Source of the DNA: Bacteroidia bacterium | GTDB taxonomy: Bacteria; Bacteroidota; Bacteroidia; Bacteroidales; Paludibacteraceae | DNA: 64,000 nucleotides | Direction: 5' to 3' | Assembly: GCA_009929375.1 (NCBI GenBank) | Contig: SAAO01000013.1 | Span: forward strand, 1 to 64,000 | Part shown: one piece after another, positions 1 to 64,000 of the stretch | Numbering within the stretch: the first letter of the stretch is position 1 | Layout: each line of letters starts with the position of its first letter | The notes under the pieces: model-generated | The model's database searches: none | Told to the model about the DNA's origin: nothing | The model's input: only the letters and a program-made list of their open reading frames with translations | Program-made: the position numbers and the translations under genes

Positions 1-108
1 TTGACAAGTACGGAAGCTGAAGCTAAATTTGCTTGGGGTCAGAAAAAGAAAAATACACAAACGAGACTAACTTTTGTCTCAAACCTTTTAGTTAAAACTA
101 TCCAATAA
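1..108 (+). CDS. 3' end of an ORF truncated by the window edge (protein ends ...AWGQKKKNTQTRLTFVSNLLVKTIQ*)
   Basis: Frame 1 open from base 1 to TAA at 106-108; no family recognised. Confidence 0.35.
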   Translation: MTSTEAEAKFAWGQKKKNTQTRLTFVSNLLVKTIQ

Positions 109-461
109 ATAGGGGGTCAAACCACTCCAAATGCAGTAATGTAAGAAATTAAGGTTTCAAAATTTGCTACGTTTTGTACACAGCCGGTTTCATAGGTACT
201 TGCCATACTTTTAATGATTTAAGATTAATGAATTGATAATTTTTCGCAACAAATATAATAACAATTCACAGATTAACAATATAATTTATAGTGTTTATTG
301 CAAAATTTTTACAAATCGGCTTGTAGTGTTTCTGTGGATAATTATTACGAAAAAATCAACACTTCACAGTGCATTGTTTTTTGTCTCAAAATGTAAAGAA
401 CTCCTATTGTCCGAAAAAAAACAATGGACTGTGACCGCTCTGCCCTATTGAAAAAAGCTAT

Positions 462-517
462 AAAAGCCACTGCAAGACTTTTTGAAAATGAACACGGACT
501 TGCTGTGGCTTTTTTTC
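462..517 (+). terminator. Rho-independent terminator-like hairpin
   Basis: AAAAGCCACTGCAAG ... CTTGCTGTGGCTTTT (one mismatch) followed by T-run. Confidence 0.6.
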
Positions 518-727
518 TTTTGGGGCGATTAGTATATAATTTAATTTTTCAAAGCATAATAATTGTTGAAATTTCGAGAGATTTAATTTAGATAACTATA
601 TATTTGCACTGTAAGTAGATAAAAAACTATTTTTTCAGACAACCATTTTGTAATAATACATACTTCTGTATCACATTCTGAATTAAACATTTTTTCGTTG
701 TTATACGTTGTTACGTTTAAACACTAA

Positions 728-1144
728 ATGAAAAAACTAATCTCCATATTATTTGCAACTTTGATACTGCTTTCGGGCATGCATCTTAGTATAGCTACGC
801 ATTGGTGTGGGGGTGAGATTTCGCAGGTTAAACTATCGTTTACCCATGAAAATGCCAATTGTGGTATGTGTGGCGAGGAAATACCAACAGCTTCAAACGG
901 CATTTCCAACGTTGAATGTTGTAAAGATGAGATGTTGGCGTATGAAGTGGATAGCAATTTTAGCCCATCTTCGTTTCAAACATCTCAAACTACAAATCAT
1001 ATTTTGCATGTCTTTGATATTCCTAAAACAATTGGGATTCAATACATACATACAAATTCTGTCTTTAACACAAATGTCCAGCCCCCCGGCAGCTATATTG
1101 CCAGTGCTGTAAATCTCCCTGACATTTGTGTGTTCCGTATTTAA
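728..1144 (+). CDS. HYC_CC_PP family protein (small secreted Cys-rich protein found beside metal efflux genes)
   Basis: Signal peptide, HWCGGE, CGMC and ECC motifs, PPGSY near the C-terminus; directly upstream of HMA and CusA genes. Confidence 0.7.
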   Translation: MKKLISILFATLILLSGMHLSIATHWCGGEISQVKLSFTHENANCGMCGEEIPTASNGISNVECCKDEMLAYEVDSNFSPSSFQTSQTTNHILHVFDIPKTIGIQYIHTNSVFNTNVQPPGSYIASAVNLPDICVFRI

Positions 1145-1354
1145 TTACCGCTAAATCCCCATAGGGGGATTCAAAGATTCATGTACTTTATTGATTTTAT
1201 AATCAATGAAGAGCTGTTTCATTTCTACAATCTAATTTTTCTAATTATTACAAAATATCCTCTGAAATTCCTACAGGGTTTGGGGCTATATTAATAACAA
1301 ATCAGATTTTTAAGTCCCAACGTGGATTTATTAGTCTAAAAAAACTATATCAAA

Positions 1355-1678
1355 ATGAAATCAATAAAATTTCTTATAGCCATTATGGCACTCACCATAT
1401 CAACAGTTGCTTTTGCAGCCAACAAAACAGAAAACATCAAAGTATCGGGTAATTGCGAAAGTTGTAAAACCCGTATTGAAAAAGCTGCAAAAATAAATGG
1501 TGTTGTGAAAGCAGAATGGAGCGAAAAAACAAAAGTATTGACTTTAGTTTACGATCCTGCAAAAGTAAAAAGTGACGATGTGCAAAAGAAGATTGCTGCT
1601 GTTGGTCATGATACTCCAAAATTCAAAGCCACAAGTACAGCTTATAATGCACTGCCCGGATGCTGCAAGTACAGATAA
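1355..1678 (+). CDS. Heavy-metal-associated (HMA) domain periplasmic protein
   Basis: Signal peptide; GNCESCKTRIEKAA metal-binding motif; C-terminal PGCCKYR. Confidence 0.85.
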   Translation: MKSIKFLIAIMALTISTVAFAANKTENIKVSGNCESCKTRIEKAAKINGVVKAEWSEKTKVLTLVYDPAKVKSDDVQKKIAAVGHDTPKFKATSTAYNALPGCCKYR

Positions 1679-1802
1679 TAATTTGATAGTATGCTAGTGT
1701 ACCTATCCAAGCGATGGGTGCATTAGCAAAAGTCATTCAATAAATGTGTTGCTTTAATTCTCAGCCACATTAATAGTATTCATCACTTAGCACATCAATA
1801 TT

Positions 1803-4800
1803 ATGTTCAATAAACTTGTTCATTATTTTCTTTATCACAGGCTGATAACGTTTATATTTCTGATTAGCGTGTTGGTATTGGGAATTTCGTTTGCCCCGTT
1901 TAACTGGAAAACGGGACTGATACCCCGGAATCCAATTCCGGTAGATGCTATACCCGACATTGGCGACAACCAACAAATTGTATCTACCGAGTGGATGGGG
2001 CGTTCACCCAAAGATATTCAGGATCAGATTAGTTATCCACTTACAACGGCACTTTTGGGTATACCGGGAGTAAAAACCATTCGGAGCACATCCATGTTTG
2101 GTATGTCGTTTATTTATATCATTTTCAAAGACAATGTGGAATTTTACTGGAGTCGTTCGCGCATCCTTGAAAAACTAAATTCATTGCCACAAGGTACTTT
2201 GCCCGAAGGTGTTCAACCGACATTAGGTCCCGATGCTACTGCATTGGGGCAAGTATTTTGGTACACGCTTGAGGGCCGCAACCCTGAAACAGGCAAGCCG
2301 AATGGTGGCTGGAATCCACAGGAATTACGTACTCTACAGGACTTTTATGTAAAATATAGTCTTTCGGCAGCCGAGGGTGTGTCGGAAGTTGCATCGGTTG
2401 GCGGATTCATTAAGGAATATCAGGTCGACGTACAACCTGAGGCTCTGAAAGCTTTTGGCGTTTCGGTAATGGATGTGATGAATGCTGTAAAAAAAAGCAA
2501 CCTTGATATCGGAGCTGAAACTATAGAACTTAATGATGCGGAATATATTATTCGTGGATTGGGATATGTAAAAAGTCTGGATGATTTGGAAAACTCTGTG
2601 GTAGCTGTCCGAAACAATGTTCCGGTTCGAATTAAAGATGTGGCACAAGCTACATATGGACCTGCAACGCGTAGAGGAGGTCTTGACAAAGACGGAAGTG
2701 AAGCTGTAGGTGCAGTAGTTGTGGCCCGCTACGGAGCCAACCCAATGGAAGTGATTGCTAATGTAAAAGATAAAATCAGGGAAATTGAAGCTGGTTTACC
2801 TCAAAAAACATTACCCGATGGCTCTGTATCGAAAGTGACTGTTGTTCCGTTTTACGACCGGACAGGACTCATAAAAGAAACAATAGGAACATTAGAATCG
2901 GCACTCACACACGAAATCATCATTAGTATCATTGTTATCATTGTGCTTGTGCTCAATCTGAAATCGTCGATAATTGTTGCGGGTTTATTGCCATTGGGCG
3001 TATTAATGACATTTATTTTGATGCGTTTCTTTGGTGTGGATGCCAATATTGTAGCTCTGTCGGGTATTGCTATTGCTATCGGGGTAATGGTAGATATTGG
3101 CATTGTGGATGTGGAGAATATCCTTCGGCATTTAGAGATGCCTGAGAATAAAGGTGCGCGGGGCAAACAACTAATGAAAGTAATTTATGATGCTACAACT
3201 GAAGTCCGTGCAGCAGTGGTTACTTCCATTGCAACTACAATAGTGAGTTTTTTACCCGTTTTTGCCATGGAGGCTGCTGAGGGTAAACTGTTTCACCCAC
3301 TTGCTTTTACTAAAACATTTGCACTTATTTCTGCCTTTGTGCTTGGTATTGTTGTGTTGCCTACATTGGTGCATATACTGTTCGACATACGGATTGATAC
3401 AAAAAGAATCAGACGCATTTTTAATGGTGGCTTAATCGTTGCAGGTATTGCGGTGGTCATTGTCTGGCAGGTGTGGCCTGCACTGGCCCTTGTAGCCGTA
3501 GGGGTAAATAACTTACTGGATTACAAATGGTCGGACAAGCGGAAAGAATATCCCAATTATATCAACATTGGTATAGCGGTGCTGGTTGCATTATATTATT
3601 TGACTATCGAATGGTTGCCACTGGGAGCTCACAATGGCACGTTGATTAATTTCTTATTCGTTGCCGGTATCATTTCAGTTATATTACTGGCGTTAATGAG
3701 CATGGTTCATTTTTACGAACCGATACTTCGTTGGGCACTCGTTCATAAATTCATATTTCTGTTACTCCCATTATTTACTTTGGTATTCGGAGTTTTGGCC
3801 TGGAAAACCTTTGGCAAAGAGTTTATGCCATCGTTGAACGAAGGTTCTTTTTTACTCATGCCAACCAGTATGCCTCATTCAAGCATTGAGAAAAACCTTG
3901 AATACATAAAAACGCTCGACAGGCGGTTGGCTGCTATCCCCGAAGTAGAAGTGGCAGTAGGAAAATGGGGACGTGTAAACTCTTCGTTAGACCCCGCCCC
4001 TGTTCAAATGTTCGAAAATACAATTAATTACAGGTCGGAGTATTTGCTCGACGAAAACGGGCACCGTATGCGATTCAAAACGAATAGCGATGGCGCATAT
4101 CTGTTGAAAAGCGGAAAAACCTATCAGCCTGATAAAGATGAATTCCGTGCAATTCCTGCTGATAGTTTGATACAAAGCGATAACGGAGAATATTTTCGCC
4201 AGTGGCGATCACATATTAAGAAACCAAATGATATATGGAGCGAAATAGTGAAAATAACAAATATTCCCGGACTTACTTCTGCACCTAAATTGCAACCTAT
4301 CGAAACACGGTTGGTAATGCTTTCAACGGGAATGCGCGCACCCATGGGCTTAAAAGTGTACGGTCCGGATTTGGAATCAATTGAAAAAGCAGGAATGCAA
4401 TTCGAAAAAGCGCTGAAAGATGTTCACTCAGTAAAGGCAAGCTCTGTATTTTACGACCGTGCTGTGGGAGCACCTTATCTGGAAATAAAACTGAACCGTG
4501 AAAATATGGCTCGTTATGGCATGACAGTGAGTGAGGTGCAGGAAGTATTGCAGGTAGCAATGGGCGGCATGTCGTTGAGTTCATCGGTGGAAGGTCGCGA
4601 ACGATTCCCGATTCGGGTGCGTTATGCCCGCGAATTACGCGATAATCCCGAGGATATTAAACGCATCCTGATACCAGCCATGAATGGAAGCCAGATACCA
4701 CTCAGCGAAGTTGCCGACATTGACTACACACGCGGTGCACAAATGATACGAAGCGAAAATACTTTTTTAGTGGGTTATGTGATTTTTGATAAAACAGAAG

Positions 4801-5531
4801 GTAAAGCCGAAGTAGATGTTGTAAATGAAGCAGCGGATGTATTGCAGAAAAAAATTGATACAGGTGAATTGAAATTACCAAAAGGTGTAACGTTTAAATT
4901 TGCAGGAAATTACGAAAATGAAGTTCGAGCTTCTGAACGCTTATCAATTGTAATTCCTATCAGTTTAATACTTATTTTACTGTTATTGTATTTTCAATTT
5001 AAAACCATCACAGCTTCGTTAATCCATTTTTCGGGAGTTTTTGTTGCTTTTGCTGGTGGATTTATCATGCTCTGGCTATATGGTCAGGACTGGTTTTTAA
5101 ACTTCTCGATAGCAAATGTAAATTTACGGGATCTTTTTCAGATGCACCCGATTAATTTAAGCGTTGCTGTTTGGGTAGGGTTTATCGCACTTTTCGGAAT
5201 TGCAACAGATGATGGGGTAATGATGGGAACTTATATTCATCAGGTTTTTGAGGACAGACAACCTTCAACAGTAACTGAAGTACGTGAAGCAGTAGTTGCT
5301 GCCGGAAAAAAACGCGTTCGACCTGCTATGATGACTACAGCAGTAGCGGTAATTGCATTATTACCTGTACTTACATCTACAGGTAAAGGAGCCGATATAA
5401 TGGTGCCAATGTCTATTCCAACCTTTGGTGGTATGATTATTCAGGTGATGACAATTTTTGTAGTGCCTCTGTTCCAGGCTATGTGGCGCGAACATTCAGT
5501 GAAAAATTTAAAAAGGGGAAATGAAGTATGA
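1803..5531 (+). CDS. cusA: CusA/CzcA family heavy-metal efflux RND transporter
   Basis: 1242 aa; RND motifs (IPDIGDNQQIV, IGVMVDIGIVDVENI, FGIATDDGVMMGTY); followed by TolC and adaptor genes. Confidence 0.93.
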   Translation: MFNKLVHYFLYHRLITFIFLISVLVLGISFAPFNWKTGLIPRNPIPVDAIPDIGDNQQIVSTEWMGRSPKDIQDQISYPLTTALLGIPGVKTIRSTSMFGMSFIYIIFKDNVEFYWSRSRILEKLNSLPQGTLPEGVQPTLGPDATALGQVFWYTLEGRNPETGKPNGGWNPQELRTLQDFYVKYSLSAAEGVSEVASVGGFIKEYQVDVQPEALKAFGVSVMDVMNAVKKSNLDIGAETIELNDAEYIIRGLGYVKSLDDLENSVVAVRNNVPVRIKDVAQATYGPATRRGGLDKDGSEAVGAVVVARYGANPMEVIANVKDKIREIEAGLPQKTLPDGSVSKVTVVPFYDRTGLIKETIGTLESALTHEIIISIIVIIVLVLNLKSSIIVAGLLPLGVLMTFILMRFFGVDANIVALSGIAIAIGVMVDIGIVDVENILRHLEMPENKGARGKQLMKVIYDATTEVRAAVVTSIATTIVSFLPVFAMEAAEGKLFHPLAFTKTFALISAFVLGIVVLPTLVHILFDIRIDTKRIRRIFNGGLIVAGIAVVIVWQVWPALALVAVGVNNLLDYKWSDKRKEYPNYINIGIAVLVALYYLTIEWLPLGAHNGTLINFLFVAGIISVILLALMSMVHFYEPILRWALVHKFIFLLLPLFTLVFGVLAWKTFGKEFMPSLNEGSFLLMPTSMPHSSIEKNLEYIKTLDRRLAAIPEVEVAVGKWGRVNSSLDPAPVQMFENTINYRSEYLLDENGHRMRFKTNSDGAYLLKSGKTYQPDKDEFRAIPADSLIQSDNGEYFRQWRSHIKKPNDIWSEIVKITNIPGLTSAPKLQPIETRLVMLSTGMRAPMGLKVYGPDLESIEKAGMQFEKALKDVHSVKASSVFYDRAVGAPYLEIKLNRENMARYGMTVSEVQEVLQVAMGGMSLSSSVEGRERFPIRVRYARELRDNPEDIKRILIPAMNGSQIPLSEVADIDYTRGAQMIRSENTFLVGYVIFDKTEGKAEVDVVNEAADVLQKKIDTGELKLPKGVTFKFAGNYENEVRASERLSIVIPISLILILLLLYFQFKTITASLIHFSGVFVAFAGGFIMLWLYGQDWFLNFSIANVNLRDLFQMHPINLSVAVWVGFIALFGIATDDGVMMGTYIHQVFEDRQPSTVTEVREAVVAAGKKRVRPAMMTTAVAVIALLPVLTSTGKGADIMVPMSIPTFGGMIIQVMTIFVVPLFQAMWREHSVKNLKRGNEV

Positions 5532-6925
5532 AAAATCTGATTGTATATATTGGCTTACTAGCATTTAGCTTGCAGGCTTTTTCGCAGGATTCTATTTCTA
5601 ATTATCTTGAACTTGCCGCAAAAAATAATCCTACTGTGATACAACGCTACAATCAATATCAGGCAGCACTTCAAAAAGTACCACAGGTTAGTTCATTACC
5701 CGACCCGCAATTGGAAATGGGGATTTTTTTAAGTCCGATGGAGTTGATGGAAGGAAATCAGGTGGCAGATATTAAATTGATGCAAATGTTACCGTGGTTT
5801 GGTGTTATCAAAAATGCAAAAGATGAAATGAGCCTGATGGCAAAAGCCAACTTTGCATCTTTTCGGGAAGCAAAATTGCAGGTTTACTACGATGTGCAGC
5901 GTGTTTGGTTCGATTTGTATAAAATCCGGCAGAACATCCGTATATCCCGTGAAAATGTTGAGTTGTTGAAAACCATCGAAAGGCTGACTTTAGTAAAGTA
6001 TAAATCAGGCGCTTTGAGTGGCAGTTCTTCTTCAGGCGGCAGCATGTCAGTGGGAACATCAAATACAAATGCTGGCGGATCCGCGGGTATGAGCGGTATG
6101 GGAGGCAATGCTGTAGCAGTTTCTCGCCCTGAAGTTACTACAAGTCCGGCTTCTATGGGCTCATCTTCGGCAGCAACAAGTTTGACTGACCTGTATCAGA
6201 TTCAAATTGAAATTGGTAATTTAGAGAATGATATTTCCACACTGATAAATAGAGAGGAAGTAATAGTTGCCCAATTCAACAGTCTGTTGAACAGTCAGCA
6301 AAAAACTGAGGTGTATGTGTCTGATTTATTAGATGCTTCACCGCTGGATATAGCTTTACTATCGGTTTCCGACTCACTTTTCATGCAAAATCCAATGTTG
6401 TCAATGTTGAAATATGAACAACAATCGCTCGAAGCCCGGGTAAAAATGCAAAAACAAATGGGGTTGCCTATGGTTGGGGTTGGCTTGAATTATTCAGTGA
6501 TCTCAAAAAATCCAATGTCGACATCACCAATGAACGGACAAGACATGATTATGCCTATGCTGACCGTGACCTTGCCCATTTATCGAAAAAAATACAATGC
6601 GCAGCAAGCTGAAACAAAATTCGCGAAATCAGCTGTAGAACAAAACTACAAAGCTACTGCTAATGCCTTGCAGGTAGAATATTACGAAGCTTTGCAGTTG
6701 TATAACGATGCCCGGAGACGTATGGAATTGTACGATGATCAGCGACTCTTAGCAAAAAAAATGCTCGACATTGCATTAAAAGCTTTCTCATCATCCAATT
6801 CGGGGCTAACGGATATTGTGCGTATTCAGAAACAACTACTTGATTATGAATTTAAACAAGTGGAAGCACTGGTTGATTTTAATACAGCCAAAGCAATGAT
6901 TAAAAAACTAACAATCAACAATTAA
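5528..6925 (+). CDS. TolC family outer-membrane efflux protein
   Basis: 465 aa with two outer-membrane-efflux-like halves (SLPDPQLEMGIF..., MLTVTLPIYRKKYNAQQ); ATGA start/stop overlap with the CusA gene. Confidence 0.9.
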   Translation: MKNLIVYIGLLAFSLQAFSQDSISNYLELAAKNNPTVIQRYNQYQAALQKVPQVSSLPDPQLEMGIFLSPMELMEGNQVADIKLMQMLPWFGVIKNAKDEMSLMAKANFASFREAKLQVYYDVQRVWFDLYKIRQNIRISRENVELLKTIERLTLVKYKSGALSGSSSSGGSMSVGTSNTNAGGSAGMSGMGGNAVAVSRPEVTTSPASMGSSSAATSLTDLYQIQIEIGNLENDISTLINREEVIVAQFNSLLNSQQKTEVYVSDLLDASPLDIALLSVSDSLFMQNPMLSMLKYEQQSLEARVKMQKQMGLPMVGVGLNYSVISKNPMSTSPMNGQDMIMPMLTVTLPIYRKKYNAQQAETKFAKSAVEQNYKATANALQVEYYEALQLYNDARRRMELYDDQRLLAKKMLDIALKAFSSSNSGLTDIVRIQKQLLDYEFKQVEALVDFNTAKAMIKKLTINN

Positions 6926-6985
6926 TAGTTTTTGTAACAGTTCAATATACGTTCAAAAAAACACATAAAAAACAGGTATAAATAT

Positions 6986-8227
6986 ATGAAAGCAATAATT
7001 TCAAACAAATATGTCCATTATGGACTTCTTATACTGGTCGGATTGGCTCTTGGCTGGTTCATATTTTACACACCAAAAGTGCATGATCATGAACACGACC
7101 ATTCGTCTGAAAACTCAACAAGTGAAATCTGGACTTGCTCCATGCATCCTCAGATAAAAATGGATAAACCGGGTAAATGTCCGATATGCGCTATGGACCT
7201 GATACTTCTCAATCAAAATAGTAGTGCACAAATGGATGCAGATGCCATTCATTTCAGTGCCGATGCAGCAGCGCTGGCCAATGTAGCCACATCAATAGTA
7301 AGTCGTCAGCAACCATCAAAGGAAGTTCGTTTGTATGGTAAAGTGCAGGCCGACGAACGGTTGTTACAAAATCAGGTAGCACATATTTCGGGTAGGATTG
7401 AAAAACTGGTTGTCAATTTTACGGGCGAAACCGTAAACAAGGGTCAGTTACTGGCACTAATTTATTCGCCCGATTTAATAACCGCTCAACAGGAACTGCT
7501 TGAAGCAGCTAAAGAAAAAGACGCACAACCAACAATTTACGAGGCAGCAAAAGAGAAACTTAAGCTTTGGAAGCTTACAGAAAATCAACTGTCGCAAATT
7601 GAAAAATCGGGCAAAGTAAAAACGATTTTCGAAATTTACTCAAACACATCGGGTATTGTAACCGCTAAAAGAGTAAATGTTGGCGATTATGTATCGCAGG
7701 GAAGTGTATTATTCGACATTGCTAATCTTTCAAAAGTATGGATACAATTTGATGCTTACGAAAGTGATTTGCCCTTCCTGAATGTTGGGAATCAATTGAG
7801 TTATTCCTTACAGGCTTTGCCCGGCAAGAACTTTAGTGCAAGCATTCGCTTTATCGACCCGGTCATTGATCCCGTAAACCGTGTAGCCAAAGTAAGAATA
7901 GAAGTGGACAACTCTAATGCGAAGCTAAAACCTGAGATGTTTGCAACTGGAATTGTAAATGCTCATCTCAACGAATACAAAGATAAACTGGTGATACCCC
8001 GGTCGGCTGTATTATGGACGGGTAAACGTTCCATTGTTTATGTAAAACAACCTGACAGCGAAGAGTTTAATTTTAAAATGCGGGAAATAGAAATTGGGCC
8101 TATGCTTGGCAATAGTTATGTTGTTATTTCGGGTCTCGAGGAAGGTGAGGAAATAGTTACCGATGGTACTTTTAGTGTAGATGCCGCTGCCCAACTCGAA
8201 GGTAAACCAAGTATGATGAATCAGTAA
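6986..8227 (+). CDS. cusB: Efflux RND transporter periplasmic adaptor subunit with N-terminal heavy-metal-binding domain (CusB-like)
   Basis: His-rich N-terminus, WTCSMHPQIKMDKPGKCPICAMDL motif, membrane-fusion-protein hairpin region. Confidence 0.92.
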   Translation: MKAIISNKYVHYGLLILVGLALGWFIFYTPKVHDHEHDHSSENSTSEIWTCSMHPQIKMDKPGKCPICAMDLILLNQNSSAQMDADAIHFSADAAALANVATSIVSRQQPSKEVRLYGKVQADERLLQNQVAHISGRIEKLVVNFTGETVNKGQLLALIYSPDLITAQQELLEAAKEKDAQPTIYEAAKEKLKLWKLTENQLSQIEKSGKVKTIFEIYSNTSGIVTAKRVNVGDYVSQGSVLFDIANLSKVWIQFDAYESDLPFLNVGNQLSYSLQALPGKNFSASIRFIDPVIDPVNRVAKVRIEVDNSNAKLKPEMFATGIVNAHLNEYKDKLVIPRSAVLWTGKRSIVYVKQPDSEEFNFKMREIEIGPMLGNSYVVISGLEEGEEIVTDGTFSVDAAAQLEGKPSMMNQ

Positions 8228-8258
8228 ACATTGTTCAAATAAGTGATTTTTGTTGTAA

Positions 8259-8320
8259 TGACAGGGTTAGTTTTTATCTTTCAATTAAACGTAAGACTAT
8301 GAACTTTCCCTGTCTTTTTC
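8259..8320 (+). terminator. Possible terminator after the efflux operon (GACAGGG...CCCTGTCTTTTTC, long loop)
   Basis: 7-bp perfect stem, T-run on the 3' side; loop about 42 nt. Confidence 0.35.
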
Positions 8321-8330
8321 TTTTTTCTGG

Positions 8331-8828
8331 TTACAGGTGCAACAGGTAACGTCGGATTTGAGGTGATTCGTTTTTTGACAACGAATAATTCAATTCACCA
8401 TCACTCAAACGATACATTAGTGTACTTTTTATAGTATGATTCCGGTAAAGTACCAAACAAACTTTATTGGCAAAGTATGTACCACCTATTAATAGATTTA
8501 CCCTGTCTGAACTGCGGATTTTCCACACTGGATCCTCAGACAAATATCCTTCAAAATACCGTTCTAATGTGCGAACGCTATATCCACTCGACAAACTAAT
8601 TTGTTCATACGTTTGCTTACCTACTATCCAATCACGAAACCAGACAAAACGATTCTGTTTACTAATCCATGGATTGGTTCGGGTGAATAGCAGGCCACAA
8701 TTCTTACACTTGAAACGTTGTTTGTAGTCTCGTTGCCCCCAACGAATTACATCCAAACTTTGGCAACCCCAACACCTTGTTTTTCTTTTTTTTGACATAT
8801 TAAAAAAGTTTATTGAAACGAATTTCAA
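8331..8828 (-). pseudogene. Truncated transposase remnant, IS256-like variant with N-terminal zinc-binding motif
   Basis: CWGCQSLDVIRWG...FKCKNCGLLF zinc-ribbon-like start, then helix-turn-helix and LLIGGTYFANKVCLVLYR; stops after about 160 aa, far shorter than a full transposase. Confidence 0.6.
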
Positions 8829-9186
8829 TAAACTTCTTATATCTCACAACTAATCAGCAAATTACATTAGGGTTCACCAACCATTTTTGTCTATTATACC
8901 TATTTTAATAAGTTTAGATTTCTTATCAGTAGAGGTCATAACGTAGAATAAATTGTGATAAAATATCTTCTAAGTTACTGATTTATAATGATATGTAAAA
9001 ATGTTTTAGAGATTATTTTGCTGATAATCAGCATGTTCTTTTATTGGGTTCAACCCTTAATTCGCATTAAATATACAGGCTTACTTTTAATCCTGATAGA
9101 GTTACTTGTTAAATATCTACACCTACTTTAAAATTCTACACTTATACTCAGGCAAAAACAACACCTACTTTCGAAAAATCATCATT

Positions 9187-10362
9187 TCACTGAGTTATTT
9201 TCTTTGTGCTAATGATATAATACTTCTCGTCAAGCATTTTGCATGCAAAAATATAGTCGTCGCCACCATCTTTAATGCCGGTCTTTTTGCGAAGTATTTC
9301 TACACTGTCGGGGTAATTACGAACAGCGATATTGGCTTTTGGAGTTTCGGCTTTAATATTTTTCAGTTCCTGTTTCGAATGTCCTGATACTTTTACGATT
9401 TCAAAAACCCTACCCGGGAAATCCGTTATAATTTCATCCGAAGTATATAAATGCGTGTGTGGATGTAGTTTTTGGAGGTTGAAATATGCTGCCACAAGCC
9501 TGAAAGCCCCCGCTTTCATTATCGAGCTATTGGGTTCGTACAGATATTTTCCGGTGTGTGAGGCAAATAGAGGCATTGATGCGCTTTCGTCTTCGTTGCC
9601 GAAACTGAATGTTTGCCGGCTATCCTTTGCAAAATTCTGAGTAATGATTTGTGTGTTCCCCTCAAAGCCTCGTTCCATAATGGCCAGCAACTCTTTACAC
9701 TCATTATCCACCGATAGTATATGAATTTCGCTGATGTGTGTAAGATCCTTCTGAAGTTGCGAAATATCGAGCATGGGCGACAGTTTGATCATTACTTTTG
9801 GCGCTTTAGTCAGCAATGTATTTTTCAGTGCCGATACATCCGGCTCACAATCGGCTAATCGGAAAACCTTTTGCCCGCCATGTCCGCGCCTTGCCGGATC
9901 GAGAAAAATCATGTCCACTCCGGGCATATCCTGCACGAAATCCACCGCATCGCCATTGAAAACAGTAATATGCGACAAACCCAGAATCCCGAAATTATGT
10001 GTGGCAATATCGCAAAGTTCGGTTTGTCGTTCCACATAAAATGCTTTTTCAAACTTTGCAGCTATAAATGCCATGTCGATTCCAAAACCACCCGTGAGGT
10101 CGGCAAAGCAATGTCCGCTGCAAAGTTCTGCTTTGTAACGGGCCGTAATTTCGGACGACGATTGTTCTAATGACAATTGCGCAGGATAATGTAAAAGCGG
10201 ATTTTGATAAAAAGAAGGAATTTTATTCTTTACTTTTTGCCTCCCCGCAATTTGCCGCAAAGCAAAAGCCATATCCACTTCAGGATATCGCGCTGCCTGA
10301 AGTGCCAGTTTTTGCACATCATCGTCGCTGTGATCGGCTATAAATTGCTGAGTAGGGGACAT
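9187..10362 (-). CDS. Class I SAM-dependent methyltransferase with THUMP-like domain
   Basis: FADLTGGFGIDMAFIA SAM motif, DMIFLDPARR motif IV. Confidence 0.8.
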   Translation of the reverse strand: MSPTQQFIADHSDDDVQKLALQAARYPEVDMAFALRQIAGRQKVKNKIPSFYQNPLLHYPAQLSLEQSSSEITARYKAELCSGHCFADLTGGFGIDMAFIAAKFEKAFYVERQTELCDIATHNFGILGLSHITVFNGDAVDFVQDMPGVDMIFLDPARRGHGGQKVFRLADCEPDVSALKNTLLTKAPKVMIKLSPMLDISQLQKDLTHISEIHILSVDNECKELLAIMERGFEGNTQIITQNFAKDSRQTFSFGNEDESASMPLFASHTGKYLYEPNSSIMKAGAFRLVAAYFNLQKLHPHTHLYTSDEIITDFPGRVFEIVKVSGHSKQELKNIKAETPKANIAVRNYPDSVEILRKKTGIKDGGDDYIFACKMLDEKYYIISTKKITQ

Positions 10363-10432
10363 AGAACAGAATTTTTTGTTTATTAGGAAAAGAAGTTACT
10401 TATGTGATATGAGAATCTGCTTTGCGTCCTCA

Positions 10433-10460
10433 AAATCTTCAAATCTTCAAATCTTCAAAT
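10433..10460. repeat. Tandem 8-mer AAATCTTC x3.5
   Basis: Read directly: aaatcttc aaatcttc aaatcttc aaat. Confidence 0.95.
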
Positions 10461-10467
10461 AAAAGAA

Positions 10468-11130
10468 TCAAACGAGCAGTTCTTTCAGCTTTTTCATATC
10501 AAGCACCTTGTACTCTTTTTTATTGACCTCAATCACCCCATCTTCAATCATTTCAGACAGACTTCGGGCAAGCGAAGGGCGTGCCACACCAAAAAATTCA
10601 GCCAGTTCAGTCTGGTTGCGGTTAATGCGGAAGGTATTACCCTCCACATCGGCCTGTTCGAGCAGAAAATGAGCAATTTTTCCTTTTATGGTTTTTATGG
10701 AAAGCAACTGCAGTCGGTTGGTCAGAAACTGTGTACGGTTGGCATTATGTTTCAGAAACTGCTGCATAAAATCGGGATGCGTGGTCATAAGGCGCATCAC
10801 CTCATCTTTGGGTATGCGAAGAATTTCCACATCCTCTATGGCTGTTACATCTACCGGAAAGCGGTTGTTGCTCGAAAAAATAAAAGCCGGTGCCAGCGGA
10901 CGTGGAGCGTTGATTATTTCTACGCCCAGTAAATTGCCGTTTTCGGTTATCATTTCGGTTTTTACCGAGCCTGTCATCAGTATGTAGAGGGCATCGCACA
11001 GATCACCTTGTCGGAAAATAACAGCATTTTTATTGTATGCTTTAATGCTGTATTTCAGATCCGAAGGGAATATATTGTCGCCTTCTTCTATATTGTTGAA
11101 ATCGCTCCACTCGGGATCTATTTTGTTCAT
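10468..11130 (-). CDS. Crp/Fnr family transcriptional regulator
   Basis: cNMP-binding-like N-terminus (FRQGDLCDALYILMTGSVK) and HTH (NQTELAEFFGVARPSLARSLSEM). Confidence 0.92.
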   Translation of the reverse strand: MNKIDPEWSDFNNIEEGDNIFPSDLKYSIKAYNKNAVIFRQGDLCDALYILMTGSVKTEMITENGNLLGVEIINAPRPLAPAFIFSSNNRFPVDVTAIEDVEILRIPKDEVMRLMTTHPDFMQQFLKHNANRTQFLTNRLQLLSIKTIKGKIAHFLLEQADVEGNTFRINRNQTELAEFFGVARPSLARSLSEMIEDGVIEVNKKEYKVLDMKKLKELLV

Positions 11131-11146
11131 AATTAATTTAGTTGAT

Positions 11147-11206
11147 AATGGACAATTGACAGTTGATAATTGAAAATTGTCAACTGTGCATTATCAATTG
11201 TCCATT
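11147..11206. repeat. Nested inverted repeats at the trmO stop codon and trmO-crp spacer
   Basis: AATGGACAATTGA (11147-11159) / TCAATTGTCCATT (11194-11206) perfect; inner CAGTTGATAATT / AATTGTCAACTG. Confidence 0.9.
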
Positions 11207-11881
11207 GTTAACTGTTTTTACCGATAATATATTATTCTCCACACAAAATTTTATATCAAATCCGGCAAAAGGCATTCCGTACACTCTTTCAGGATCGTTC
11301 TGATACGATGGTCGCGGATCGTGAGCCAGAATTTCAAGTAAGGCTTGCCGGTGCTCAGTTGGAATTTGTTGCAAAAGATCTTCGGGAAAATCTACTTCAA
11401 GCGTATAATTTTCGCTTTCACGGGCAAAACCACCCGAAGCTTCGGGATGTGAGTCGGAATAAGTGATATAGGGCTTGATATCGAAAATCGGTGTGTTGTG
11501 CATAAGGTCGGCTCCGCGTACATGCAGCAATGGACCGAGCGTAGGATGCATTTCCACTGATTCGAGCACAACCGACGACAAACCCAGCGAATTAGGACGA
11601 AAGGGCGAACGTGTGGCAAAAACGCCCATTCGCTTATTGCCTCCCAAACGTGGCGGACGCACTGTAGCCGACCAGCCTTTGTTCACTGCTTCTGAAAATT
11701 GCCAGATAAGCCACAGATGCGAAAAACCTTCGATACCACGGATAGCTTCAGCCTTACGATATTCCGGTTCAAATACAATTGTTCCCCTGAGTGTTGCCAC
11801 AATGCCACTCTGACGCGGTATGCCGAATTTTGTAGGAAAATCGGTGCGGATATGTGCTATGGGTTTAATCTCAAAGGTCAT
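11180..11881 (-). CDS. trmO: tRNA (N6-threonylcarbamoyladenosine(37)-N6)-methyltransferase TrmO
   Basis: TsaA fold motifs: FSHLWLIWQF, VFATRSPFRPNSLGLS, DIKPYITYSD. Confidence 0.9.
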   Translation of the reverse strand: MTFEIKPIAHIRTDFPTKFGIPRQSGIVATLRGTIVFEPEYRKAEAIRGIEGFSHLWLIWQFSEAVNKGWSATVRPPRLGGNKRMGVFATRSPFRPNSLGLSSVVLESVEMHPTLGPLLHVRGADLMHNTPIFDIKPYITYSDSHPEASGGFARESENYTLEVDFPEDLLQQIPTEHRQALLEILAHDPRPSYQNDPERVYGMPFAGFDIKFCVENNILSVKTVNNGQLIMHS

Positions 11882-11898
11882 TTTTGAAAAATAATTTT

Positions 11899-12552
11899 TC
11901 AGTCAACGCTGAATAAATGCCCGACGGCTTCAGGATTCAGATCCTCAGGCGAAGCAAGTAATAAATCGGGCAGGAGCGAAGCGAGTTTTTCAGGAGCAGT
12001 AAGTCCCCAACTCACAGCAATTACAGGAATGTGCACTTTTTTCATGGCCAGCACATCGCGCGTTTCGTCGCCCACATAAATCACATCTTTTTTATGGATT
12101 TTTTCCTTTTTCAATAATGCTGTGATGGATATATCCTTTCCTAACAATTTCCGACCGCTGTACACAAAGCTGAATAATCCGCGTAAATGGTTATGATCCA
12201 GAAAATCTTCGACATTAGCTTTCGAGTTCGAAGTTAGAATCCCCAGTTTGTAACCATGATTTCGCAACGAGCGAAGCGCATTTTCCATACCTTTTACAGG
12301 CTCAATATGCGGAATATGTTTGCCCAACTCCCGACGAATACGGTACACAAGCAGAAAAAGTTTGAAAGGCGTAATGCCATAGGTCTTGAAAAACTTCTGT
12401 GGATTTCGCGAACTCAGTATTTCACGTGCTTCGTGCTGTACAGGTTTACAATTGTACTTTGGAGCAATTTTGTTGTAAATTTCCACTGCCAGATCGACAC
12501 TGTCGACCAGTGTACCATCGAAATCGAAGATGATATATTTTTGAGTTGTCAT
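11899..12552 (-). CDS. HAD family hydrolase (phosphoglycolate phosphatase-like)
   Basis: FDFDGTLVDS, LTSNSK, VYVGDETRDVLAMKK motifs. Confidence 0.88.
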   Translation of the reverse strand: MTTQKYIIFDFDGTLVDSVDLAVEIYNKIAPKYNCKPVQHEAREILSSRNPQKFFKTYGITPFKLFLLVYRIRRELGKHIPHIEPVKGMENALRSLRNHGYKLGILTSNSKANVEDFLDHNHLRGLFSFVYSGRKLLGKDISITALLKKEKIHKKDVIYVGDETRDVLAMKKVHIPVIAVSWGLTAPEKLASLLPDLLLASPEDLNPEAVGHLFSVD

Positions 12553-12590
12553 TTATTTATTTTGTGTCCGGTGTCCGGTGTTCTGTCGTT

Positions 12591-12638
12591 TGGTTGATTG
12601 GTTAATTAGTTAATTAGTTAACTTGTTGATTAGTTGAT
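12591..12638. repeat. 8-bp-period degenerate repeat (TGGTTGAT/TGGTTAAT/TAGTTAAT/...)
   Basis: Six consecutive related 8-mers read directly. Confidence 0.85.
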
Positions 12639-12694
12639 CTGCAAATTATTAAATCAACATTTGATGTTCATCCCGGGTATCATCACATCAATAC

Positions 12695-12726
12695 TGCCCC
12701 AAACCCCCTAAAGGGGAGCTGTAACT
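12695..12726. repeat. C-arm/C-arm/G-arm hairpin element, copy A
   Basis: tgccccaaaccccctaaaggggagctgtaac. Confidence 0.8.
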
Positions 12727-12756
12727 TTGTGCAAATGTATATTATTTGTACAATCT

Positions 12757-12799
12757 TCACATCCCCACATCATCACATCACCTCATCAATACATCACCA
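12757..12799. repeat. 8-bp-period CACATCAY repeat tract
   Basis: cacatccc cacatcat cacatcac ctcatcaa tacatcac. Confidence 0.85.
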
Positions 12800-13009
12800 T
12801 ACTTTTCTGCAAATTTAAAAAAATACTTTCAACAATCTATCTTTTACTGTTTGCTGCAGAACATAAATTCACTGATTTAATGCATTTTTCATGTTTTAAT
12901 CTATCTGAATACAAGTGCTTTTGCGATTTTACTAAATAGTCATTAATTGTTGTTAGCAATTCAGTAAAACATGATTTTGAATAAGAAATCGTTCTGACTT
13001 TTTATAGAC

Positions 13010-13131
13010 AATATAATTTCGCTCCTAACGGAGCTCTCAAAAACACTGTACAATCAACATCTCTACCATAATGTCGCTTCTCCGAAGCTAAGAAATTGCT
13101 CCGTTAGGAGCATAATTATGGTAGTTATCAT
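13010..13131. repeat. Array of three GCTCC-loop-GGAGC hairpins inside a larger inverted repeat
   Basis: GCTCCtaacGGAGC 13021-13034; GCTTCtccGAAGC 13076-13088; GCTCCgttaGGAGC 13098-13111; ctaccataat/attatggtag flanks. Confidence 0.85.
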
Positions 13132-13140
13132 AGCCGTCTG

Positions 13141-13725
13141 CTAAACAATCTTATCATCGATCACAATATTATATTTGCTTAGCAAACCTGCCAGTCCATA
13201 CATTGAGAAACGCGCTTTTTTGATTTTATTACTTTCCGGATCGATACAATAATGCATGGCTGTACTGAAGTCGGCCTGTATCAGATTTGTGTTTTCGAAG
13301 ACTGCACCTGATAAATCACATTGTTCAAACACTGCATTCTGAAGGTCACATTCACTGAAATCGCATTCCTGAAGGTTTGAGTTTCTGAAAATGGTTTTCT
13401 TTATTTTGCAACCATAAAATACCGAGTGCTGTAGCTGACAGTTTTCGAACCTGAACGAAAGCCCCGCTTGATGACATTCATCGAAACGCAGGCCGAGCAT
13501 TTTACAATTGTTGAAAATCACATCTCTCAAAGCTGTTTTTTGTAGCTTTGCCACACTCAGGTCGCAATCCACAAATCTGCAATCGATAAACATACATTCC
13601 GATAAGTCATTGCCCGATAAACTAAGACACCGGAATGTACAATTTTCATATTCTCCTTTCTTCAGTTCGTTCTCGCTATTATCTTTGCGTTCAAATGTTT
13701 GGTCGTAAAAATATGATTCAGTCAT
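13141..13725 (-). CDS. Pentapeptide repeat protein
   Basis: Tandem A(D/N)LXX-type pentapeptides (LSGNDLSECMFIDCRFVDCDLS..., LQECDFSECDLQNAVFEQCDLSGAVFENTNL). Confidence 0.9.
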   Translation of the reverse strand: MTESYFYDQTFERKDNSENELKKGEYENCTFRCLSLSGNDLSECMFIDCRFVDCDLSVAKLQKTALRDVIFNNCKMLGLRFDECHQAGLSFRFENCQLQHSVFYGCKIKKTIFRNSNLQECDFSECDLQNAVFEQCDLSGAVFENTNLIQADFSTAMHYCIDPESNKIKKARFSMYGLAGLLSKYNIVIDDKIV

Positions 13726-13914
13726 TTAAATAGTGTGGATAAGTTCAACTGTTTATTTATTGTTGCAAAAGTAGTTCATATTTTCAATTCTCATCATGCA
13801 TTTTAAACATTAAACAGGATATTTGAGTGCCATTTCAGTTAGGAATATTTATATTTTTCGCCAAAACAATTATTTTCTGTAATTTTGTAACTCAATTTTC
13901 AATTATATCTCAAT

Positions 13915-14646
13915 ATGTTAAAACTGATATCGATTCCATTCTCAATACTGGCCTACTTTTTATTTTTCCTTTATATCACTATTCTTCACCCGATAAGTGT
14001 GTTTACTTTTCGTGTTTTTGGTTACGAAGCGCACAAAAAGACCATTGATGCACTGTACTTTCTCCTGTTAAGTGTGATATACTCTCTTTTTTCAACAGCC
14101 AGAATTGATTTTCGGACGCCAATTCCCGAAGGTAAACCCATTATTTTTGTGGCTAACCACCAGAGCCTGTTCGACATTATGACTATGGGTTGGTTTCTGC
14201 GCCGCTATCACCCCAAATATGTGAGCAAAATTGAATTGGGACGCAATATTCCCAGCATTTCGTACAACCTGCGTCATGGCGGTTCTGTTCTTATCGACCG
14301 CAAAGATCCCCGTCAGGCGCTTCCGGCGCTTAAACAGATGGGCGAATACATTCAGGAGCACTGTCGTTCGGTGATTATTTACCCCGAAGGTACACGTTCG
14401 CGCGATGGTAAACCCGGACATTTTTCGAACAATGGACTTAAAATTCTTTGCAAATATGCGCCTGATGCACTGGTAGTTCCTGTCACTATTAACAACTCCT
14501 GGCGTGTGTTTCGCTATGGTGGCTTTCCTTTTGGACTTGGATGCCGCATAAAGCTCATTGCCCATGCGCCAATGGCAGCCAAAGATTATCCTTTCAATAC
14601 GCTTTTTGAAAATACAGTACAAGCGATTGTGGACGATATAAAATAA
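13915..14646 (+). CDS. plsC: Lysophospholipid acyltransferase (1-acyl-glycerol-3-phosphate acyltransferase)
   Basis: VANHQSLFDI (HX4D-type), YPEGTRSRDG motifs. Confidence 0.9.
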   Translation: MLKLISIPFSILAYFLFFLYITILHPISVFTFRVFGYEAHKKTIDALYFLLLSVIYSLFSTARIDFRTPIPEGKPIIFVANHQSLFDIMTMGWFLRRYHPKYVSKIELGRNIPSISYNLRHGGSVLIDRKDPRQALPALKQMGEYIQEHCRSVIIYPEGTRSRDGKPGHFSNNGLKILCKYAPDALVVPVTINNSWRVFRYGGFPFGLGCRIKLIAHAPMAAKDYPFNTLFENTVQAIVDDIK

Positions 14647-14670
14647 TTTTTTCAAAACATAATCCGCAAT

Positions 14671-14707
14671 AAAGAGTCTGATCAACTGGTCAGGCTCTTT
14701 TTTTTGT
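14671..14707 (+). terminator. Terminator after plsC
   Basis: AAAGAGTCTGA...TCAGGCTCTTTTTTTT. Confidence 0.7.
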
Positions 14708-14730
14708 TTTATCACATCCCCACATCAAGC

Positions 14731-14760
14731 CTGCCCCAACCCCCTTAAGGGGATGTAAAT
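14731..14760. repeat. C-arm/C-arm/G-arm hairpin element, copy B
   Basis: ctgccccaacccccttaaggggatgtaaat. Confidence 0.8.
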
Positions 14761-14820
14761 TACTTTCGTCTCCTAAATTCCTGAAACCCGGAATAATTGC
14801 AAATCACTTTGCATACCACT

Positions 14821-14870
14821 CTTTAAGCCCCTTTAGAGCCTGTCCCGATTTATCGGGAGGTTTGGGGCTG
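14821..14870. repeat. Hairpin element copy C (opposite orientation) interrupted by a nested tcccgatttatcggga hairpin
   Basis: ctttaagcccctttagagcctgtcccgatttatcgggaggtttggggctg. Confidence 0.75.
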
Positions 14871-14894
14871 AGAAGATGAAAAGTGTTTTTTATT

Positions 14895-14938
14895 CACATC
14901 ATCACATCATCACATCACCACATCATCACCTCATCAAC
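14895..14938. repeat. 8-bp tandem CACATCAT tract (5 copies)
   Basis: cacatcat cacatcat cacatcac cacatcat cacctcat. Confidence 0.92.
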
Positions 14939-14946
14939 TTTTTTCG

Positions 14947-14970
14947 AAAGTGTAACAACTGTGACACTTT
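14947..14970 (+). promoter_or_regulatory. 24-bp near-perfect palindrome, candidate Crp/Fnr-family operator
   Basis: AAAGTGTaACAacTGTgACACTTT; 10 of 12 base pairs of the dyad match. Confidence 0.6.
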
Positions 14971-14987
14971 ATCCATTTTGGGCTTTA

Positions 14988-14995
14988 TATCTTTG
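14988..14995 (+). promoter_or_regulatory. Bacteroidota -7 box (TAnnTTTG) upstream of the cupin gene
   Basis: TATCTTTG, 53 nt before the ATG at 15048. Confidence 0.55.
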
Positions 14996-15047
14996 CAGTA
15001 TCAAAAAACAAAATAATTCTCAAATAAAAATTTCAATACATAAGAAT

Positions 15048-15401
15048 ATGAGCGATTTCAAATTTGCACCCAAACAGGAAAACAAAAATTTTCCAACAGG
15101 CGAAAAGTTTTCAATGACCGAAAAAGTACAATATGCGCAGGGTTCGGTAGTGAGCAAAATTATTATCCGCAATGAACGTGGTAATGTAACCCTTTTCGCA
15201 TTCGACAAAGGTGAGTTCCTCAGCGAACACACAGCTCCTTACGATGCCATTGTACAGGTACTCGACGGTCGCGGACAAGTAGTTATCGATGGAAATCCTT
15301 TTGACCTCGAAACAGGCGAAAGCATTATTATGCCTGCCAATGTTCGTCATGCAGTTGTAGCAACCGAGCAGTTCAAAATGTTGCTAACAATGATTAAGTA
15401 A
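15048..15401 (+). CDS. Cupin domain-containing protein
   Basis: 117 aa from MSDFKFAPKQE; EHTAPYDAIVQVLDGRGQVVIDGNPFDLETGESIIMPANVRHAV cupin motifs; the longer ORF start at 14883 lies in the simple repeat tract. Confidence 0.88.
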   Translation: MSDFKFAPKQENKNFPTGEKFSMTEKVQYAQGSVVSKIIIRNERGNVTLFAFDKGEFLSEHTAPYDAIVQVLDGRGQVVIDGNPFDLETGESIIMPANVRHAVVATEQFKMLLTMIK

Positions 15402-15412
15402 TTGACCATTTA

Positions 15413-15473
15413 TTCATTTACCATTTACTATTTGGTGTTAAACCGAATATTTAAGTGGTAAATGGTAAATGAA
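15413..15473. repeat. 16-bp perfect inverted repeat TTCATTTACCATTTAC / GTAAATGGTAAATGAA
   Basis: Arms 15413-15428 and 15458-15473. Confidence 0.95.
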
Positions 15474-15492
15474 AAAACTGGTAAATGAATTT

Positions 15493-16386
15493 ATGAAAAG
15501 AACAATAATTCGAATCGACGAAGAACTTTGCAATGGTTGCGAAGCTTGTGTGCAGGGTTGTCACGAAGGCGCGCTGCAAATGATTGATGGAAAAGCACGC
15601 ATGGTGAGCGAACTGTTTTGCGATGGACTTGGTGCCTGTATAGGCGATTGTCCCGTAGGTGCTATTTCGCTCGAAGAACGCGAAGCCGAGCCTTACGACG
15701 AAATTGCAACACTGCAACGAATGATTCCAAAAGGCGAACGCACCATTATTGCGCATCTCAAACATCTGAAAGATCATGGCGAAACGGATTATTTGAAACA
15801 GGCTGTTACATTTCTGCGAGCCAATAATATAAATATCAACTTTGCCGAAGTGCACAATCATGGCGGAGCGGGATGTGCTTCGAAACCTGCTGCAAAACCC
15901 CAGGGCGGTGGTTGTCCGGGTAGTCAGGAAGTGAGTTTTGCTAATCAGAAGCCTGCTGCCAACTTCCGAATGGCTTCTGTCGTTTCAAAACCTGCCGAGA
16001 ATACTTCACAACTTCGTCAGTGGCCGGTACAGCTGCATTTGCTGAATCCTGAAGCACAGTATTTCCGCAATGCCGATGTGGTACTTGCTGCCGATTGTGT
16101 TCCTTTCAGCTTTCCCGATTTTCACAACCGCTATCTGGCCGGAAAAATTCTCGCAATTGCTTGTCCTAAACTCGACACGAACAAAGAGTCGTATATTGAG
16201 AAAATGAAAGCCATGATTCTTTTGTCGAATATCAATACAATTACGGTAGTGAAAATGGAAGTGCCCTGCTGTGGCGGACTTCTACGACTTGCGCAACAAG
16301 CCGTGATTGAATCCGGAAAGCGAATTCCTGTAAAGGTAGCTACCATTAGTATCAGAGGTGAAGTGCTGGGAGAGGAGTGGATTTAG
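15493..16386 (+). CDS. 4Fe-4S ferredoxin-type protein
   Basis: CNGCEACVQGC and CDGLGACIGDCP motifs; start set at MKRTIIRID because the upstream extension is encoded by the inverted repeat. Confidence 0.87.
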   Translation: MKRTIIRIDEELCNGCEACVQGCHEGALQMIDGKARMVSELFCDGLGACIGDCPVGAISLEEREAEPYDEIATLQRMIPKGERTIIAHLKHLKDHGETDYLKQAVTFLRANNININFAEVHNHGGAGCASKPAAKPQGGGCPGSQEVSFANQKPAANFRMASVVSKPAENTSQLRQWPVQLHLLNPEAQYFRNADVVLAADCVPFSFPDFHNRYLAGKILAIACPKLDTNKESYIEKMKAMILLSNINTITVVKMEVPCCGGLLRLAQQAVIESGKRIPVKVATISIRGEVLGEEWI

Positions 16387-16420
16387 ACCCCTCCCTGACC
16401 CTCCCCAAAAGGGAGGGAAC
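16385..16420. repeat. C-rich hairpin element, copy D
   Basis: gacccctccctgaccctccccaaaagggagggaac. Confidence 0.8.
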
Positions 16421-16447
16421 ATGCAAATAATAACATTACTGATTATT

Positions 16448-16471
16448 GAAACTCTGAAACTCTGAAACTCT
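16448..16471. repeat. Tandem 8-mer GAAACTCT x3, with degenerate copies to about 16500
   Basis: gaaactct gaaactct gaaactct gaaatacg aaaccctg. Confidence 0.93.
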
Positions 16472-16515
16472 GAAATACGAAACCCTGAAACGCAGAACCC
16501 AAAATAATAAACAAC

Positions 16516-17745
16516 ATGAGCGAATATATAAACAACTCCGAAGTCAGAAAAGCTAAGCTTAAAGAGCTGATTCTGAAATTACATCATGGCGGACAACAGG
16601 AAGATGTCCGTAACGAACTTTTACTCTCGCTGAGCCAGATTCCTTATGGCGAAGTGGTGGAAGTGGAGCAGGAACTTATTTCCGAAGGCTTACCCGAAGA
16701 AGAAGTGCTTGATCTTTGCGATGCACACTCAGCTGTGCTCGAAGGTCGTGTCGATTTATCGGCATTGAAACCTGTGGCTGCCGGTCATCCCGTGGATGTA
16801 TTCCGTAAGGAAAATGAAGAAATCCGTAATGTGTGTAATGCTATTTTTGCAACTATATCTGAAATTGTACATTCTTCGGACATGCAAATTGGCGACAAGG
16901 TAATGCGTTTGCGCGGATTATTCAATAGTCTGTTCGATGTGGATAAACACTATCAGCGCAAGGAATATCTGCTTTTCCCTTATCTCGAAAAACAGGGAAT
17001 CACCGGACCGCCAAAAGTAATGTGGGGCAAACACGATGAAATTCGCGATCTGATAAAAGGTGCCATCGAAGTGTTGCAAACGCCCGATATAACCAAAGAA
17101 GAATTCGAAGCTGTAGCTGAAATTGTACTTCGTCCTGCAGCCCGTGGCGCTCAGGAAATGATTACCAAAGAAGAAGAAATTCTTTTCCCAATGACACTCG
17201 ATACGCTGACCGATCAGGATTGGTACGAAATCAGCCGTCAGTCCATTGAAATCGGATTTTGTCTCTACGATCCGCAGGAAGAATGGATTCCCGAAGGTGT
17301 GGATACAAGTACCGTAACAACGGGGCACCGCAATGGCGACTTTATGCAGCTATTTACCGGAAGCTTCAATGCTGAGGAATTAACAGCTGTACTGAATGCA
17401 TTGCCTGTGGATATCACTTTTGTGGATAAGGACGATAAAGTAAAATACTTTTCGCAAACGCCCGATCGTGTTTTTCAGCGTAACCGCGCCATTCTGAACC
17501 GTGATGTACGCCACTGTCACCCGCCTGCAAGCGCTCACATTGTGGATAAAATCCTCGACGATTTCCGCAGTGGCCGCCAGAGTCGCGCTCCGTTCTGGAT
17601 CAATATGAAGGGTAAAATGATTCATATCGAGTACTTTGCACTTCGCAACGATAAAGGCGAATACCTCGGCTGTCTCGAAGTTTCGCACGACGTAACTTAC
17701 TACCGCGAACTCGAAGGCGAACAAAGAATTCTTTCGTATAAATAG
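16516..17745 (+). CDS. DUF438 domain-containing protein (hemerythrin-like plus PAS domain)
   Basis: KAKLKELILKLHHGG N-terminal domain, hemerythrin-like HKHY...E..LFPYLE and HDEIR, PAS region PVDITFVDKDDKVKYFSQ. Confidence 0.88.
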   Translation: MSEYINNSEVRKAKLKELILKLHHGGQQEDVRNELLLSLSQIPYGEVVEVEQELISEGLPEEEVLDLCDAHSAVLEGRVDLSALKPVAAGHPVDVFRKENEEIRNVCNAIFATISEIVHSSDMQIGDKVMRLRGLFNSLFDVDKHYQRKEYLLFPYLEKQGITGPPKVMWGKHDEIRDLIKGAIEVLQTPDITKEEFEAVAEIVLRPAARGAQEMITKEEEILFPMTLDTLTDQDWYEISRQSIEIGFCLYDPQEEWIPEGVDTSTVTTGHRNGDFMQLFTGSFNAEELTAVLNALPVDITFVDKDDKVKYFSQTPDRVFQRNRAILNRDVRHCHPPASAHIVDKILDDFRSGRQSRAPFWINMKGKMIHIEYFALRNDKGEYLGCLEVSHDVTYYRELEGEQRILSYK

Positions 17746-17786
17746 TTTTAATCATTATCAAAAGTAAATTCAAATTATGTTCTTTC

Positions 17787-17811
17787 TCCCCCTTTAGGGG
17801 GTCGGGGGCCA
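17787..17811. repeat. G/C hairpin element, copy E
   Basis: ctccccctttagggggtcgggggcc. Confidence 0.8.
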
Positions 17812-17822
17812 AATATTCTATT

Positions 17823-18338
17823 ATGGAACTAATAATAACACCCAAATCGAAAGTAATGGATATCATTAATGCATATCCTGAACTCGAAAACGAACTCGTG
17901 AACTATGTTCCCGCATTCGAAAAACTTAAAAATCCGCTTTTGCGCCATACTGTTGCTAAAGTAGCTACACTACAGCAGGCTGCCACCATTGGCAATACCG
18001 ATGTCAGCAAACTTGTCAACCGTCTGCGCGAATTGGTTGGTCAGAGTTTAGAAACCATTCAGCATCAGGAAGGCGAATATAACTATCAGCAACCGGGTTG
18101 GTTCGATGTGAACGAAATTGAACAGGAGTTTGATGTGCGCGAAATGCTGGCTCGTGGCGAACATCCGGTAGCACAGGTTATCGAAGATCTCAAACATTTA
18201 CCCGAAGCCAAAATCTACAAACTTGTAGCTTCATTTATGCCGGTTCCCCTTATCGACAAGGCCAGCGGTCTGGGTTTCACACACTGGATCAGTCCACAAG
18301 CCGACGACCTTTTCGTGATTTATTTCAGAAAGGCGTAA
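17823..18338 (+). CDS. DUF1858 domain-containing protein
   Basis: ITPKSKVMDIINAYPELENELVNYVPAFEKLKNPLLRHTVAKVATLQQAA matches the DUF1858 pattern; located next to hcp. Confidence 0.85.
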   Translation: MELIITPKSKVMDIINAYPELENELVNYVPAFEKLKNPLLRHTVAKVATLQQAATIGNTDVSKLVNRLRELVGQSLETIQHQEGEYNYQQPGWFDVNEIEQEFDVREMLARGEHPVAQVIEDLKHLPEAKIYKLVASFMPVPLIDKASGLGFTHWISPQADDLFVIYFRKA

Positions 18339-18430
18339 TTGGTTGCTGGCTGGTTAATTAGTTGATTGATTGAGCTGATTATAAGTTATTAGTATAAAAA
18401 TTATTATATATCACAAACTCTCTTTAAGAT

Positions 18431-18470
18431 TTTTTCCCTCTCCTTTGGAGAGGGTTAGGGAGGGGTTATA
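18431..18470. repeat. G/C hairpin element, copy F
   Basis: tttttccctctcctttggagagggttagggaggggttataa. Confidence 0.8.
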
Positions 18471-18482
18471 AAATTAAATAAA

Positions 18483-20153
18483 ATGAGCATGTTTTGTTAT
18501 CAATGTCAGGAGGCAGCCCAGAATGTGGGATGCACGGTGAAGGGAGTTTGCGGAAAAACTCCCGAAGTTGCAGGTTTACAGGATTTATTAGTTTATCAGT
18601 TGAAGGGTCTTTCGGTGCTGACCAAAGCCCTCAGAACACAAGGCGTGGAAGTGTCGTATGCCAACCGTTTTATCGTGGACGGGCTGTTTATGACCATTAC
18701 CAATGCCAATTTCGATTACGAACGCTTTGTTTCTACCGTACGCAAAGGTTTCGATTTGCGTGAAAAACTTGAAGCCCGCCTTGCACAACTCAACGTGGCT
18801 TTGCCTCAATCAAATACCGATATTCTGACTTGGACGGCTGCTACAGCCGAAGAAATGGAAGCCAAAGCTGCCGAAGTAAGTGTGCTGGCCACCGAAAACG
18901 AAGATGTACGCTCACTGCGCGAACTGGTAATTTACGGTCTGAAAGGTATGGCTGCTTATTGCGAGCATGCTTTCAATCTGAATTTCGAAGATGCGGGTGT
19001 GTATGCATTTATGCAGGATGCGTTGGTGGCTACTACCGACGATAGTCTAAACGCCGAACAACTCACTGCGCTTGTACTTGAAACCGGAAAATATGGTGTG
19101 CAGGTGATGGCGTTGCTCGACAAAGCCAATACCACTTCTTACGGCAATCCCGAAATTACCAAAGTAAACATTGGCGTGCGTAATAATCCGGGAATTCTGA
19201 TCAGCGGTCACGACCTGAAAGACATGGAAGAGCTGCTGAAACAAACCGAAGGTACAGGAGTGGATGTATATACGCACAGCGAAATGCTCCCGGCCAATTA
19301 TTATCCCGCATTCAAAAAATACGAACACTTTGTGGGTAACTATGGTGGTGCATGGTGGAGTCAGGTAACTGATTTTGAAACTTTCAACGGTGTAATCCTG
19401 TTTACAACCAACTGCATCGTTCCGCCACGCAAAACCGCTGGTTATGCAGGACGTGTGTATACCACAGGAGCGTCAGGTTTCCCCGGATTTAAGCATATCG
19501 AAGATCGTGTGGACGGACAGCCCAAGGACTTCTCAGCACTGATCGAACATGCAAAAACATGCAAAGCACCTACTGAGATTGAAACGGGTGAAATTGTGGG
19601 TGGATTTGCGCACGCTCAGGTTTTTGCTTTGGCCGATAAAGTGGTGGATGCCGTGAAAACAGGCGCTATCCGTAAATTCTTTGTCATGGCTGGTTGCGAT
19701 GGACGTATGAAAGGTCGCAGCTACTATACCGAATTTGCTGAAAAACTACCACAGGATACTGTGATTCTGACAGCCGGTTGCGCCAAATATCGTTACAACA
19801 AATTGCCGCTCGGCGATATAAACGGTATTCCACGCGTACTCGATGCCGGACAATGTAATGACAGTTATTCATTAGTGGTAATTGCCATGAAGCTGGCTGA
19901 GATATTTAAACTCAACAGCGTAAACGAATTACCAATTGCTTACAACATTGCATGGTACGAGCAAAAAGCTGTGATCGTTTTGTTGGCATTGCTTTATCTG
20001 GGTGTGAAAAATATTCACCTCGGACCAACGCTGCCCGCTTTCCTCTCGCCTAATGTAGCCAAAGTGCTTGTCGAGAATTTTGGCATTGCAGGCATTGGTA
20101 CTGTAGATGAAGATCTGGCTGCATTCCTGCCTGATATGGCCGAAGCAGTGTAA
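18483..20153 (+). CDS. hcp: Hydroxylamine reductase (hybrid cluster protein)
   Basis: [24 protein letters not shown]-terminal cluster motif; [31 protein letters not shown]. Confidence 0.96.
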
Positions 20154-20174
20154 GGAGTAAAACTATTTTAAACA

Positions 20175-20211
20175 AAAACAGCATTTTCCGTTTTGGAAAA
20201 TGCTGTTTTTT
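20175..20211. terminator. Bidirectional terminator between hcp and msrBA
   Basis: AAAAACAGCATTTTCC-GTTTT-GGAAAATGCTGTTTTT perfect stem. Confidence 0.9.
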
Positions 20212-20215
20212 ATTT

Positions 20216-21142
20216 TCAAAAAATCTTTCTGTAAATATGACAATAGGGCGTACCGTTTTTCTTGTCATAATATTCCTGATGATAATCCTCAGCCGACCAG
20301 AATTCAGGCGCAGGACGTAGTTCGGTAGCCGGTTTATATCCTTTGTCTTTCAGAATCTGAATGTATTTTTCCACCATTTGTTTCTGTTCGTCGTTTACAT
20401 AAAACACAACCGATTGATATTGCGCACCTATATCGGGTCCCTGACCGCCTACCTGCTCAAAATCGTGCGTTTCGTAGTATAGCTTCAGCAGTTCTTCGAA
20501 AGTAGTTTCCGACGGATCGTACACTATTTCAGTGGTTTCCACATGTCCGGTGGTGCCTGTGCAAACTTCCTTGTATGTCGGACTTTGCGTATGACCGCCC
20601 ATATAGCCTACAGTAGTTTCAATAACTCCTTTGGCTTTCATAAAGTGATATTCGGTGCCCCAAAAGCAGCCCGAAGCAAAATAAACTTTTTCCATTTTTT
20701 GTTTTTTATCGGGTATAAATTTCATTGATATTGAGTTGACACAATGTCGGGTATCTTTGGCCGTGAATCTTTCACCTTCGAATACATGGCCTAAATGTCC
20801 GCCACAGTTGGTACACACAATCTCCACACGGTAACCGTCGGCATCGGGTATACGTTTCACAGCACCGGCTATTTCATCGTCGAAACTTGGCCAGCCGCAA
20901 TGCGATTCAAATTTATCTTCGGAACGATAAAGTGCAGCATCACATTGTCTGCATACATAAGTTCCTGTATCCTTGTTGTTAAGTAATTCGCCTGTAAAAG
21001 GACGTTCGGTGCCTTTGTGAAGAATCACAGCGGCTTCCTGAGTACTGAGTTTATTAAGTTTCATAGGTTTTTTGTTGTTTTCCTGAGCGTTACAGGCAGT
21101 GAATAATGTCACCGCCCAAATTAATAAAAGATATTTCTTCAT
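20216..21142 (-). CDS. msrBA: Bifunctional MsrB-MsrA peptide-methionine sulfoxide reductase, lipoprotein
   Basis: Lipobox LFTACNA; MsrB motifs (YVCRQCDAALY, HCGWPSF, RHCVNSISMKF) then MsrA GCFWGTEYHF. Confidence 0.93.
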   Translation of the reverse strand: MKKYLLLIWAVTLFTACNAQENNKKPMKLNKLSTQEAAVILHKGTERPFTGELLNNKDTGTYVCRQCDAALYRSEDKFESHCGWPSFDDEIAGAVKRIPDADGYRVEIVCTNCGGHLGHVFEGERFTAKDTRHCVNSISMKFIPDKKQKMEKVYFASGCFWGTEYHFMKAKGVIETTVGYMGGHTQSPTYKEVCTGTTGHVETTEIVYDPSETTFEELLKLYYETHDFEQVGGQGPDIGAQYQSVVFYVNDEQKQMVEKYIQILKDKGYKPATELRPAPEFWSAEDYHQEYYDKKNGTPYCHIYRKIF

Positions 21143-21226
21143 ATTTGAATGTTTGTAGCTAAGTAATTTATACCGGTTACTAATAAACATACAATCGAAA
21201 ATCTTTGTTCAAAACCTTGTGAAACA

Positions 21227-21257
21227 AAAAAAACGCCTTCACGAATAAAGGCGCTTT
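21227..21257. terminator. Terminator-like hairpin
   Basis: AAAAACGCCTT cacgaata AAGGCGCTTTT. Confidence 0.6.
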
Positions 21258-21287
21258 TACATTCTCTTTTGGGGCTCGGGGTAATTT

Positions 21288-21755
21288 TTATCTGATTCTG
21301 TTCAGCGATTTTACCAAAGCCTCATCTTTTCCAATACCTCTGATAGCCAGAAGATTCAGAATGATATTAATCAAAGGAAAAGCAGTTACAATTTCAAGTG
21401 TCCAGTCGGCATTCAGATTGGCTTTTGCAAACCATATGTAAATAAACAACATTGCGTACCAACCTGCCATAAGTACTGTGTTGAAAAAAGTGAGTCTGAG
21501 TTGCAGCAATCTCTTTTTGAACAGAAATATTGTCACCAATGTAATCAGTGGGATAATGGCCGAAAGAACAGTCAAAGTCCATACATCGTTCTGAAACAGG
21601 TTTCCGGTTTCCAGTATCTGATAAACACCTTTATAATTCATTACATACGATAGGGCAGAGGCACTGTCGAAAAATTCCACCAATGGCGAAAATAAAGTGA
21701 TGGCCGAAAGTACAACCACTGCGAGCAGATATAATGTTTGAATTCTTTGTATCAT
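21288..21755 (-). CDS. DUF4293-like four-TM membrane protein
   Basis: MIQRIQTLYLLAVVVL...; four hydrophobic segments; start at 21755 chosen over the longer ORF. Confidence 0.7.
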   Translation of the reverse strand: MIQRIQTLYLLAVVVLSAITLFSPLVEFFDSASALSYVMNYKGVYQILETGNLFQNDVWTLTVLSAIIPLITLVTIFLFKKRLLQLRLTFFNTVLMAGWYAMLFIYIWFAKANLNADWTLEIVTAFPLINIILNLLAIRGIGKDEALVKSLNRIR

Positions 21756-21762
21756 AATCCGG

Positions 21763-22788
21763 TTATTTTTCTTTTTTCCATTTTTCGTCGCGCACAGCAT
21801 AAATGCGTTCGATAATTTCAACTACCTTCAGACCTTCGAGTACATTGGTCGTAATGCTTCCTTTGTCGCTTAGCTTCTCAATCACATTTTCAATCACATA
21901 ATGATGATTCTGAGCCGAACCTTTGTAAAGTCCGTAATCGTTAGGCGGATTCGATGGAGCCAGTTCCGGCATTTCGTAATCTTTCACATGACAATAAGCC
22001 ACTTCGTTCATATATTGTCCGGCTACTTTCACAGTTCCCTGCGAACCGATAATGGTAATACTGCTTTCGAGGTTTGTGTCCCAAACAGCTGTAGAGTAGT
22101 TCAGGCAACCCATTCCGCCATTGATAAAATTGAATGTCACCACGCCACTGTCTTCAAAATCAGTCAGGTCTTTGTGATTGAAATCGGCAAAGTTTCCGCT
22201 GATATTGGTAATATCGCCAAACAGCCAGTACATAATGTCGATAAAGTGCGAGAACTGTGTAAAGAGTGTGCCTCCATCGAGTTTTGCATCGCCGTGCCAG
22301 TTGCCTTTTTTATAATAACGCGAGTCACGATTCCAGTAACAATCGAGTTTTACCATGAAAATATCTCCCAGTGTTCCGTTGTCAACAAGCTCTTTCAACC
22401 ACACTGAGGGTGGCGAATAGCGGTTTTGCATTACGCTGAATACGTGTTTCGACATTTGCAGCGATTTGAAAAGAATTTTTTCAGCATCTGTTTTTGTCAG
22501 CGCAATAGGTTTTTCGAGCACCACGTGTTTGCGCGCCGAGAGAGCTTTAATCGCATATTCAGCATGAAAACCATTTGGCGTACAAATATTTACCACATCC
22601 ACTTCGGGGCATGCTTCGAGTAGTTCGTCAATATTACTGAAGAACTTTTCTTCAATATCCACAAGGCTGAGTTGTTCTTTACTCAATACATCGCACACGG
22701 CAACCAGCTCTGAATCAGGGTTGCGACGAATCATTTCAGCGTGGCGTTTTCCGATATGGCCCTGGCCGATAACTGCAAATTTGATCAT
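21763..22788 (-). CDS. Gfo/Idh/MocA family oxidoreductase (WbpB/WlbA-like)
   Basis: FAVIGQGHIGKRHAEMI Rossmann motif, EKPIALT; adjacent to WbpD- and WbpE-like genes. Confidence 0.88.
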   Translation of the reverse strand: MIKFAVIGQGHIGKRHAEMIRRNPDSELVAVCDVLSKEQLSLVDIEEKFFSNIDELLEACPEVDVVNICTPNGFHAEYAIKALSARKHVVLEKPIALTKTDAEKILFKSLQMSKHVFSVMQNRYSPPSVWLKELVDNGTLGDIFMVKLDCYWNRDSRYYKKGNWHGDAKLDGGTLFTQFSHFIDIMYWLFGDITNISGNFADFNHKDLTDFEDSGVVTFNFINGGMGCLNYSTAVWDTNLESSITIIGSQGTVKVAGQYMNEVAYCHVKDYEMPELAPSNPPNDYGLYKGSAQNHHYVIENVIEKLSDKGSITTNVLEGLKVVEIIERIYAVRDEKWKKEK

Positions 22789-22814
22789 TTTATTTCTGTA
22801 TATTTTTCTGTTGA

Positions 22815-23387
22815 TTACAAAATTCGTTTTACTCCTTCTTTCGAAATCTCATATTGTTGTCCTGTTTCGGGGCAAACTGCCAAACTATTTGTGTCGAAAT
22901 GTAATTTGTGGCCATATTCGCTTACCCAGCCAGCCTGTCGGGCGGGATTGCCTATCACCAGTGCGTAGGCTTTTACGGGTTTTGTGACCACAGCACCAGC
23001 ACCAATCAGTGCAAACTCGCCAATTTCATTTCCACAAACCACAGTGGCATTGGCCCCAATACTTGCACCACGACGAACCAGAGTAGGAGCGTACTCATTT
23101 TTCCGGTTTACATGGCTGCGTGGATTGATCACATTGGTAAAAACCATTGAAGGTCCCAGAAATACATCATCCTCACAAATCACGCCTGTGTAGACTGATA
23201 CATTGTTTTGTATCTTTACATTTCTGCCCAGTTTAACAGCGGGCGAAATTACTACATTCTGACCGATATTGCAAGACTCACCAATCGTACAGCCACTCAT
23301 AATATGCGAAAAATGCCATATTTTGGTTCCGTTTCCTATTTCGCAGCCTTCGTCGATTACGGCTGTTTCATGTGCGTAGTAGTTCAT
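22815..23387 (-). CDS. Hexapeptide-repeat N-acetyltransferase (WbpD/WlbB-like)
   Basis: GNGTKIWHFSHI, left-handed beta-helix hexapeptides, VIGNPARQAGWVSEYG. Confidence 0.88.
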   Translation of the reverse strand: MNYYAHETAVIDEGCEIGNGTKIWHFSHIMSGCTIGESCNIGQNVVISPAVKLGRNVKIQNNVSVYTGVICEDDVFLGPSMVFTNVINPRSHVNRKNEYAPTLVRRGASIGANATVVCGNEIGEFALIGAGAVVTKPVKAYALVIGNPARQAGWVSEYGHKLHFDTNSLAVCPETGQQYEISKEGVKRIL

Positions 23388-23439
23388 TGTTATTATTGTT
23401 TCAGAGTTTCAGAAACAGTACTTATAAATTGTAAATGAA

Positions 23440-24570
23440 TTATTTATTTACAAACTTCAGCACAGCAGCCGTAATATATTCCAGTTGTTCATCGTCGAGT
23501 TCGGTATGCATGGGCAGCGAAAGTACGCAGGCCGAAAGTTGTTCAGCCACAGGAAAATCACCCTCCTTGTAGCGAGGATCCTGATAGGCTTTCTGCATGT
23601 GCAGACAAACCGGATAATACACCATTGCAGGAATACCTTTGTCGGATAAATGTTTCTGAAGCGCTGCGCGGTCAACATCCACAAGCTTCAGTGTGTATTG
23701 ATGAAACACATGTGTGGAAGCTGTGTTACGGGCTGGAATAATAAGCTTGTCGTTGCCATTGAATTTCGCATCGTAATAGGCAGCTGCATGTTGACGGGCT
23801 GCAATATATTCATCGAGGTATTGAAGTTTTACTTCAAGTACTGCCGCCTGCATACTGTCCAGTCGCGAGTTTACGCCAACAAAATCGTGATAGTAACGAA
23901 CTACCATTCCATGATTGGCTACGGCACGTATTTTAGCCGCCAGCTCGTCGTTGTTGGTGAAAATTGCACCACCATCGCCAAAGCAACCCAGATTCTTGGA
24001 AGGGAAAAACGAGGTGCAACCAATCTCGGCCATGCAACCCGACTGTACTTTACGGCCGTCCGAAAATGTGTATTCAGATCCAATCGACTGGCATGCATCT
24101 TCAATCACGTCCAGATTATGATCTTTTGCAATTTTCAGAATTTCTTCCATATCAGCATTTTGTCCGAACAAATGTACGGGTACAATGGCTTTTGTACGTG
24201 GCGTAATGGCTTTTTTTAGCGATTCGATAGAAATATTGAATGTGTCGAAATCCACATCCACTACCACAGGGGTGAGTCCCAGCAAAGCCACTACTTCAGC
24301 TGTGGCAATAAAGGTAAAAGTGGGTGTAATTACCTCGTCACCCGGTTTCAACCCCAAAGCCATCAGAGCAATCTGAAGTGCATCGGTTCCGTTTGCTACC
24401 GGAATTACATGTTTTACATTTAAATACTTCTCAAGTTGATGCTGAAATTCATTCACCTTACCACCTTTTATAAAAGTGGTGGTATCAATCACTTCCTGAA
24501 TTCCTGCATTTACACTGTCTTTTATTTTCTCGTATTGACTTTTCAGGTCAACCATTTGTATTGGTTTCAT
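23440..24570 (-). CDS. DegT/DnrJ/EryC1/StrS family aminotransferase (WbpE/WlbC-like)
   Basis: VANGTDALQIALMALG, EDACQSIGSEY, TSFFPSKNLGCFGDGGAIFT PLP-lysine motif. Confidence 0.92.
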   Translation of the reverse strand: MKPIQMVDLKSQYEKIKDSVNAGIQEVIDTTTFIKGGKVNEFQHQLEKYLNVKHVIPVANGTDALQIALMALGLKPGDEVITPTFTFIATAEVVALLGLTPVVVDVDFDTFNISIESLKKAITPRTKAIVPVHLFGQNADMEEILKIAKDHNLDVIEDACQSIGSEYTFSDGRKVQSGCMAEIGCTSFFPSKNLGCFGDGGAIFTNNDELAAKIRAVANHGMVVRYYHDFVGVNSRLDSMQAAVLEVKLQYLDEYIAARQHAAAYYDAKFNGNDKLIIPARNTASTHVFHQYTLKLVDVDRAALQKHLSDKGIPAMVYYPVCLHMQKAYQDPRYKEGDFPVAEQLSACVLSLPMHTELDDEQLEYITAAVLKFVNK

Positions 24571-24700
24571 GCTATTTTAGTAAAATATTTTTAATCCTTT
24601 TGGGGTGGTTTTTATGTGCAGGTTGTTTAATTATTGAGTTTAAATATATGTGTATAACTTTATGTAAAATAGATATTTGGTAAGCTTATTCTTGTTTTAT

Positions 24701-24728
24701 AATTATCAATTATCAACTATCAACTGTA
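24701..24728. repeat. 7-bp-period repeat AATTATC/AATTATC/AACTATC/AACTGTA
   Basis: Read directly. Confidence 0.85.
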
Positions 24729-24740
24729 AATTACAAACCG

Positions 24741-25724
24741 TCAATTTATCTCAATCAGATATTCCACTTCTTCAGGAGAATGTCGCAGATTTGAAATATA
24801 ACTGGCCTGATTCACAATTTTTATTTTTTGCTTGTTTGTACCTTTCGTAATTTCATTGAAATCGAAAACAGCTTTCAGATCATCAGGCTTTATTTGTCTG
24901 AAATGACTAAGCCCTACATTGAATCTTACATTTATAAATGCCGGGAAAGTCCGAATTGTGATATTTTCTGGCTGATTTATAATTGTCAGAGGTAATTGCA
25001 TTTTTTTTTCAGTAAACATTTCCACAAAAATGCTCATCTGAGTAATGGGTGTCGAGAACCGAACATTTTTTATGGGCAGGATTTTTACCTGTTTAAAAAT
25101 AGTATCATTTACGTTTCTGAGTTCTATGCGCTCAGTTTTTAGCGAACTGAGTTTATTTAATATACGAGCCGGTGCAAAAACCGTTATACTGTCAGGTGCA
25201 AGACTTATTTTTTCGCTGAAGATATATTGTTGCGCAGGTTTTATATCTGCGTCCAGTTTGATGGGAAGCACAGCTGTGCTGAGTCTTTCGTATTCGAGTA
25301 CAAGTGAGTCGGGTTTGACTTCGAGCACAGTAGTGGTAGGGAGCAAATACAGACTTAGTTTGGCACGGATATGTTCGGGTGATATGGGGATGCGCCCTTT
25401 TTCGTAAAAATTACGTTTTACATCTAAAGTAATGGGAGTGATGCGGCGGCGTGAATATGAGAACAGGTTGATTCCCTGATCTCTCACTTTCAGCTTTATT
25501 TCCTGAGGAGCTGAATTGGTAATGGCTATTTGCTGAGGAATTCCTTCGTAGCGAACCGGAATACTTATTTCTGTATCGCGCTCCTTGTCGAGTGCATTTA
25601 CAAACCAGAAGCCAGCTGAAAGTGCAAGAAAGGACACAAAGCTTAAAACATTTCTCGACAGAAGAAATGATTTAAGCTTTGTAAAAAGATAACCGATGAG
25701 TCTTATGAGTCTGCTTTCGGCCAT
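24741..25724 (-). CDS. YbbR-like (CdaR) domain protein
   Basis: N-terminal TM then repeated beta domains; downstream of yajC. Confidence 0.75.
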   Translation of the reverse strand: MAESRLIRLIGYLFTKLKSFLLSRNVLSFVSFLALSAGFWFVNALDKERDTEISIPVRYEGIPQQIAITNSAPQEIKLKVRDQGINLFSYSRRRITPITLDVKRNFYEKGRIPISPEHIRAKLSLYLLPTTTVLEVKPDSLVLEYERLSTAVLPIKLDADIKPAQQYIFSEKISLAPDSITVFAPARILNKLSSLKTERIELRNVNDTIFKQVKILPIKNVRFSTPITQMSIFVEMFTEKKMQLPLTIINQPENITIRTFPAFINVRFNVGLSHFRQIKPDDLKAVFDFNEITKGTNKQKIKIVNQASYISNLRHSPEEVEYLIEIN

Positions 25725-25733
25725 TTTGCATTA

Positions 25734-26060
25734 TTATTTTGCCGGAGTCTGAATATCTTCAGAAGATGCGAATACCGAATTTTTATCTACTTTAATGCGT
25801 ACGTTGTCAGCGATTTCGATGGTTACAGTGTTTTCTTTGATATCGCGTACTTTGCCATAAATACCACCTGTTGTAACTACTGTATCGCCGGCTTTCATAG
25901 CTTCGCGTTGTTTTTTGATCTCTTTTTGACGTTTTGTCTGAGGACGAATCATAAAGAAATAGAATACTACAAAAATAAGTACCATCATAATGATACTTGT
26001 ATAGCCACCACCGGCTGCACCTGTAGCCGGTGCCTGAAGTAAAATGTTCAGTAAATTCAT
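25734..26060 (-). CDS. yajC: Preprotein translocase subunit YajC
   Basis: FYFFMIRPQTKRQKE...MKAGDTVVTTGGIYGKV. Confidence 0.95.
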   Translation of the reverse strand: MNLLNILLQAPATGAAGGGYTSIIMMVLIFVVFYFFMIRPQTKRQKEIKKQREAMKAGDTVVTTGGIYGKVRDIKENTVTIEIADNVRIKVDKNSVFASSEDIQTPAK

Positions 26061-26197
26061 ATTGTCGAATTATTTAATGTTTTATGTTTGCAAATATAAG
26101 AATTTTATACGAAATGTGTGTTGAAGCGTAATCTAATAAGGAAAATAAATCAAAAAACTCCTTACACCTTACTTTCTTAGCTCTCACTTTCTCACCT

Positions 26198-27142
26198 CTA
26201 ATCTTTACTAAACATCACCACTTTGATCAGCTTATTTTCTTTTTTCAACAGATTCACGATATTGTCGAGTACTCCGTTGATAAATGTGCCGCTTTTTTCG
26301 GTGCTGTAGTTTTTGGCTATCTCAATATATTCGTTGAAAGTTACGTTTACGGGGATAGTTGGGAAGTCCATAATCTCCGAAATGGCTACCTGCATAATCA
26401 GAATATCCATGTAGGCAATGCGGTCAATTTCCCAGTTACGGGTGTGCTGATCAATCAGTTCGCGATATTTGTCGCCGTTAGTGATTACGCCGCGAAGCAG
26501 TTTACGGGCAAATTCAGCATCTTCTTCATCTTTGAACATTGGAAGTAAAGGTTGCGAGATACCATTTGCCTGATCGAAACGTTTGATGGTCTTTATGATA
26601 AAGCTGATTACCAGTTCAATGTCGTCAACCCAGTAGATGCTCTGGTCTTCAATCGAGCTATCGAGGTCTTCGCTTTGCAGCAGAATTTTTTTGTAAATTT
26701 TACGCCAGATATCTTTGTCGGCAGCATAATCCACACTTTCGGCATTCATGTATTCGCTGTAAAAGTCGGATGTAATTACCTTTTCGTACAACGACTTCAC
26801 TATTTCGGCATCGTTTACCCACGAAAGTTTCTGATTTGTCAGATATTCGTTAAACTGAATATTCGAAGCCAGCTGACGAATAAATGCATTGTCGATAAAA
26901 CGGGTGTTGGGATTCAAATCTTCGGCGGTTGGACGTAGCTTGTTGCGGCGTGAGTCAATGCGCTGAGCGGCATAATTTGTAATTTCGACCGAAAGTTGCA
27001 ACAAGTGAAAATAAAGATCATAAGTTCTTTCAATGCTGTGAAACAACTCTTTTTCGGCCAAAGGCATGGATTTTCCTTCGCCTTTGTAAAATGAATACAA
27101 GATCTGAATGATTTTGATTCGTAATAATACTCTGTTAATCAT
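26198..27142 (-). CDS. nusB: Transcription antitermination protein NusB
   Basis: C-terminal NusB domain (DRIAYMDILIMQVAISEIMDFPTIPVNVTFNEYIEIAKNYSTEKSGTFINGVLD). Confidence 0.93.
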   Translation of the reverse strand: MINRVLLRIKIIQILYSFYKGEGKSMPLAEKELFHSIERTYDLYFHLLQLSVEITNYAAQRIDSRRNKLRPTAEDLNPNTRFIDNAFIRQLASNIQFNEYLTNQKLSWVNDAEIVKSLYEKVITSDFYSEYMNAESVDYAADKDIWRKIYKKILLQSEDLDSSIEDQSIYWVDDIELVISFIIKTIKRFDQANGISQPLLPMFKDEEDAEFARKLLRGVITNGDKYRELIDQHTRNWEIDRIAYMDILIMQVAISEIMDFPTIPVNVTFNEYIEIAKNYSTEKSGTFINGVLDNIVNLLKKENKLIKVVMFSKD

Positions 27143-27447
27143 AAATGCTTTTTGAACGCTTTTCAAATTTTGCACAAAGGTACATATTTTCTTTTTTACA
27201 GTTGCACGCATTTTGAATAAAAAAATGGCTGTTTGGCTTAAAGAATAATAAATTGAAACGCAATTTGTTTTTCAAAAATCTATTGCGATAACTCTTACAT
27301 AGCTAACTTTAATGATAAATTGTAAAAAAAATGCTGTATTATTTGATAGTCTCAAAAAAAATACTGAAATTTGACGACTCTTAACCGGAAATCGGAGCTG
27401 AAAATACAATGCTTTGTTTTTCAGTGTCCTGTAATTAAAAATGTTTT

Positions 27448-27846
27448 ATGGAATCAGAGAAGCAAAATTTTTCAACAGGCAAAAAAGAACATGATATTAT
27501 TTACTCACGGGCCATTAAAGCCGGTAAACGTATTTATTATCTTGATGTAAAGCTTAACCGCAGGGAAGAAATGTTTTTGTCTATTACCGAAAGTACCAAG
27601 AAAATTGTTGGTACACAGGATGATCCACAGGTAACTTTCGAAAAACATAAGATTTTTTTATACAATGAGGACTTCGATAAATTTATGGAGGGACTCAACG
27701 AAGTTATGGACTTTATCCGTAATGGTCGTGAACTGAATGCCGATACCACCGAAACCAATGAAGAGGTTTCCGACAATCAGGATTCGGTTTCAACTGACGA
27801 AGAGGTGCGTAAACCCAAAAGTTTTCTCGATAAATTCAGATTCTGA
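27448..27846 (+). CDS. DUF3276 family protein (PUR-alpha-like nucleic-acid-binding)
   Basis: IYSRAIKAGKRIYYLDVKLNRREEMFLSITESTK. Confidence 0.85.
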   Translation: MESEKQNFSTGKKEHDIIYSRAIKAGKRIYYLDVKLNRREEMFLSITESTKKIVGTQDDPQVTFEKHKIFLYNEDFDKFMEGLNEVMDFIRNGRELNADTTETNEEVSDNQDSVSTDEEVRKPKSFLDKFRF

Positions 27847-27891
27847 TTGCCCACGGGCAATTTTTCCCATTCACAAAAAACAATCCCATCA

Positions 27892-28914
27892 ATGAAAAGC
27901 TTTGCAAGCGACAATTATTCAGGAATTCATCCCGAAATTCTTGAAGCCATTCAGCATGCCAATCAGTTACACGAAATTTCGTATGCCGAAGATACTTATA
28001 CTGAAAAAACAAATGCGCTTTTTCGCGAAATATTCGGAGCTGATACAGAAGTACTTTATGCTTTCAACGGCACCGGAGCCAATGTTATCGCACTGAAATG
28101 TGCTTTGTTGCCCTTTGAGGCAGTTCTTTGTGCCGAAACAGCACATATCAATGCCGACGAATGTGGCGCACCGACTCAGAGTACAGGCAGCAGTCTTATT
28201 ACCATAAAAACAACAAACGGAAAACTTACTCCCGAACTTCTGAAACCATTCATGAGTCGTAAGGGAAATGTACATAACACTCAGCCACGCGTTGTTTCTA
28301 TCAGTCAGAGTACCGAACTTGGTACAGTTTACAGTTTGAACGAACTGAAAGCACTTTGCCAATTTGCTCACGAAAACGATTTGTTTGTGCATCTCGATGG
28401 CGCACGTATTTCGAATGCGGTTGCTTCGCTCGGAGTAAGTCTCAAAGAAGCAACTGTGGATTGCGGTGTGGATATTATGAGTTTCGGAGGTACAAAAAAC
28501 GGACTGATGATAGGCGAGGCTGTGTTGATTTTTAATGACGAACTGAAAAAGCATGCTGCTTTTTTCCAAAAACAGACAGCTCAGTTATTTTCGAAAAATC
28601 GTTTTATAGCCACACAGTTTTATGCCTTGCTTAAAAATGATTTATGGTTGCGAATGGCTACTCATTCTAATAAAATGGCTGCGTTCTTGGCCGAAGGTGT
28701 GGCTGATTTGCCCGGTGTAACCATTACCCAAAAAGTAGATGCTAACGCTGTTTTTGCCATTATTCCGGCGCATGCAGTTGAACCTCTCCGGGCAAAATAT
28801 CGTTTCTATACATGGAGCGAAGATACAGGTGAGCTTCGCTGGATGTGTTCGTTCGATACTAGCCGCGAAGATGTGATTGATTTTATTGAAACATTAAAAT
28901 CTTTGATAATCTGA
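27892..28914 (+). CDS. Low-specificity L-threonine aldolase / beta-eliminating lyase
   Basis: SFASDNYSGIHPEIL, HLDGARISNAVASLG, SFGGTKNGLMIGEAV. Confidence 0.9.
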   Translation: MKSFASDNYSGIHPEILEAIQHANQLHEISYAEDTYTEKTNALFREIFGADTEVLYAFNGTGANVIALKCALLPFEAVLCAETAHINADECGAPTQSTGSSLITIKTTNGKLTPELLKPFMSRKGNVHNTQPRVVSISQSTELGTVYSLNELKALCQFAHENDLFVHLDGARISNAVASLGVSLKEATVDCGVDIMSFGGTKNGLMIGEAVLIFNDELKKHAAFFQKQTAQLFSKNRFIATQFYALLKNDLWLRMATHSNKMAAFLAEGVADLPGVTITQKVDANAVFAIIPAHAVEPLRAKYRFYTWSEDTGELRWMCSFDTSREDVIDFIETLKSLII

Positions 28915-28926
28915 TTTTTAATAATC

Positions 28927-29511
28927 ATGGTAATAGCAATCACAGGCGGAATCGGAAGTGGCAAAACTACTATTGCTAATTTGCTTCGCGAACGTAATTA
29001 TCCGGTGTATGATACTGATGCTGCAGGGCGTAAACTTCAGGATGAAGATGCGCAGGTGCGTGAGAAAATCATTTCACTTTTAGGCGAAAAAGCTTACACC
29101 GGACATACGCTCGACCGTTCGTTTGTGGCTGCACAGGTTTTTGCTGATTCCGGGTTACTTTTGGCTCTGAATGCCATAGTGCATCCTGCTGTAGCGGCAG
29201 ACTTTAATCGTTGGAAAGAAGGTTTCGGCAGTCAGCAACTTTTGTTTATGGAATGTGCGGTACTTTTCGAAGCCGGATTCGAATTTTTGGTTGATAAAAT
29301 TATGGTGGTAACGGCTCCCGAGGAACTTCGTATCGAAAGAGTGATGCGCCGCGATGGACTTTCACGGGAACAGGTTCTGTTGCGAATGGCTCATCAGGTA
29401 CCCGAAAAAGAAAAAATAAGCAAAGCCGACTTTGTTATCAACACCGATGGCTTCTCTCTGCCCGAAGAACAACTTCAAAACCTGCTTAATATTCTGGATA
29501 AAAACTTTTAA
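28927..29511 (+). CDS. coaE: Dephospho-CoA kinase
   Basis: ITGGIGSGKTTIANLL P-loop, YDTDAAGR, ADFVINTDG. Confidence 0.95.
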   Translation: MVIAITGGIGSGKTTIANLLRERNYPVYDTDAAGRKLQDEDAQVREKIISLLGEKAYTGHTLDRSFVAAQVFADSGLLLALNAIVHPAVAADFNRWKEGFGSQQLLFMECAVLFEAGFEFLVDKIMVVTAPEELRIERVMRRDGLSREQVLLRMAHQVPEKEKISKADFVINTDGFSLPEEQLQNLLNILDKNF

Positions 29512-29533
29512 ATTCAGAATTCTTCTAAAGAAT

Positions 29534-29574
29534 AATACCCTCCCGCTGTTCAAAAGAACAAGAGGAGGGTATTT
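29534..29574. terminator. Bidirectional terminator between coaE and tpx
   Basis: AATACCCTCC...GGAGGGTATT. Confidence 0.75.
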
Positions 29575-29623
29575 CACACGTAAAAACTACCTGCCAGACC
29601 TTCACGGCCTTACAGGAATATGA

Positions 29624-30112
29624 TTAAAATTTCACTTCGTAGCTTGGTTCTTCTACAATTTCAGGTACAAGCTGATTGTAAACTACTTTTCCGTTTTCGT
29701 CGATAGCCACTACCGAGCGTGCCATCAATCCTGCCAAAGGACCATCGGTCATAAGCACTCCATAATCAGTTGCAAAGTTGTTGTAACGGAAATCAGAAGC
29801 TGTAATTACATTTTCGAGACCTTCGGCACCACAAAAACGTGAAGCTGCAAACGGAAGATCTTTTGAAACGCAAATCACCACAGCATTGTCGTTGCCTGAA
29901 GCCCATTTGTTGAAATTACGAACCGATGCTGCACAAACGCCTGTGTCGATGCTGGGGAAAATGTTCAAAACCACACGTTTGCCTTTGAAGTCGGCTAAAC
30001 TTATTTCGTTAAGTCCTGCACCTACCAGTTTAAAATCAGGTGCCTGCGAACCTACTGCAGGTAAATTGCCGTTTGTATTTACGGCTGATCCTTTAAATGT
30101 TACTTGTCCCAT
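29624..30112 (-). CDS. tpx: Thiol peroxidase (Tpx-type peroxiredoxin)
   Basis: FKGSAVNTNGNLPAVGSQAPDFKL, NIFPSIDTGVCAASVR. Confidence 0.95.
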   Translation of the reverse strand: MGQVTFKGSAVNTNGNLPAVGSQAPDFKLVGAGLNEISLADFKGKRVVLNIFPSIDTGVCAASVRNFNKWASGNDNAVVICVSKDLPFAASRFCGAEGLENVITASDFRYNNFATDYGVLMTDGPLAGLMARSVVAIDENGKVVYNQLVPEIVEEPSYEVKF

Positions 30113-30222
30113 TGTAATAATTGTTATTTTATAATATTTTTATTTGTTGCTTTCTACAATTGAATAACGCACTAAGTTGTTTTTTGTTTATTTTTGTAGG
30201 AAAATAATTATCGAAAAACAGC

Positions 30223-30249
30223 GTAATTCGTGTAATCTGTGTAATTTGT
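30223..30249. repeat. 9-bp tandem repeat GTAATTCGT/GTAATCTGT/GTAATTTGT
   Basis: Three consecutive 9-mers read directly. Confidence 0.93.
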
Positions 30250-30289
30250 GGCTTAAATTATCAGAGTAAATTATTATTAGCAATTTATA

Positions 30290-31459
30290 GTGAAACAATT
30301 ATTCAAACATATTACCCTTATTCTGCTTATTGCTCTTTCGGCCTGTAACGACCGGACTGAGTACAGAGTCGATCCGGAATTTGAGCCCTACGTCACGCTG
30401 TTCACTGCCGAAGCTGCTTTGCGGGGATATCATTTCAACTTTGAGCAAACAGGGCTTATCATTGAGTTTGCTGACCTGAAGGATAACAAAGCCGGACTTT
30501 GTCATTTCGAAAAACCCATTCGTATCGAAATTGATAAATCATACTGGAAAGCAATAGGCGAATATCCCGGTGGAAACTTACTGCGCGAACATCTTATTTT
30601 TCATGAAATGGGTCATGGTATACTCGATCGCGATCATTTGAATCAGCTTTTGCCAAATGGCGACTGGAAATCGTTGATGTGCGGTGGTGAGCGTGTGGAT
30701 GGCAAATCCTGGAATATAAACTATGCTGACGAACGACGCACTTACTATCTTCAGGAACTTTTCGACAAAAATACTGCTATGCCCGATTTTGCCGATCCGG
30801 TTTTCAGCGCTGATAGTTCAGGCTTCGAAAATGTGTTTTTTCTGAGTTTCGACAGTGAAAGTAAAAGTGATGCAGGCTGGAGCATGACTGATGTGATATC
30901 GCACAAAATAAGTATCGAAAATAAACGTCTCAGGTTCGAGTCAAAATCTGAGGCTGCCTTTTTTGTGCTTGTACGCCCTGCTGTTGACGTTTTGACAGAC
31001 TTCATATTCGAACTCGACATGGAATGTCATAGTAATGATATCAATGCGCAAAGTGGCATAGTTTTCGGGAGTAACGAAGCGGGTAACGAGTCACTCGAAT
31101 ATTTTAGTGTCAACAAACGAAATTCTGTTTTTACCGGGAATAAGAACATGTACAGTTTTCGGGTGGAACTTCGTCCGGAGAATGTGTCGAAGTCCGGTCG
31201 GCAGAAATTTAAAGTGCTGAATAATAACAGTAAAAACTATATGTTTCTGAACGACAAGTACATTTATAATTTGTCGTACACACACAATGGAAACGGAAAC
31301 AGTTTCGGATTTTTAGTGCCTCCGGGTGCCACTATATGGCTCGATAATCTGAGGGTTGCAATTAAAAACTCCGGTCAGTCAATGCGCGTTTCAAAATCGG
31401 TTGAGCTGAATACATTCGAAGTCTTTGAAGAAAAAGTATTTTTCAGGGAAATATATTGA
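30290..31459 (+). CDS. Putative zinc metallopeptidase lipoprotein with C-terminal lectin/LamG-like region
   Basis: GTG start; lipobox LIALSACND; FHEMGHGILDRDH (HExxH...H); C-terminal beta-rich ...GIVFGSNEAGNESLEYFSVN... and IWLDNLRV. Confidence 0.7.
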   Translation: MKQLFKHITLILLIALSACNDRTEYRVDPEFEPYVTLFTAEAALRGYHFNFEQTGLIIEFADLKDNKAGLCHFEKPIRIEIDKSYWKAIGEYPGGNLLREHLIFHEMGHGILDRDHLNQLLPNGDWKSLMCGGERVDGKSWNINYADERRTYYLQELFDKNTAMPDFADPVFSADSSGFENVFFLSFDSESKSDAGWSMTDVISHKISIENKRLRFESKSEAAFFVLVRPAVDVLTDFIFELDMECHSNDINAQSGIVFGSNEAGNESLEYFSVNKRNSVFTGNKNMYSFRVELRPENVSKSGRQKFKVLNNNSKNYMFLNDKYIYNLSYTHNGNGNSFGFLVPPGATIWLDNLRVAIKNSGQSMRVSKSVELNTFEVFEEKVFFREIY

Positions 31460-31551
31460 CCTAACTAAAATCAGCTAACTCAGCTTTTTTAGCTGTTTAT
31501 TGTGCGCGGTCGTTCAAAAATAAATAACTCATTATAAAAAATAAACTCACA

Positions 31552-33237
31552 ATGTCGAAATTTGCTATTTATCAGGTTCTTCCACGCCTTTTTGGCAATT
31601 ACAATACAACCCGCAAACCTCACGGAACAATTCAGGAAAACGGTTGCGGAAAATTTAACTCCTTCACAACCAAAGCGCTAAGCGAAATAAAATCGTTGGG
31701 GATTACTCATGTGTGGTACACTGGTGTGATTGAGCATGCAACCAAAACCGATTATTCTGCTTTTGGCATTCGTCCCGATCATCCTGCGGTGGTAAAAGGA
31801 AATGCAGGTTCGCCTTATGCTATTAAGGACTATTACGATGTAGATCCTGATCTGGCCGAAGATGTGCCCAATCGTATGAAAGAGTTTGAAGCGCTTGTGG
31901 AGCGTACGCATAAAGCCGGAATGAAAGTGCTGATTGACTTTGTACCCAATCATGTGTCGCGCCAGTATCATTCCGATGCCAAACCCGAAGTAGTGAAGGA
32001 TTTGGGAGAAACCGATCATCCTGAATGGCATTTTTCGCCACTCAACAACTTTTACTATATTCCCGGTCAGGCTTTCAAACCACAATTTGATGTGCAGGAT
32101 TACAGCGAATTTCCTGCCAAAGCTACCGGAAACGACCATTTTACAGCATCGCCCGGTATTAATGACTGGTACGAAACAGTGAAACTCAACTATGGTATCA
32201 ACTATACCGAAGGTAGTCAGCGCCAGTTTTCGCCCACACCGGATACCTGGTTTAAAATGCGCGATATTCTGATGTTCTGGGCTGCCAAAAAGATCGATGG
32301 TTTCCGTTGCGATATGGCCGAAATGGTACCTGTGGAGTTTTGGGGCTGGGTTATTCCGCAGGTAAAAAAACAATTTCCGGAAGTAATATTTATTGCGGAA
32401 ATTTATAATCCAACTGAATACCGTAATTATCTGGCCAATGGAAAATTCGATTATCTGTATGACAAGGTAGGTCTTTACGATAAATTACGCGATGTGACCA
32501 GCAAAAATCATCCGGTTCGTAATCTCTCATATTGCTGGCAACTTCTTGGAGGCATTGAGGATTATATGCTTAACTTTATGGAAAACCATGACGAACAGCG
32601 TATTGGTTCAGGATTCTTTTGTGGAAACGGAATGTATGCCAAACCCGGAATGATAGTGGCTGCAACCCTTACAAAAGCACCTGTAATGATTTATGCAGGG
32701 CAGGAGCTGGGCGAACTCGGAATGGATGCCGAAGGTTTCAGCGGTGTGGATGGGCGTACAACAATCTTTGATTATTGGGGTGTGAAAAGTCTTCAGGCGT
32801 GGGCTAACAATGGTAAATTTGATGGTGCCGGACTTAGTAAGGATCAAAAAGAACTGCGGGAATTTTATCGTAAACTGATTAATATAGCTGTAAACGAAAA
32901 AGCTATAACCGATGGTTTGATGTACGATCTGGAATACTTCAATTTTGAAAATCCGAAGTTCAACAGTCACGAGCAATTTGCTTATTTTCGTAAGCACAAT
33001 GACGAATTGCTGCTGTTTGCTCTGAACTTCCACGATACACATCTGGATACTGAAATACGCATTCCGCGTGAAGCATTTCAGTATATGAATATCGAAGAAG
33101 GACTTGCTTACTCCTGGCAAAATTTACTCGACGAGAACGAAAAGTGCGATAATGTTGTTTTATCTTCAGATAAAGTTTTTGAAATTCAGCTTCCTGCCTG
33201 GACGGGTAAAATTCTGAAATTCAAACTAAATAAATGA
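31552..33237 (+). CDS. Alpha-amylase family (GH13) glycosyl hydrolase
   Basis: DFVPNHVSR, GFRCDMAEMVP, FIAEIYNP, FMENHDEQRI catalytic-region motifs. Confidence 0.93.
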   Translation: MSKFAIYQVLPRLFGNYNTTRKPHGTIQENGCGKFNSFTTKALSEIKSLGITHVWYTGVIEHATKTDYSAFGIRPDHPAVVKGNAGSPYAIKDYYDVDPDLAEDVPNRMKEFEALVERTHKAGMKVLIDFVPNHVSRQYHSDAKPEVVKDLGETDHPEWHFSPLNNFYYIPGQAFKPQFDVQDYSEFPAKATGNDHFTASPGINDWYETVKLNYGINYTEGSQRQFSPTPDTWFKMRDILMFWAAKKIDGFRCDMAEMVPVEFWGWVIPQVKKQFPEVIFIAEIYNPTEYRNYLANGKFDYLYDKVGLYDKLRDVTSKNHPVRNLSYCWQLLGGIEDYMLNFMENHDEQRIGSGFFCGNGMYAKPGMIVAATLTKAPVMIYAGQELGELGMDAEGFSGVDGRTTIFDYWGVKSLQAWANNGKFDGAGLSKDQKELREFYRKLINIAVNEKAITDGLMYDLEYFNFENPKFNSHEQFAYFRKHNDELLLFALNFHDTHLDTEIRIPREAFQYMNIEEGLAYSWQNLLDENEKCDNVVLSSDKVFEIQLPAWTGKILKFKLNK

Positions 33238-33246
33238 TTTTTTTTT

Positions 33247-33418
33247 ACCACTAATGCACTAAGAGCACGGAGTTTCACAAAGAAATAAAGCGCAATATAT
33301 TAGTGTTTCTTTGCGTTCTTAGAGCATAGAGTGGTTAGATATCAAGATAGTTTTCGTAATGATTTAGCTATATGCTTTTTCTATTCAACTTTGTGTCCTT
33401 AGTGCCTTAGTAGTAAAT
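33247..33418. repeat. Three-arm imperfect inverted-repeat element
   Basis: ACCACTAATGCACTAAGAGCACGGAGTTTCACAAAGAAA (33247-33285); TTTCTTTGCGTTCTTAGAGCATAGAGTGGT (33306-33335); CTTTGTGTCCTTAGTGCCTTAGTAGT (33389-33414). Confidence 0.8.
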
Positions 33419-33441
33419 CTTAATCTTATTCTTAAAAAATT

Positions 33442-33912
33442 ATGAAGACAAAGCTATTTATTCTGCTTGCAGGAATCATGTTTTCATCCTGCACTATGTT
33501 TAAAAACACCGAATTTAAATCGGAAGAAATACTTCAGAAGGTCGAAGCACGTAATCTCAAAGTGCTTTTCAATTTTGTATATCCATTCCGTATGCAGCCT
33601 GTTTCGCTTACATCTGAATACAGCCTTAAAATTTCCGGTGATTCGGCTTATGCTTTTTTACCCTATTACGGCGTAGCTCATACAGCGCCAATGAATCCGA
33701 CCGATGGTGGAATCAAATTTGAAGCGCTTATGCAAGATTATTCAGTAAAATCTGTTCCCCGTAAGGAAGAAAGTGTGATTACATTTAAAGTCAGACATAC
33801 AAACTCAGAGTACAAGCTCACACTAAGTATTTATAACAACGGAAAAGCTTCACTGCATGTAAGCGACTTCAACCGCGATCCTATTTCGTTTGCAGGTGAA
33901 CTGGAACAATAA
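33442..33912 (+). CDS. DUF4251-like lipoprotein
   Basis: Lipobox MFSSCTM; FPYRMQPVSLTSEYSLKISGDSAYAFLPYYGVA-type sequence (here FNFVYPFRMQPVSLTSEYSLKISGDSAYAFLPYYGVAH). Confidence 0.72.
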   Translation: MKTKLFILLAGIMFSSCTMFKNTEFKSEEILQKVEARNLKVLFNFVYPFRMQPVSLTSEYSLKISGDSAYAFLPYYGVAHTAPMNPTDGGIKFEALMQDYSVKSVPRKEESVITFKVRHTNSEYKLTLSIYNNGKASLHVSDFNRDPISFAGELEQ

Positions 33913-33922
33913 CTATATAGCT

Positions 33923-33961
33923 AAAAAACGGATACTGAGACTATCTCAATATCCGTTTTTA
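33923..33961. terminator. Terminator 1 between DUF4251-like gene and putA
   Basis: AAAAACGGATAcTGAGactatCTCAaTATCCGTTTTT. Confidence 0.85.
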
Positions 33962-33973
33962 TTTATCTCCTTC

Positions 33974-34010
33974 AAACCTGACAGATTTTAGAAATCTGTC
34001 AGGTTTTTTA
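33974..34010. terminator. Terminator 2 between DUF4251-like gene and putA
   Basis: AACCTGACAGATTT-TAG-AAATCTGTCAGGTTTTTT. Confidence 0.85.
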
Positions 34011-34042
34011 TACTTATATACTTCTGAAAGAGTTGATAGAAA

Positions 34043-37000
34043 TCAGATTACAGGTACTTCAGTAAAGCTTCCGTAACGGTGATACTCAAATGCCACACTT
34101 TGTTCTTTCAGGTAGTGCAGCAGTTCGAGACGACCTTCTAAAAGTGGCTCCTGCATGGCAATATAAAGTCCCAGTGTTGCTGCCTTTTTGTAAACCTCTA
34201 ACGGAATGCGGGCACTGCATGTGCGGATACGTTCGAATTTCTCCATTCCGGAAATAAACTCATTATTGTTCTGCAACAAAATGGCTGCATCGCCAAACAG
34301 CGTTTTCATGGTAGCCAAATGCGCATTGTCGCGGTCGATACTAAATGTAAACGGAGTTTTGGCAATTTTCGAAGCTACAGCCGTCATAAGTATATCGCAT
34401 AAGGAATCGTCTTTTTGAATACGTATCAGCATATTTTTCAGTGGCAGATAGCGGAAAATATTCTGTTCGCCCATCAGATTATGGATATCGCGTTCCACCG
34501 CAAATTCATCAGCATAAGCTTTTGTGTAGGAGCTTACTGCGCTTTCAAATTTTGTTTTATCCTCATTTCGAAGTACCGATGACATAGATTTGTATTCACC
34601 GGCATCTGCTTTGGCGTTGAGTTTTCCGCTGTTTTTTATTTCCATAAAGCATGACACGTAGTTTGGTCCTCCGGCTTTAATGCCACCTCCAAATGCCGAA
34701 CGTTTCATTCCACCGAAAGGCTGACGACTTACAATTGCACCGGTAATGCCACGGTTGATATAAAGATTTCCCGCTTCAATGGCATTTTTCCAGCGGGTTT
34801 GTTCTCTTTCGTCGAGACTTTGTAATCCTGCTGTCAGTCCGTATTCCGAAGAATTTGCCAGTGCAATGGCATGTTCAAAATCGTCAGCACAAACTACTCC
34901 CAGCAACGGACCGAAGAGTTCGGTGGTGAAAGTGTAGCTTCCGGGTTTTACGCCCCATTTTACACAGGGTTTCAGCATGTATTTACGACTGTCGGCGAAC
35001 TCAGGTTTCACAAGCCACCATTCACCGGCTTCCATATTCTCTACCGAATGCATCAACTTGTCGTTGTAGTTGGTAATCATGGGTCCCACGTAGTTGGCTC
35101 CATCCCAAACACTACCTGTGTGCAGACTTGTCACTGCATCAATCAGTTTTGTTTTGAAATCAGGATCGTTGTATACTTCTTTTTCAAGAATAAGCAATGA
35201 GCAAGCCGAGCATTTCTGACCTGCATTGCTGAAGGCTGAAGTTACAATATTCTGAATGGCATGGTCACGGTCGCCGGCAGCTGACACAATAATCGCATTT
35301 TTACCACCGGTTTCGGCCGAGAGCGGACAGGTCGGATTGCTTTCGAGTAAGCGGAAGGCTGTATCAGTTCCACCCGTAAGAATGGTATGTTTTATGGATG
35401 GATGTGTGGTAATGTAGCTCAACGGACCACGGCCATCGGTACAAACTACCTGAAGCGCATCCTTTGGTACTCCGGATTCCCAGAAACATTTGGCAAATTC
35501 CCATGCTACCGGAAATGCCACAGTGGCAGGTTTCAGTATCACAGTATTTCCTCCGGCTAATGCAGCAGCTACGCCACCCACAGGAATAGCCAATGGGAAG
35601 TTCCATGGTGGAATCACGAGCACAATCCCTTTGGGAGTCATTTCTACTGTTTCGAGTTTGGCAAACTGCATCATGCTGATTGGATAGTAACGACAGAAAT
35701 CCACAGCTTCGGATACTTCCACATCGCCTTCGGCAAATGTTTTTCCTGTAATGGCCGACATGCAACCAATCAGATTGCCACGATTTTCATTCAGTAAATC
35801 AGCTGTTTTATGAAGAATTACATTTCGTTGTTCAACCGTAGTTTTTCTCCAGTTCGAAGCATTTTTTTTTGCAATTTCCACTATTTGTTCCACCATTTCC
35901 TGATTCGACAGAGAAACTTCGCAAACTACAATGTCCTCTACCTGACAATGGTCGGTATAAACCTGACGTTTTTCGGTTTCCACTTCTTTATTGCCAATCT
36001 GTACAGGAATAATGTAAGGCTTGTCCTCCTTGCTTTTCATCCAGTTTTTACGTATTCCATCAGCCCATTCGCGGTTCTGACGCAGGTCAAAATTAGTATC
36101 AGGCTCATTTTTAAATACTGTATTTTCGGGCAAAGGAAATTCGCGTTCGTTAGTCAGCCTGTTTTGAGTGCGTTTTGGCTTCGAAATCATCTGATCTTTC
36201 AGCTGGTATGCTTCTTCAAACTGTTTCTGGAGGAAATTCCACTGTTTGCTGTCTGCTTTCAGGTTGAATGAATAACTCAGGAAGTTATCCACACCGGTAT
36301 TTTCGTCGAGGCGGCGTACCAGATAAGATACGGCATTCAGGAAATGTTCGTCTTTCACTACAGGAGTGTAAAGAATAATCTGTTTTCCGAGTTGCCGCAT
36401 AACGCGTGGCAGGTGGTTGGCCATACCTTCGAGCATTTCGAAAGTTACAAATTCTTCCACACCATTGTGCAGACCAAGTAAATAAGCATATCCGATACTG
36501 AAGAAATTGTGCGAAGCCACACCAACTCTCAATGCTTTTGCATTTTCGGGCAACAAGGCGCGGTCGAGAATGTGCAAATAGTTGGCATCTACCTTTACTT
36601 TACTATCGAGCACAGGGTTTTGCCATCCTTTGAGCGACGACACAATGCTTTCCATTTGCAGGTTTGCACCTTTTACCAAACGCATCTTGAGGGGAGCACC
36701 ACCTTCGGCTACACGTTTTTTAGCAAATTCCAGAAGTTCGGTCTGGAAATCCCATGCATCGGGCAGATAAGCCTGCACCACAATCCCGGCTGTGAGATTT
36801 TTGAATTCAGGATAACCGAGTACAGTTTTAAATACATCAAGCGTAAGTTCAGTATCCTTATATTCTTCCATATCGAGGTTAACAAACTTGTATTCTTTTT
36901 CGCCCTTTTCGTTTACATAAGGATAATCCATGGACTGTTTGTAAATACGGGCAAGCAGCGTGCAGAGTTCTGTTTTGTTTTTAGCATAGTTCAGGGCATT

Positions 37001-37558
37001 TATCTGTGCATAAATACCTGAAATTTTTATGGAAATGTAATTTATTTTGGGATCTTTAAGTGCTTCGAGGTAATGGAGGTAACGTTTTTCGGCTTCTCCA
37101 TCGCCCAAAACCACTTCGCCGAGCAGGTTTACGTTCTGACCTATTTGCTGCGAACGGCGCGAATTAAGGTGTTGTGTAAGCAGTGAAGGCTTTTCGTTGA
37201 TAATCACTTTGGAAGTATCGGAGCGAAGTCTTTTTTTGAAGATTGGCACTGATATAAAGTCGAACCAGTAACCAAATGCCGTAAACAGATGAAGCAACAT
37301 GTTGTCGGTGGTACCAAAAAACTGGGGTACACCATATTTTTTGATCAACAACTTCATACGACGCGCGAGTTTTTTGTTGTCTCTGATTTGCGACGATTCG
37401 TCCAGCATTTTCGACAAAAGTACTTTGTCATTAGGGTTCTGAATCAGAATAGCATACTTTTTTTGCTCCTTCAGCTCATCGGCTGTAATTTCTTTTTCAG
37501 ATTTTTCAAGGAATTGTTTTCCCCAGTCTATCACTTCCTGTGTGGTGATTTTTTCCAT
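34043..37558 (-). CDS. putA: Bifunctional proline dehydrogenase / L-glutamate gamma-semialdehyde dehydrogenase (PutA-like)
   Basis: PRODH region (MRLVKGANLQ, RVGVASHNFFSIGYA) then ALDH (PPWNFPLAIPVGGVAAALAGGNTVILKPA, SAETGGKNAIIV, NAGQKCSACS). Confidence 0.93.
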   Translation of the reverse strand: MEKITTQEVIDWGKQFLEKSEKEITADELKEQKKYAILIQNPNDKVLLSKMLDESSQIRDNKKLARRMKLLIKKYGVPQFFGTTDNMLLHLFTAFGYWFDFISVPIFKKRLRSDTSKVIINEKPSLLTQHLNSRRSQQIGQNVNLLGEVVLGDGEAEKRYLHYLEALKDPKINYISIKISGIYAQINALNYAKNKTELCTLLARIYKQSMDYPYVNEKGEKEYKFVNLDMEEYKDTELTLDVFKTVLGYPEFKNLTAGIVVQAYLPDAWDFQTELLEFAKKRVAEGGAPLKMRLVKGANLQMESIVSSLKGWQNPVLDSKVKVDANYLHILDRALLPENAKALRVGVASHNFFSIGYAYLLGLHNGVEEFVTFEMLEGMANHLPRVMRQLGKQIILYTPVVKDEHFLNAVSYLVRRLDENTGVDNFLSYSFNLKADSKQWNFLQKQFEEAYQLKDQMISKPKRTQNRLTNEREFPLPENTVFKNEPDTNFDLRQNREWADGIRKNWMKSKEDKPYIIPVQIGNKEVETEKRQVYTDHCQVEDIVVCEVSLSNQEMVEQIVEIAKKNASNWRKTTVEQRNVILHKTADLLNENRGNLIGCMSAITGKTFAEGDVEVSEAVDFCRYYPISMMQFAKLETVEMTPKGIVLVIPPWNFPLAIPVGGVAAALAGGNTVILKPATVAFPVAWEFAKCFWESGVPKDALQVVCTDGRGPLSYITTHPSIKHTILTGGTDTAFRLLESNPTCPLSAETGGKNAIIVSAAGDRDHAIQNIVTSAFSNAGQKCSACSLLILEKEVYNDPDFKTKLIDAVTSLHTGSVWDGANYVGPMITNYNDKLMHSVENMEAGEWWLVKPEFADSRKYMLKPCVKWGVKPGSYTFTTELFGPLLGVVCADDFEHAIALANSSEYGLTAGLQSLDEREQTRWKNAIEAGNLYINRGITGAIVSRQPFGGMKRSAFGGGIKAGGPNYVSCFMEIKNSGKLNAKADAGEYKSMSSVLRNEDKTKFESAVSSYTKAYADEFAVERDIHNLMGEQNIFRYLPLKNMLIRIQKDDSLCDILMTAVASKIAKTPFTFSIDRDNAHLATMKTLFGDAAILLQNNNEFISGMEKFERIRTCSARIPLEVYKKAATLGLYIAMQEPLLEGRLELLHYLKEQSVAFEYHRYGSFTEVPVI

Positions 37559-37803
37559 ATTTCTACTATTTAGTTTTAAAAACAAGCGAAAGATAGTGGA
37601 AAAATTTTAAAATGTAATGTGGATGGTAATGAAAAAATGAGTGTTAAATGTAACTTTTTCGCTTTGTTATCAGAAATGTGATTATTGTGATAATTTGTGA
37701 TTAAAACAGCGCAAAAAACAACAATAATATTATATAGTATTAATATGGATAAGACTGAAGTTTGAGTTCCGGTAATGAAACTTATCAGTCACAGATGAAT
37801 AAT

Positions 37804-37850
37804 AATAAAGACGCTAAAATACTTTATCATTGTATCTTAGCGTCTTTATT
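37804..37850. terminator. Terminator-like hairpin downstream of the YgiQ-family gene
   Basis: AATAAAGACGCTAA...TTAGCGTCTTTATT perfect 14-bp stem. Confidence 0.7.
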
Positions 37851-37947
37851 GAGTTTAAATTAATTGCTATATGCTTAGTTTACAGCAATGAAGAAATAGT
37901 TTTGAGAATCTCTGTTTAAGTCATGCAACTTTCACAAATACTACGAA

Positions 37948-39771
37948 TTACTTTCCGAATAGCTTTTGCTGCAGGTCGGGGCGTTTCATTCGTTGTAAAT
38001 CCTGAATAATTTGTTGACGGTATTCACTTTTATACCAGAAGAAAAATTTCCGTTGATCGAGCTTTTCGCTTTTGCTGCGGGCTGTAAACACAGGTTCAAG
38101 TGTGTAAGGATGATAACCTGAGTAATATATCTCGGTAGCCACAGTCATTGGAGTGGGAGTGAAGTCCTGCACCTGTTCCAGTTTAAAGTCGAATTTCTTG
38201 GTTTGTATGGCCAGATCAGCCATATCCTCTTTCTTCGAAGCCGGATGACTCGATATAAAGTACGGAATAAGCTGCTGATTCATACCGGTTTCGCGGTTGA
38301 TACGATCGAAAATTGCCTTGAACTTACCAAAATATTCAAAAGAAGGTTTCCGCATTAGCTTTAATACATTGTCGGAAGTGTGTTCCGGAGCTACTTTCAG
38401 TCTGCCCGATACGTGGTTGGTAATCACCTCGCGCATATATTCCTCATGGCTGCGTTTTGTTTCTTCATCCTTGCTGTCACTCAGCAAAATATCGTAGCGT
38501 ATTCCGCTGCCAATAAACGACTTTTTGATGCCGGGAATCTTATCAACCGCACGATATACATCGGTCAGGCGGTTGTGATTCGTGTCGAGGTTAAAACATA
38601 CCTTGGGAAATATGCAGGAAGGTTTCTTACATTTCTTGCAAATTTCCATGTCTTTTCCCTTCATGCCATACATATTGGCCGAAGGACCACCCAAATCGCT
38701 TATGTAACCTTTAAAATCAGGCATTTCGGTCACTTTTTCCACTTCTTTCAGAATGGATGTTTTAGATCGGGAAACTATAAATTTTCCCTGGTGAGCCGAA
38801 ATGGTACAAAAAGCACAACCTCCGAAGCAACCACGGTGCATGTTTACCGAAAACTTAATCATTTCGTAGGCGGGAATGTGTTTATCCTTATATTTGGGAT
38901 GAGGAACACGCGTGTATGGCAAATCGAACGAAGCATCAAGTTCGGCTTCAGTAAGCGGTGCAAAAGGAGGATTTACAACAACCCAGCGGTTGCCTGTTTT
39001 CTGTAGCAGGCGGTTTGCTTCAATTCTGTTCGATTCTTCTTCGATGTGACGGAAGTTCGAAGCATATAATTTCTTGTCGCGCAAACAGGTTTCATGATCT
39101 ACCAGCGTGATGTCTGTCCATTTCGAGGTCGGTACTTCTTTTTTTATAAATGAAGATTGCGGAATGTCAGTAAGCTCTGCGAATGTTTTTCCGGCATTAA
39201 TCTTAGTGAGTAATTCGCGGAGTGGTTTCTCACCGTTACCATAAATCAACATATCAGCACCTGAATCAATCAATATGCTGGGCATCAGCTTGTCCGACCA
39301 GTAATCGTAATGTGTAAAGCGTCTCAGTGAAGCTTCAATTCCACCAATTAACAGAGGTACATCAGGATAAAGCTTTTTCAGTATATTGCAATATGTAATA
39401 GTGGCATAATCGGGACGTAAACCCTGTTTTCCATCAGGAGAATATGCATCGTTCGAACGTAATCTTTTGTTGGCTGTGTAGTGATTTACCATTGAGTCCA
39501 TATTTCCGGCAGTCACCGCAAAAAATAATCTGGGACGACCCATTTTTTTGAAGTCGCGAAGGTCGTCGCGCCAGTTAGGCTGTGGTACAATCGCCACTTT
39601 CAGGCCTTCAGCTTCAATAATGCGTCCTATCACAGCAGCTCCGAATGCAGGATGGTCGATATAAGCATCGCCGGTGAACAAAACAATGTCCACTTCATTC
39701 CAGCCACGTATTTCAAGTTCTTTTTTTGTTGTTGGTAAAAAATCGGTAAGTAAATATGTCTTTTGAGGCAT
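37948..39771 (-). CDS. YgiQ family radical SAM protein
   Basis: NMHRGCFGGCAFCTISAHQGKFIVSRS (CxxxCxxC), YISDLGGPSANMYGMKG, KVAPEHTSDNVLKLMRKP. Confidence 0.95.
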   Translation of the reverse strand: MPQKTYLLTDFLPTTKKELEIRGWNEVDIVLFTGDAYIDHPAFGAAVIGRIIEAEGLKVAIVPQPNWRDDLRDFKKMGRPRLFFAVTAGNMDSMVNHYTANKRLRSNDAYSPDGKQGLRPDYATITYCNILKKLYPDVPLLIGGIEASLRRFTHYDYWSDKLMPSILIDSGADMLIYGNGEKPLRELLTKINAGKTFAELTDIPQSSFIKKEVPTSKWTDITLVDHETCLRDKKLYASNFRHIEEESNRIEANRLLQKTGNRWVVVNPPFAPLTEAELDASFDLPYTRVPHPKYKDKHIPAYEMIKFSVNMHRGCFGGCAFCTISAHQGKFIVSRSKTSILKEVEKVTEMPDFKGYISDLGGPSANMYGMKGKDMEICKKCKKPSCIFPKVCFNLDTNHNRLTDVYRAVDKIPGIKKSFIGSGIRYDILLSDSKDEETKRSHEEYMREVITNHVSGRLKVAPEHTSDNVLKLMRKPSFEYFGKFKAIFDRINRETGMNQQLIPYFISSHPASKKEDMADLAIQTKKFDFKLEQVQDFTPTPMTVATEIYYSGYHPYTLEPVFTARSKSEKLDQRKFFFWYKSEYRQQIIQDLQRMKRPDLQQKLFGK

Positions 39772-40028
39772 GGTTGAGTTGTTTATAAAATAGTAAAAAT
39801 AGTCCGGAGTTATCAACATTTCATTTCAAGCCACTCCAAACGTATTTTAATCAACAAAGATACAAACAAATAAGTTCAAAAATTACATCGAAGCAATCAG
39901 CATTTCATAAATGTTGGTATTGTCACTGACTTTCAGCATATCAGCATGTTGTCACATTTGCACATCTTTTTCCGAACATTTCTTCAGTGCATACGTTTTC
40001 TTATATGTAATATAAATAGATAAAAAAG

Positions 40029-41027
40029 ATGAGTGTGAAAGTAGCGTTTTTTGATACAAAGTCGTACGACGAGAGTTCGTTTAATAAGGTCAACCAAAAG
40101 TATGGTTATGATATTAAGTACTTTAAAGGGCATTTGAATATAAATAATGTGGCTTTGACCAAAGGAATGGATGTGGCTTGTATTTTTGTAAATGCAGTGG
40201 CAGATGCCCCTGTAATTGATGAACTGGTGGCCAATGGTGTTAAACTTATTGCACTGCGTTGTGCAGGTTACAACAATGTGGACCTGAATGCAACACGTGA
40301 TAGAATAAAAGTAGTGCGTGTTCCCGCTTATTCACCCTATGCAGTGGCTGAACACACTCTGGCACTGATGCTTACACTTAACCGAAAAACGCATCGTGCC
40401 TATAACCGAACCCGCGAAGGGAACTTTGCGCTATCGGGATTAATGGGCTTCGATATGTATGGAAAGACTGCGGGGATTATCGGAACCGGAAAAATAGCTA
40501 AAATTCTGATTAAAACACTTCGCAGTATGGGCATGGAAATTTTGGCCTACGATTTATTCCCAGATAATGATTTTGCAGCGCGTGAAGGCATAAAATATGT
40601 ATCGCTTGACGAACTTTATGCAAACTCAGATATAATTTCGCTGCACTGTCCGCTTACAAAAGAAACAGAATATATTATAAACGATGAAGCCATTGCCAAA
40701 ATGAAGAACGGTGTCATGATGATTAATACCGGACGTGGAAAACTAATTGATACGCAGGCTTTGATCAAGGGACTGAAAAGCAAAAAGATTGGCTCTGCAG
40801 GGCTCGATGTGTACGAAGAGGAGAGTGAGTATTTTTTTGAGGATCGCTCGAACAGGGTTATGGACGACGATGTGCTTGCCCGTCTGCTCTCGTTCAATAA
40901 TGTGGTGGTGACTTCGCACCAGGCTTTTTTTACTCAGGAAGCTCTAGAAAATATCGCCGAAACAACACTGAAAAACATTCAGGACTTTATTGAAGGGCGC
41001 GAATTGATCAATGAAGTGAAATTGTAG
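40029..41027 (+). CDS. 2-hydroxyacid dehydrogenase (D-lactate dehydrogenase-like)
   Basis: GIIGTGKIAKILIKTLRSMG, LHCPLTKETEYIIN, MINTGRGKLIDTQAL, SHQAFFT. Confidence 0.93.
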   Translation: MSVKVAFFDTKSYDESSFNKVNQKYGYDIKYFKGHLNINNVALTKGMDVACIFVNAVADAPVIDELVANGVKLIALRCAGYNNVDLNATRDRIKVVRVPAYSPYAVAEHTLALMLTLNRKTHRAYNRTREGNFALSGLMGFDMYGKTAGIIGTGKIAKILIKTLRSMGMEILAYDLFPDNDFAAREGIKYVSLDELYANSDIISLHCPLTKETEYIINDEAIAKMKNGVMMINTGRGKLIDTQALIKGLKSKKIGSAGLDVYEEESEYFFEDRSNRVMDDDVLARLLSFNNVVVTSHQAFFTQEALENIAETTLKNIQDFIEGRELINEVKL

Positions 41028-41068
41028 TGGTTTCTGATTTATTTTACCCAATCGTAAATAATATAGCA

Positions 41069-41108
41069 AAAAAGCCGGAGCAACTAAATGTAGTCTCCGG
41101 CTTTTTTT
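41069..41108. terminator. Bidirectional terminator
   Basis: AAAAGCCGGAG...CTCCGGCTTTTTTT. Confidence 0.9.
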
Positions 41109-41147
41109 ATATAGATAGATCAATTAAAGTGATTTATTATCAATTGC

Positions 41148-42158
41148 TTACTGATATTGGATGTAAATAGGTTGTGGTTTTAGTTTCATTAAATCCTCTG
41201 CTGTCAGCATTACATTCGGTGACTTTTTCAGGTCGTTTTTGTAGAACAGTTTGAATCCTGTAAACTGCACAGGTTCCTTGTGAATGTACAGTTTGTAAGT
41301 ACTGCGCTTAAGTACAGGTTCGCCCCAACCATCCATATGCATTACAATTTGTACTTCGGGCTTCAACTTTATATTTTTGTGATTTTTTACCATTCCCTGT
41401 GTAAAACGGTGTACCACAAGTACTTTTGGTGGCAGATTGTTGTCTTTTACAAGTTTGGCCAGATAGTCAGAACAATAGTTTACATCCTCAGCATCGATCG
41501 AACCAATTTTTTTGCCCGGAATGCTGCCATCTTTCATCGAAAATTCAGGGTCGATACCCAAATGAACGTGTGGCATTTTTAAATATTTCTCAAGTCGTGG
41601 AACTTCGTTCTGATATGTGCTCTGACATACCTGAATGTCCAGAAAAACAATTGCATCCCGCATGGCAGCAATTTTAAGTGCTGAATCAATTTGTTCTTCG
41701 GGCATACGTTTACAATATGTGTTGTCGCTCATGGGAATTCCCTGCGCAACCACAGCAATATAATGTATTGCAGGCTGAACGGGTGTTTTTGGGTCGGCTT
41801 TTTCCCATGCCGCTTTTTCCACATCGAAACGTCTCCAAAGTTCGTCTGGCGCATATTCGCCCAGTATTCCCATTTTTTTTGAATACAGATTGCCGTAATA
41901 GGCTACAATGCGTTTAAATGGCAAAATAGCTCCATTAAGCGGAAGCGGTTGGTTTTTTACAGGCCATAAACCAGTAGTGTCGCCATTGATTATTTCATTT
42001 ACTTTACTGAAATACTGAGCTGAGTCGACAGTTGCAGACTGAATAATTTCTTCGGTTTCTTCAGTATCTTTTTCGCCTTTGGCATGTTTTTCCGACCCGG
42101 TTTTTGGCTGACAGGCAGCTAGTGAGATTACAAATAGATAAAAAGCTATTTTCTTCAT
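41148..42158 (-). CDS. Uncharacterised lipoprotein, possible TIM-barrel-like fold
   Basis: Lipobox SLAACQP; conserved-looking blocks HVHLGIDPEFSM, PGKKIGSIDAEDVNY, VLVVHRFTQGMV. Confidence 0.6.
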   Translation of the reverse strand: MKKIAFYLFVISLAACQPKTGSEKHAKGEKDTEETEEIIQSATVDSAQYFSKVNEIINGDTTGLWPVKNQPLPLNGAILPFKRIVAYYGNLYSKKMGILGEYAPDELWRRFDVEKAAWEKADPKTPVQPAIHYIAVVAQGIPMSDNTYCKRMPEEQIDSALKIAAMRDAIVFLDIQVCQSTYQNEVPRLEKYLKMPHVHLGIDPEFSMKDGSIPGKKIGSIDAEDVNYCSDYLAKLVKDNNLPPKVLVVHRFTQGMVKNHKNIKLKPEVQIVMHMDGWGEPVLKRSTYKLYIHKEPVQFTGFKLFYKNDLKKSPNVMLTAEDLMKLKPQPIYIQYQ

Positions 42159-42182
42159 TTTATATTATTTAGAAGGTTATAT

Positions 42183-43004
42183 TTAAAAGTTTCGTTTAAT
42201 TGATTTCATAAGCGAATTTGTGCTGATATCGGGAATAATTACCCTTCGTACAGTTTGCAGCGGATAAACAGAATCGCGTTTTTGCGACAGGATGAACGAC
42301 AGTTTGAAATGCTCCTGAAGTTTTGCTGCACTTTCGGTATTGAAAACGCCATTCGGATAAGCCCAGTAATCAACCTGTTTATGAGTTATCTGCGATAGTT
42401 TCTGTATGGGCTTGTTGACATTCGTTTCCCAGTCTGCATCAGTTTTATATTTTGTAGCCATTGTATGATCCATGCTGTGAAGACCAATTTCGTGGCCACG
42501 AGCAGCCAGAGTGGCTATTTGCGTGGTATCCATATAGTTTTTCTTATTCAGGGTAATGGTCATAATAAAGAAAACGCCCCTGAAGCCGTATTTTTCCATT
42601 ACAGGAGCAGCAATTTCGAAGTGTTCGGTACGCGAATCGTCGAAAGTGATCATCACTGACTTGTCCGGGATCGCTTTGTTATAAACCAGATAATCGTACA
42701 ATTGTGTAGGCTGAATACTTGTATATCCGCTATCAGAGAGCGCCTTCATGTGGGCTTCGAGAGTGGCAGGAGTAATGCTGTAATCTCCTTTTGTTTCATT
42801 GTCGATGCGATGATAGCAGAGTACAGGAACCTGTGGCTTTTCGAGAATCTGTTGCGCAGTGTTTTTTGTGACTACAGCAGTTTTATTTACAATCACCGTG
42901 TCGGTGAGAGCTTTGTCTGCGTTATGATTATCCTGCGATTTTTTACATGAAAACATACTGAAAAGAAGGATAAATGAAGTAAATAAAATTTGTTTTTTAT
43001 TCAT
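42183..43004 (-). CDS. Polysaccharide deacetylase family lipoprotein
   Basis: Lipobox MFSCKK; VPVLCYHRI, VMITFDDSRTEHFE, GHEIGLHSMDH NodB motifs. Confidence 0.9.
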   Translation of the reverse strand: MNKKQILFTSFILLFSMFSCKKSQDNHNADKALTDTVIVNKTAVVTKNTAQQILEKPQVPVLCYHRIDNETKGDYSITPATLEAHMKALSDSGYTSIQPTQLYDYLVYNKAIPDKSVMITFDDSRTEHFEIAAPVMEKYGFRGVFFIMTITLNKKNYMDTTQIATLAARGHEIGLHSMDHTMATKYKTDADWETNVNKPIQKLSQITHKQVDYWAYPNGVFNTESAAKLQEHFKLSFILSQKRDSVYPLQTVRRVIIPDISTNSLMKSIKRNF

Positions 43005-43054
43005 TGAAATATAGTATTTTATATTGTATAATCTGAATTTATTATTTATAGATA

Positions 43055-44407
43055 TCAATGTTTAATTTTTCCGATAAATGACTGGTAAATCTGCTCATGA
43101 ATGCGCGGACGAATCTTCATTCGTGCCAGCTTATTTACTGCATCAGAAGGATAGGTACGATTGCTGAGAAAAACAAAAATCATGTTGTTTTTGGGGTCAA
43201 CCCAAACGCAGGTTCCGGTGTAACCGGTATGTCCCACCACAGCCATTGGGGCTGAAGTTCCGCAGGGATTCGTAGTTGGTTTGTTTGGTGTGGGTTTTGC
43301 AAATCCAAGTCCGTGCAATCTGTCGGGCGAAGTACTATCGATAAACAATCTGCAGGTTGCTTCACTCAGATATCTTTTTCCATCGAGTTCGCCACCGTTC
43401 AGCAGCATTTGATAAAGAGCAGCGATGTCACGGGCATTACCAAAAAGGCCGGCATTTCCCGAAACATTTCCCAAAAATGCAGCTGCAGGATCGTGTACAT
43501 AGCCTTTGAGGGCATTGTTGCGAAACGAATCAAATCTTACTGTAGGAGCAATGCGGTCGGCATTATGGTTGCGAAGTGGTAGATATGTGAGATTTTGTAA
43601 ACCCATTGGCTCATAAAACTCTTTTTTGAGAAACTGGTCCAATGACATACCACTGATCTGTTCGGCGATTTCTTTCAGTAATATGAAATTAATGCAGCTA
43701 TATACATATTGAGGTGCTCCCAGAGTTGTTTCGGCTATCATTTGCATGGCCAGCGAATGGCTTGATTTATGCAGAAATAAACTGTCGCCGGCCTGATACG
43801 GAAAATCTTCAGAATATACTTTCGATGCCATTCCTGACTTGAATCTGATAGCTTTATTGCCCGGTACAGGTTCATCTCTTTCAGGAATATTCAGAGTCGC
43901 TATGTTTTTTGTAATTACTAACCGATTAAAATTCAGATAGGAGGGAAGTCCGCTGGAATGAAAAAGTAAGTCCTGAATTGTAATGTCTGATTTGTCGCTG
44001 AACTGCAAAAACTTAAGATATTCCGACGCTTTATCCTCAGGCTTTAGTTTGCCGGCATCGTATAGTTTCATTATGGCAAAAAGCGTAGCAGTAGTCTTGG
44101 TGAGCGAGGCTAAATCATAAAGGGTATTTGCATTTACCGGTTGTGGATTTTCGTAAGTCAGTCGGCCGAAAGCGCGATCGTACACAATTTGTCCATCCTT
44201 CATAACCAAAACCTGACAACCGGGATAGGCATGCGCATTGAGGCCTTCTTTTACGATATTGTCAATCAGTGATAGTTTGGCTGTGCTTAGTCCGGTCGTT
44301 TCTGGTCGTACAGTTTTGTAAGTGCGCACAAACAGAGAATCTCCGGCTATTGCAAGTGTAAATTGTAAACAAAACAGAATCAGGAGTATAATATGTTGTT
44401 TGCTCAT
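43055..44407 (-). CDS. Serine hydrolase (class C beta-lactamase family)
   Basis: LYDLASLTKTTATLFA (SxxK), YSCINFILL (YxN-like), GHTGYTGT. Confidence 0.9.
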   Translation of the reverse strand: MSKQHIILLILFCLQFTLAIAGDSLFVRTYKTVRPETTGLSTAKLSLIDNIVKEGLNAHAYPGCQVLVMKDGQIVYDRAFGRLTYENPQPVNANTLYDLASLTKTTATLFAIMKLYDAGKLKPEDKASEYLKFLQFSDKSDITIQDLLFHSSGLPSYLNFNRLVITKNIATLNIPERDEPVPGNKAIRFKSGMASKVYSEDFPYQAGDSLFLHKSSHSLAMQMIAETTLGAPQYVYSCINFILLKEIAEQISGMSLDQFLKKEFYEPMGLQNLTYLPLRNHNADRIAPTVRFDSFRNNALKGYVHDPAAAFLGNVSGNAGLFGNARDIAALYQMLLNGGELDGKRYLSEATCRLFIDSTSPDRLHGLGFAKPTPNKPTTNPCGTSAPMAVVGHTGYTGTCVWVDPKNNMIFVFLSNRTYPSDAVNKLARMKIRPRIHEQIYQSFIGKIKH

Positions 44408-44522
44408 TAAATGCTTTCAGTTGGCTTGAAAAAACAGATTGTCAGCTTAATTATTTTGAAAGTTCAAATTTAGGAAAAATTTCATAATTCAAACTATTAA
44501 TCAGTTCAATTTTTTAAACAAA

Positions 44523-44558
44523 AAAACAGCATCAAAGCTGGTGTCTGATGCTGTTTTA
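44523..44558. terminator. Terminator-like hairpin downstream of panB
   Basis: AAAACAGCATCA...TGATGCTGTTTTA. Confidence 0.75.
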
Positions 44559-44638
44559 TATTATTTCAAAATGGAATAATGAAACAAGGGGATAATGAAA
44601 CCTTAAACCCTGAATCCCGAACCTGAAACTCAGAGTTG

Positions 44639-45457
44639 TTAATATTGTTCCTTTTCGTTCGGGAAGTCACCTGATTTCACATCTTCCACATATTTTCCGA
44701 TTGCGTCGTTCATAATGGCCTGTACGTTGGCGTAGCGACGCAGGAAACGTGGTGAAAAATCCTGATTCAGACCAATCATATCGTGTAAAACCAATACCTG
44801 ACCGTCGACACCACCTCCGGCACCAATACCAATTACAGGAATGGTTAGTTCGGAAGCAATTTGAGCTGCAAGTTTTGCAGGCACTTTTTCGAGTACAATA
44901 GCAAAACAGCCTGCATCCTCAAGTAAATGCGCATCACGGATAAGTTTCTCAGCTTCTGCTTCTTCCTGAGCACGCACTGTGTACGATCCGTATTTGTTTA
45001 TGGACTGTGGCATAAGTCCCAAATGTCCCATAACAGGAATACCGGCACTCAGAATGCGTTTTACTGAATCCAGAATTTCCTCTCCACCTTCGAGTTTAAG
45101 GCAGTCGCCGTGTGTTTCCTTCATAATACGAATGGCTGAAGCAATGGCTTCTTTCGAGTTTCCCTGATAAGAACCGAAAGGCATGTCAACCACCACCAAA
45201 GCACGTTTCACTCCGCGAACAACCGATTTTGCAAGGAAAATCATTTGATCGAGTGTGATAGGTAATGTAGTTGTGTTTCCACACATTACATTTGAAGCAG
45301 AATCTCCCACAAGAATCACATCGACACCTGCATTGTCAACAATAGTGCCCATTGTGAAGTCGTATGCAGTGAGCATGCTTATTTTTTCACCACGCCTTTT
45401 CATTTCGAGTAATCGTTGAGTGGTCACTCTGCGTGGATTTTCATTATGTACTGACAT
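44639..45457 (-). CDS. panB: 3-methyl-2-oxobutanoate hydroxymethyltransferase
   Basis: [76 protein letters not shown]. Confidence 0.96.
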
Positions 45458-45729
45458 TTGTATTTTTATTTAAAAATTCAGTGTGCAAAGATATGGATTT
45501 AATTCTATAATACACAATATGAATACCTGTGTTTAAAATATATATGACAGAAAATCAGTATCTTATGTGATAAATTGTAACATAATTTAATATGGTAATC
45601 AGAATATAATCAATAGATTCGAATTTTTGTAATTTATTTGCCAGTCAAAACAGCTTTGAGAAGAATGAGAGTTTTCATATAAAATGCCGCTAATTTTAGA
45701 GATATATTATTTTTTTCGTATTTTAGAAT

Positions 45730-45737
45730 TATCTTTG
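45730..45737 (+). promoter_or_regulatory. -7 box (TAnnTTTG) for the WbpM/CapD-like gene
   Basis: TATCTTTG, 28 nt before the ATG. Confidence 0.45.
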
Positions 45738-45765
45738 CAATCAGTTATAAAATCACTTCAGGCCC

Positions 45766-47706
45766 ATGAAAGATATATTTGGCTTTATGAGAAGCAGTGA
45801 TATGTTTTCGCATATCACGTCTCTGAAGTACCTTCCGCGCTGGATAGTTTTGGTTTTAGATGTATTACTCTGTGTGTTTTCGTATTATGCATCTTGTCTG
45901 CTTTCCTCGCAACTGATAAATGATATACCTGATGTCAGAATTCTGAATTTCGTTGAAAGGCTGATTACATTACTGATATTTCAGGTCTTTTTTTTCTGGC
46001 TTTTTCATACTTATTCCGGGGTATTAAGGTATTCGGGATATGTTGACGCTGTAAAGTTGCTTTTTGCGGTGTTTTCAAATGTCATTTTAATAGCTTTTAT
46101 AACGTTTCTGGTCGAAAAAACGAACGATAACTTACTTTTCTTTTATTCCGGTTTACTCTTTTATGGTATAATAGCATTTCTGCTTTTGTTCTTTTTGCGC
46201 ATGACAGTGAAGATTGGATTCGATTATTTTAATCAGAATTCAGGTCAGATAACGCCTGTAATGATTTATGGAACAAAAAATGCTGCCATAGGTATTGCCA
46301 AAATGTTACTTTCGGTGCAGGGTGAAGTGAAATATAAACTTGTAGGTTTTATTGATGATGATCAGACTGCTACTGAGCGATTAATCAGAGGTGTAAAAGT
46401 TTACCCCATGAATGCTGAAGTGGTGAAAAAAGTAGTGGCTAAAAAAGCAAAGTCTATCATTGTTTCTCCATTGAAAATGAAAGAAATAAATCCGGAAAAA
46501 GATCTGGATATTTTTCTGAATAATAATATTTCTATTCTGACGCTTCCACCGGTAAGTATCTGGAACAATGAAGTCCCCAGCATTCAGCAGATTAAATCGG
46601 TGCAGATTGAAGATTTGCTTGAAAGGCCGCAAATCAATATCTCCACTGAGAATATTGAGGCTTTGCATAAAGATAAAGTAATACTTGTGACCGGAGCAGC
46701 AGGTTCAATAGGTAGTGAAATTGTAAATCAGGTAATTAAGTACAAACCAAAGTTGGTTGTATTGCTCGATCAGGCTGAATCGCCAATGCATAATTTACGG
46801 CTTGAGCTCGAAGAGAAGTACGAAGACCAGCATTTTAGTGTCTTTCTGGCTGATGTGCGTAATTTACAGCGAATGGATTATATGATGGACATGTATCGTC
46901 CGGATATTATTTACCATGCAGCTGCTTACAAACATGTGCCACTAATGGAAGATAATCCTGTTGAGAGTATCCAGGTGAATGTGGCCGGAACAAAAAATAT
47001 GGCCGATCTCGCCGTGAAATATAAAGTGGAGCGCTTTGTCATGGTTTCTACCGATAAGGCAGTGAATCCAACGAATGTGATGGGAGCATCGAAACGTATT
47101 GCCGAAATTTATGTACAGTCGCTTTACAGAAATCTGACGCAGCACAATGAGTTTTCACCGAAGTTTATTACCACCCGTTTTGGTAATGTATTAGGTTCGA
47201 ATGGTTCTGTTATTCCGCTGTTTAAGAGTCAGATAGAAAAAGGCGGACCGGTTACAGTGACACATCCTGAAATTATCAGGTATTTTATGACCATACCCGA
47301 AGCCTGTACGCTTGTACTCGAAGCTGGTGTAATGGGACACGGAGGCGAAATCTTTATATTCGACATGGGAAGCCCTGTTAAAATTGTAAATCTTGCCAAG
47401 AAAATGATCAGACTGGCAGGATTTGTACCTGAAGTGGATATAAAAATTGAGTTCACGGGCCTTCGTCCGGGCGAAAAGCTTTACGAAGAACTGCTGAACC
47501 ATAAGGAAAAAACAACGGAAACGCACAATCCGAAAATTATGATTGCGAAAGTTCAGGAGTATGATTACGAAGTAGTTACTGCTCAGATTGATGAATTGAT
47601 AGGATATAGCAGAAGTTGTAAAAATTTTCTCACAGTTTCGCAGATGAAGAAAATTGTACCAGAATTTAAAAGTAAAAACTCTCAATACGAACGTCTCGAC
47701 GTTTAA
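45766..47706 (+). CDS. Membrane-anchored nucleoside-diphosphate-sugar 4,6-dehydratase/epimerase (WbpM/CapD-like)
   Basis: N-terminal TM bundle; VLVTGAAGSIGSEIVNQ; YHAAAYKHVPLMEDNP; FVMVSTDKAVNPTNVMGASKR. Confidence 0.92.
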   Translation: MKDIFGFMRSSDMFSHITSLKYLPRWIVLVLDVLLCVFSYYASCLLSSQLINDIPDVRILNFVERLITLLIFQVFFFWLFHTYSGVLRYSGYVDAVKLLFAVFSNVILIAFITFLVEKTNDNLLFFYSGLLFYGIIAFLLLFFLRMTVKIGFDYFNQNSGQITPVMIYGTKNAAIGIAKMLLSVQGEVKYKLVGFIDDDQTATERLIRGVKVYPMNAEVVKKVVAKKAKSIIVSPLKMKEINPEKDLDIFLNNNISILTLPPVSIWNNEVPSIQQIKSVQIEDLLERPQINISTENIEALHKDKVILVTGAAGSIGSEIVNQVIKYKPKLVVLLDQAESPMHNLRLELEEKYEDQHFSVFLADVRNLQRMDYMMDMYRPDIIYHAAAYKHVPLMEDNPVESIQVNVAGTKNMADLAVKYKVERFVMVSTDKAVNPTNVMGASKRIAEIYVQSLYRNLTQHNEFSPKFITTRFGNVLGSNGSVIPLFKSQIEKGGPVTVTHPEIIRYFMTIPEACTLVLEAGVMGHGGEIFIFDMGSPVKIVNLAKKMIRLAGFVPEVDIKIEFTGLRPGEKLYEELLNHKEKTTETHNPKIMIAKVQEYDYEVVTAQIDELIGYSRSCKNFLTVSQMKKIVPEFKSKNSQYERLDV

Positions 47707-47728
47707 GAATAAATATTTGTAATTGAAA

Positions 47729-48808
47729 ATGAATTATATCAACCAGATAGTTACTCAAAACCCTTATTTAGTCATTATTGTTTCTTTTCTGATCGGACTG
47801 GCATTTATGCCTGTAGTATTGGATATTGCCCGAAAGCATAACTTTGTGGTGAAACCAAATAAACGTACGTCACATGAAGGAGCAATTCCCAATATTGGTG
47901 GAATCAATATTTTTGTTTCGTTTTTTATTACCGTCTTTCTTTTTTCTTTCGGAATTTTCAGTCAGTTACAATTTATTATTCTGGGCGTTTTTATCATTCT
48001 GATTGTTGGTTTTGTCGACGATTTAATAGACCTGAATGTGAGTTGGAAGCTTATTGGCGAGTTAGCATCAGCTTTTTTTCTTATTGTACTATCTGATATT
48101 CGTCTTACAAATCTTCACGGTTTTCTGGGTATTTACGAAATTGCTGACTGGCAGAGTTATCTTCTTTCATTTTTTGTATTTATTGTCATTATCAATGCTT
48201 TAAATCTGATTGATGGAATTGACGGGCTGGCTTCCGGTCTTGGTATTTTGTACAGCCTGTTCTTTGCTGTGTTTTTCATGCTTACAGGTAACGTAAACCT
48301 TGCAATATCAGCTTTTGCAATGGTTGGTTCTCTCGGAGTGTTTTTTATATATAATGTATTCGGAGGTAAAAGTAAAATATTCATGGGTGATTCCGGGTCG
48401 CTTTTACTCGGATATATGATTACACTGTATGTGTTCGAATTTTGTGAAATGAATGTTTATCAGCGTGTTCCGCTCGATTATTATATGGCAGCAGCCCCTG
48501 CAGTGGCAATATGTGTATTATCTGTACCGCTTTTCGATACGCTTCGTGTGATGTTAACCCGTATCAAAAAAGGAGTTTCACCGTTTCACCCCGATAAAAA
48601 TCACATTCATCACCTTTTGCTTAAGACCGGACTGAAGCATCGTCAGGTTACTTTTGTGCTGATTGTGGTTTCGTTATTTTTTATTGCACTTGGATTAGTG
48701 GCTAAAAACTGGGAAATAGGCATTCTGGTGCTTACTGCTTTTGTGATTGCCTGTGTGCTGACCTATATTTTATGGCGTATTGTCGATAGAAAAAATTCTG
48801 CTAAATAA
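47729..48808 (+). CDS. MraY/WecA-like undecaprenyl-phosphate glycosyl-1-phosphate transferase
   Basis: Polytopic; NKRTSHEGAIPNIGGINIF, GFVDDLIDL, NALNLIDGIDGLA, FMGDSGSLLLGY, HPDKNHIHHLLL. Confidence 0.93.
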   Translation: MNYINQIVTQNPYLVIIVSFLIGLAFMPVVLDIARKHNFVVKPNKRTSHEGAIPNIGGINIFVSFFITVFLFSFGIFSQLQFIILGVFIILIVGFVDDLIDLNVSWKLIGELASAFFLIVLSDIRLTNLHGFLGIYEIADWQSYLLSFFVFIVIINALNLIDGIDGLASGLGILYSLFFAVFFMLTGNVNLAISAFAMVGSLGVFFIYNVFGGKSKIFMGDSGSLLLGYMITLYVFEFCEMNVYQRVPLDYYMAAAPAVAICVLSVPLFDTLRVMLTRIKKGVSPFHPDKNHIHHLLLKTGLKHRQVTFVLIVVSLFFIALGLVAKNWEIGILVLTAFVIACVLTYILWRIVDRKNSAK

Positions 48809-48876
48809 CAGTACATCCATTTTTTCTATCCTGATAAATTCCCAATGATTTATTTAATTCTGAATTATTATCACCA

Positions 48877-50817
48877 ATGATATCAGTTGAACAACTTACG
48901 GTTGAGTTTGGAGGCTCTCCGCTTTTCGATGAAATAAGTTTCTTGTTAAATCCCAAGGAACGAATTGCACTTGTGGGTAAGAACGGGGCAGGCAAAACTA
49001 CCTTGTTGAAGATATTCGCAGGAAAACAATCGCCAACATCCGGTCGTATAACGATTCCTAAAGATCTTACAATCGGATATTTACCTCAGCACATGATTCA
49101 CAATGAGGGAACGACCGTGATGCAGGAAGCCGAAAAAGCCTTTGAGCATATTACAACACTTCAAACTGAGATAGAAAGGCTTACACAGGAACTTTCGGAT
49201 CGTACGGATTACGACAGTGAAGCCTACCATTTGCTGATTGAAAAACTAACACACGCCAATGAACATTTACAAATTATTGGAAACGGAAATTTCTATGGCG
49301 AGATAGAAAAAACACTGATGGGGCTTGGTTTTCTTCGTACTGATTTTGAACGTCAGTGTTCCGAATTCAGTGGTGGATGGCGTATGCGTATCGAACTTGC
49401 CAAAATTCTGTTGCAACGTCCCGATGTACTTTTGCTCGATGAGCCTACCAATCACCTCGATATTGAATCTATACAGTGGCTCGAAAACTTTTTGATTACT
49501 TCCGGCAGTGCTATTTTGCTTGTATCGCACGATAGGGCTTTTATCGATGCTGTGACGACCCGCACAATTGAAATTTCGCTTGGTAAAATATACGACTACA
49601 ATGTAAATTATTCGAAATACATCGAATTGCGCCGCGAACGTCACGAGCAACAGGTACGTGCTTACGAAAATCAGCAAAAAATGATTCAGGATACTGAGGA
49701 TTTTATCGAACGCTTCCGCTATAAAGCCACAAAAGCTGTTCAGGTACAATCGCGTATCAAACAACTCGATAAGCTCGAACGCCTCGAAGTGGATATGGAG
49801 GACAACTCCCGACTGAGTCTGAAATTTCCTCCTGCAGTGCATTCCGGAATAATTCCTGTGGAGATTGAACACCTGACAAAAGCATATGGCGATTATGTTG
49901 TACTCGATAATATTGGTCTGATTATCAACAGAGGCGAGAAAGTAGCTTTTGTAGGAAAGAACGGAGAAGGAAAATCGACACTCGTAAAATGCATTATGAG
50001 TGAAATTGAGTATTCAGGAAAACTGAAGCTCGGTCATAATGTGAAAATTGGATATTTTGCTCAGAATCAGGCTTCTTTGCTTGATGAAAACCGCACTGTT
50101 TTCGAAACAATCGATCAGGTGGCAGTAGGCGATATCCGCACCAAAATCCGTGATATTCTGGGTGCATTTATGTTTGGTGGCGAAGCTTCCGACAAAAAGG
50201 TAAAAGTACTTTCGGGTGGTGAACGAAGCCGATTGGCAATGATTCGTCTGCTGCTCGAACCGGTCAATCTGTTGATACTCGATGAGCCTACCAATCACCT
50301 CGATATGCGTTCGAAAGATGTGTTGAAAGAGGCTATTAAAGCTTTCGATGGAACAGTGATAGTGGTCTCGCACGACCGTGAATTTCTCGACGGGCTTGTC
50401 AATAAAGTTTACGAATTCGGCAACAAAAAAGTGCGTGAGCATTTGGGTGGCATTTACGACTTTTTGCAATACAAAAAGATGGATAGTTTGCGTGAGTTAG
50501 AAGCTGTGGCTGTCGAAAAAGCAGTTTCAATTGCAGAAAAGCAGGCTTCTGAAAATAAACTCAGCTACGAAGCACGAAAAGAATTAAACCGGAAAATCCG
50601 TAAGGCTGAAAAAGATGTGGAAGAAGCTGAAAAAGTAATTTCTGCATATGAGTCAGAACTTTCTGAAATGAATCAGAAACTTGAATTACCCGAGTTTGCT
50701 TCCGATTCTGATTTCATTATGCTGTATCAGAAAAAACAACGCGAACTGGAGCAAAAAATGTACGAATGGGAAATTTTAAGCGAAGAACTGGATACTCTAA
50801 AAGCTGAACTAAATTAG
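48877..50817 (+). CDS. ABC-F family ATP-binding protein
   Basis: Two ABC domains (GKNGAGKTTLLKIF, GKNGEGKSTLVKC), ABC-F linker between, LLDEPTNHLDIES. Confidence 0.93.
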   Translation: MISVEQLTVEFGGSPLFDEISFLLNPKERIALVGKNGAGKTTLLKIFAGKQSPTSGRITIPKDLTIGYLPQHMIHNEGTTVMQEAEKAFEHITTLQTEIERLTQELSDRTDYDSEAYHLLIEKLTHANEHLQIIGNGNFYGEIEKTLMGLGFLRTDFERQCSEFSGGWRMRIELAKILLQRPDVLLLDEPTNHLDIESIQWLENFLITSGSAILLVSHDRAFIDAVTTRTIEISLGKIYDYNVNYSKYIELRRERHEQQVRAYENQQKMIQDTEDFIERFRYKATKAVQVQSRIKQLDKLERLEVDMEDNSRLSLKFPPAVHSGIIPVEIEHLTKAYGDYVVLDNIGLIINRGEKVAFVGKNGEGKSTLVKCIMSEIEYSGKLKLGHNVKIGYFAQNQASLLDENRTVFETIDQVAVGDIRTKIRDILGAFMFGGEASDKKVKVLSGGERSRLAMIRLLLEPVNLLILDEPTNHLDMRSKDVLKEAIKAFDGTVIVVSHDREFLDGLVNKVYEFGNKKVREHLGGIYDFLQYKKMDSLRELEAVAVEKAVSIAEKQASENKLSYEARKELNRKIRKAEKDVEEAEKVISAYESELSEMNQKLELPEFASDSDFIMLYQKKQRELEQKMYEWEILSEELDTLKAELN

Positions 50818-50874
50818 TTCAGGAATTCATTATTCCTCTTTACTGTATTTTGAAATCTTTCAACAATCTCCGCC

Positions 50875-51393
50875 ATGATTTACAAAGCATATCTTTCACA
50901 ATCGCTGACCCTCAAACTGCTCGAGCCTGCAATACTGTCGGTGCTCGACAACGAGGCTGATTTTGAGACAGTTTTTGCTTTGATGACCGATGATAATAAC
51001 AAAGTGGCCTGGCGGTCGGCATGGCTTTGCGAAAAAATCAGCGAACGGCGTCCAACGCTTTTTCAATCAACGCATTTCTCAGCACTTATTGATCTGTCGC
51101 TCAGTACTAAAAATGGATCGGTACGTCGACTGGCTCTTTCGATGCTGACCAACCTCAAAATTTCCGAAATACCTGTAGATTTATTGAACGCCTGCTACGA
51201 ATGGATGAGTTCCGATAAATATCCTGTAGCCGTACAGGCGCTTTCACTGGGTTTATTGTATCATTTTTGTACGCTGGAACCGGAGCTTAAGCCTGAATTA
51301 AGTGCGTATCTTGAAAATTTTGAAACCGAAAATCTCTCTCCGGGAATGAAAGCCATGCGACGTAATATTATGAAGCAGCTGAACATCAAATAA
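50875..51393 (+). CDS. Conserved-looking hypothetical, HEAT-repeat-like helical protein
   Basis: 172 aa, alpha-helical repeat character (NKVAWRSAWLCEKISE..., GSVRRLALSMLTNL). Confidence 0.6.
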   Translation: MIYKAYLSQSLTLKLLEPAILSVLDNEADFETVFALMTDDNNKVAWRSAWLCEKISERRPTLFQSTHFSALIDLSLSTKNGSVRRLALSMLTNLKISEIPVDLLNACYEWMSSDKYPVAVQALSLGLLYHFCTLEPELKPELSAYLENFETENLSPGMKAMRRNIMKQLNIK

Positions 51394-51452
51394 TTATATT
51401 TTTGTGTTCAAAACTATATTTTCGATATTGCACAGTTTAACAATAAAAGTGT

Positions 51453-51460
51453 TATTTTTG
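51453..51460 (+). promoter_or_regulatory. -7 box (TAnnTTTG) upstream of the carboxyltransferase gene
   Basis: TATTTTTG. Confidence 0.4.
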
Positions 51461-51527
51461 CAGCCGATTAATTCTGGTTGGAAAACTTCCGACCCGATTC
51501 CCTTTAAGTTAAATCAATAATAAAGTT

Positions 51528-53072
51528 ATGACTTTAAAGAAAAACATTCTGGCGCTCAGACAAAAGAAAGCCATTGTTCAAAAAGGAGGTGGCGATAAAG
51601 CCATCGAAAAACAGGTTGCAATGGGTAAAATGACAGCCCGCGATCGTATTCTGGCTTTGTTGGACGCAGATTCGTTTCACGAATATGACATGTTTGTGGA
51701 ACATGAAGAAAGAAACTTCGGTATGGACTCTAAAGAACTTCCCGGCGATGGTGTAATTACCGGTACAGGAACTATTAATGGAGCTCCGATATGTATTTAC
51801 GCTCAGGACTTTACCGTAATGGGAGGTTCGCTCGGGCTGAAACATGCCCGGAAAATTACCAAAATCATGGATCACGCTCTGAAAATGAAAGTGCCCTGTA
51901 TTGGTATAAACGACTCGGGTGGTGCCCGTATTCAGGAAGGTATTGGCGCTTTGGCCGGTTATGGTGAAATTTTCTATCGTAACACAATGGCTTCAGGTGT
52001 TATTCCTCAAATTTCAGTAATTCTTGGCCCGTGTGCCGGTGGTGCTGTGTATTCGCCTGCACTTACCGACTTTGTATTCGTGGTTGAAAACATATCGAAA
52101 ATGTTTATTACCGGCCCGAATGTAATTGAAACAGTACTTGGCGAAAAAATTTCGCAGGAAGATCTTGGTGGTGCACGCGTACATGCTGAGATTACCGGTA
52201 ATGCACATTTCTATGCGCTTAGCGAAATGGAATGTCTGAACCAGATCAAGGAACTTGTTTCACTTATTCCACACAGCAATCAGCAAAAAGCTGAACGCAT
52301 TGAACCGCGTAAACCAAAATTCAGAAAGAAAATTGAAAACATTATTCCTTCTGACCCAAAACAGCCTTATGATGTACGCGAAGTGATTTATGCGCTTACC
52401 GACGAATCAAAATTCCTCGAAGTACAGGAACTGTGGGCTCCGAACATTGTCATCGGTTTTGGACGTATGGATGGCGAAACTATCGGTTTCGTGGCCAATC
52501 AGCCAATGTATCTGGCCGGCGTGCTCGATTGCGATGCTTCTGACAAAGCTGCACGTTTTATTCGTTTCTGCGACGCATTTAATATTCCAATTATTACACT
52601 CGAAGATATGCCTGGTTATTTACCGGGAGTCGATCAGGAGCATGCTGGAGTAATTCGTCACGGAGCTAAAATGCTCTACGCTTACTCAGAAGCTACTGTA
52701 CCTAAAATTACTGTAATTCTGCGCAAAGCATATGGTGGTGGTTATATTGCAATGAACTCGCGTCACCTTGGTGCCGACTTTATGTTTGCATGGCCGGGAG
52801 CTGAAATCGCGGTTATGGGACCTGAAGGAGCTGCTAATATCATTTTCCGTAAGGAAATTATGGAAGCAGAAGATGAAGATGCAATGCGTCAGCAAAAAGT
52901 ACAGGAATATATCGAGAAATTTGCAAACCCCTTTGTGGCTGCTTCTAAAGGATATATTGATGCTGTAATTGAACCGGAAGAAACACGCGAACTTGTATTG
53001 CACGCACTCGAAGTGTCGAAAAACAAAGACGACCACCGTCCGGCTAAAAAACACGGAGTTCCTCCATTCTGA
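51528..53072 (+). CDS. Acyl-CoA carboxylase carboxyltransferase subunit (propionyl-/methylmalonyl-CoA type)
   Basis: INDSGGARIQEGIGALAGYGEIF, GPCAGGAVYSPALTDF, LRKAYGGGYIAMNSRHLGADF. Confidence 0.95.
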   Translation: MTLKKNILALRQKKAIVQKGGGDKAIEKQVAMGKMTARDRILALLDADSFHEYDMFVEHEERNFGMDSKELPGDGVITGTGTINGAPICIYAQDFTVMGGSLGLKHARKITKIMDHALKMKVPCIGINDSGGARIQEGIGALAGYGEIFYRNTMASGVIPQISVILGPCAGGAVYSPALTDFVFVVENISKMFITGPNVIETVLGEKISQEDLGGARVHAEITGNAHFYALSEMECLNQIKELVSLIPHSNQQKAERIEPRKPKFRKKIENIIPSDPKQPYDVREVIYALTDESKFLEVQELWAPNIVIGFGRMDGETIGFVANQPMYLAGVLDCDASDKAARFIRFCDAFNIPIITLEDMPGYLPGVDQEHAGVIRHGAKMLYAYSEATVPKITVILRKAYGGGYIAMNSRHLGADFMFAWPGAEIAVMGPEGAANIIFRKEIMEAEDEDAMRQQKVQEYIEKFANPFVAASKGYIDAVIEPEETRELVLHALEVSKNKDDHRPAKKHGVPPF

Positions 53073-53155
53073 TCTGGATATCCAAATTTTTATTGTAAAC
53101 ATGTGTATTAAACTATGCAGGTTTCAATCTTAATCAATTAAAAAATTCAGACATA

Positions 53156-53497
53156 ATGAAAAATAAAAAAGAAACTCCGGAATATATCGATTTTGCGGTA
53201 ACTGCCCGAAAATATAAAACATTGTTTACCCGTAAGTATCAGAACCGTAAGGTGTGGGTTGATCCTAATCCTTATGAAATTCAGTCGTTTATTCCGGGTA
53301 CAATCTTGCAAATATCGGTACAGGAAGGCGAAGTGGTAAACGAAGGTGCACCTTTGTTGATTCTCGAAGCCATGAAAATGCAAAACCGGATTGAAATGCC
53401 ATTTACAGCTAAAATTAAAAAAATCAATGTAAACGTAGGCGATAGAGTGCCTAAAGATACTTTGATGATTGAACTTGAAGCTGTTGAAGGTGAATAG
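53156..53497 (+). CDS. Biotin carboxyl carrier-like protein
   Basis: PGTILQISVQEGEVVNEGAPLLILEAMKMQNRI with the EAMKM biotinylation motif. Confidence 0.92.
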   Translation: MKNKKETPEYIDFAVTARKYKTLFTRKYQNRKVWVDPNPYEIQSFIPGTILQISVQEGEVVNEGAPLLILEAMKMQNRIEMPFTAKIKKINVNVGDRVPKDTLMIELEAVEGE

Positions 53498-53520
53498 TAT
53501 TCGAATTAATATCTAAATTA

Positions 53521-53560
53521 AACTCCTGCAGAAAACATATTTTTTGCGGGAGTTTTTTTA
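53521..53560. terminator. Terminator after the BCCP gene
   Basis: AACTCCTGCAGAAAA...TTTTTTGCGGGAGTTTTTTT. Confidence 0.75.
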
Positions 53561-53575
53561 TACATAAAAAACAAT

Positions 53576-53583
53576 TATCTTTG
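53576..53583 (+). promoter_or_regulatory. -7 box (TAnnTTTG) for the small acidic protein gene
   Basis: TATCTTTG. Confidence 0.4.
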
Positions 53584-53613
53584 AATCTCTAACAAACAAA
53601 ATTAATATTGCTT

Positions 53614-53946
53614 ATGAAAACTCAGGAAGACGACTTACTGGTATATGACGAAGATGATGCCGTAAAATTTATTTTAAATTTTCTACCCGAAGACGCCAAA
53701 AAAAGCATCAACGATTCGAAAATTGAATATGTATTGGATGTGGTTTATGAGTTTTACGACGAAAATGGCCTGATCGAAGAAGATTCGACTGAAGAAGCCA
53801 GCATCGACGAAGAGGAAATGTTTAAATACATTCTCAAAGTATCCAAAAAAGACAAAATGGAACTTACCGAAGAAGAAGTACAACTGATTCTTGAGGGTGA
53901 GTTTGAATATGGTAAATCGATTGGTATTTACAGAGAAGAAGAATAA
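53614..53946 (+). CDS. Small acidic hypothetical protein
   Basis: MKTQEDDLLVYDEDDAVKFILNFLPEDAKK...; ATG at 53614, own promoter and terminator signals. Confidence 0.7.
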   Translation: MKTQEDDLLVYDEDDAVKFILNFLPEDAKKSINDSKIEYVLDVVYEFYDENGLIEEDSTEEASIDEEEMFKYILKVSKKDKMELTEEEVQLILEGEFEYGKSIGIYREEE

Positions 53947-53962
53947 TTAAAACGAATTTTAT

Positions 53963-54007
53963 AAAGCATTGGCCTGATGATAATTATTTGAAGGCTAATG
54001 CTTTTTT
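53963..54007. terminator. Terminator-like hairpin
   Basis: AAAGCATTGGCC...GGCTAATGCTTTTTT. Confidence 0.7.
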
Positions 54008-54027
54008 GTGCTCATAACTGACAATAA

Positions 54028-55041
54028 ATGAAAACTGCTGTAGTTATTCTTAACTGGAATGGTGAAATGTTTCTGAAGCAATTTCTGCCTTCAGTGGTTG
54101 CCAATACCGACCTCTCAGTGAACGAAATTGTAGTGGCCGATAATGGTTCGACTGATGGTTCGCTACAATTACTCAAAGAACAATTCCCTGAAGTTAAAAC
54201 AATTTTACTTGATCAGAATTACGGTTTTGCGGGCGGTTACAATAAAGCGCTTGCTCAGATTGAAGCTGAATATTATTTGCTTCTGAACTCGGATGTGGAA
54301 GTTACGCCGGCCTGGCTCGATGTACTTACCGACTATATGGATCAGCATCCGAAAACAGCTGCCTGCCAACCTAAAATCCGGGCATTTCACAACAAAGATT
54401 ATTTTGAACATGCCGGAGCTGCCGGTGGCTTTATCGATAAATATGGTTTTCCGTATTGTCGTGGCCGTATTTTCGGAACAACAGAGAAAGATTCCGGTCA
54501 ATATGACGAAGTGAGTGAAGTATTCTGGGCTACTGGTGCATGTTTAATGATTCGATCGGAAATTTTCAGAAAAACAGGCGGTTTTGATGATGCGTTTTTT
54601 GCACATATGGAGGAAATTGACCTTTGCTGGCGTATCAACAGTCGTGGTTTTAAAATTGTATGTGTGCCGCAAAGTGTGGTTTATCACGTAGGAGGGGGGA
54701 CGTTGAATACTGAACATCCACGAAAAACTTATTTGAATTTCCGGAACAATTTGCTGATGCTTTATAAAAATGTACCTCATGCTCAGTTGAATAAGGTGCT
54801 CAATGCCCGCCGTTTTTTTGATTATGTGGCAGCTGTTCAGTTGTTTGTAACAGGTAAACCAAAGAATGCTTCAGCAGTATTTAAAGCCCGTCGCGATTTT
54901 GCAAAAATGAAAGCGGATTTTGAGGAAAAAAGAAAGGAGAATATCCTGTTTTCGACCTGCACTGCTTGTGAGAATGTTTTGAAGAGAAGTGTTGTGCTTG
55001 ATTATTATCTCAGAAATAAAAAAACATTTGACCGTTTGTAG
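54028..55041 (+). CDS. Glycosyltransferase family 2
   Basis: VVILNWNG, VADNGSTDGS, LLLNSDVEVTPAWL, MEEIDLCWRI. Confidence 0.93.
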   Translation: MKTAVVILNWNGEMFLKQFLPSVVANTDLSVNEIVVADNGSTDGSLQLLKEQFPEVKTILLDQNYGFAGGYNKALAQIEAEYYLLLNSDVEVTPAWLDVLTDYMDQHPKTAACQPKIRAFHNKDYFEHAGAAGGFIDKYGFPYCRGRIFGTTEKDSGQYDEVSEVFWATGACLMIRSEIFRKTGGFDDAFFAHMEEIDLCWRINSRGFKIVCVPQSVVYHVGGGTLNTEHPRKTYLNFRNNLLMLYKNVPHAQLNKVLNARRFFDYVAAVQLFVTGKPKNASAVFKARRDFAKMKADFEEKRKENILFSTCTACENVLKRSVVLDYYLRNKKTFDRL

Positions 55042-55058
55042 TTACATCGGTTTTATAC

Positions 55059-55103
55059 AAAAAGTAATGGCTGTCAGATAAATTCTGACAGCCATTACTT
55101 TTT
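55059..55103. terminator. Bidirectional terminator, 20-bp perfect stem
   Basis: AAAAAGTAATGGCTGTCAGA-TAAAT-TCTGACAGCCATTACTTTTT. Confidence 0.93.
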
Positions 55104-55114
55104 ATAGATTATGC

Positions 55115-57031
55115 TTAAAGATTTTCTTCTATCAGATTGATTTTCTGTTCAATCAGACGGCTTTCTTCTTTAAGGGTTTCAATTTTTCGTTCCATTTCCT
55201 TGATAATACCACCACCTTTTTTCGACGACGAACTCAGAAAGCCGATATTGTTTTCATACACAGCAATTTCGCTTTTTAAATGTTCGTAAGCTCTTACCAG
55301 TTTTTCGCGTTCGCGGTAAAGTTTGTTTTCGCCTTTGGTACTCATGTCCTTCAGGTTGTTTTTGAAGTTGTCGAGTCGGCGTTGCGAAGCGTCCACATTC
55401 AGTATTTCGAACTGTTTGTCGATAGCAGTTTTGTATTCTTTATAAATTTTGTCTTTTTCTTTGAAAGGAACATGTCCGATTTTGTTCCATTCAGCCATTA
55501 AATCACGAAGTTTCGCGAGGTTTTCGCCGGGATCAGTTCCTTTTTCAACAGCTTTAATCTGTTCTATAATCTGTTTTTTCTGTTCAAGATTTTCAGTTTC
55601 CTGATTTTTCAGTCCTGAAGTGTTTTTTCCTTTTTGCTCAAAGAAATAGTCGCATGCTGAAATAAAGCGTTTCCAGATTTCGTCGGAATGTTTTTTAGCT
55701 ACCGGACCAATGGTTCTCCATTCTTTCTGAAGCTGAATGAGTTTGTTAGAAGTTTCTTTCCAGTCTGTGCTTTCTTTCAGGGCTTCAGCTTGTTCGCACA
55801 ATGCTTTTTTCTTATCGAGATTCTGATTTAACTGGTTTTTCGATTCCTTGTAGAACTCAGCTTTTGCTGCAAAGAAGCTATCACAGGCTTTACGGTAACG
55901 TTCAAAAATTTTCTGGTTGGCTTTGCGCGGAGCAAAACCAATTGTACGCCATTCGTCCTGCCAGCCCAGAAGAGTCTGTGTGCCTTCGTCCCATTGTTTA
56001 TAGGTTTTGAAGTCGGAATAATCAAACGCTTCAATTTTTTCGCAGAGTGCATTTTTCAACTCCAGATTTTTATCCTCGAGTTCGCGGATGCCTTCGAAAT
56101 ATGATTGATGTTTTTTGTTTACAATGCTGGATGCATTTTTGAATCGGGTCCATATTTCTTCACGTAAATCGCGGGCAACAGGGCCTAATTCGTGCCATTC
56201 TTCGTGCAGCTTTTGCAGGGTCTGAAAAGCCGAAACCACATCAGTTTCCCCGGCCAAACGTTCAGCAGCTTCACAAATAAGTGTTTTAGCTTCCAGATTT
56301 TTACGGAAGTCGTATTCGCGCAATTCATTGTTGATTTTTATCAAATCCCAGAATGCTTCCTGATAGGTATTATACTGTTTCCATAGTTCTGTAGCCGATT
56401 GTGCGGGTACATGACCAATCGATTTCCATTTTTGCTGAAGTGCCCTGAATTCATTGATATGAGCTGAAACATCGTCGTTGCTTTCCACAAGCGACTTCAT
56501 TTGCTCAAGCACATGTTGTTTCTGAATCAGATTGTTTTCCTTTTCCTTTTCTTTTTGTGCAGTTGCAGCAGCTTTTTTGGTTCTGTAGTCGTTGAGCAGA
56601 TTTCTAAGTTCGTCTTCGAGTTCGTCTTTCAACGGAAGGAAGTCGTGCTCCTCGCCACCATTTTCAAGAAAAGCAATTTTTTGCTCTTCATTTTCAGCTT
56701 TAAGTTTTTTGTAAAATGTCTGCTTGATGATTTCAACCTGCTCTTTAATGCCTTCAGGGTCATTCTGAATAAGTACCTTCAGTGCATCGATCAAACCTGA
56801 TTTAGAAAAAACATTGTAATCGGGCAGAATCTGTGACTTTTCGTCTCCGTCGGGAGCCGTTTCGGGCACATTTTCTTCTTCAGCCTGTTCAGCTATAACA
56901 GGTTCATTACTAACCGTATTTGTAGTTTCAACAGATTCAGATACTTCTTCGGTTACTGTTTTTTCAATAATTGTTTCAGCATTTTCAGCCTTTTCAATTT
57001 CAGGGTCCTTGTTTACATCAAGTGAGTTCAT
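55115..57031 (-). CDS. DUF349 domain-containing protein (multiple repeats)
   Basis: Repeated W..IG.V......IW..F..A.D.FF units (QKEWRTIGPVAKKHSDEIWKRFISACDYFF etc.); acidic N-terminus. Confidence 0.9.
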   Translation of the reverse strand: MNSLDVNKDPEIEKAENAETIIEKTVTEEVSESVETTNTVSNEPVIAEQAEEENVPETAPDGDEKSQILPDYNVFSKSGLIDALKVLIQNDPEGIKEQVEIIKQTFYKKLKAENEEQKIAFLENGGEEHDFLPLKDELEDELRNLLNDYRTKKAAATAQKEKEKENNLIQKQHVLEQMKSLVESNDDVSAHINEFRALQQKWKSIGHVPAQSATELWKQYNTYQEAFWDLIKINNELREYDFRKNLEAKTLICEAAERLAGETDVVSAFQTLQKLHEEWHELGPVARDLREEIWTRFKNASSIVNKKHQSYFEGIRELEDKNLELKNALCEKIEAFDYSDFKTYKQWDEGTQTLLGWQDEWRTIGFAPRKANQKIFERYRKACDSFFAAKAEFYKESKNQLNQNLDKKKALCEQAEALKESTDWKETSNKLIQLQKEWRTIGPVAKKHSDEIWKRFISACDYFFEQKGKNTSGLKNQETENLEQKKQIIEQIKAVEKGTDPGENLAKLRDLMAEWNKIGHVPFKEKDKIYKEYKTAIDKQFEILNVDASQRRLDNFKNNLKDMSTKGENKLYREREKLVRAYEHLKSEIAVYENNIGFLSSSSKKGGGIIKEMERKIETLKEESRLIEQKINLIEENL

Positions 57032-57183
57032 TTTCAAAAAAGATTTTTTTGTGTTTTTGTATGGAGTATGTTTGATCTGTGCTAAAATGCACAGTTTTTA
57101 TATACTGACTGACAAAAATAGGATATTTTTTTTAATTCTTTAAATTTTTTATGATATTTTCTCGCATTTTTAGTACAAAAAAA

Positions 57184-57214
57184 ATCGAAAACAGTAAATT
57201 TTACTGTTTTCGAT
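57184..57214 (-). terminator. Terminator hairpin overlapping the SDR stop codon
   Basis: ATCGAAAACAGTAAA-T-TTTACTGTTTTCGAT, with A-run (T-run on minus strand) at the left. Confidence 0.75.
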
Positions 57215-57962
57215 GTGAAATATATGTATTTGCCTGTTGTGCGGGGTTTATCTGAATATCATTTATCGATACATGCGCAGGTCGTGTAAGAATAAACTCA
57301 AGTGCATCGGCAATATCTTCGGCATTCAGCGGAACGAGTCCTTTATAAACTGCAGCAGCTTTTTCGGTGTCGCCATGGTAGCGAACAATCGAAAATTCGG
57401 TTTCAGCCATTCCCGGAGAAATAGAACTTACTTTGATACCATGTTTCACCAAATCAATTCTCAGTCCTTTTGTAATTGCATTTACAGCATGCTTTGATGC
57501 ACAATAAACACTTCCGTTGGGGTAAACTTCGATACCCGCAATTGAAGATATATTTACGATATGTCCGCTTTGCTGTGCAATCATTTTCGGAACAATGAGT
57601 TTGGTTATGTAAAGCAAACCCTTAACGTTTGTGTCCAGCATTTGATCGAAGTCATCCACATCACTTTCGTCGAAAGGAGCTGCTCCGGCAGCCAGTCCGG
57701 CATTATTGATTAGCACATCAATGTGACCGTGAGTTTCTTCAATTGATTGAACAGCCCATTCGCAGGCTTGCCGGTCGCGAATATCGAAGCAAAGTGCCTC
57801 AACTTCACACTTATAGTCTTTTCGGATTTTTTCAGCAATTTCCTGAAGCAATTCCTTGCGTCTTCCGGTAATTATGAGTCGGTAACCACCCAGTTTAGCC
57901 AGACGAAAAGCGAAGGATTTTCCAAATCCGGAAGTTACACCGGTAATAAATGCTGTTTTCAT
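57201..57962 (-). CDS. SDR family NAD(P)-dependent oxidoreductase (YdfG-like)
   Basis: TGVTSGFGKSFA, NNAGLAAG, YCASKHAV. Confidence 0.93.
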   Translation of the reverse strand: MKTAFITGVTSGFGKSFAFRLAKLGGYRLIITGRRKELLQEIAEKIRKDYKCEVEALCFDIRDRQACEWAVQSIEETHGHIDVLINNAGLAAGAAPFDESDVDDFDQMLDTNVKGLLYITKLIVPKMIAQQSGHIVNISSIAGIEVYPNGSVYCASKHAVNAITKGLRIDLVKHGIKVSSISPGMAETEFSIVRYHGDTEKAAAVYKGLVPLNAEDIADALEFILTRPAHVSINDIQINPAQQANTYISHRKQ

Positions 57963-57972
57963 GCCAGTTATT

Positions 57973-59184
57973 TTATTTTGAATATTTCAGATCGTGACCC
58001 ATACGCAGTTTTTTTGTCTGCATATAAAATGCATTGTACTGATTAGGAGCTACTTCAATAGGAACGTTTTCAACAATGGATAGTCCGTAAGCTTCAAGTC
58101 CGATACGTTTTACAGGGTTGTTCGACATTAAGCGAATTTTCGTTACACCTACTTCGCGTAAAATCTGAGCACCCACACCATAATCGCGTTCATCGGCATT
58201 AAATCCGAGGTGCAGATTGGCATCCACAGTGTCGAGTCCTTCTTCCTGAAGTTTGTAAGCTTTGATTTTATTCATAAGACCAATGCCACGACCTTCCTGA
58301 TTCATATATACAATCACGCCTTTGCCTTCTTTCTCAATCATTTCCATTGCTTTGTGAAGCTGTTCGCCACATTCGCAACGCATTGACCCAAAAATATCAC
58401 CTGTCATGCACGACGAATGTACGCGAACCAAAACAGGCTCATCTTTTTCCCATTCACCTTTAATCAGGGCAATGTGTTCCATTCCGTTTGAAATCTGGCG
58501 AAACGGAATGAGTTTGAAAATTCCGTGAGCAGTTGGCATATTTACTTTTTCACCTTTTTCGACCAGCGATTCGGTTTTAAGACGGTAAGCAATCAAATCG
58601 GCAATCGAAATAAGTTTCAAATCGAATTTTTTTGCCATTTCGATCAATTGCGGAAGTCGTGCCATTGTACCGTCTTCGTTCATAATCTCGATCAAAGCTC
58701 CGGCAGGATAAAGCCCGGCCAGACGTGCTAAATCGACAGCTGCTTCGGTATGTCCTGCACGACGCAAAACTCCTTTGTTACGTGCACGAAGCGGGAAAAT
58801 GTGACCGGGGCGACCAAAAGTTTCGGGTTTCGAAGCAGGGTCGGCGAGGGCCTGAAATGTGGCAGCACGATCGGCAGCTGAAACGCCTGTGGTACAACCT
58901 TCAAGTTTATCAACACTTACAGTGAAAGGCGTAGAGTGTATCGAAGTGTTTTTCTCAACCTGCATTTCAAGTTCGAGTTCGTCGCAGCGATCTTCAGTAA
59001 GTGGTGCACAAACCACTCCACGACCGTGTGTGATCATAAAATTCACCATTTCGGGTGTGATTTTTTCTGCAGCACAAATAAAATCACCTTCGTTTTCACG
59101 ATCCTCATCGTCCACTACAATCACAAACTTACCGGCTTTGATATCGGCCAAAGCTTCTTCGATAGTGTTTAAAATATGTCCCAT
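57973..59184 (-). CDS. ribBA: Bifunctional 3,4-dihydroxy-2-butanone-4-phosphate synthase / GTP cyclohydrolase II
   Basis: [12 protein letters not shown] and [21 protein letters not shown] motifs. Confidence 0.96.
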
Positions 59185-59210
59185 ATATTATTTAAATTTC
59201 GTTTCTGAAT

Positions 59211-60701
59211 TTATTGAGATTTTTGTTTTCTGAACAGCGATTTTGACTTTGTATAAAGCTGTTCAAGCAATTGTTTTGCTTGCTGTAAAAGTTTCATGTA
59301 TTCTTCTTTATTGAAAAGTGTGGCATCGACAGCCGCTTTATAAGTCAGAAAAATACCAATTGGTAATAATACAGAAGAACTCAGCCACATACCTTCAGCA
59401 GCAGTCCAAAGGCCTTCACGGGCCATTTTGTAGCCGGTGTTGTCTATTATATAATAAATAATAAACATAATAACCGAAATTACCACAGGTGTTCCCAATC
59501 CACCTTTACGAATAATTGCTCCCAGAGGTGCTCCGATAAAGAAGAAAATCAGACAGGCAAATGAAAGTGTGAATTTTCGGTGCCATTCTATTTCATGACG
59601 GCTTACGTAGCGTTGAGGCTCGTTGAGCATTATTTTATTGTATTCGATCTGACTTTTCAGATCGTTGGCTCTTGAAATACTTTGCGAAACTGCCAGAGTC
59701 ATTTTTGTTTTATCCTGTTTCAAAAACAACGAATCGGGATTATAGTTCTCGAGTTGAATATTTTCCGATACTTCCAATGAGCGTCCCCAACCCGATTCGC
59801 GGCCAAAATAACGTCTTTCAACCATTTCGTTTTGCTGATCTTTCACTCTTACCTTAACAATTTCATTTACCGAATCAATTGATTGTGTGAGCTGGTCAAT
59901 ATTTTTACTTACATGCTGATCTTCAAGTATTGATTCGTCGAGGCGGGTGAAGTCGGAATCGAAATCGAGCAATATTTCTTTCATGCTGAACGATTCACGG
60001 CGATAGGGGATACTGGCAGAATTTGAGTTTATACTCTGATTTTTAAGATTTTCGAAACTTTCGCCATCATATAGCGTAAGCAACAAATATTTTTTGTCCT
60101 CACTCAACGAAATGCGTCCCGAATCGGCGACCATTACTGTGGCACTGTTGAATCCTTCTGAAAAATCGTAAATCATCAGATGTTTTAGTAAGCCTTCTTC
60201 CTTTTCGCGTACATAAAGGTTTAACCCGTTGATGCCTGAATAAAATTCGCCGGAAGGAATGTCGAGCTCAGGAGATTTTTGGCGGAGCGAGAAAATAAGT
60301 GTCCAGAGTTTGGTTTGCGAAACCGGTAAAACGTGGTTCGAGAAGTAAAATGCACCCACCGAAATCATTGCAATAAAAATAATCAGCGGACGAATGATGC
60401 GAAAAAGCGAAATGCCTGCCGATTTCATGGCGGTGAGCTCAAAATTTTCACCCATATTCCCGAAAGTCATGAGTGATGCCAGCAAAATTGCCAGTGGCAA
60501 AGCCATGGGAACCAGTGTGAAAATGGAGTAAACAAAAAATTCGGCCAACACATCAAGGCCAATTCCTTTACCAATTAATTCGGCAAAATGTTTCCACAAA
60601 AACTGCATCAACAAAATGAAGATGCAGATAAGAAACGTCATCAGAAACAGGGTAAAGAAACGTTTGAAGATGTAGATGTCGATTTTTTTCAGTAAAATCA
60701 T
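59211..60701 (-). CDS. LptF/LptG family permease (YjgP/YjgQ)
   Basis: DIYIFKRFFTLFLMTFLICI; six-TM layout; FTLSFACLIFFFIGAPLGAIIRKGGLG. Confidence 0.9.
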   Translation of the reverse strand: MILLKKIDIYIFKRFFTLFLMTFLICIFILLMQFLWKHFAELIGKGIGLDVLAEFFVYSIFTLVPMALPLAILLASLMTFGNMGENFELTAMKSAGISLFRIIRPLIIFIAMISVGAFYFSNHVLPVSQTKLWTLIFSLRQKSPELDIPSGEFYSGINGLNLYVREKEEGLLKHLMIYDFSEGFNSATVMVADSGRISLSEDKKYLLLTLYDGESFENLKNQSINSNSASIPYRRESFSMKEILLDFDSDFTRLDESILEDQHVSKNIDQLTQSIDSVNEIVKVRVKDQQNEMVERRYFGRESGWGRSLEVSENIQLENYNPDSLFLKQDKTKMTLAVSQSISRANDLKSQIEYNKIMLNEPQRYVSRHEIEWHRKFTLSFACLIFFFIGAPLGAIIRKGGLGTPVVISVIMFIIYYIIDNTGYKMAREGLWTAAEGMWLSSSVLLPIGIFLTYKAAVDATLFNKEEYMKLLQQAKQLLEQLYTKSKSLFRKQKSQ

Positions 60702-60800
60702 AGTTTACTTTTTTAAGTGAGACAAAATTACTTCAAAAACTTCAATAATCCACGTTCCTAATTGCGAAATATAATTAAAGTACAGGCCACTATAACGAAA

Positions 60801-60840
60801 AACGTCTGCCGAATATTCAGCAGACGTTAAAGTGTTTTTT
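60801..60840. terminator. Terminator-like hairpin
   Basis: AACGTCTGC...GCAGACGTT then T-rich. Confidence 0.6.
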
Positions 60841-60879
60841 AGTAATGCAATAAATGCTAATCAGCTTACTGATTTTAAA

Positions 60880-61263
60880 TTACATTCCGGTTTTTCGTTT
60901 GAGTTCATCAATTTGCTTGTTCCAGAGCAGAATGGCATCATCCTTTTCAGATTCTTCAGCAAAGTCGGTTATCATTAAAATCACATCGGCTGTAAGTGGC
61001 ACAATGATTATTTGTAACTCGAAATAGTAGTCGGTACCTTCGTCTTCTTCCCACTGAAAGCGTATGAACTGATTTTGTTTGGTTTGTTGCAGAAAGGCTG
61101 TTTGTTCATATTTTTCCCAACTGAAAGTATATTCGTTTCCATTTACTGTAACTCCATCTGCAAACCATTCTGATAGTCCCAAAGGATTTCCTATCGAGTT
61201 CCACAACACAGCCGGAGAAACATTGTTGAGAAGATATTCTATTGTGTAAAGTGATTTACTCAT
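60880..61263 (-). CDS. START-like domain protein
   Basis: Start at 61263 (MSKSLYTIEYLLNNVSPAVLWNSIGNPLGLSEWFADGV). Confidence 0.75.
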   Translation of the reverse strand: MSKSLYTIEYLLNNVSPAVLWNSIGNPLGLSEWFADGVTVNGNEYTFSWEKYEQTAFLQQTKQNQFIRFQWEEDEGTDYYFELQIIIVPLTADVILMITDFAEESEKDDAILLWNKQIDELKRKTGM

Positions 61264-61430
61264 ACGCTGATGAGGACGTTTAGTTTCAAATTGTTTGTAC
61301 TCTAATTCCGACCGCAATATAGTCAAACTATCCGAGCATTCCAAATAATACATACGAAAAATACGGTCAGGTTGCTTTGTAAATCCGGACTCTTATACAT
61401 TCAGCAAAATTGTTGAAAACTAATAGTCTT

Positions 61431-61913
61431 TTAAGGTAACAGGTTAGTTTTACTAAATGCCAGCGGAAGGAGTTCCTTCACATTTTCGAGTCGGAACAAA
61501 TGTGTTTTTCCATCGAGAAAAACGGTAATCTCTTTTTCGAAGCGATTTTCGGTTTCGATCAGTACCTGTCGGCACGATCCGCAGGGAGTGATAGGCTCCT
61601 GCACGAATTCTCCATTGCTGAAAGCTGTGATGGCAAGTGATTTAACTGCTACGTCAGGATATTGTGCATTGGCATAAAACATTGCCACACGTTCGGCACA
61701 AAGACCTGATGGATATGCGGAATTTTCCTGATTGCTGCCTGCAAAGACTTCGCCATTTTCGAGTAATACAGCAGCACCAACTGAAAATTTTGAATATGGA
61801 GCGTATGATTTTGAAACCTGTTCTCTTGCTTTTTCGATCAGTTTTGCCTCTTCGGCGCTAAGTTCGTTGTGATTTAAGACTGTAACATGCGTTTCAATAA
61901 TTTTTTTTTGCAT
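61431..61913 (-). CDS. cdd: Cytidine deaminase
   Basis: NQENSAYPSGLCAERVAMF and TPCGSCRQVLIE zinc motifs. Confidence 0.95.
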   Translation of the reverse strand: MQKKIIETHVTVLNHNELSAEEAKLIEKAREQVSKSYAPYSKFSVGAAVLLENGEVFAGSNQENSAYPSGLCAERVAMFYANAQYPDVAVKSLAITAFSNGEFVQEPITPCGSCRQVLIETENRFEKEITVFLDGKTHLFRLENVKELLPLAFSKTNLLP

Positions 61914-62011
61914 AATAGTTTTCTTTAAATTTGTTCGATAGGTATTTGGCTTAACTTTTCACAAAAATATAAAATTCCCCTGTTTAATTTAATTATTTCA
62001 GCGATTAGTTT

Positions 62012-62019
62012 TATTTTTG
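62012..62019 (+). promoter_or_regulatory. -7 box (TAnnTTTG) for the glucosaminidase gene
   Basis: TATTTTTG. Confidence 0.4.
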
Positions 62020-62049
62020 TAGAAAAATAAGCCTAATTTCAGTATTTTT

Positions 62050-62991
62050 ATGAGATTAAGAACACAATTTCTGCTAATAATATTCAGTTTTTCGACCATA
62101 TTGTCAGCACTTTTTGCTCAGTCGAAAAGTCAGGCATACATCACTTACGTTCAGAATTACTATAAACTTGCCATGATTCAGCAAAAAGAACATGGTATTC
62201 CGGCAAGTATCACGCTGGCTCAGGGACTTCTGGAGTCGGGTGCAGGACAAAGTGAACTGGCACGAAAATCGAATAATCATTTTGGTATAAAATGTCACGA
62301 TTGGAATGGCGAAAAAACCTATCACGATGACGATGCCAAAGGAGAATGTTTCCGCAAATACGATCGTGTGCTCGATTCGTACGAAGATCATTCTGCATTT
62401 CTAAAGAACCGGAGTCGTTATGCTTTTCTTTTCGAACTGAGTCCTACCGATTATCAGGGTTGGGCGCACGGACTTAAAAAAGCCGGATATGCAACCGATC
62501 CTTCGTATGCATTCAAACTTATTTCGATCATCGAAAATTACGATTTGCATCAATATGATACACAGAAGATTGATGGAAAGTATTTTTCAGAGCGTAATCA
62601 TTCGCATTCACAGGAAGTTGATAGCCCGATTGGAAGTGTTACAGCTTATCGGGTTCATGAAATTTACAAAAATAACAGAGTAAAATTTGTGGTGGCGTTA
62701 CCGGGCGATACTTATGCTTCGCTTGCTGAAGAGCTAAATATCAGTGAAAAAAGACTGAGAAAATACAACGAAATTAATGAATTTACAGAACTTATGCCGG
62801 GAACGCAGGTGTATATTCGTTACAAAAAAAATAAAGCTGCACGTGGTTATTCACATCATGTGGTACGCTCGGGTGATTCGATGTACAGCATTGCTCAGAA
62901 TTATGGAATAAAAATTGAAAAACTTTATCATTTAAATGAAATGCCTTATCACGAAGGGGCTAAATTGGGACAGGTTTTGAAATTGAGATAA
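62050..62991 (+). CDS. Glucosaminidase domain plus LysM peptidoglycan hydrolase
   Basis: GIPASITLAQGLLESGAGQSELARKSNNHFGIKCH; C-terminal LysM (HVVRSGDSMYSIAQNYGIKIEKLYHLNEM). Confidence 0.93.
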   Translation: MRLRTQFLLIIFSFSTILSALFAQSKSQAYITYVQNYYKLAMIQQKEHGIPASITLAQGLLESGAGQSELARKSNNHFGIKCHDWNGEKTYHDDDAKGECFRKYDRVLDSYEDHSAFLKNRSRYAFLFELSPTDYQGWAHGLKKAGYATDPSYAFKLISIIENYDLHQYDTQKIDGKYFSERNHSHSQEVDSPIGSVTAYRVHEIYKNNRVKFVVALPGDTYASLAEELNISEKRLRKYNEINEFTELMPGTQVYIRYKKNKAARGYSHHVVRSGDSMYSIAQNYGIKIEKLYHLNEMPYHEGAKLGQVLKLR

Positions 62992-62993
62992 AT

Positions 62994-63284
62994 ATGAGAA
63001 AAAGAAATACGGAATTACTCAGGGATGTGATTACTCAGGTACTGAAACAGAATAAACTGGACAAACCGCTGAACGAAAAGCATATAATTGATGCATGGCC
63101 GGTTGTTCTCGGGCACAATATCAATCAGTATACTTCAGCTCTCGAAGTCCGTCAGCGTGTACTTTATGTTACTCTCACATCGTCGGTGCTTCGTCATGAT
63201 TTATTTCTATCGAAAGATCAGATAATGAACTCGCTTAATAAGCATGTAGGTGCTGAAGTGATAAAAAATATAGTATTCAAATAA
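62994..63284 (+). CDS. DUF721 domain-containing protein
   Basis: IIDAWPVVLGHNINQYTSALEVRQRVLYVTLTSSVLRHDLFLSKDQI. Confidence 0.85.
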   Translation: MRKRNTELLRDVITQVLKQNKLDKPLNEKHIIDAWPVVLGHNINQYTSALEVRQRVLYVTLTSSVLRHDLFLSKDQIMNSLNKHVGAEVIKNIVFK

Positions 63285-63316
63285 TTGTTATTGCTACTCA
63301 ACAATTCGCCGATATA

Positions 63317-63709
63317 ATGAAAATAATTGACTCAGAACTTTTGGATGGGATTTGCAAACAGGCAAAAGAAAATCCCAGATTACGAATGAATTACAACCTT
63401 CATACCGAACTTGACGAACCCGTTCAAAGGCTGTTGAATGCACTCGAACCTGGGACAGAAATCCCTGTTCATCGTCATCGTCATTCCGACGAAACCTATC
63501 TTGTTATGCGTGGAAGTTTGTTTGTAATACTTTTTGACGAAAATAAAAAATTGCTGAACAAAGTTTTGCTCGATCCGAAAGAGGGAACATATGGCGTTTC
63601 TGTTCCGGCCGGACAATGGCATTCGATAGAAGTACTCGAAAGTGATACCGTAATTTTTGAGATCAAAGAAGGGCCTTATATGGCATTGACAAGCGAAGAT
63701 ATTCTGTAA
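63317..63709 (+). CDS. WbuC family cupin-fold metalloprotein
   Basis: VPVHRHRHSDETYLVMRG-like motif (IPVHRHRHSDETYLVMRG), VPAGQWHSIEVLE. Confidence 0.87.
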   Translation: MKIIDSELLDGICKQAKENPRLRMNYNLHTELDEPVQRLLNALEPGTEIPVHRHRHSDETYLVMRGSLFVILFDENKKLLNKVLLDPKEGTYGVSVPAGQWHSIEVLESDTVIFEIKEGPYMALTSEDIL

Positions 63710-63740
63710 AACATTTAAGAGTAAACTGATAGTAATAAAC

Positions 63741-63778
63741 AAAAAATGCTGATAACAAATCTGTTATCAGCATTTTTT
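63741..63778. terminator. Bidirectional terminator
   Basis: AAAAAATGCTGATAACA-AATC-TGTTATCAGCATTTTTTTT. Confidence 0.92.
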
Positions 63779-63798
63779 TTGTTTGTATACGTTATTTT

Positions 63799-64000
63799 TT
63801 ATTCGAACATATTTCTGAAACGATTAAAGAAATCACGTGAAGCCGAAGAGTTTGGTTTTACGTTGTCCGATTTCGAAAGTTTCTCAAAAACTGCTTTTTC
63901 TTCACGATTCAGATTTTCGGGAATATAAACTCCCACATTGACAAGCAAATCGCCTGTTCCGTAACGGTTTACGCTTGGTAAACCTTTGCCTCTCAACCGG
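63799..64000 (-). CDS. dnaJ: Chaperone DnaJ, C-terminal end (5' part beyond the window)
   Basis: [40 protein letters not shown]; open through the window edge. Confidence 0.88.

Follow-up and report, generated by a model that had tools for sequence, protein, structure and literature searches.

A candidate HcpR operator with fixed promoter spacing ahead of a predicted NO-detoxifying operon in a Paludibacteraceae genome

The stretch of DNA analysed here (the window, 64,000 nucleotides from a Bacteroidia bacterium) contains a palindrome upstream of a five-gene cluster that ends with hcp, which raises the question of which regulator recognizes this palindrome and in which direction it acts on the genes downstream. 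We concluded that the dyad is very probably an operator of HcpR, of the HcpR2 branch of the Crp/Fnr family, from which class II activation of an NO-detoxifying operon of five genes would proceed. The locus is a new example of a known HcpR switch, with modest extensions in operon content, in spacing fixed across the order and in the separation of the regulator from its site. The features are collected in Table 1.

Table 1. Positions of the regulator gene, the candidate operator and the associated features in the window
Feature	Position	Strand	Description or basis
Predicted HcpR orthologue, Crp/Fnr family	10468..11130	-	Helix GVARPSLAR; Met60 = P. gingivalis Met68; profiles, alignment
Terminator-like hairpin, 13 pairs	14671..14700	+	After upstream acyltransferase gene
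Dispersed CATCACATC repeat	14893..14945	.	Abuts operator on the side where relatives carry hcpR
Candidate HcpR operator, 24-bp dyad	14947..14970	+	Genome-unique; core near-invariant in 26 genus loci
Operator 18-bp core GTGTAACAACTGTGACAC	14950-14967	+	Part of 24-bp dyad
-7 box TATCTTTG, sigma-ABfr type TAnnTTTG	14988..14995	+	Position shared by 25/26 genus loci
Inferred transcription start region	14998..15001	+	From box position; ~15000 if dyad centre = -41.5
Cupin, first operon gene	15048..15401	+	Pfam PF07883; first gene after dyad in genus loci
4Fe-4S dicluster protein, 305 aa	15469..16386	+	Orthologues in genus and Bacteroidales
DUF438 + hemerythrin + PAS protein	16516..17745	+	Domain profiles
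DUF1858 + DUF2249 protein	17823..18338	+	DUF2249 match below curated cut-off
hcp, hybrid cluster protein / hydroxylamine reductase	18483..20153	+	NCBIfam NF003658, TIGR01703 above cut-off
Strong intrinsic terminator-like hairpin, 17 pairs	20174..20210	+	After hcp

Both sequence elements named in the preliminary description, the dyad and the TAnnTTTG box, are present where it had placed them. As read from the window, the dyad AAAGTGTAACAACTGTGACACTTT is centred on 14958.5 and its arms pair at 10 of 12 positions, the mismatched pairs being 8 and 12. The first T of the box lies 29.5 nt from this centre, and the dyad would be centred at about -41.5 if transcription started 5 nt after the box. The core GTGTNACANNTGTNACAC occurs without mismatch at a single place in the window, which is also its single place in the genome of 3,868,148 bp, whereas a first-order Markov estimate gives 0.0002 exact cores by chance in the window and 0.012 in the genome, and 0.0004 per genome for dyad and box at the exact spacing. 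When three mismatches were allowed, the core pattern fell to background (2 seen, 2.67 expected); information is therefore carried by exact and near-exact matches only, and the statistical weight comes from the exact match, its position and its conservation.

The signature residues of the HcpR2 branch (R180/P181, CRP numbering) and its consensus motif, GTAACnnnnGTTAC, have been published (PMC1274295). The core in the window departs from this motif at one position (GTAACAACTGTGAC), and the genus consensus matches it exactly, which places the site among HcpR2 operators. In the right half-site the window has G at a position that is T in 24 of 26 relatives, so its operator may fall short of the consensus in strength. 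The TGTGA found in this half was also considered as a CRP-type element and dropped by eye, with no TCACA partner at CRP spacing. With three mismatches the composite of dyad and box was at background level in every genome, hence only matches with zero or one mismatch were used. Dyads with two mismatches elsewhere in the same genome (contigs C40, C58 and C64) were dropped as regulon members after their surroundings had been read, because none recurs as a composite with the box at zero or one mismatch.

With the Fe-S orthologue as bait, 48 genomes of the genus yielded the cluster. The genus was taken to be Paludibacter by inference, since Paludibacter genomes account for most of the named relatives closest to the Fe-S protein. 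The dyad was found with at most two mismatches in the 26 loci having the upstream region (consensus GTGTAACAnnTGTTACAC), with 12 core positions identical in all 26 and most of the spacer and flanks much less conserved. In 25 of them, TAnnTTTG starts at a distance of 29.5 nt from the centre of the dyad, and the single exception has TACCTTCG at the same position. Across these alignments the spacing is conserved as strongly as the sequences themselves, which fits the requirement of an activator that touches RNA polymerase. Genomes of the genus encoding HcpR mostly carry a dyad without mismatch (28/36), as against 1 of 12 genomes without HcpR. A chance palindrome, as the background frequency of the three-mismatch pattern might suggest, is scarcely credible given the low expectation for the exact core, and conservation at one position upstream of orthologues already contradicts it. 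A spacer block between operator and -7 box, ATTGTTT-like, is also conserved in relatives (G in 23/26, T in 25/26 and T in 26/26); the window has TCCATTT at this place (14972-14978, +13.5 to +19.5 from the dyad centre).

The same arrangement was sought across the order in a blind scan of 393 Bacteroidales genomes for GTAACnnnnGTTAC-N22-TAnnTTTG, with the reversed pattern as control. The scan returned 72 sites in 57 of the 393 genomes, compared with 4 for the control. In 30 loci retrieved from it, the first gene was that of the same Fe-S protein (11), hcp (7) or a gene for a small ferredoxin (4), and the remainder included loci with a DUF2249 or DUF2492 protein first. Among 80 named loci around relatives of the Fe-S protein, the exact composite was present in 25 of 31 with a divergent HcpR and in 4 of 45 without an adjacent HcpR (p about 1e-10, a statistic that ignores shared ancestry). 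Six of the 31 appear to lack it; L161 does have the site, outside the counting window, and the other five have a dyad or box with small changes. Across Bacteroidales 28 hcpR-adjacent dyads were found, and boxes stand next to 26 of them, all 26 at 29.5 nt. The presence of the dyad thus tracks HcpR in genus and order at the sequence level, and the class-II-like spacing, fixed across the order in these genomes, is new here. Conservation upstream of orthologous clusters had been named beforehand as the check on the site; the check was passed, with the same spacing throughout the genus and across Bacteroidales. In another set of Bacteroidales loci (L172, L174, L175, L193, L194, L200 and L201), genes for Fe-S, DUF438, DUF1858 and cupin proteins are clustered, some without hcp, and neither HcpR nor the dyad is present; another regulator probably serves these lineages.

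The Crp/Fnr gene that the preliminary description had located on the minus strand was confirmed. Its product contains the sensor beta-barrel (PF00027) and the HTH_Crp domain (PF13545), both above cut-off, and among PDB structures it is closest to P. gingivalis HcpR 9day (E 5e-27) and 1o5l (E 4e-26). R184-P185 in the recognition helix corresponds to the HcpR2 signature; in the aligned set of 62 regulators, R is invariant and P occurs in 60. Met60 aligns with the heme-linked Met68 of P. gingivalis HcpR; Met is found here in 45 of 62 relatives and Ile in a dysgonomonad-type group. The genomic link with hcp expected of HcpR2 was also found, the gene being divergent to an hcp-containing cluster in genus and order relatives. 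Since the HcpR2 recognition helix is present and the motif equals the published HcpR2 motif, its assignment as an HcpR orthologue is supported, more firmly than the HcpR-like role first suggested. That this protein activates the cluster through the dyad likewise gained support from conservation, the R-P helix and the HcpR2 motif.

Another Crp/Fnr paralogue or dimeric regulator could instead bind the dyad, the proximity of hcpR being coincidental, as two more full Crp/Fnr genes (on C45 and C38) are present in the genome and hcpR does not adjoin the dyad. However, the helices of these two proteins, TSRESVSR and MTTSNAIR, have no R-P, which the 10468-11130 protein alone carries within its genome; dyad presence follows HcpR presence in genus and order; and in 29 of the 30 genus genomes with both on one contig, the distance from hcpR to the dyad is no more than 183 bp. 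We regard this alternative as quite improbable and HcpR as the candidate regulator. One locus of Parabacteroides sp. PH5-46, and likewise one of Dysgonomonas sp. 521, contains two HcpR paralogues; the R-P paralogue adjoins a GTAAC-type dyad, and the R-S paralogue a GTGATAAATGTCAC dyad beside its own hcp (L176:10904-11693, L184:10650-11440). Judged from these sequences, the paralogues are a natural specificity pair in one locus, and the pairing fits the published proposal that residue 181 determines base recognition by HcpR (PMC1274295).

The locus shares with the HcpR2 regulon described by Rodionov et al. in 2005 (PMC1274295) the R180/P181 branch, the motif, the hcp target and the setting in anaerobic Bacteroidota. 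In contrast to the prediction of hcp alone in most Bacteroides, hcp is here the last of five operon genes, hcpR is non-adjacent, and the spacing between box and operator is documented. The closest solved structure, 9day, belongs to the P. gingivalis HcpR-hcp system (PG1053; PMC12750200), in which HcpR activates hcp on NO and Met68 is needed for activation. In P. gingivalis HcpR, position 181 of the helix is Gln and the motif is divergent (PMC1274295), whereas the window protein has Pro; the P. gingivalis His149, reported as not conserved, is Gln141 here. In B. thetaiotaomicron, where hcpR lies upstream of hcp, its deletion abolishes hcp transcription (PMC13370916), hence HcpR is an activator in this phylum; the predicted DNA contacts Pro187, Ser188 and Arg191 of that HcpR (PMC13370916) correspond to the R-P-S-L-A-R helix here.

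HcpR might instead repress the operon when NO is absent, a mode of action open to a palindromic operator close to a promoter. In 13 of 26 genus loci, a TAnnTTTG is present on the side of the dyad that faces hcpR, at 25.5 or 17.5 nt, nearer than on the operon side and as expected of a repressor overlapping its own promoter; the closest relatives of the window have no such second box. This hcpR-side geometry would suit autorepression. On the operon side, however, the distance is fixed at 29.5 nt, as required for class II activation and matching that position, and loss of HcpR in B. thetaiotaomicron does not derepress hcp (PMC13370916), while P. gingivalis HcpR raises its expression (PMC12750200). 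Repression of the operon is therefore very improbable, and activation by HcpR is preferred.

The inverted repeat could also function at the RNA level, with or without HcpR. A SnoA-like antisense RNA, whose 3' hairpin the repeat would form, is one such possibility. In B. thetaiotaomicron, where this has been proposed, the SnoA transcript runs antisense to the promoter of hcp, and the HcpR site falls at its 3' hairpin (PMC13370916). The window has a different gene cluster. An Rfam search of the window gave no match, and no evidence for a SnoA-like RNA was seen; the dyad keeps its phase with the -7 box and not with a conserved antisense promoter, as far as seen here, a DNA-protein model already accounts for both arms being invariant, and SnoA was called clade-restricted in its own report (PMC13370916). 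An RNA element is thus unlikely, and would not exclude HcpR binding, with which it is compatible.

The genes downstream are those that had been claimed, cupin, Fe-S, DUF438, DUF1858 and hcp, all on the plus strand (Table 1). The hairpin after the acyltransferase gene is predicted to isolate them from upstream transcription, and no comparable hairpin was found between the operon genes; from its layout, the operon is likely to be transcribed from the dyad promoter as a single unit extending through hcp, although further promoters could lie in the internal gaps, which measure 67-144 bp. The cupin, Fe-S, DUF438/hemerythrin and DUF1858 genes ahead of hcp, as read from the window, are new here, and a literature search for work linking DUF438, hemerythrin and hcp found none among the papers covered. 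In the window and in L166, the Fe-S gene is followed by DUF438/DUF1858 genes; most of the genus loci examined showed none at that place, so operon content is variable. In Desulfovibrio, the cupin-fold Ddes_1828 and hcp Ddes_1829 are consecutively numbered and NO-induced, and HcpR was studied as the regulator (PMC5701242); the place of the cupin in the operon is less odd for this reason. The Desulfovibrio HcpR differs in being deltaproteobacterial, with an FNR-like motif, another phylum and another promoter type (PMC5701242).

Considering the above results, we regard the following model as highly probable. Under nitrosative stress, NO would bind the heme of dimeric HcpR, which would then bind the palindrome about 41.5 bp upstream of the start; heme, NO sensing and hcp activation are taken here from the literature on relatives. 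As a class II activator, HcpR would help the sigma-ABfr RNA polymerase at a promoter with a good -7 box and a -33 region occupied by the operator, and the cupin, Fe-S, DUF438/hemerythrin, DUF1858 and hcp genes would be switched on as a single NO-detoxifying operon. The site, its conservation and fixed spacing, the identity of the regulator and their co-occurrence were obtained by computation. Starting from the locus itself, we infer HcpR binding, the start site, the single transcript and the class II contact. In most relatives the operator lies between divergent hcpR and the operon, and here, with the two separated, hcpR would act in trans over 3.8 kb.

The hcpR-to-dyad distance is 3,819 bp in the window and 21-183 bp in the 29 other genus genomes with both on one contig, and in the relatives' loci examined hcpR is divergent from the operon. 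Here hcpR comes after a HAD-like and a TrmO-like gene (both named by eye), with genes for a pentapeptide-repeat protein and an acyltransferase lying between hcpR and the operator. The repeat abutting the operator has many copies in the genome, one also upstream of the HAD-like gene. A similar separation was found in L170. In our reading of these sequences, the separation is a repeat-associated rearrangement. Tentatively, one operator may serve two divergent promoters in many Paludibacter, with the operon activated from about -41.5 and hcpR self-repressed from about -37.5 or -29.5, and the rearrangement may have removed hcpR from this loop in the window, leaving a trans-acting, differently controlled regulator; if true, the window lineage would be a natural rewiring of the NO response. 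Colinear dispersed-repeat copies at 12679-12821 and 14716-14958 flank the pentapeptide and acyltransferase genes; they consist of CTGCCCCAA.CCCC..AAGGGG and CATCACATC arrays, both multi-copy in the genome. An inverted repeat at 11140-11213, with arms 76-87% complementary, overlaps the TrmO-like gene at its end and the interval separating this gene from hcpR, which is the upstream region of hcpR, and an ORF at 8331-8828 resembles by eye an insertion-sequence transposase, with a zinc-ribbon start and a helix-turn-helix.

Activator-dependent promoters are poorly defined in this phylum, and the candidate HcpR operator offers a fixed, testable promoter geometry. It would tie unassigned, NO-linked genes, those for cupin, the 305-aa Fe-S protein, DUF438-hemerythrin-PAS and DUF1858/DUF2249 to the HcpR response across Bacteroidales, and the composite of operator, 22 nt and TAnnTTTG appears specific enough for predicting HcpR targets in unannotated genomes. 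Within the genus, one sub-clade has a conserved TTGTAACATTTGTTACAC dyad, not found in the window's own genome, ahead of a gene that by eye resembles one for a TonB-dependent receptor; it occurs in genomes G024, G025 and G034 (L052, L053 and L060), and the dyad is also present in G004 (C25:91770). By its sequence, this dyad is a possible second HcpR target.
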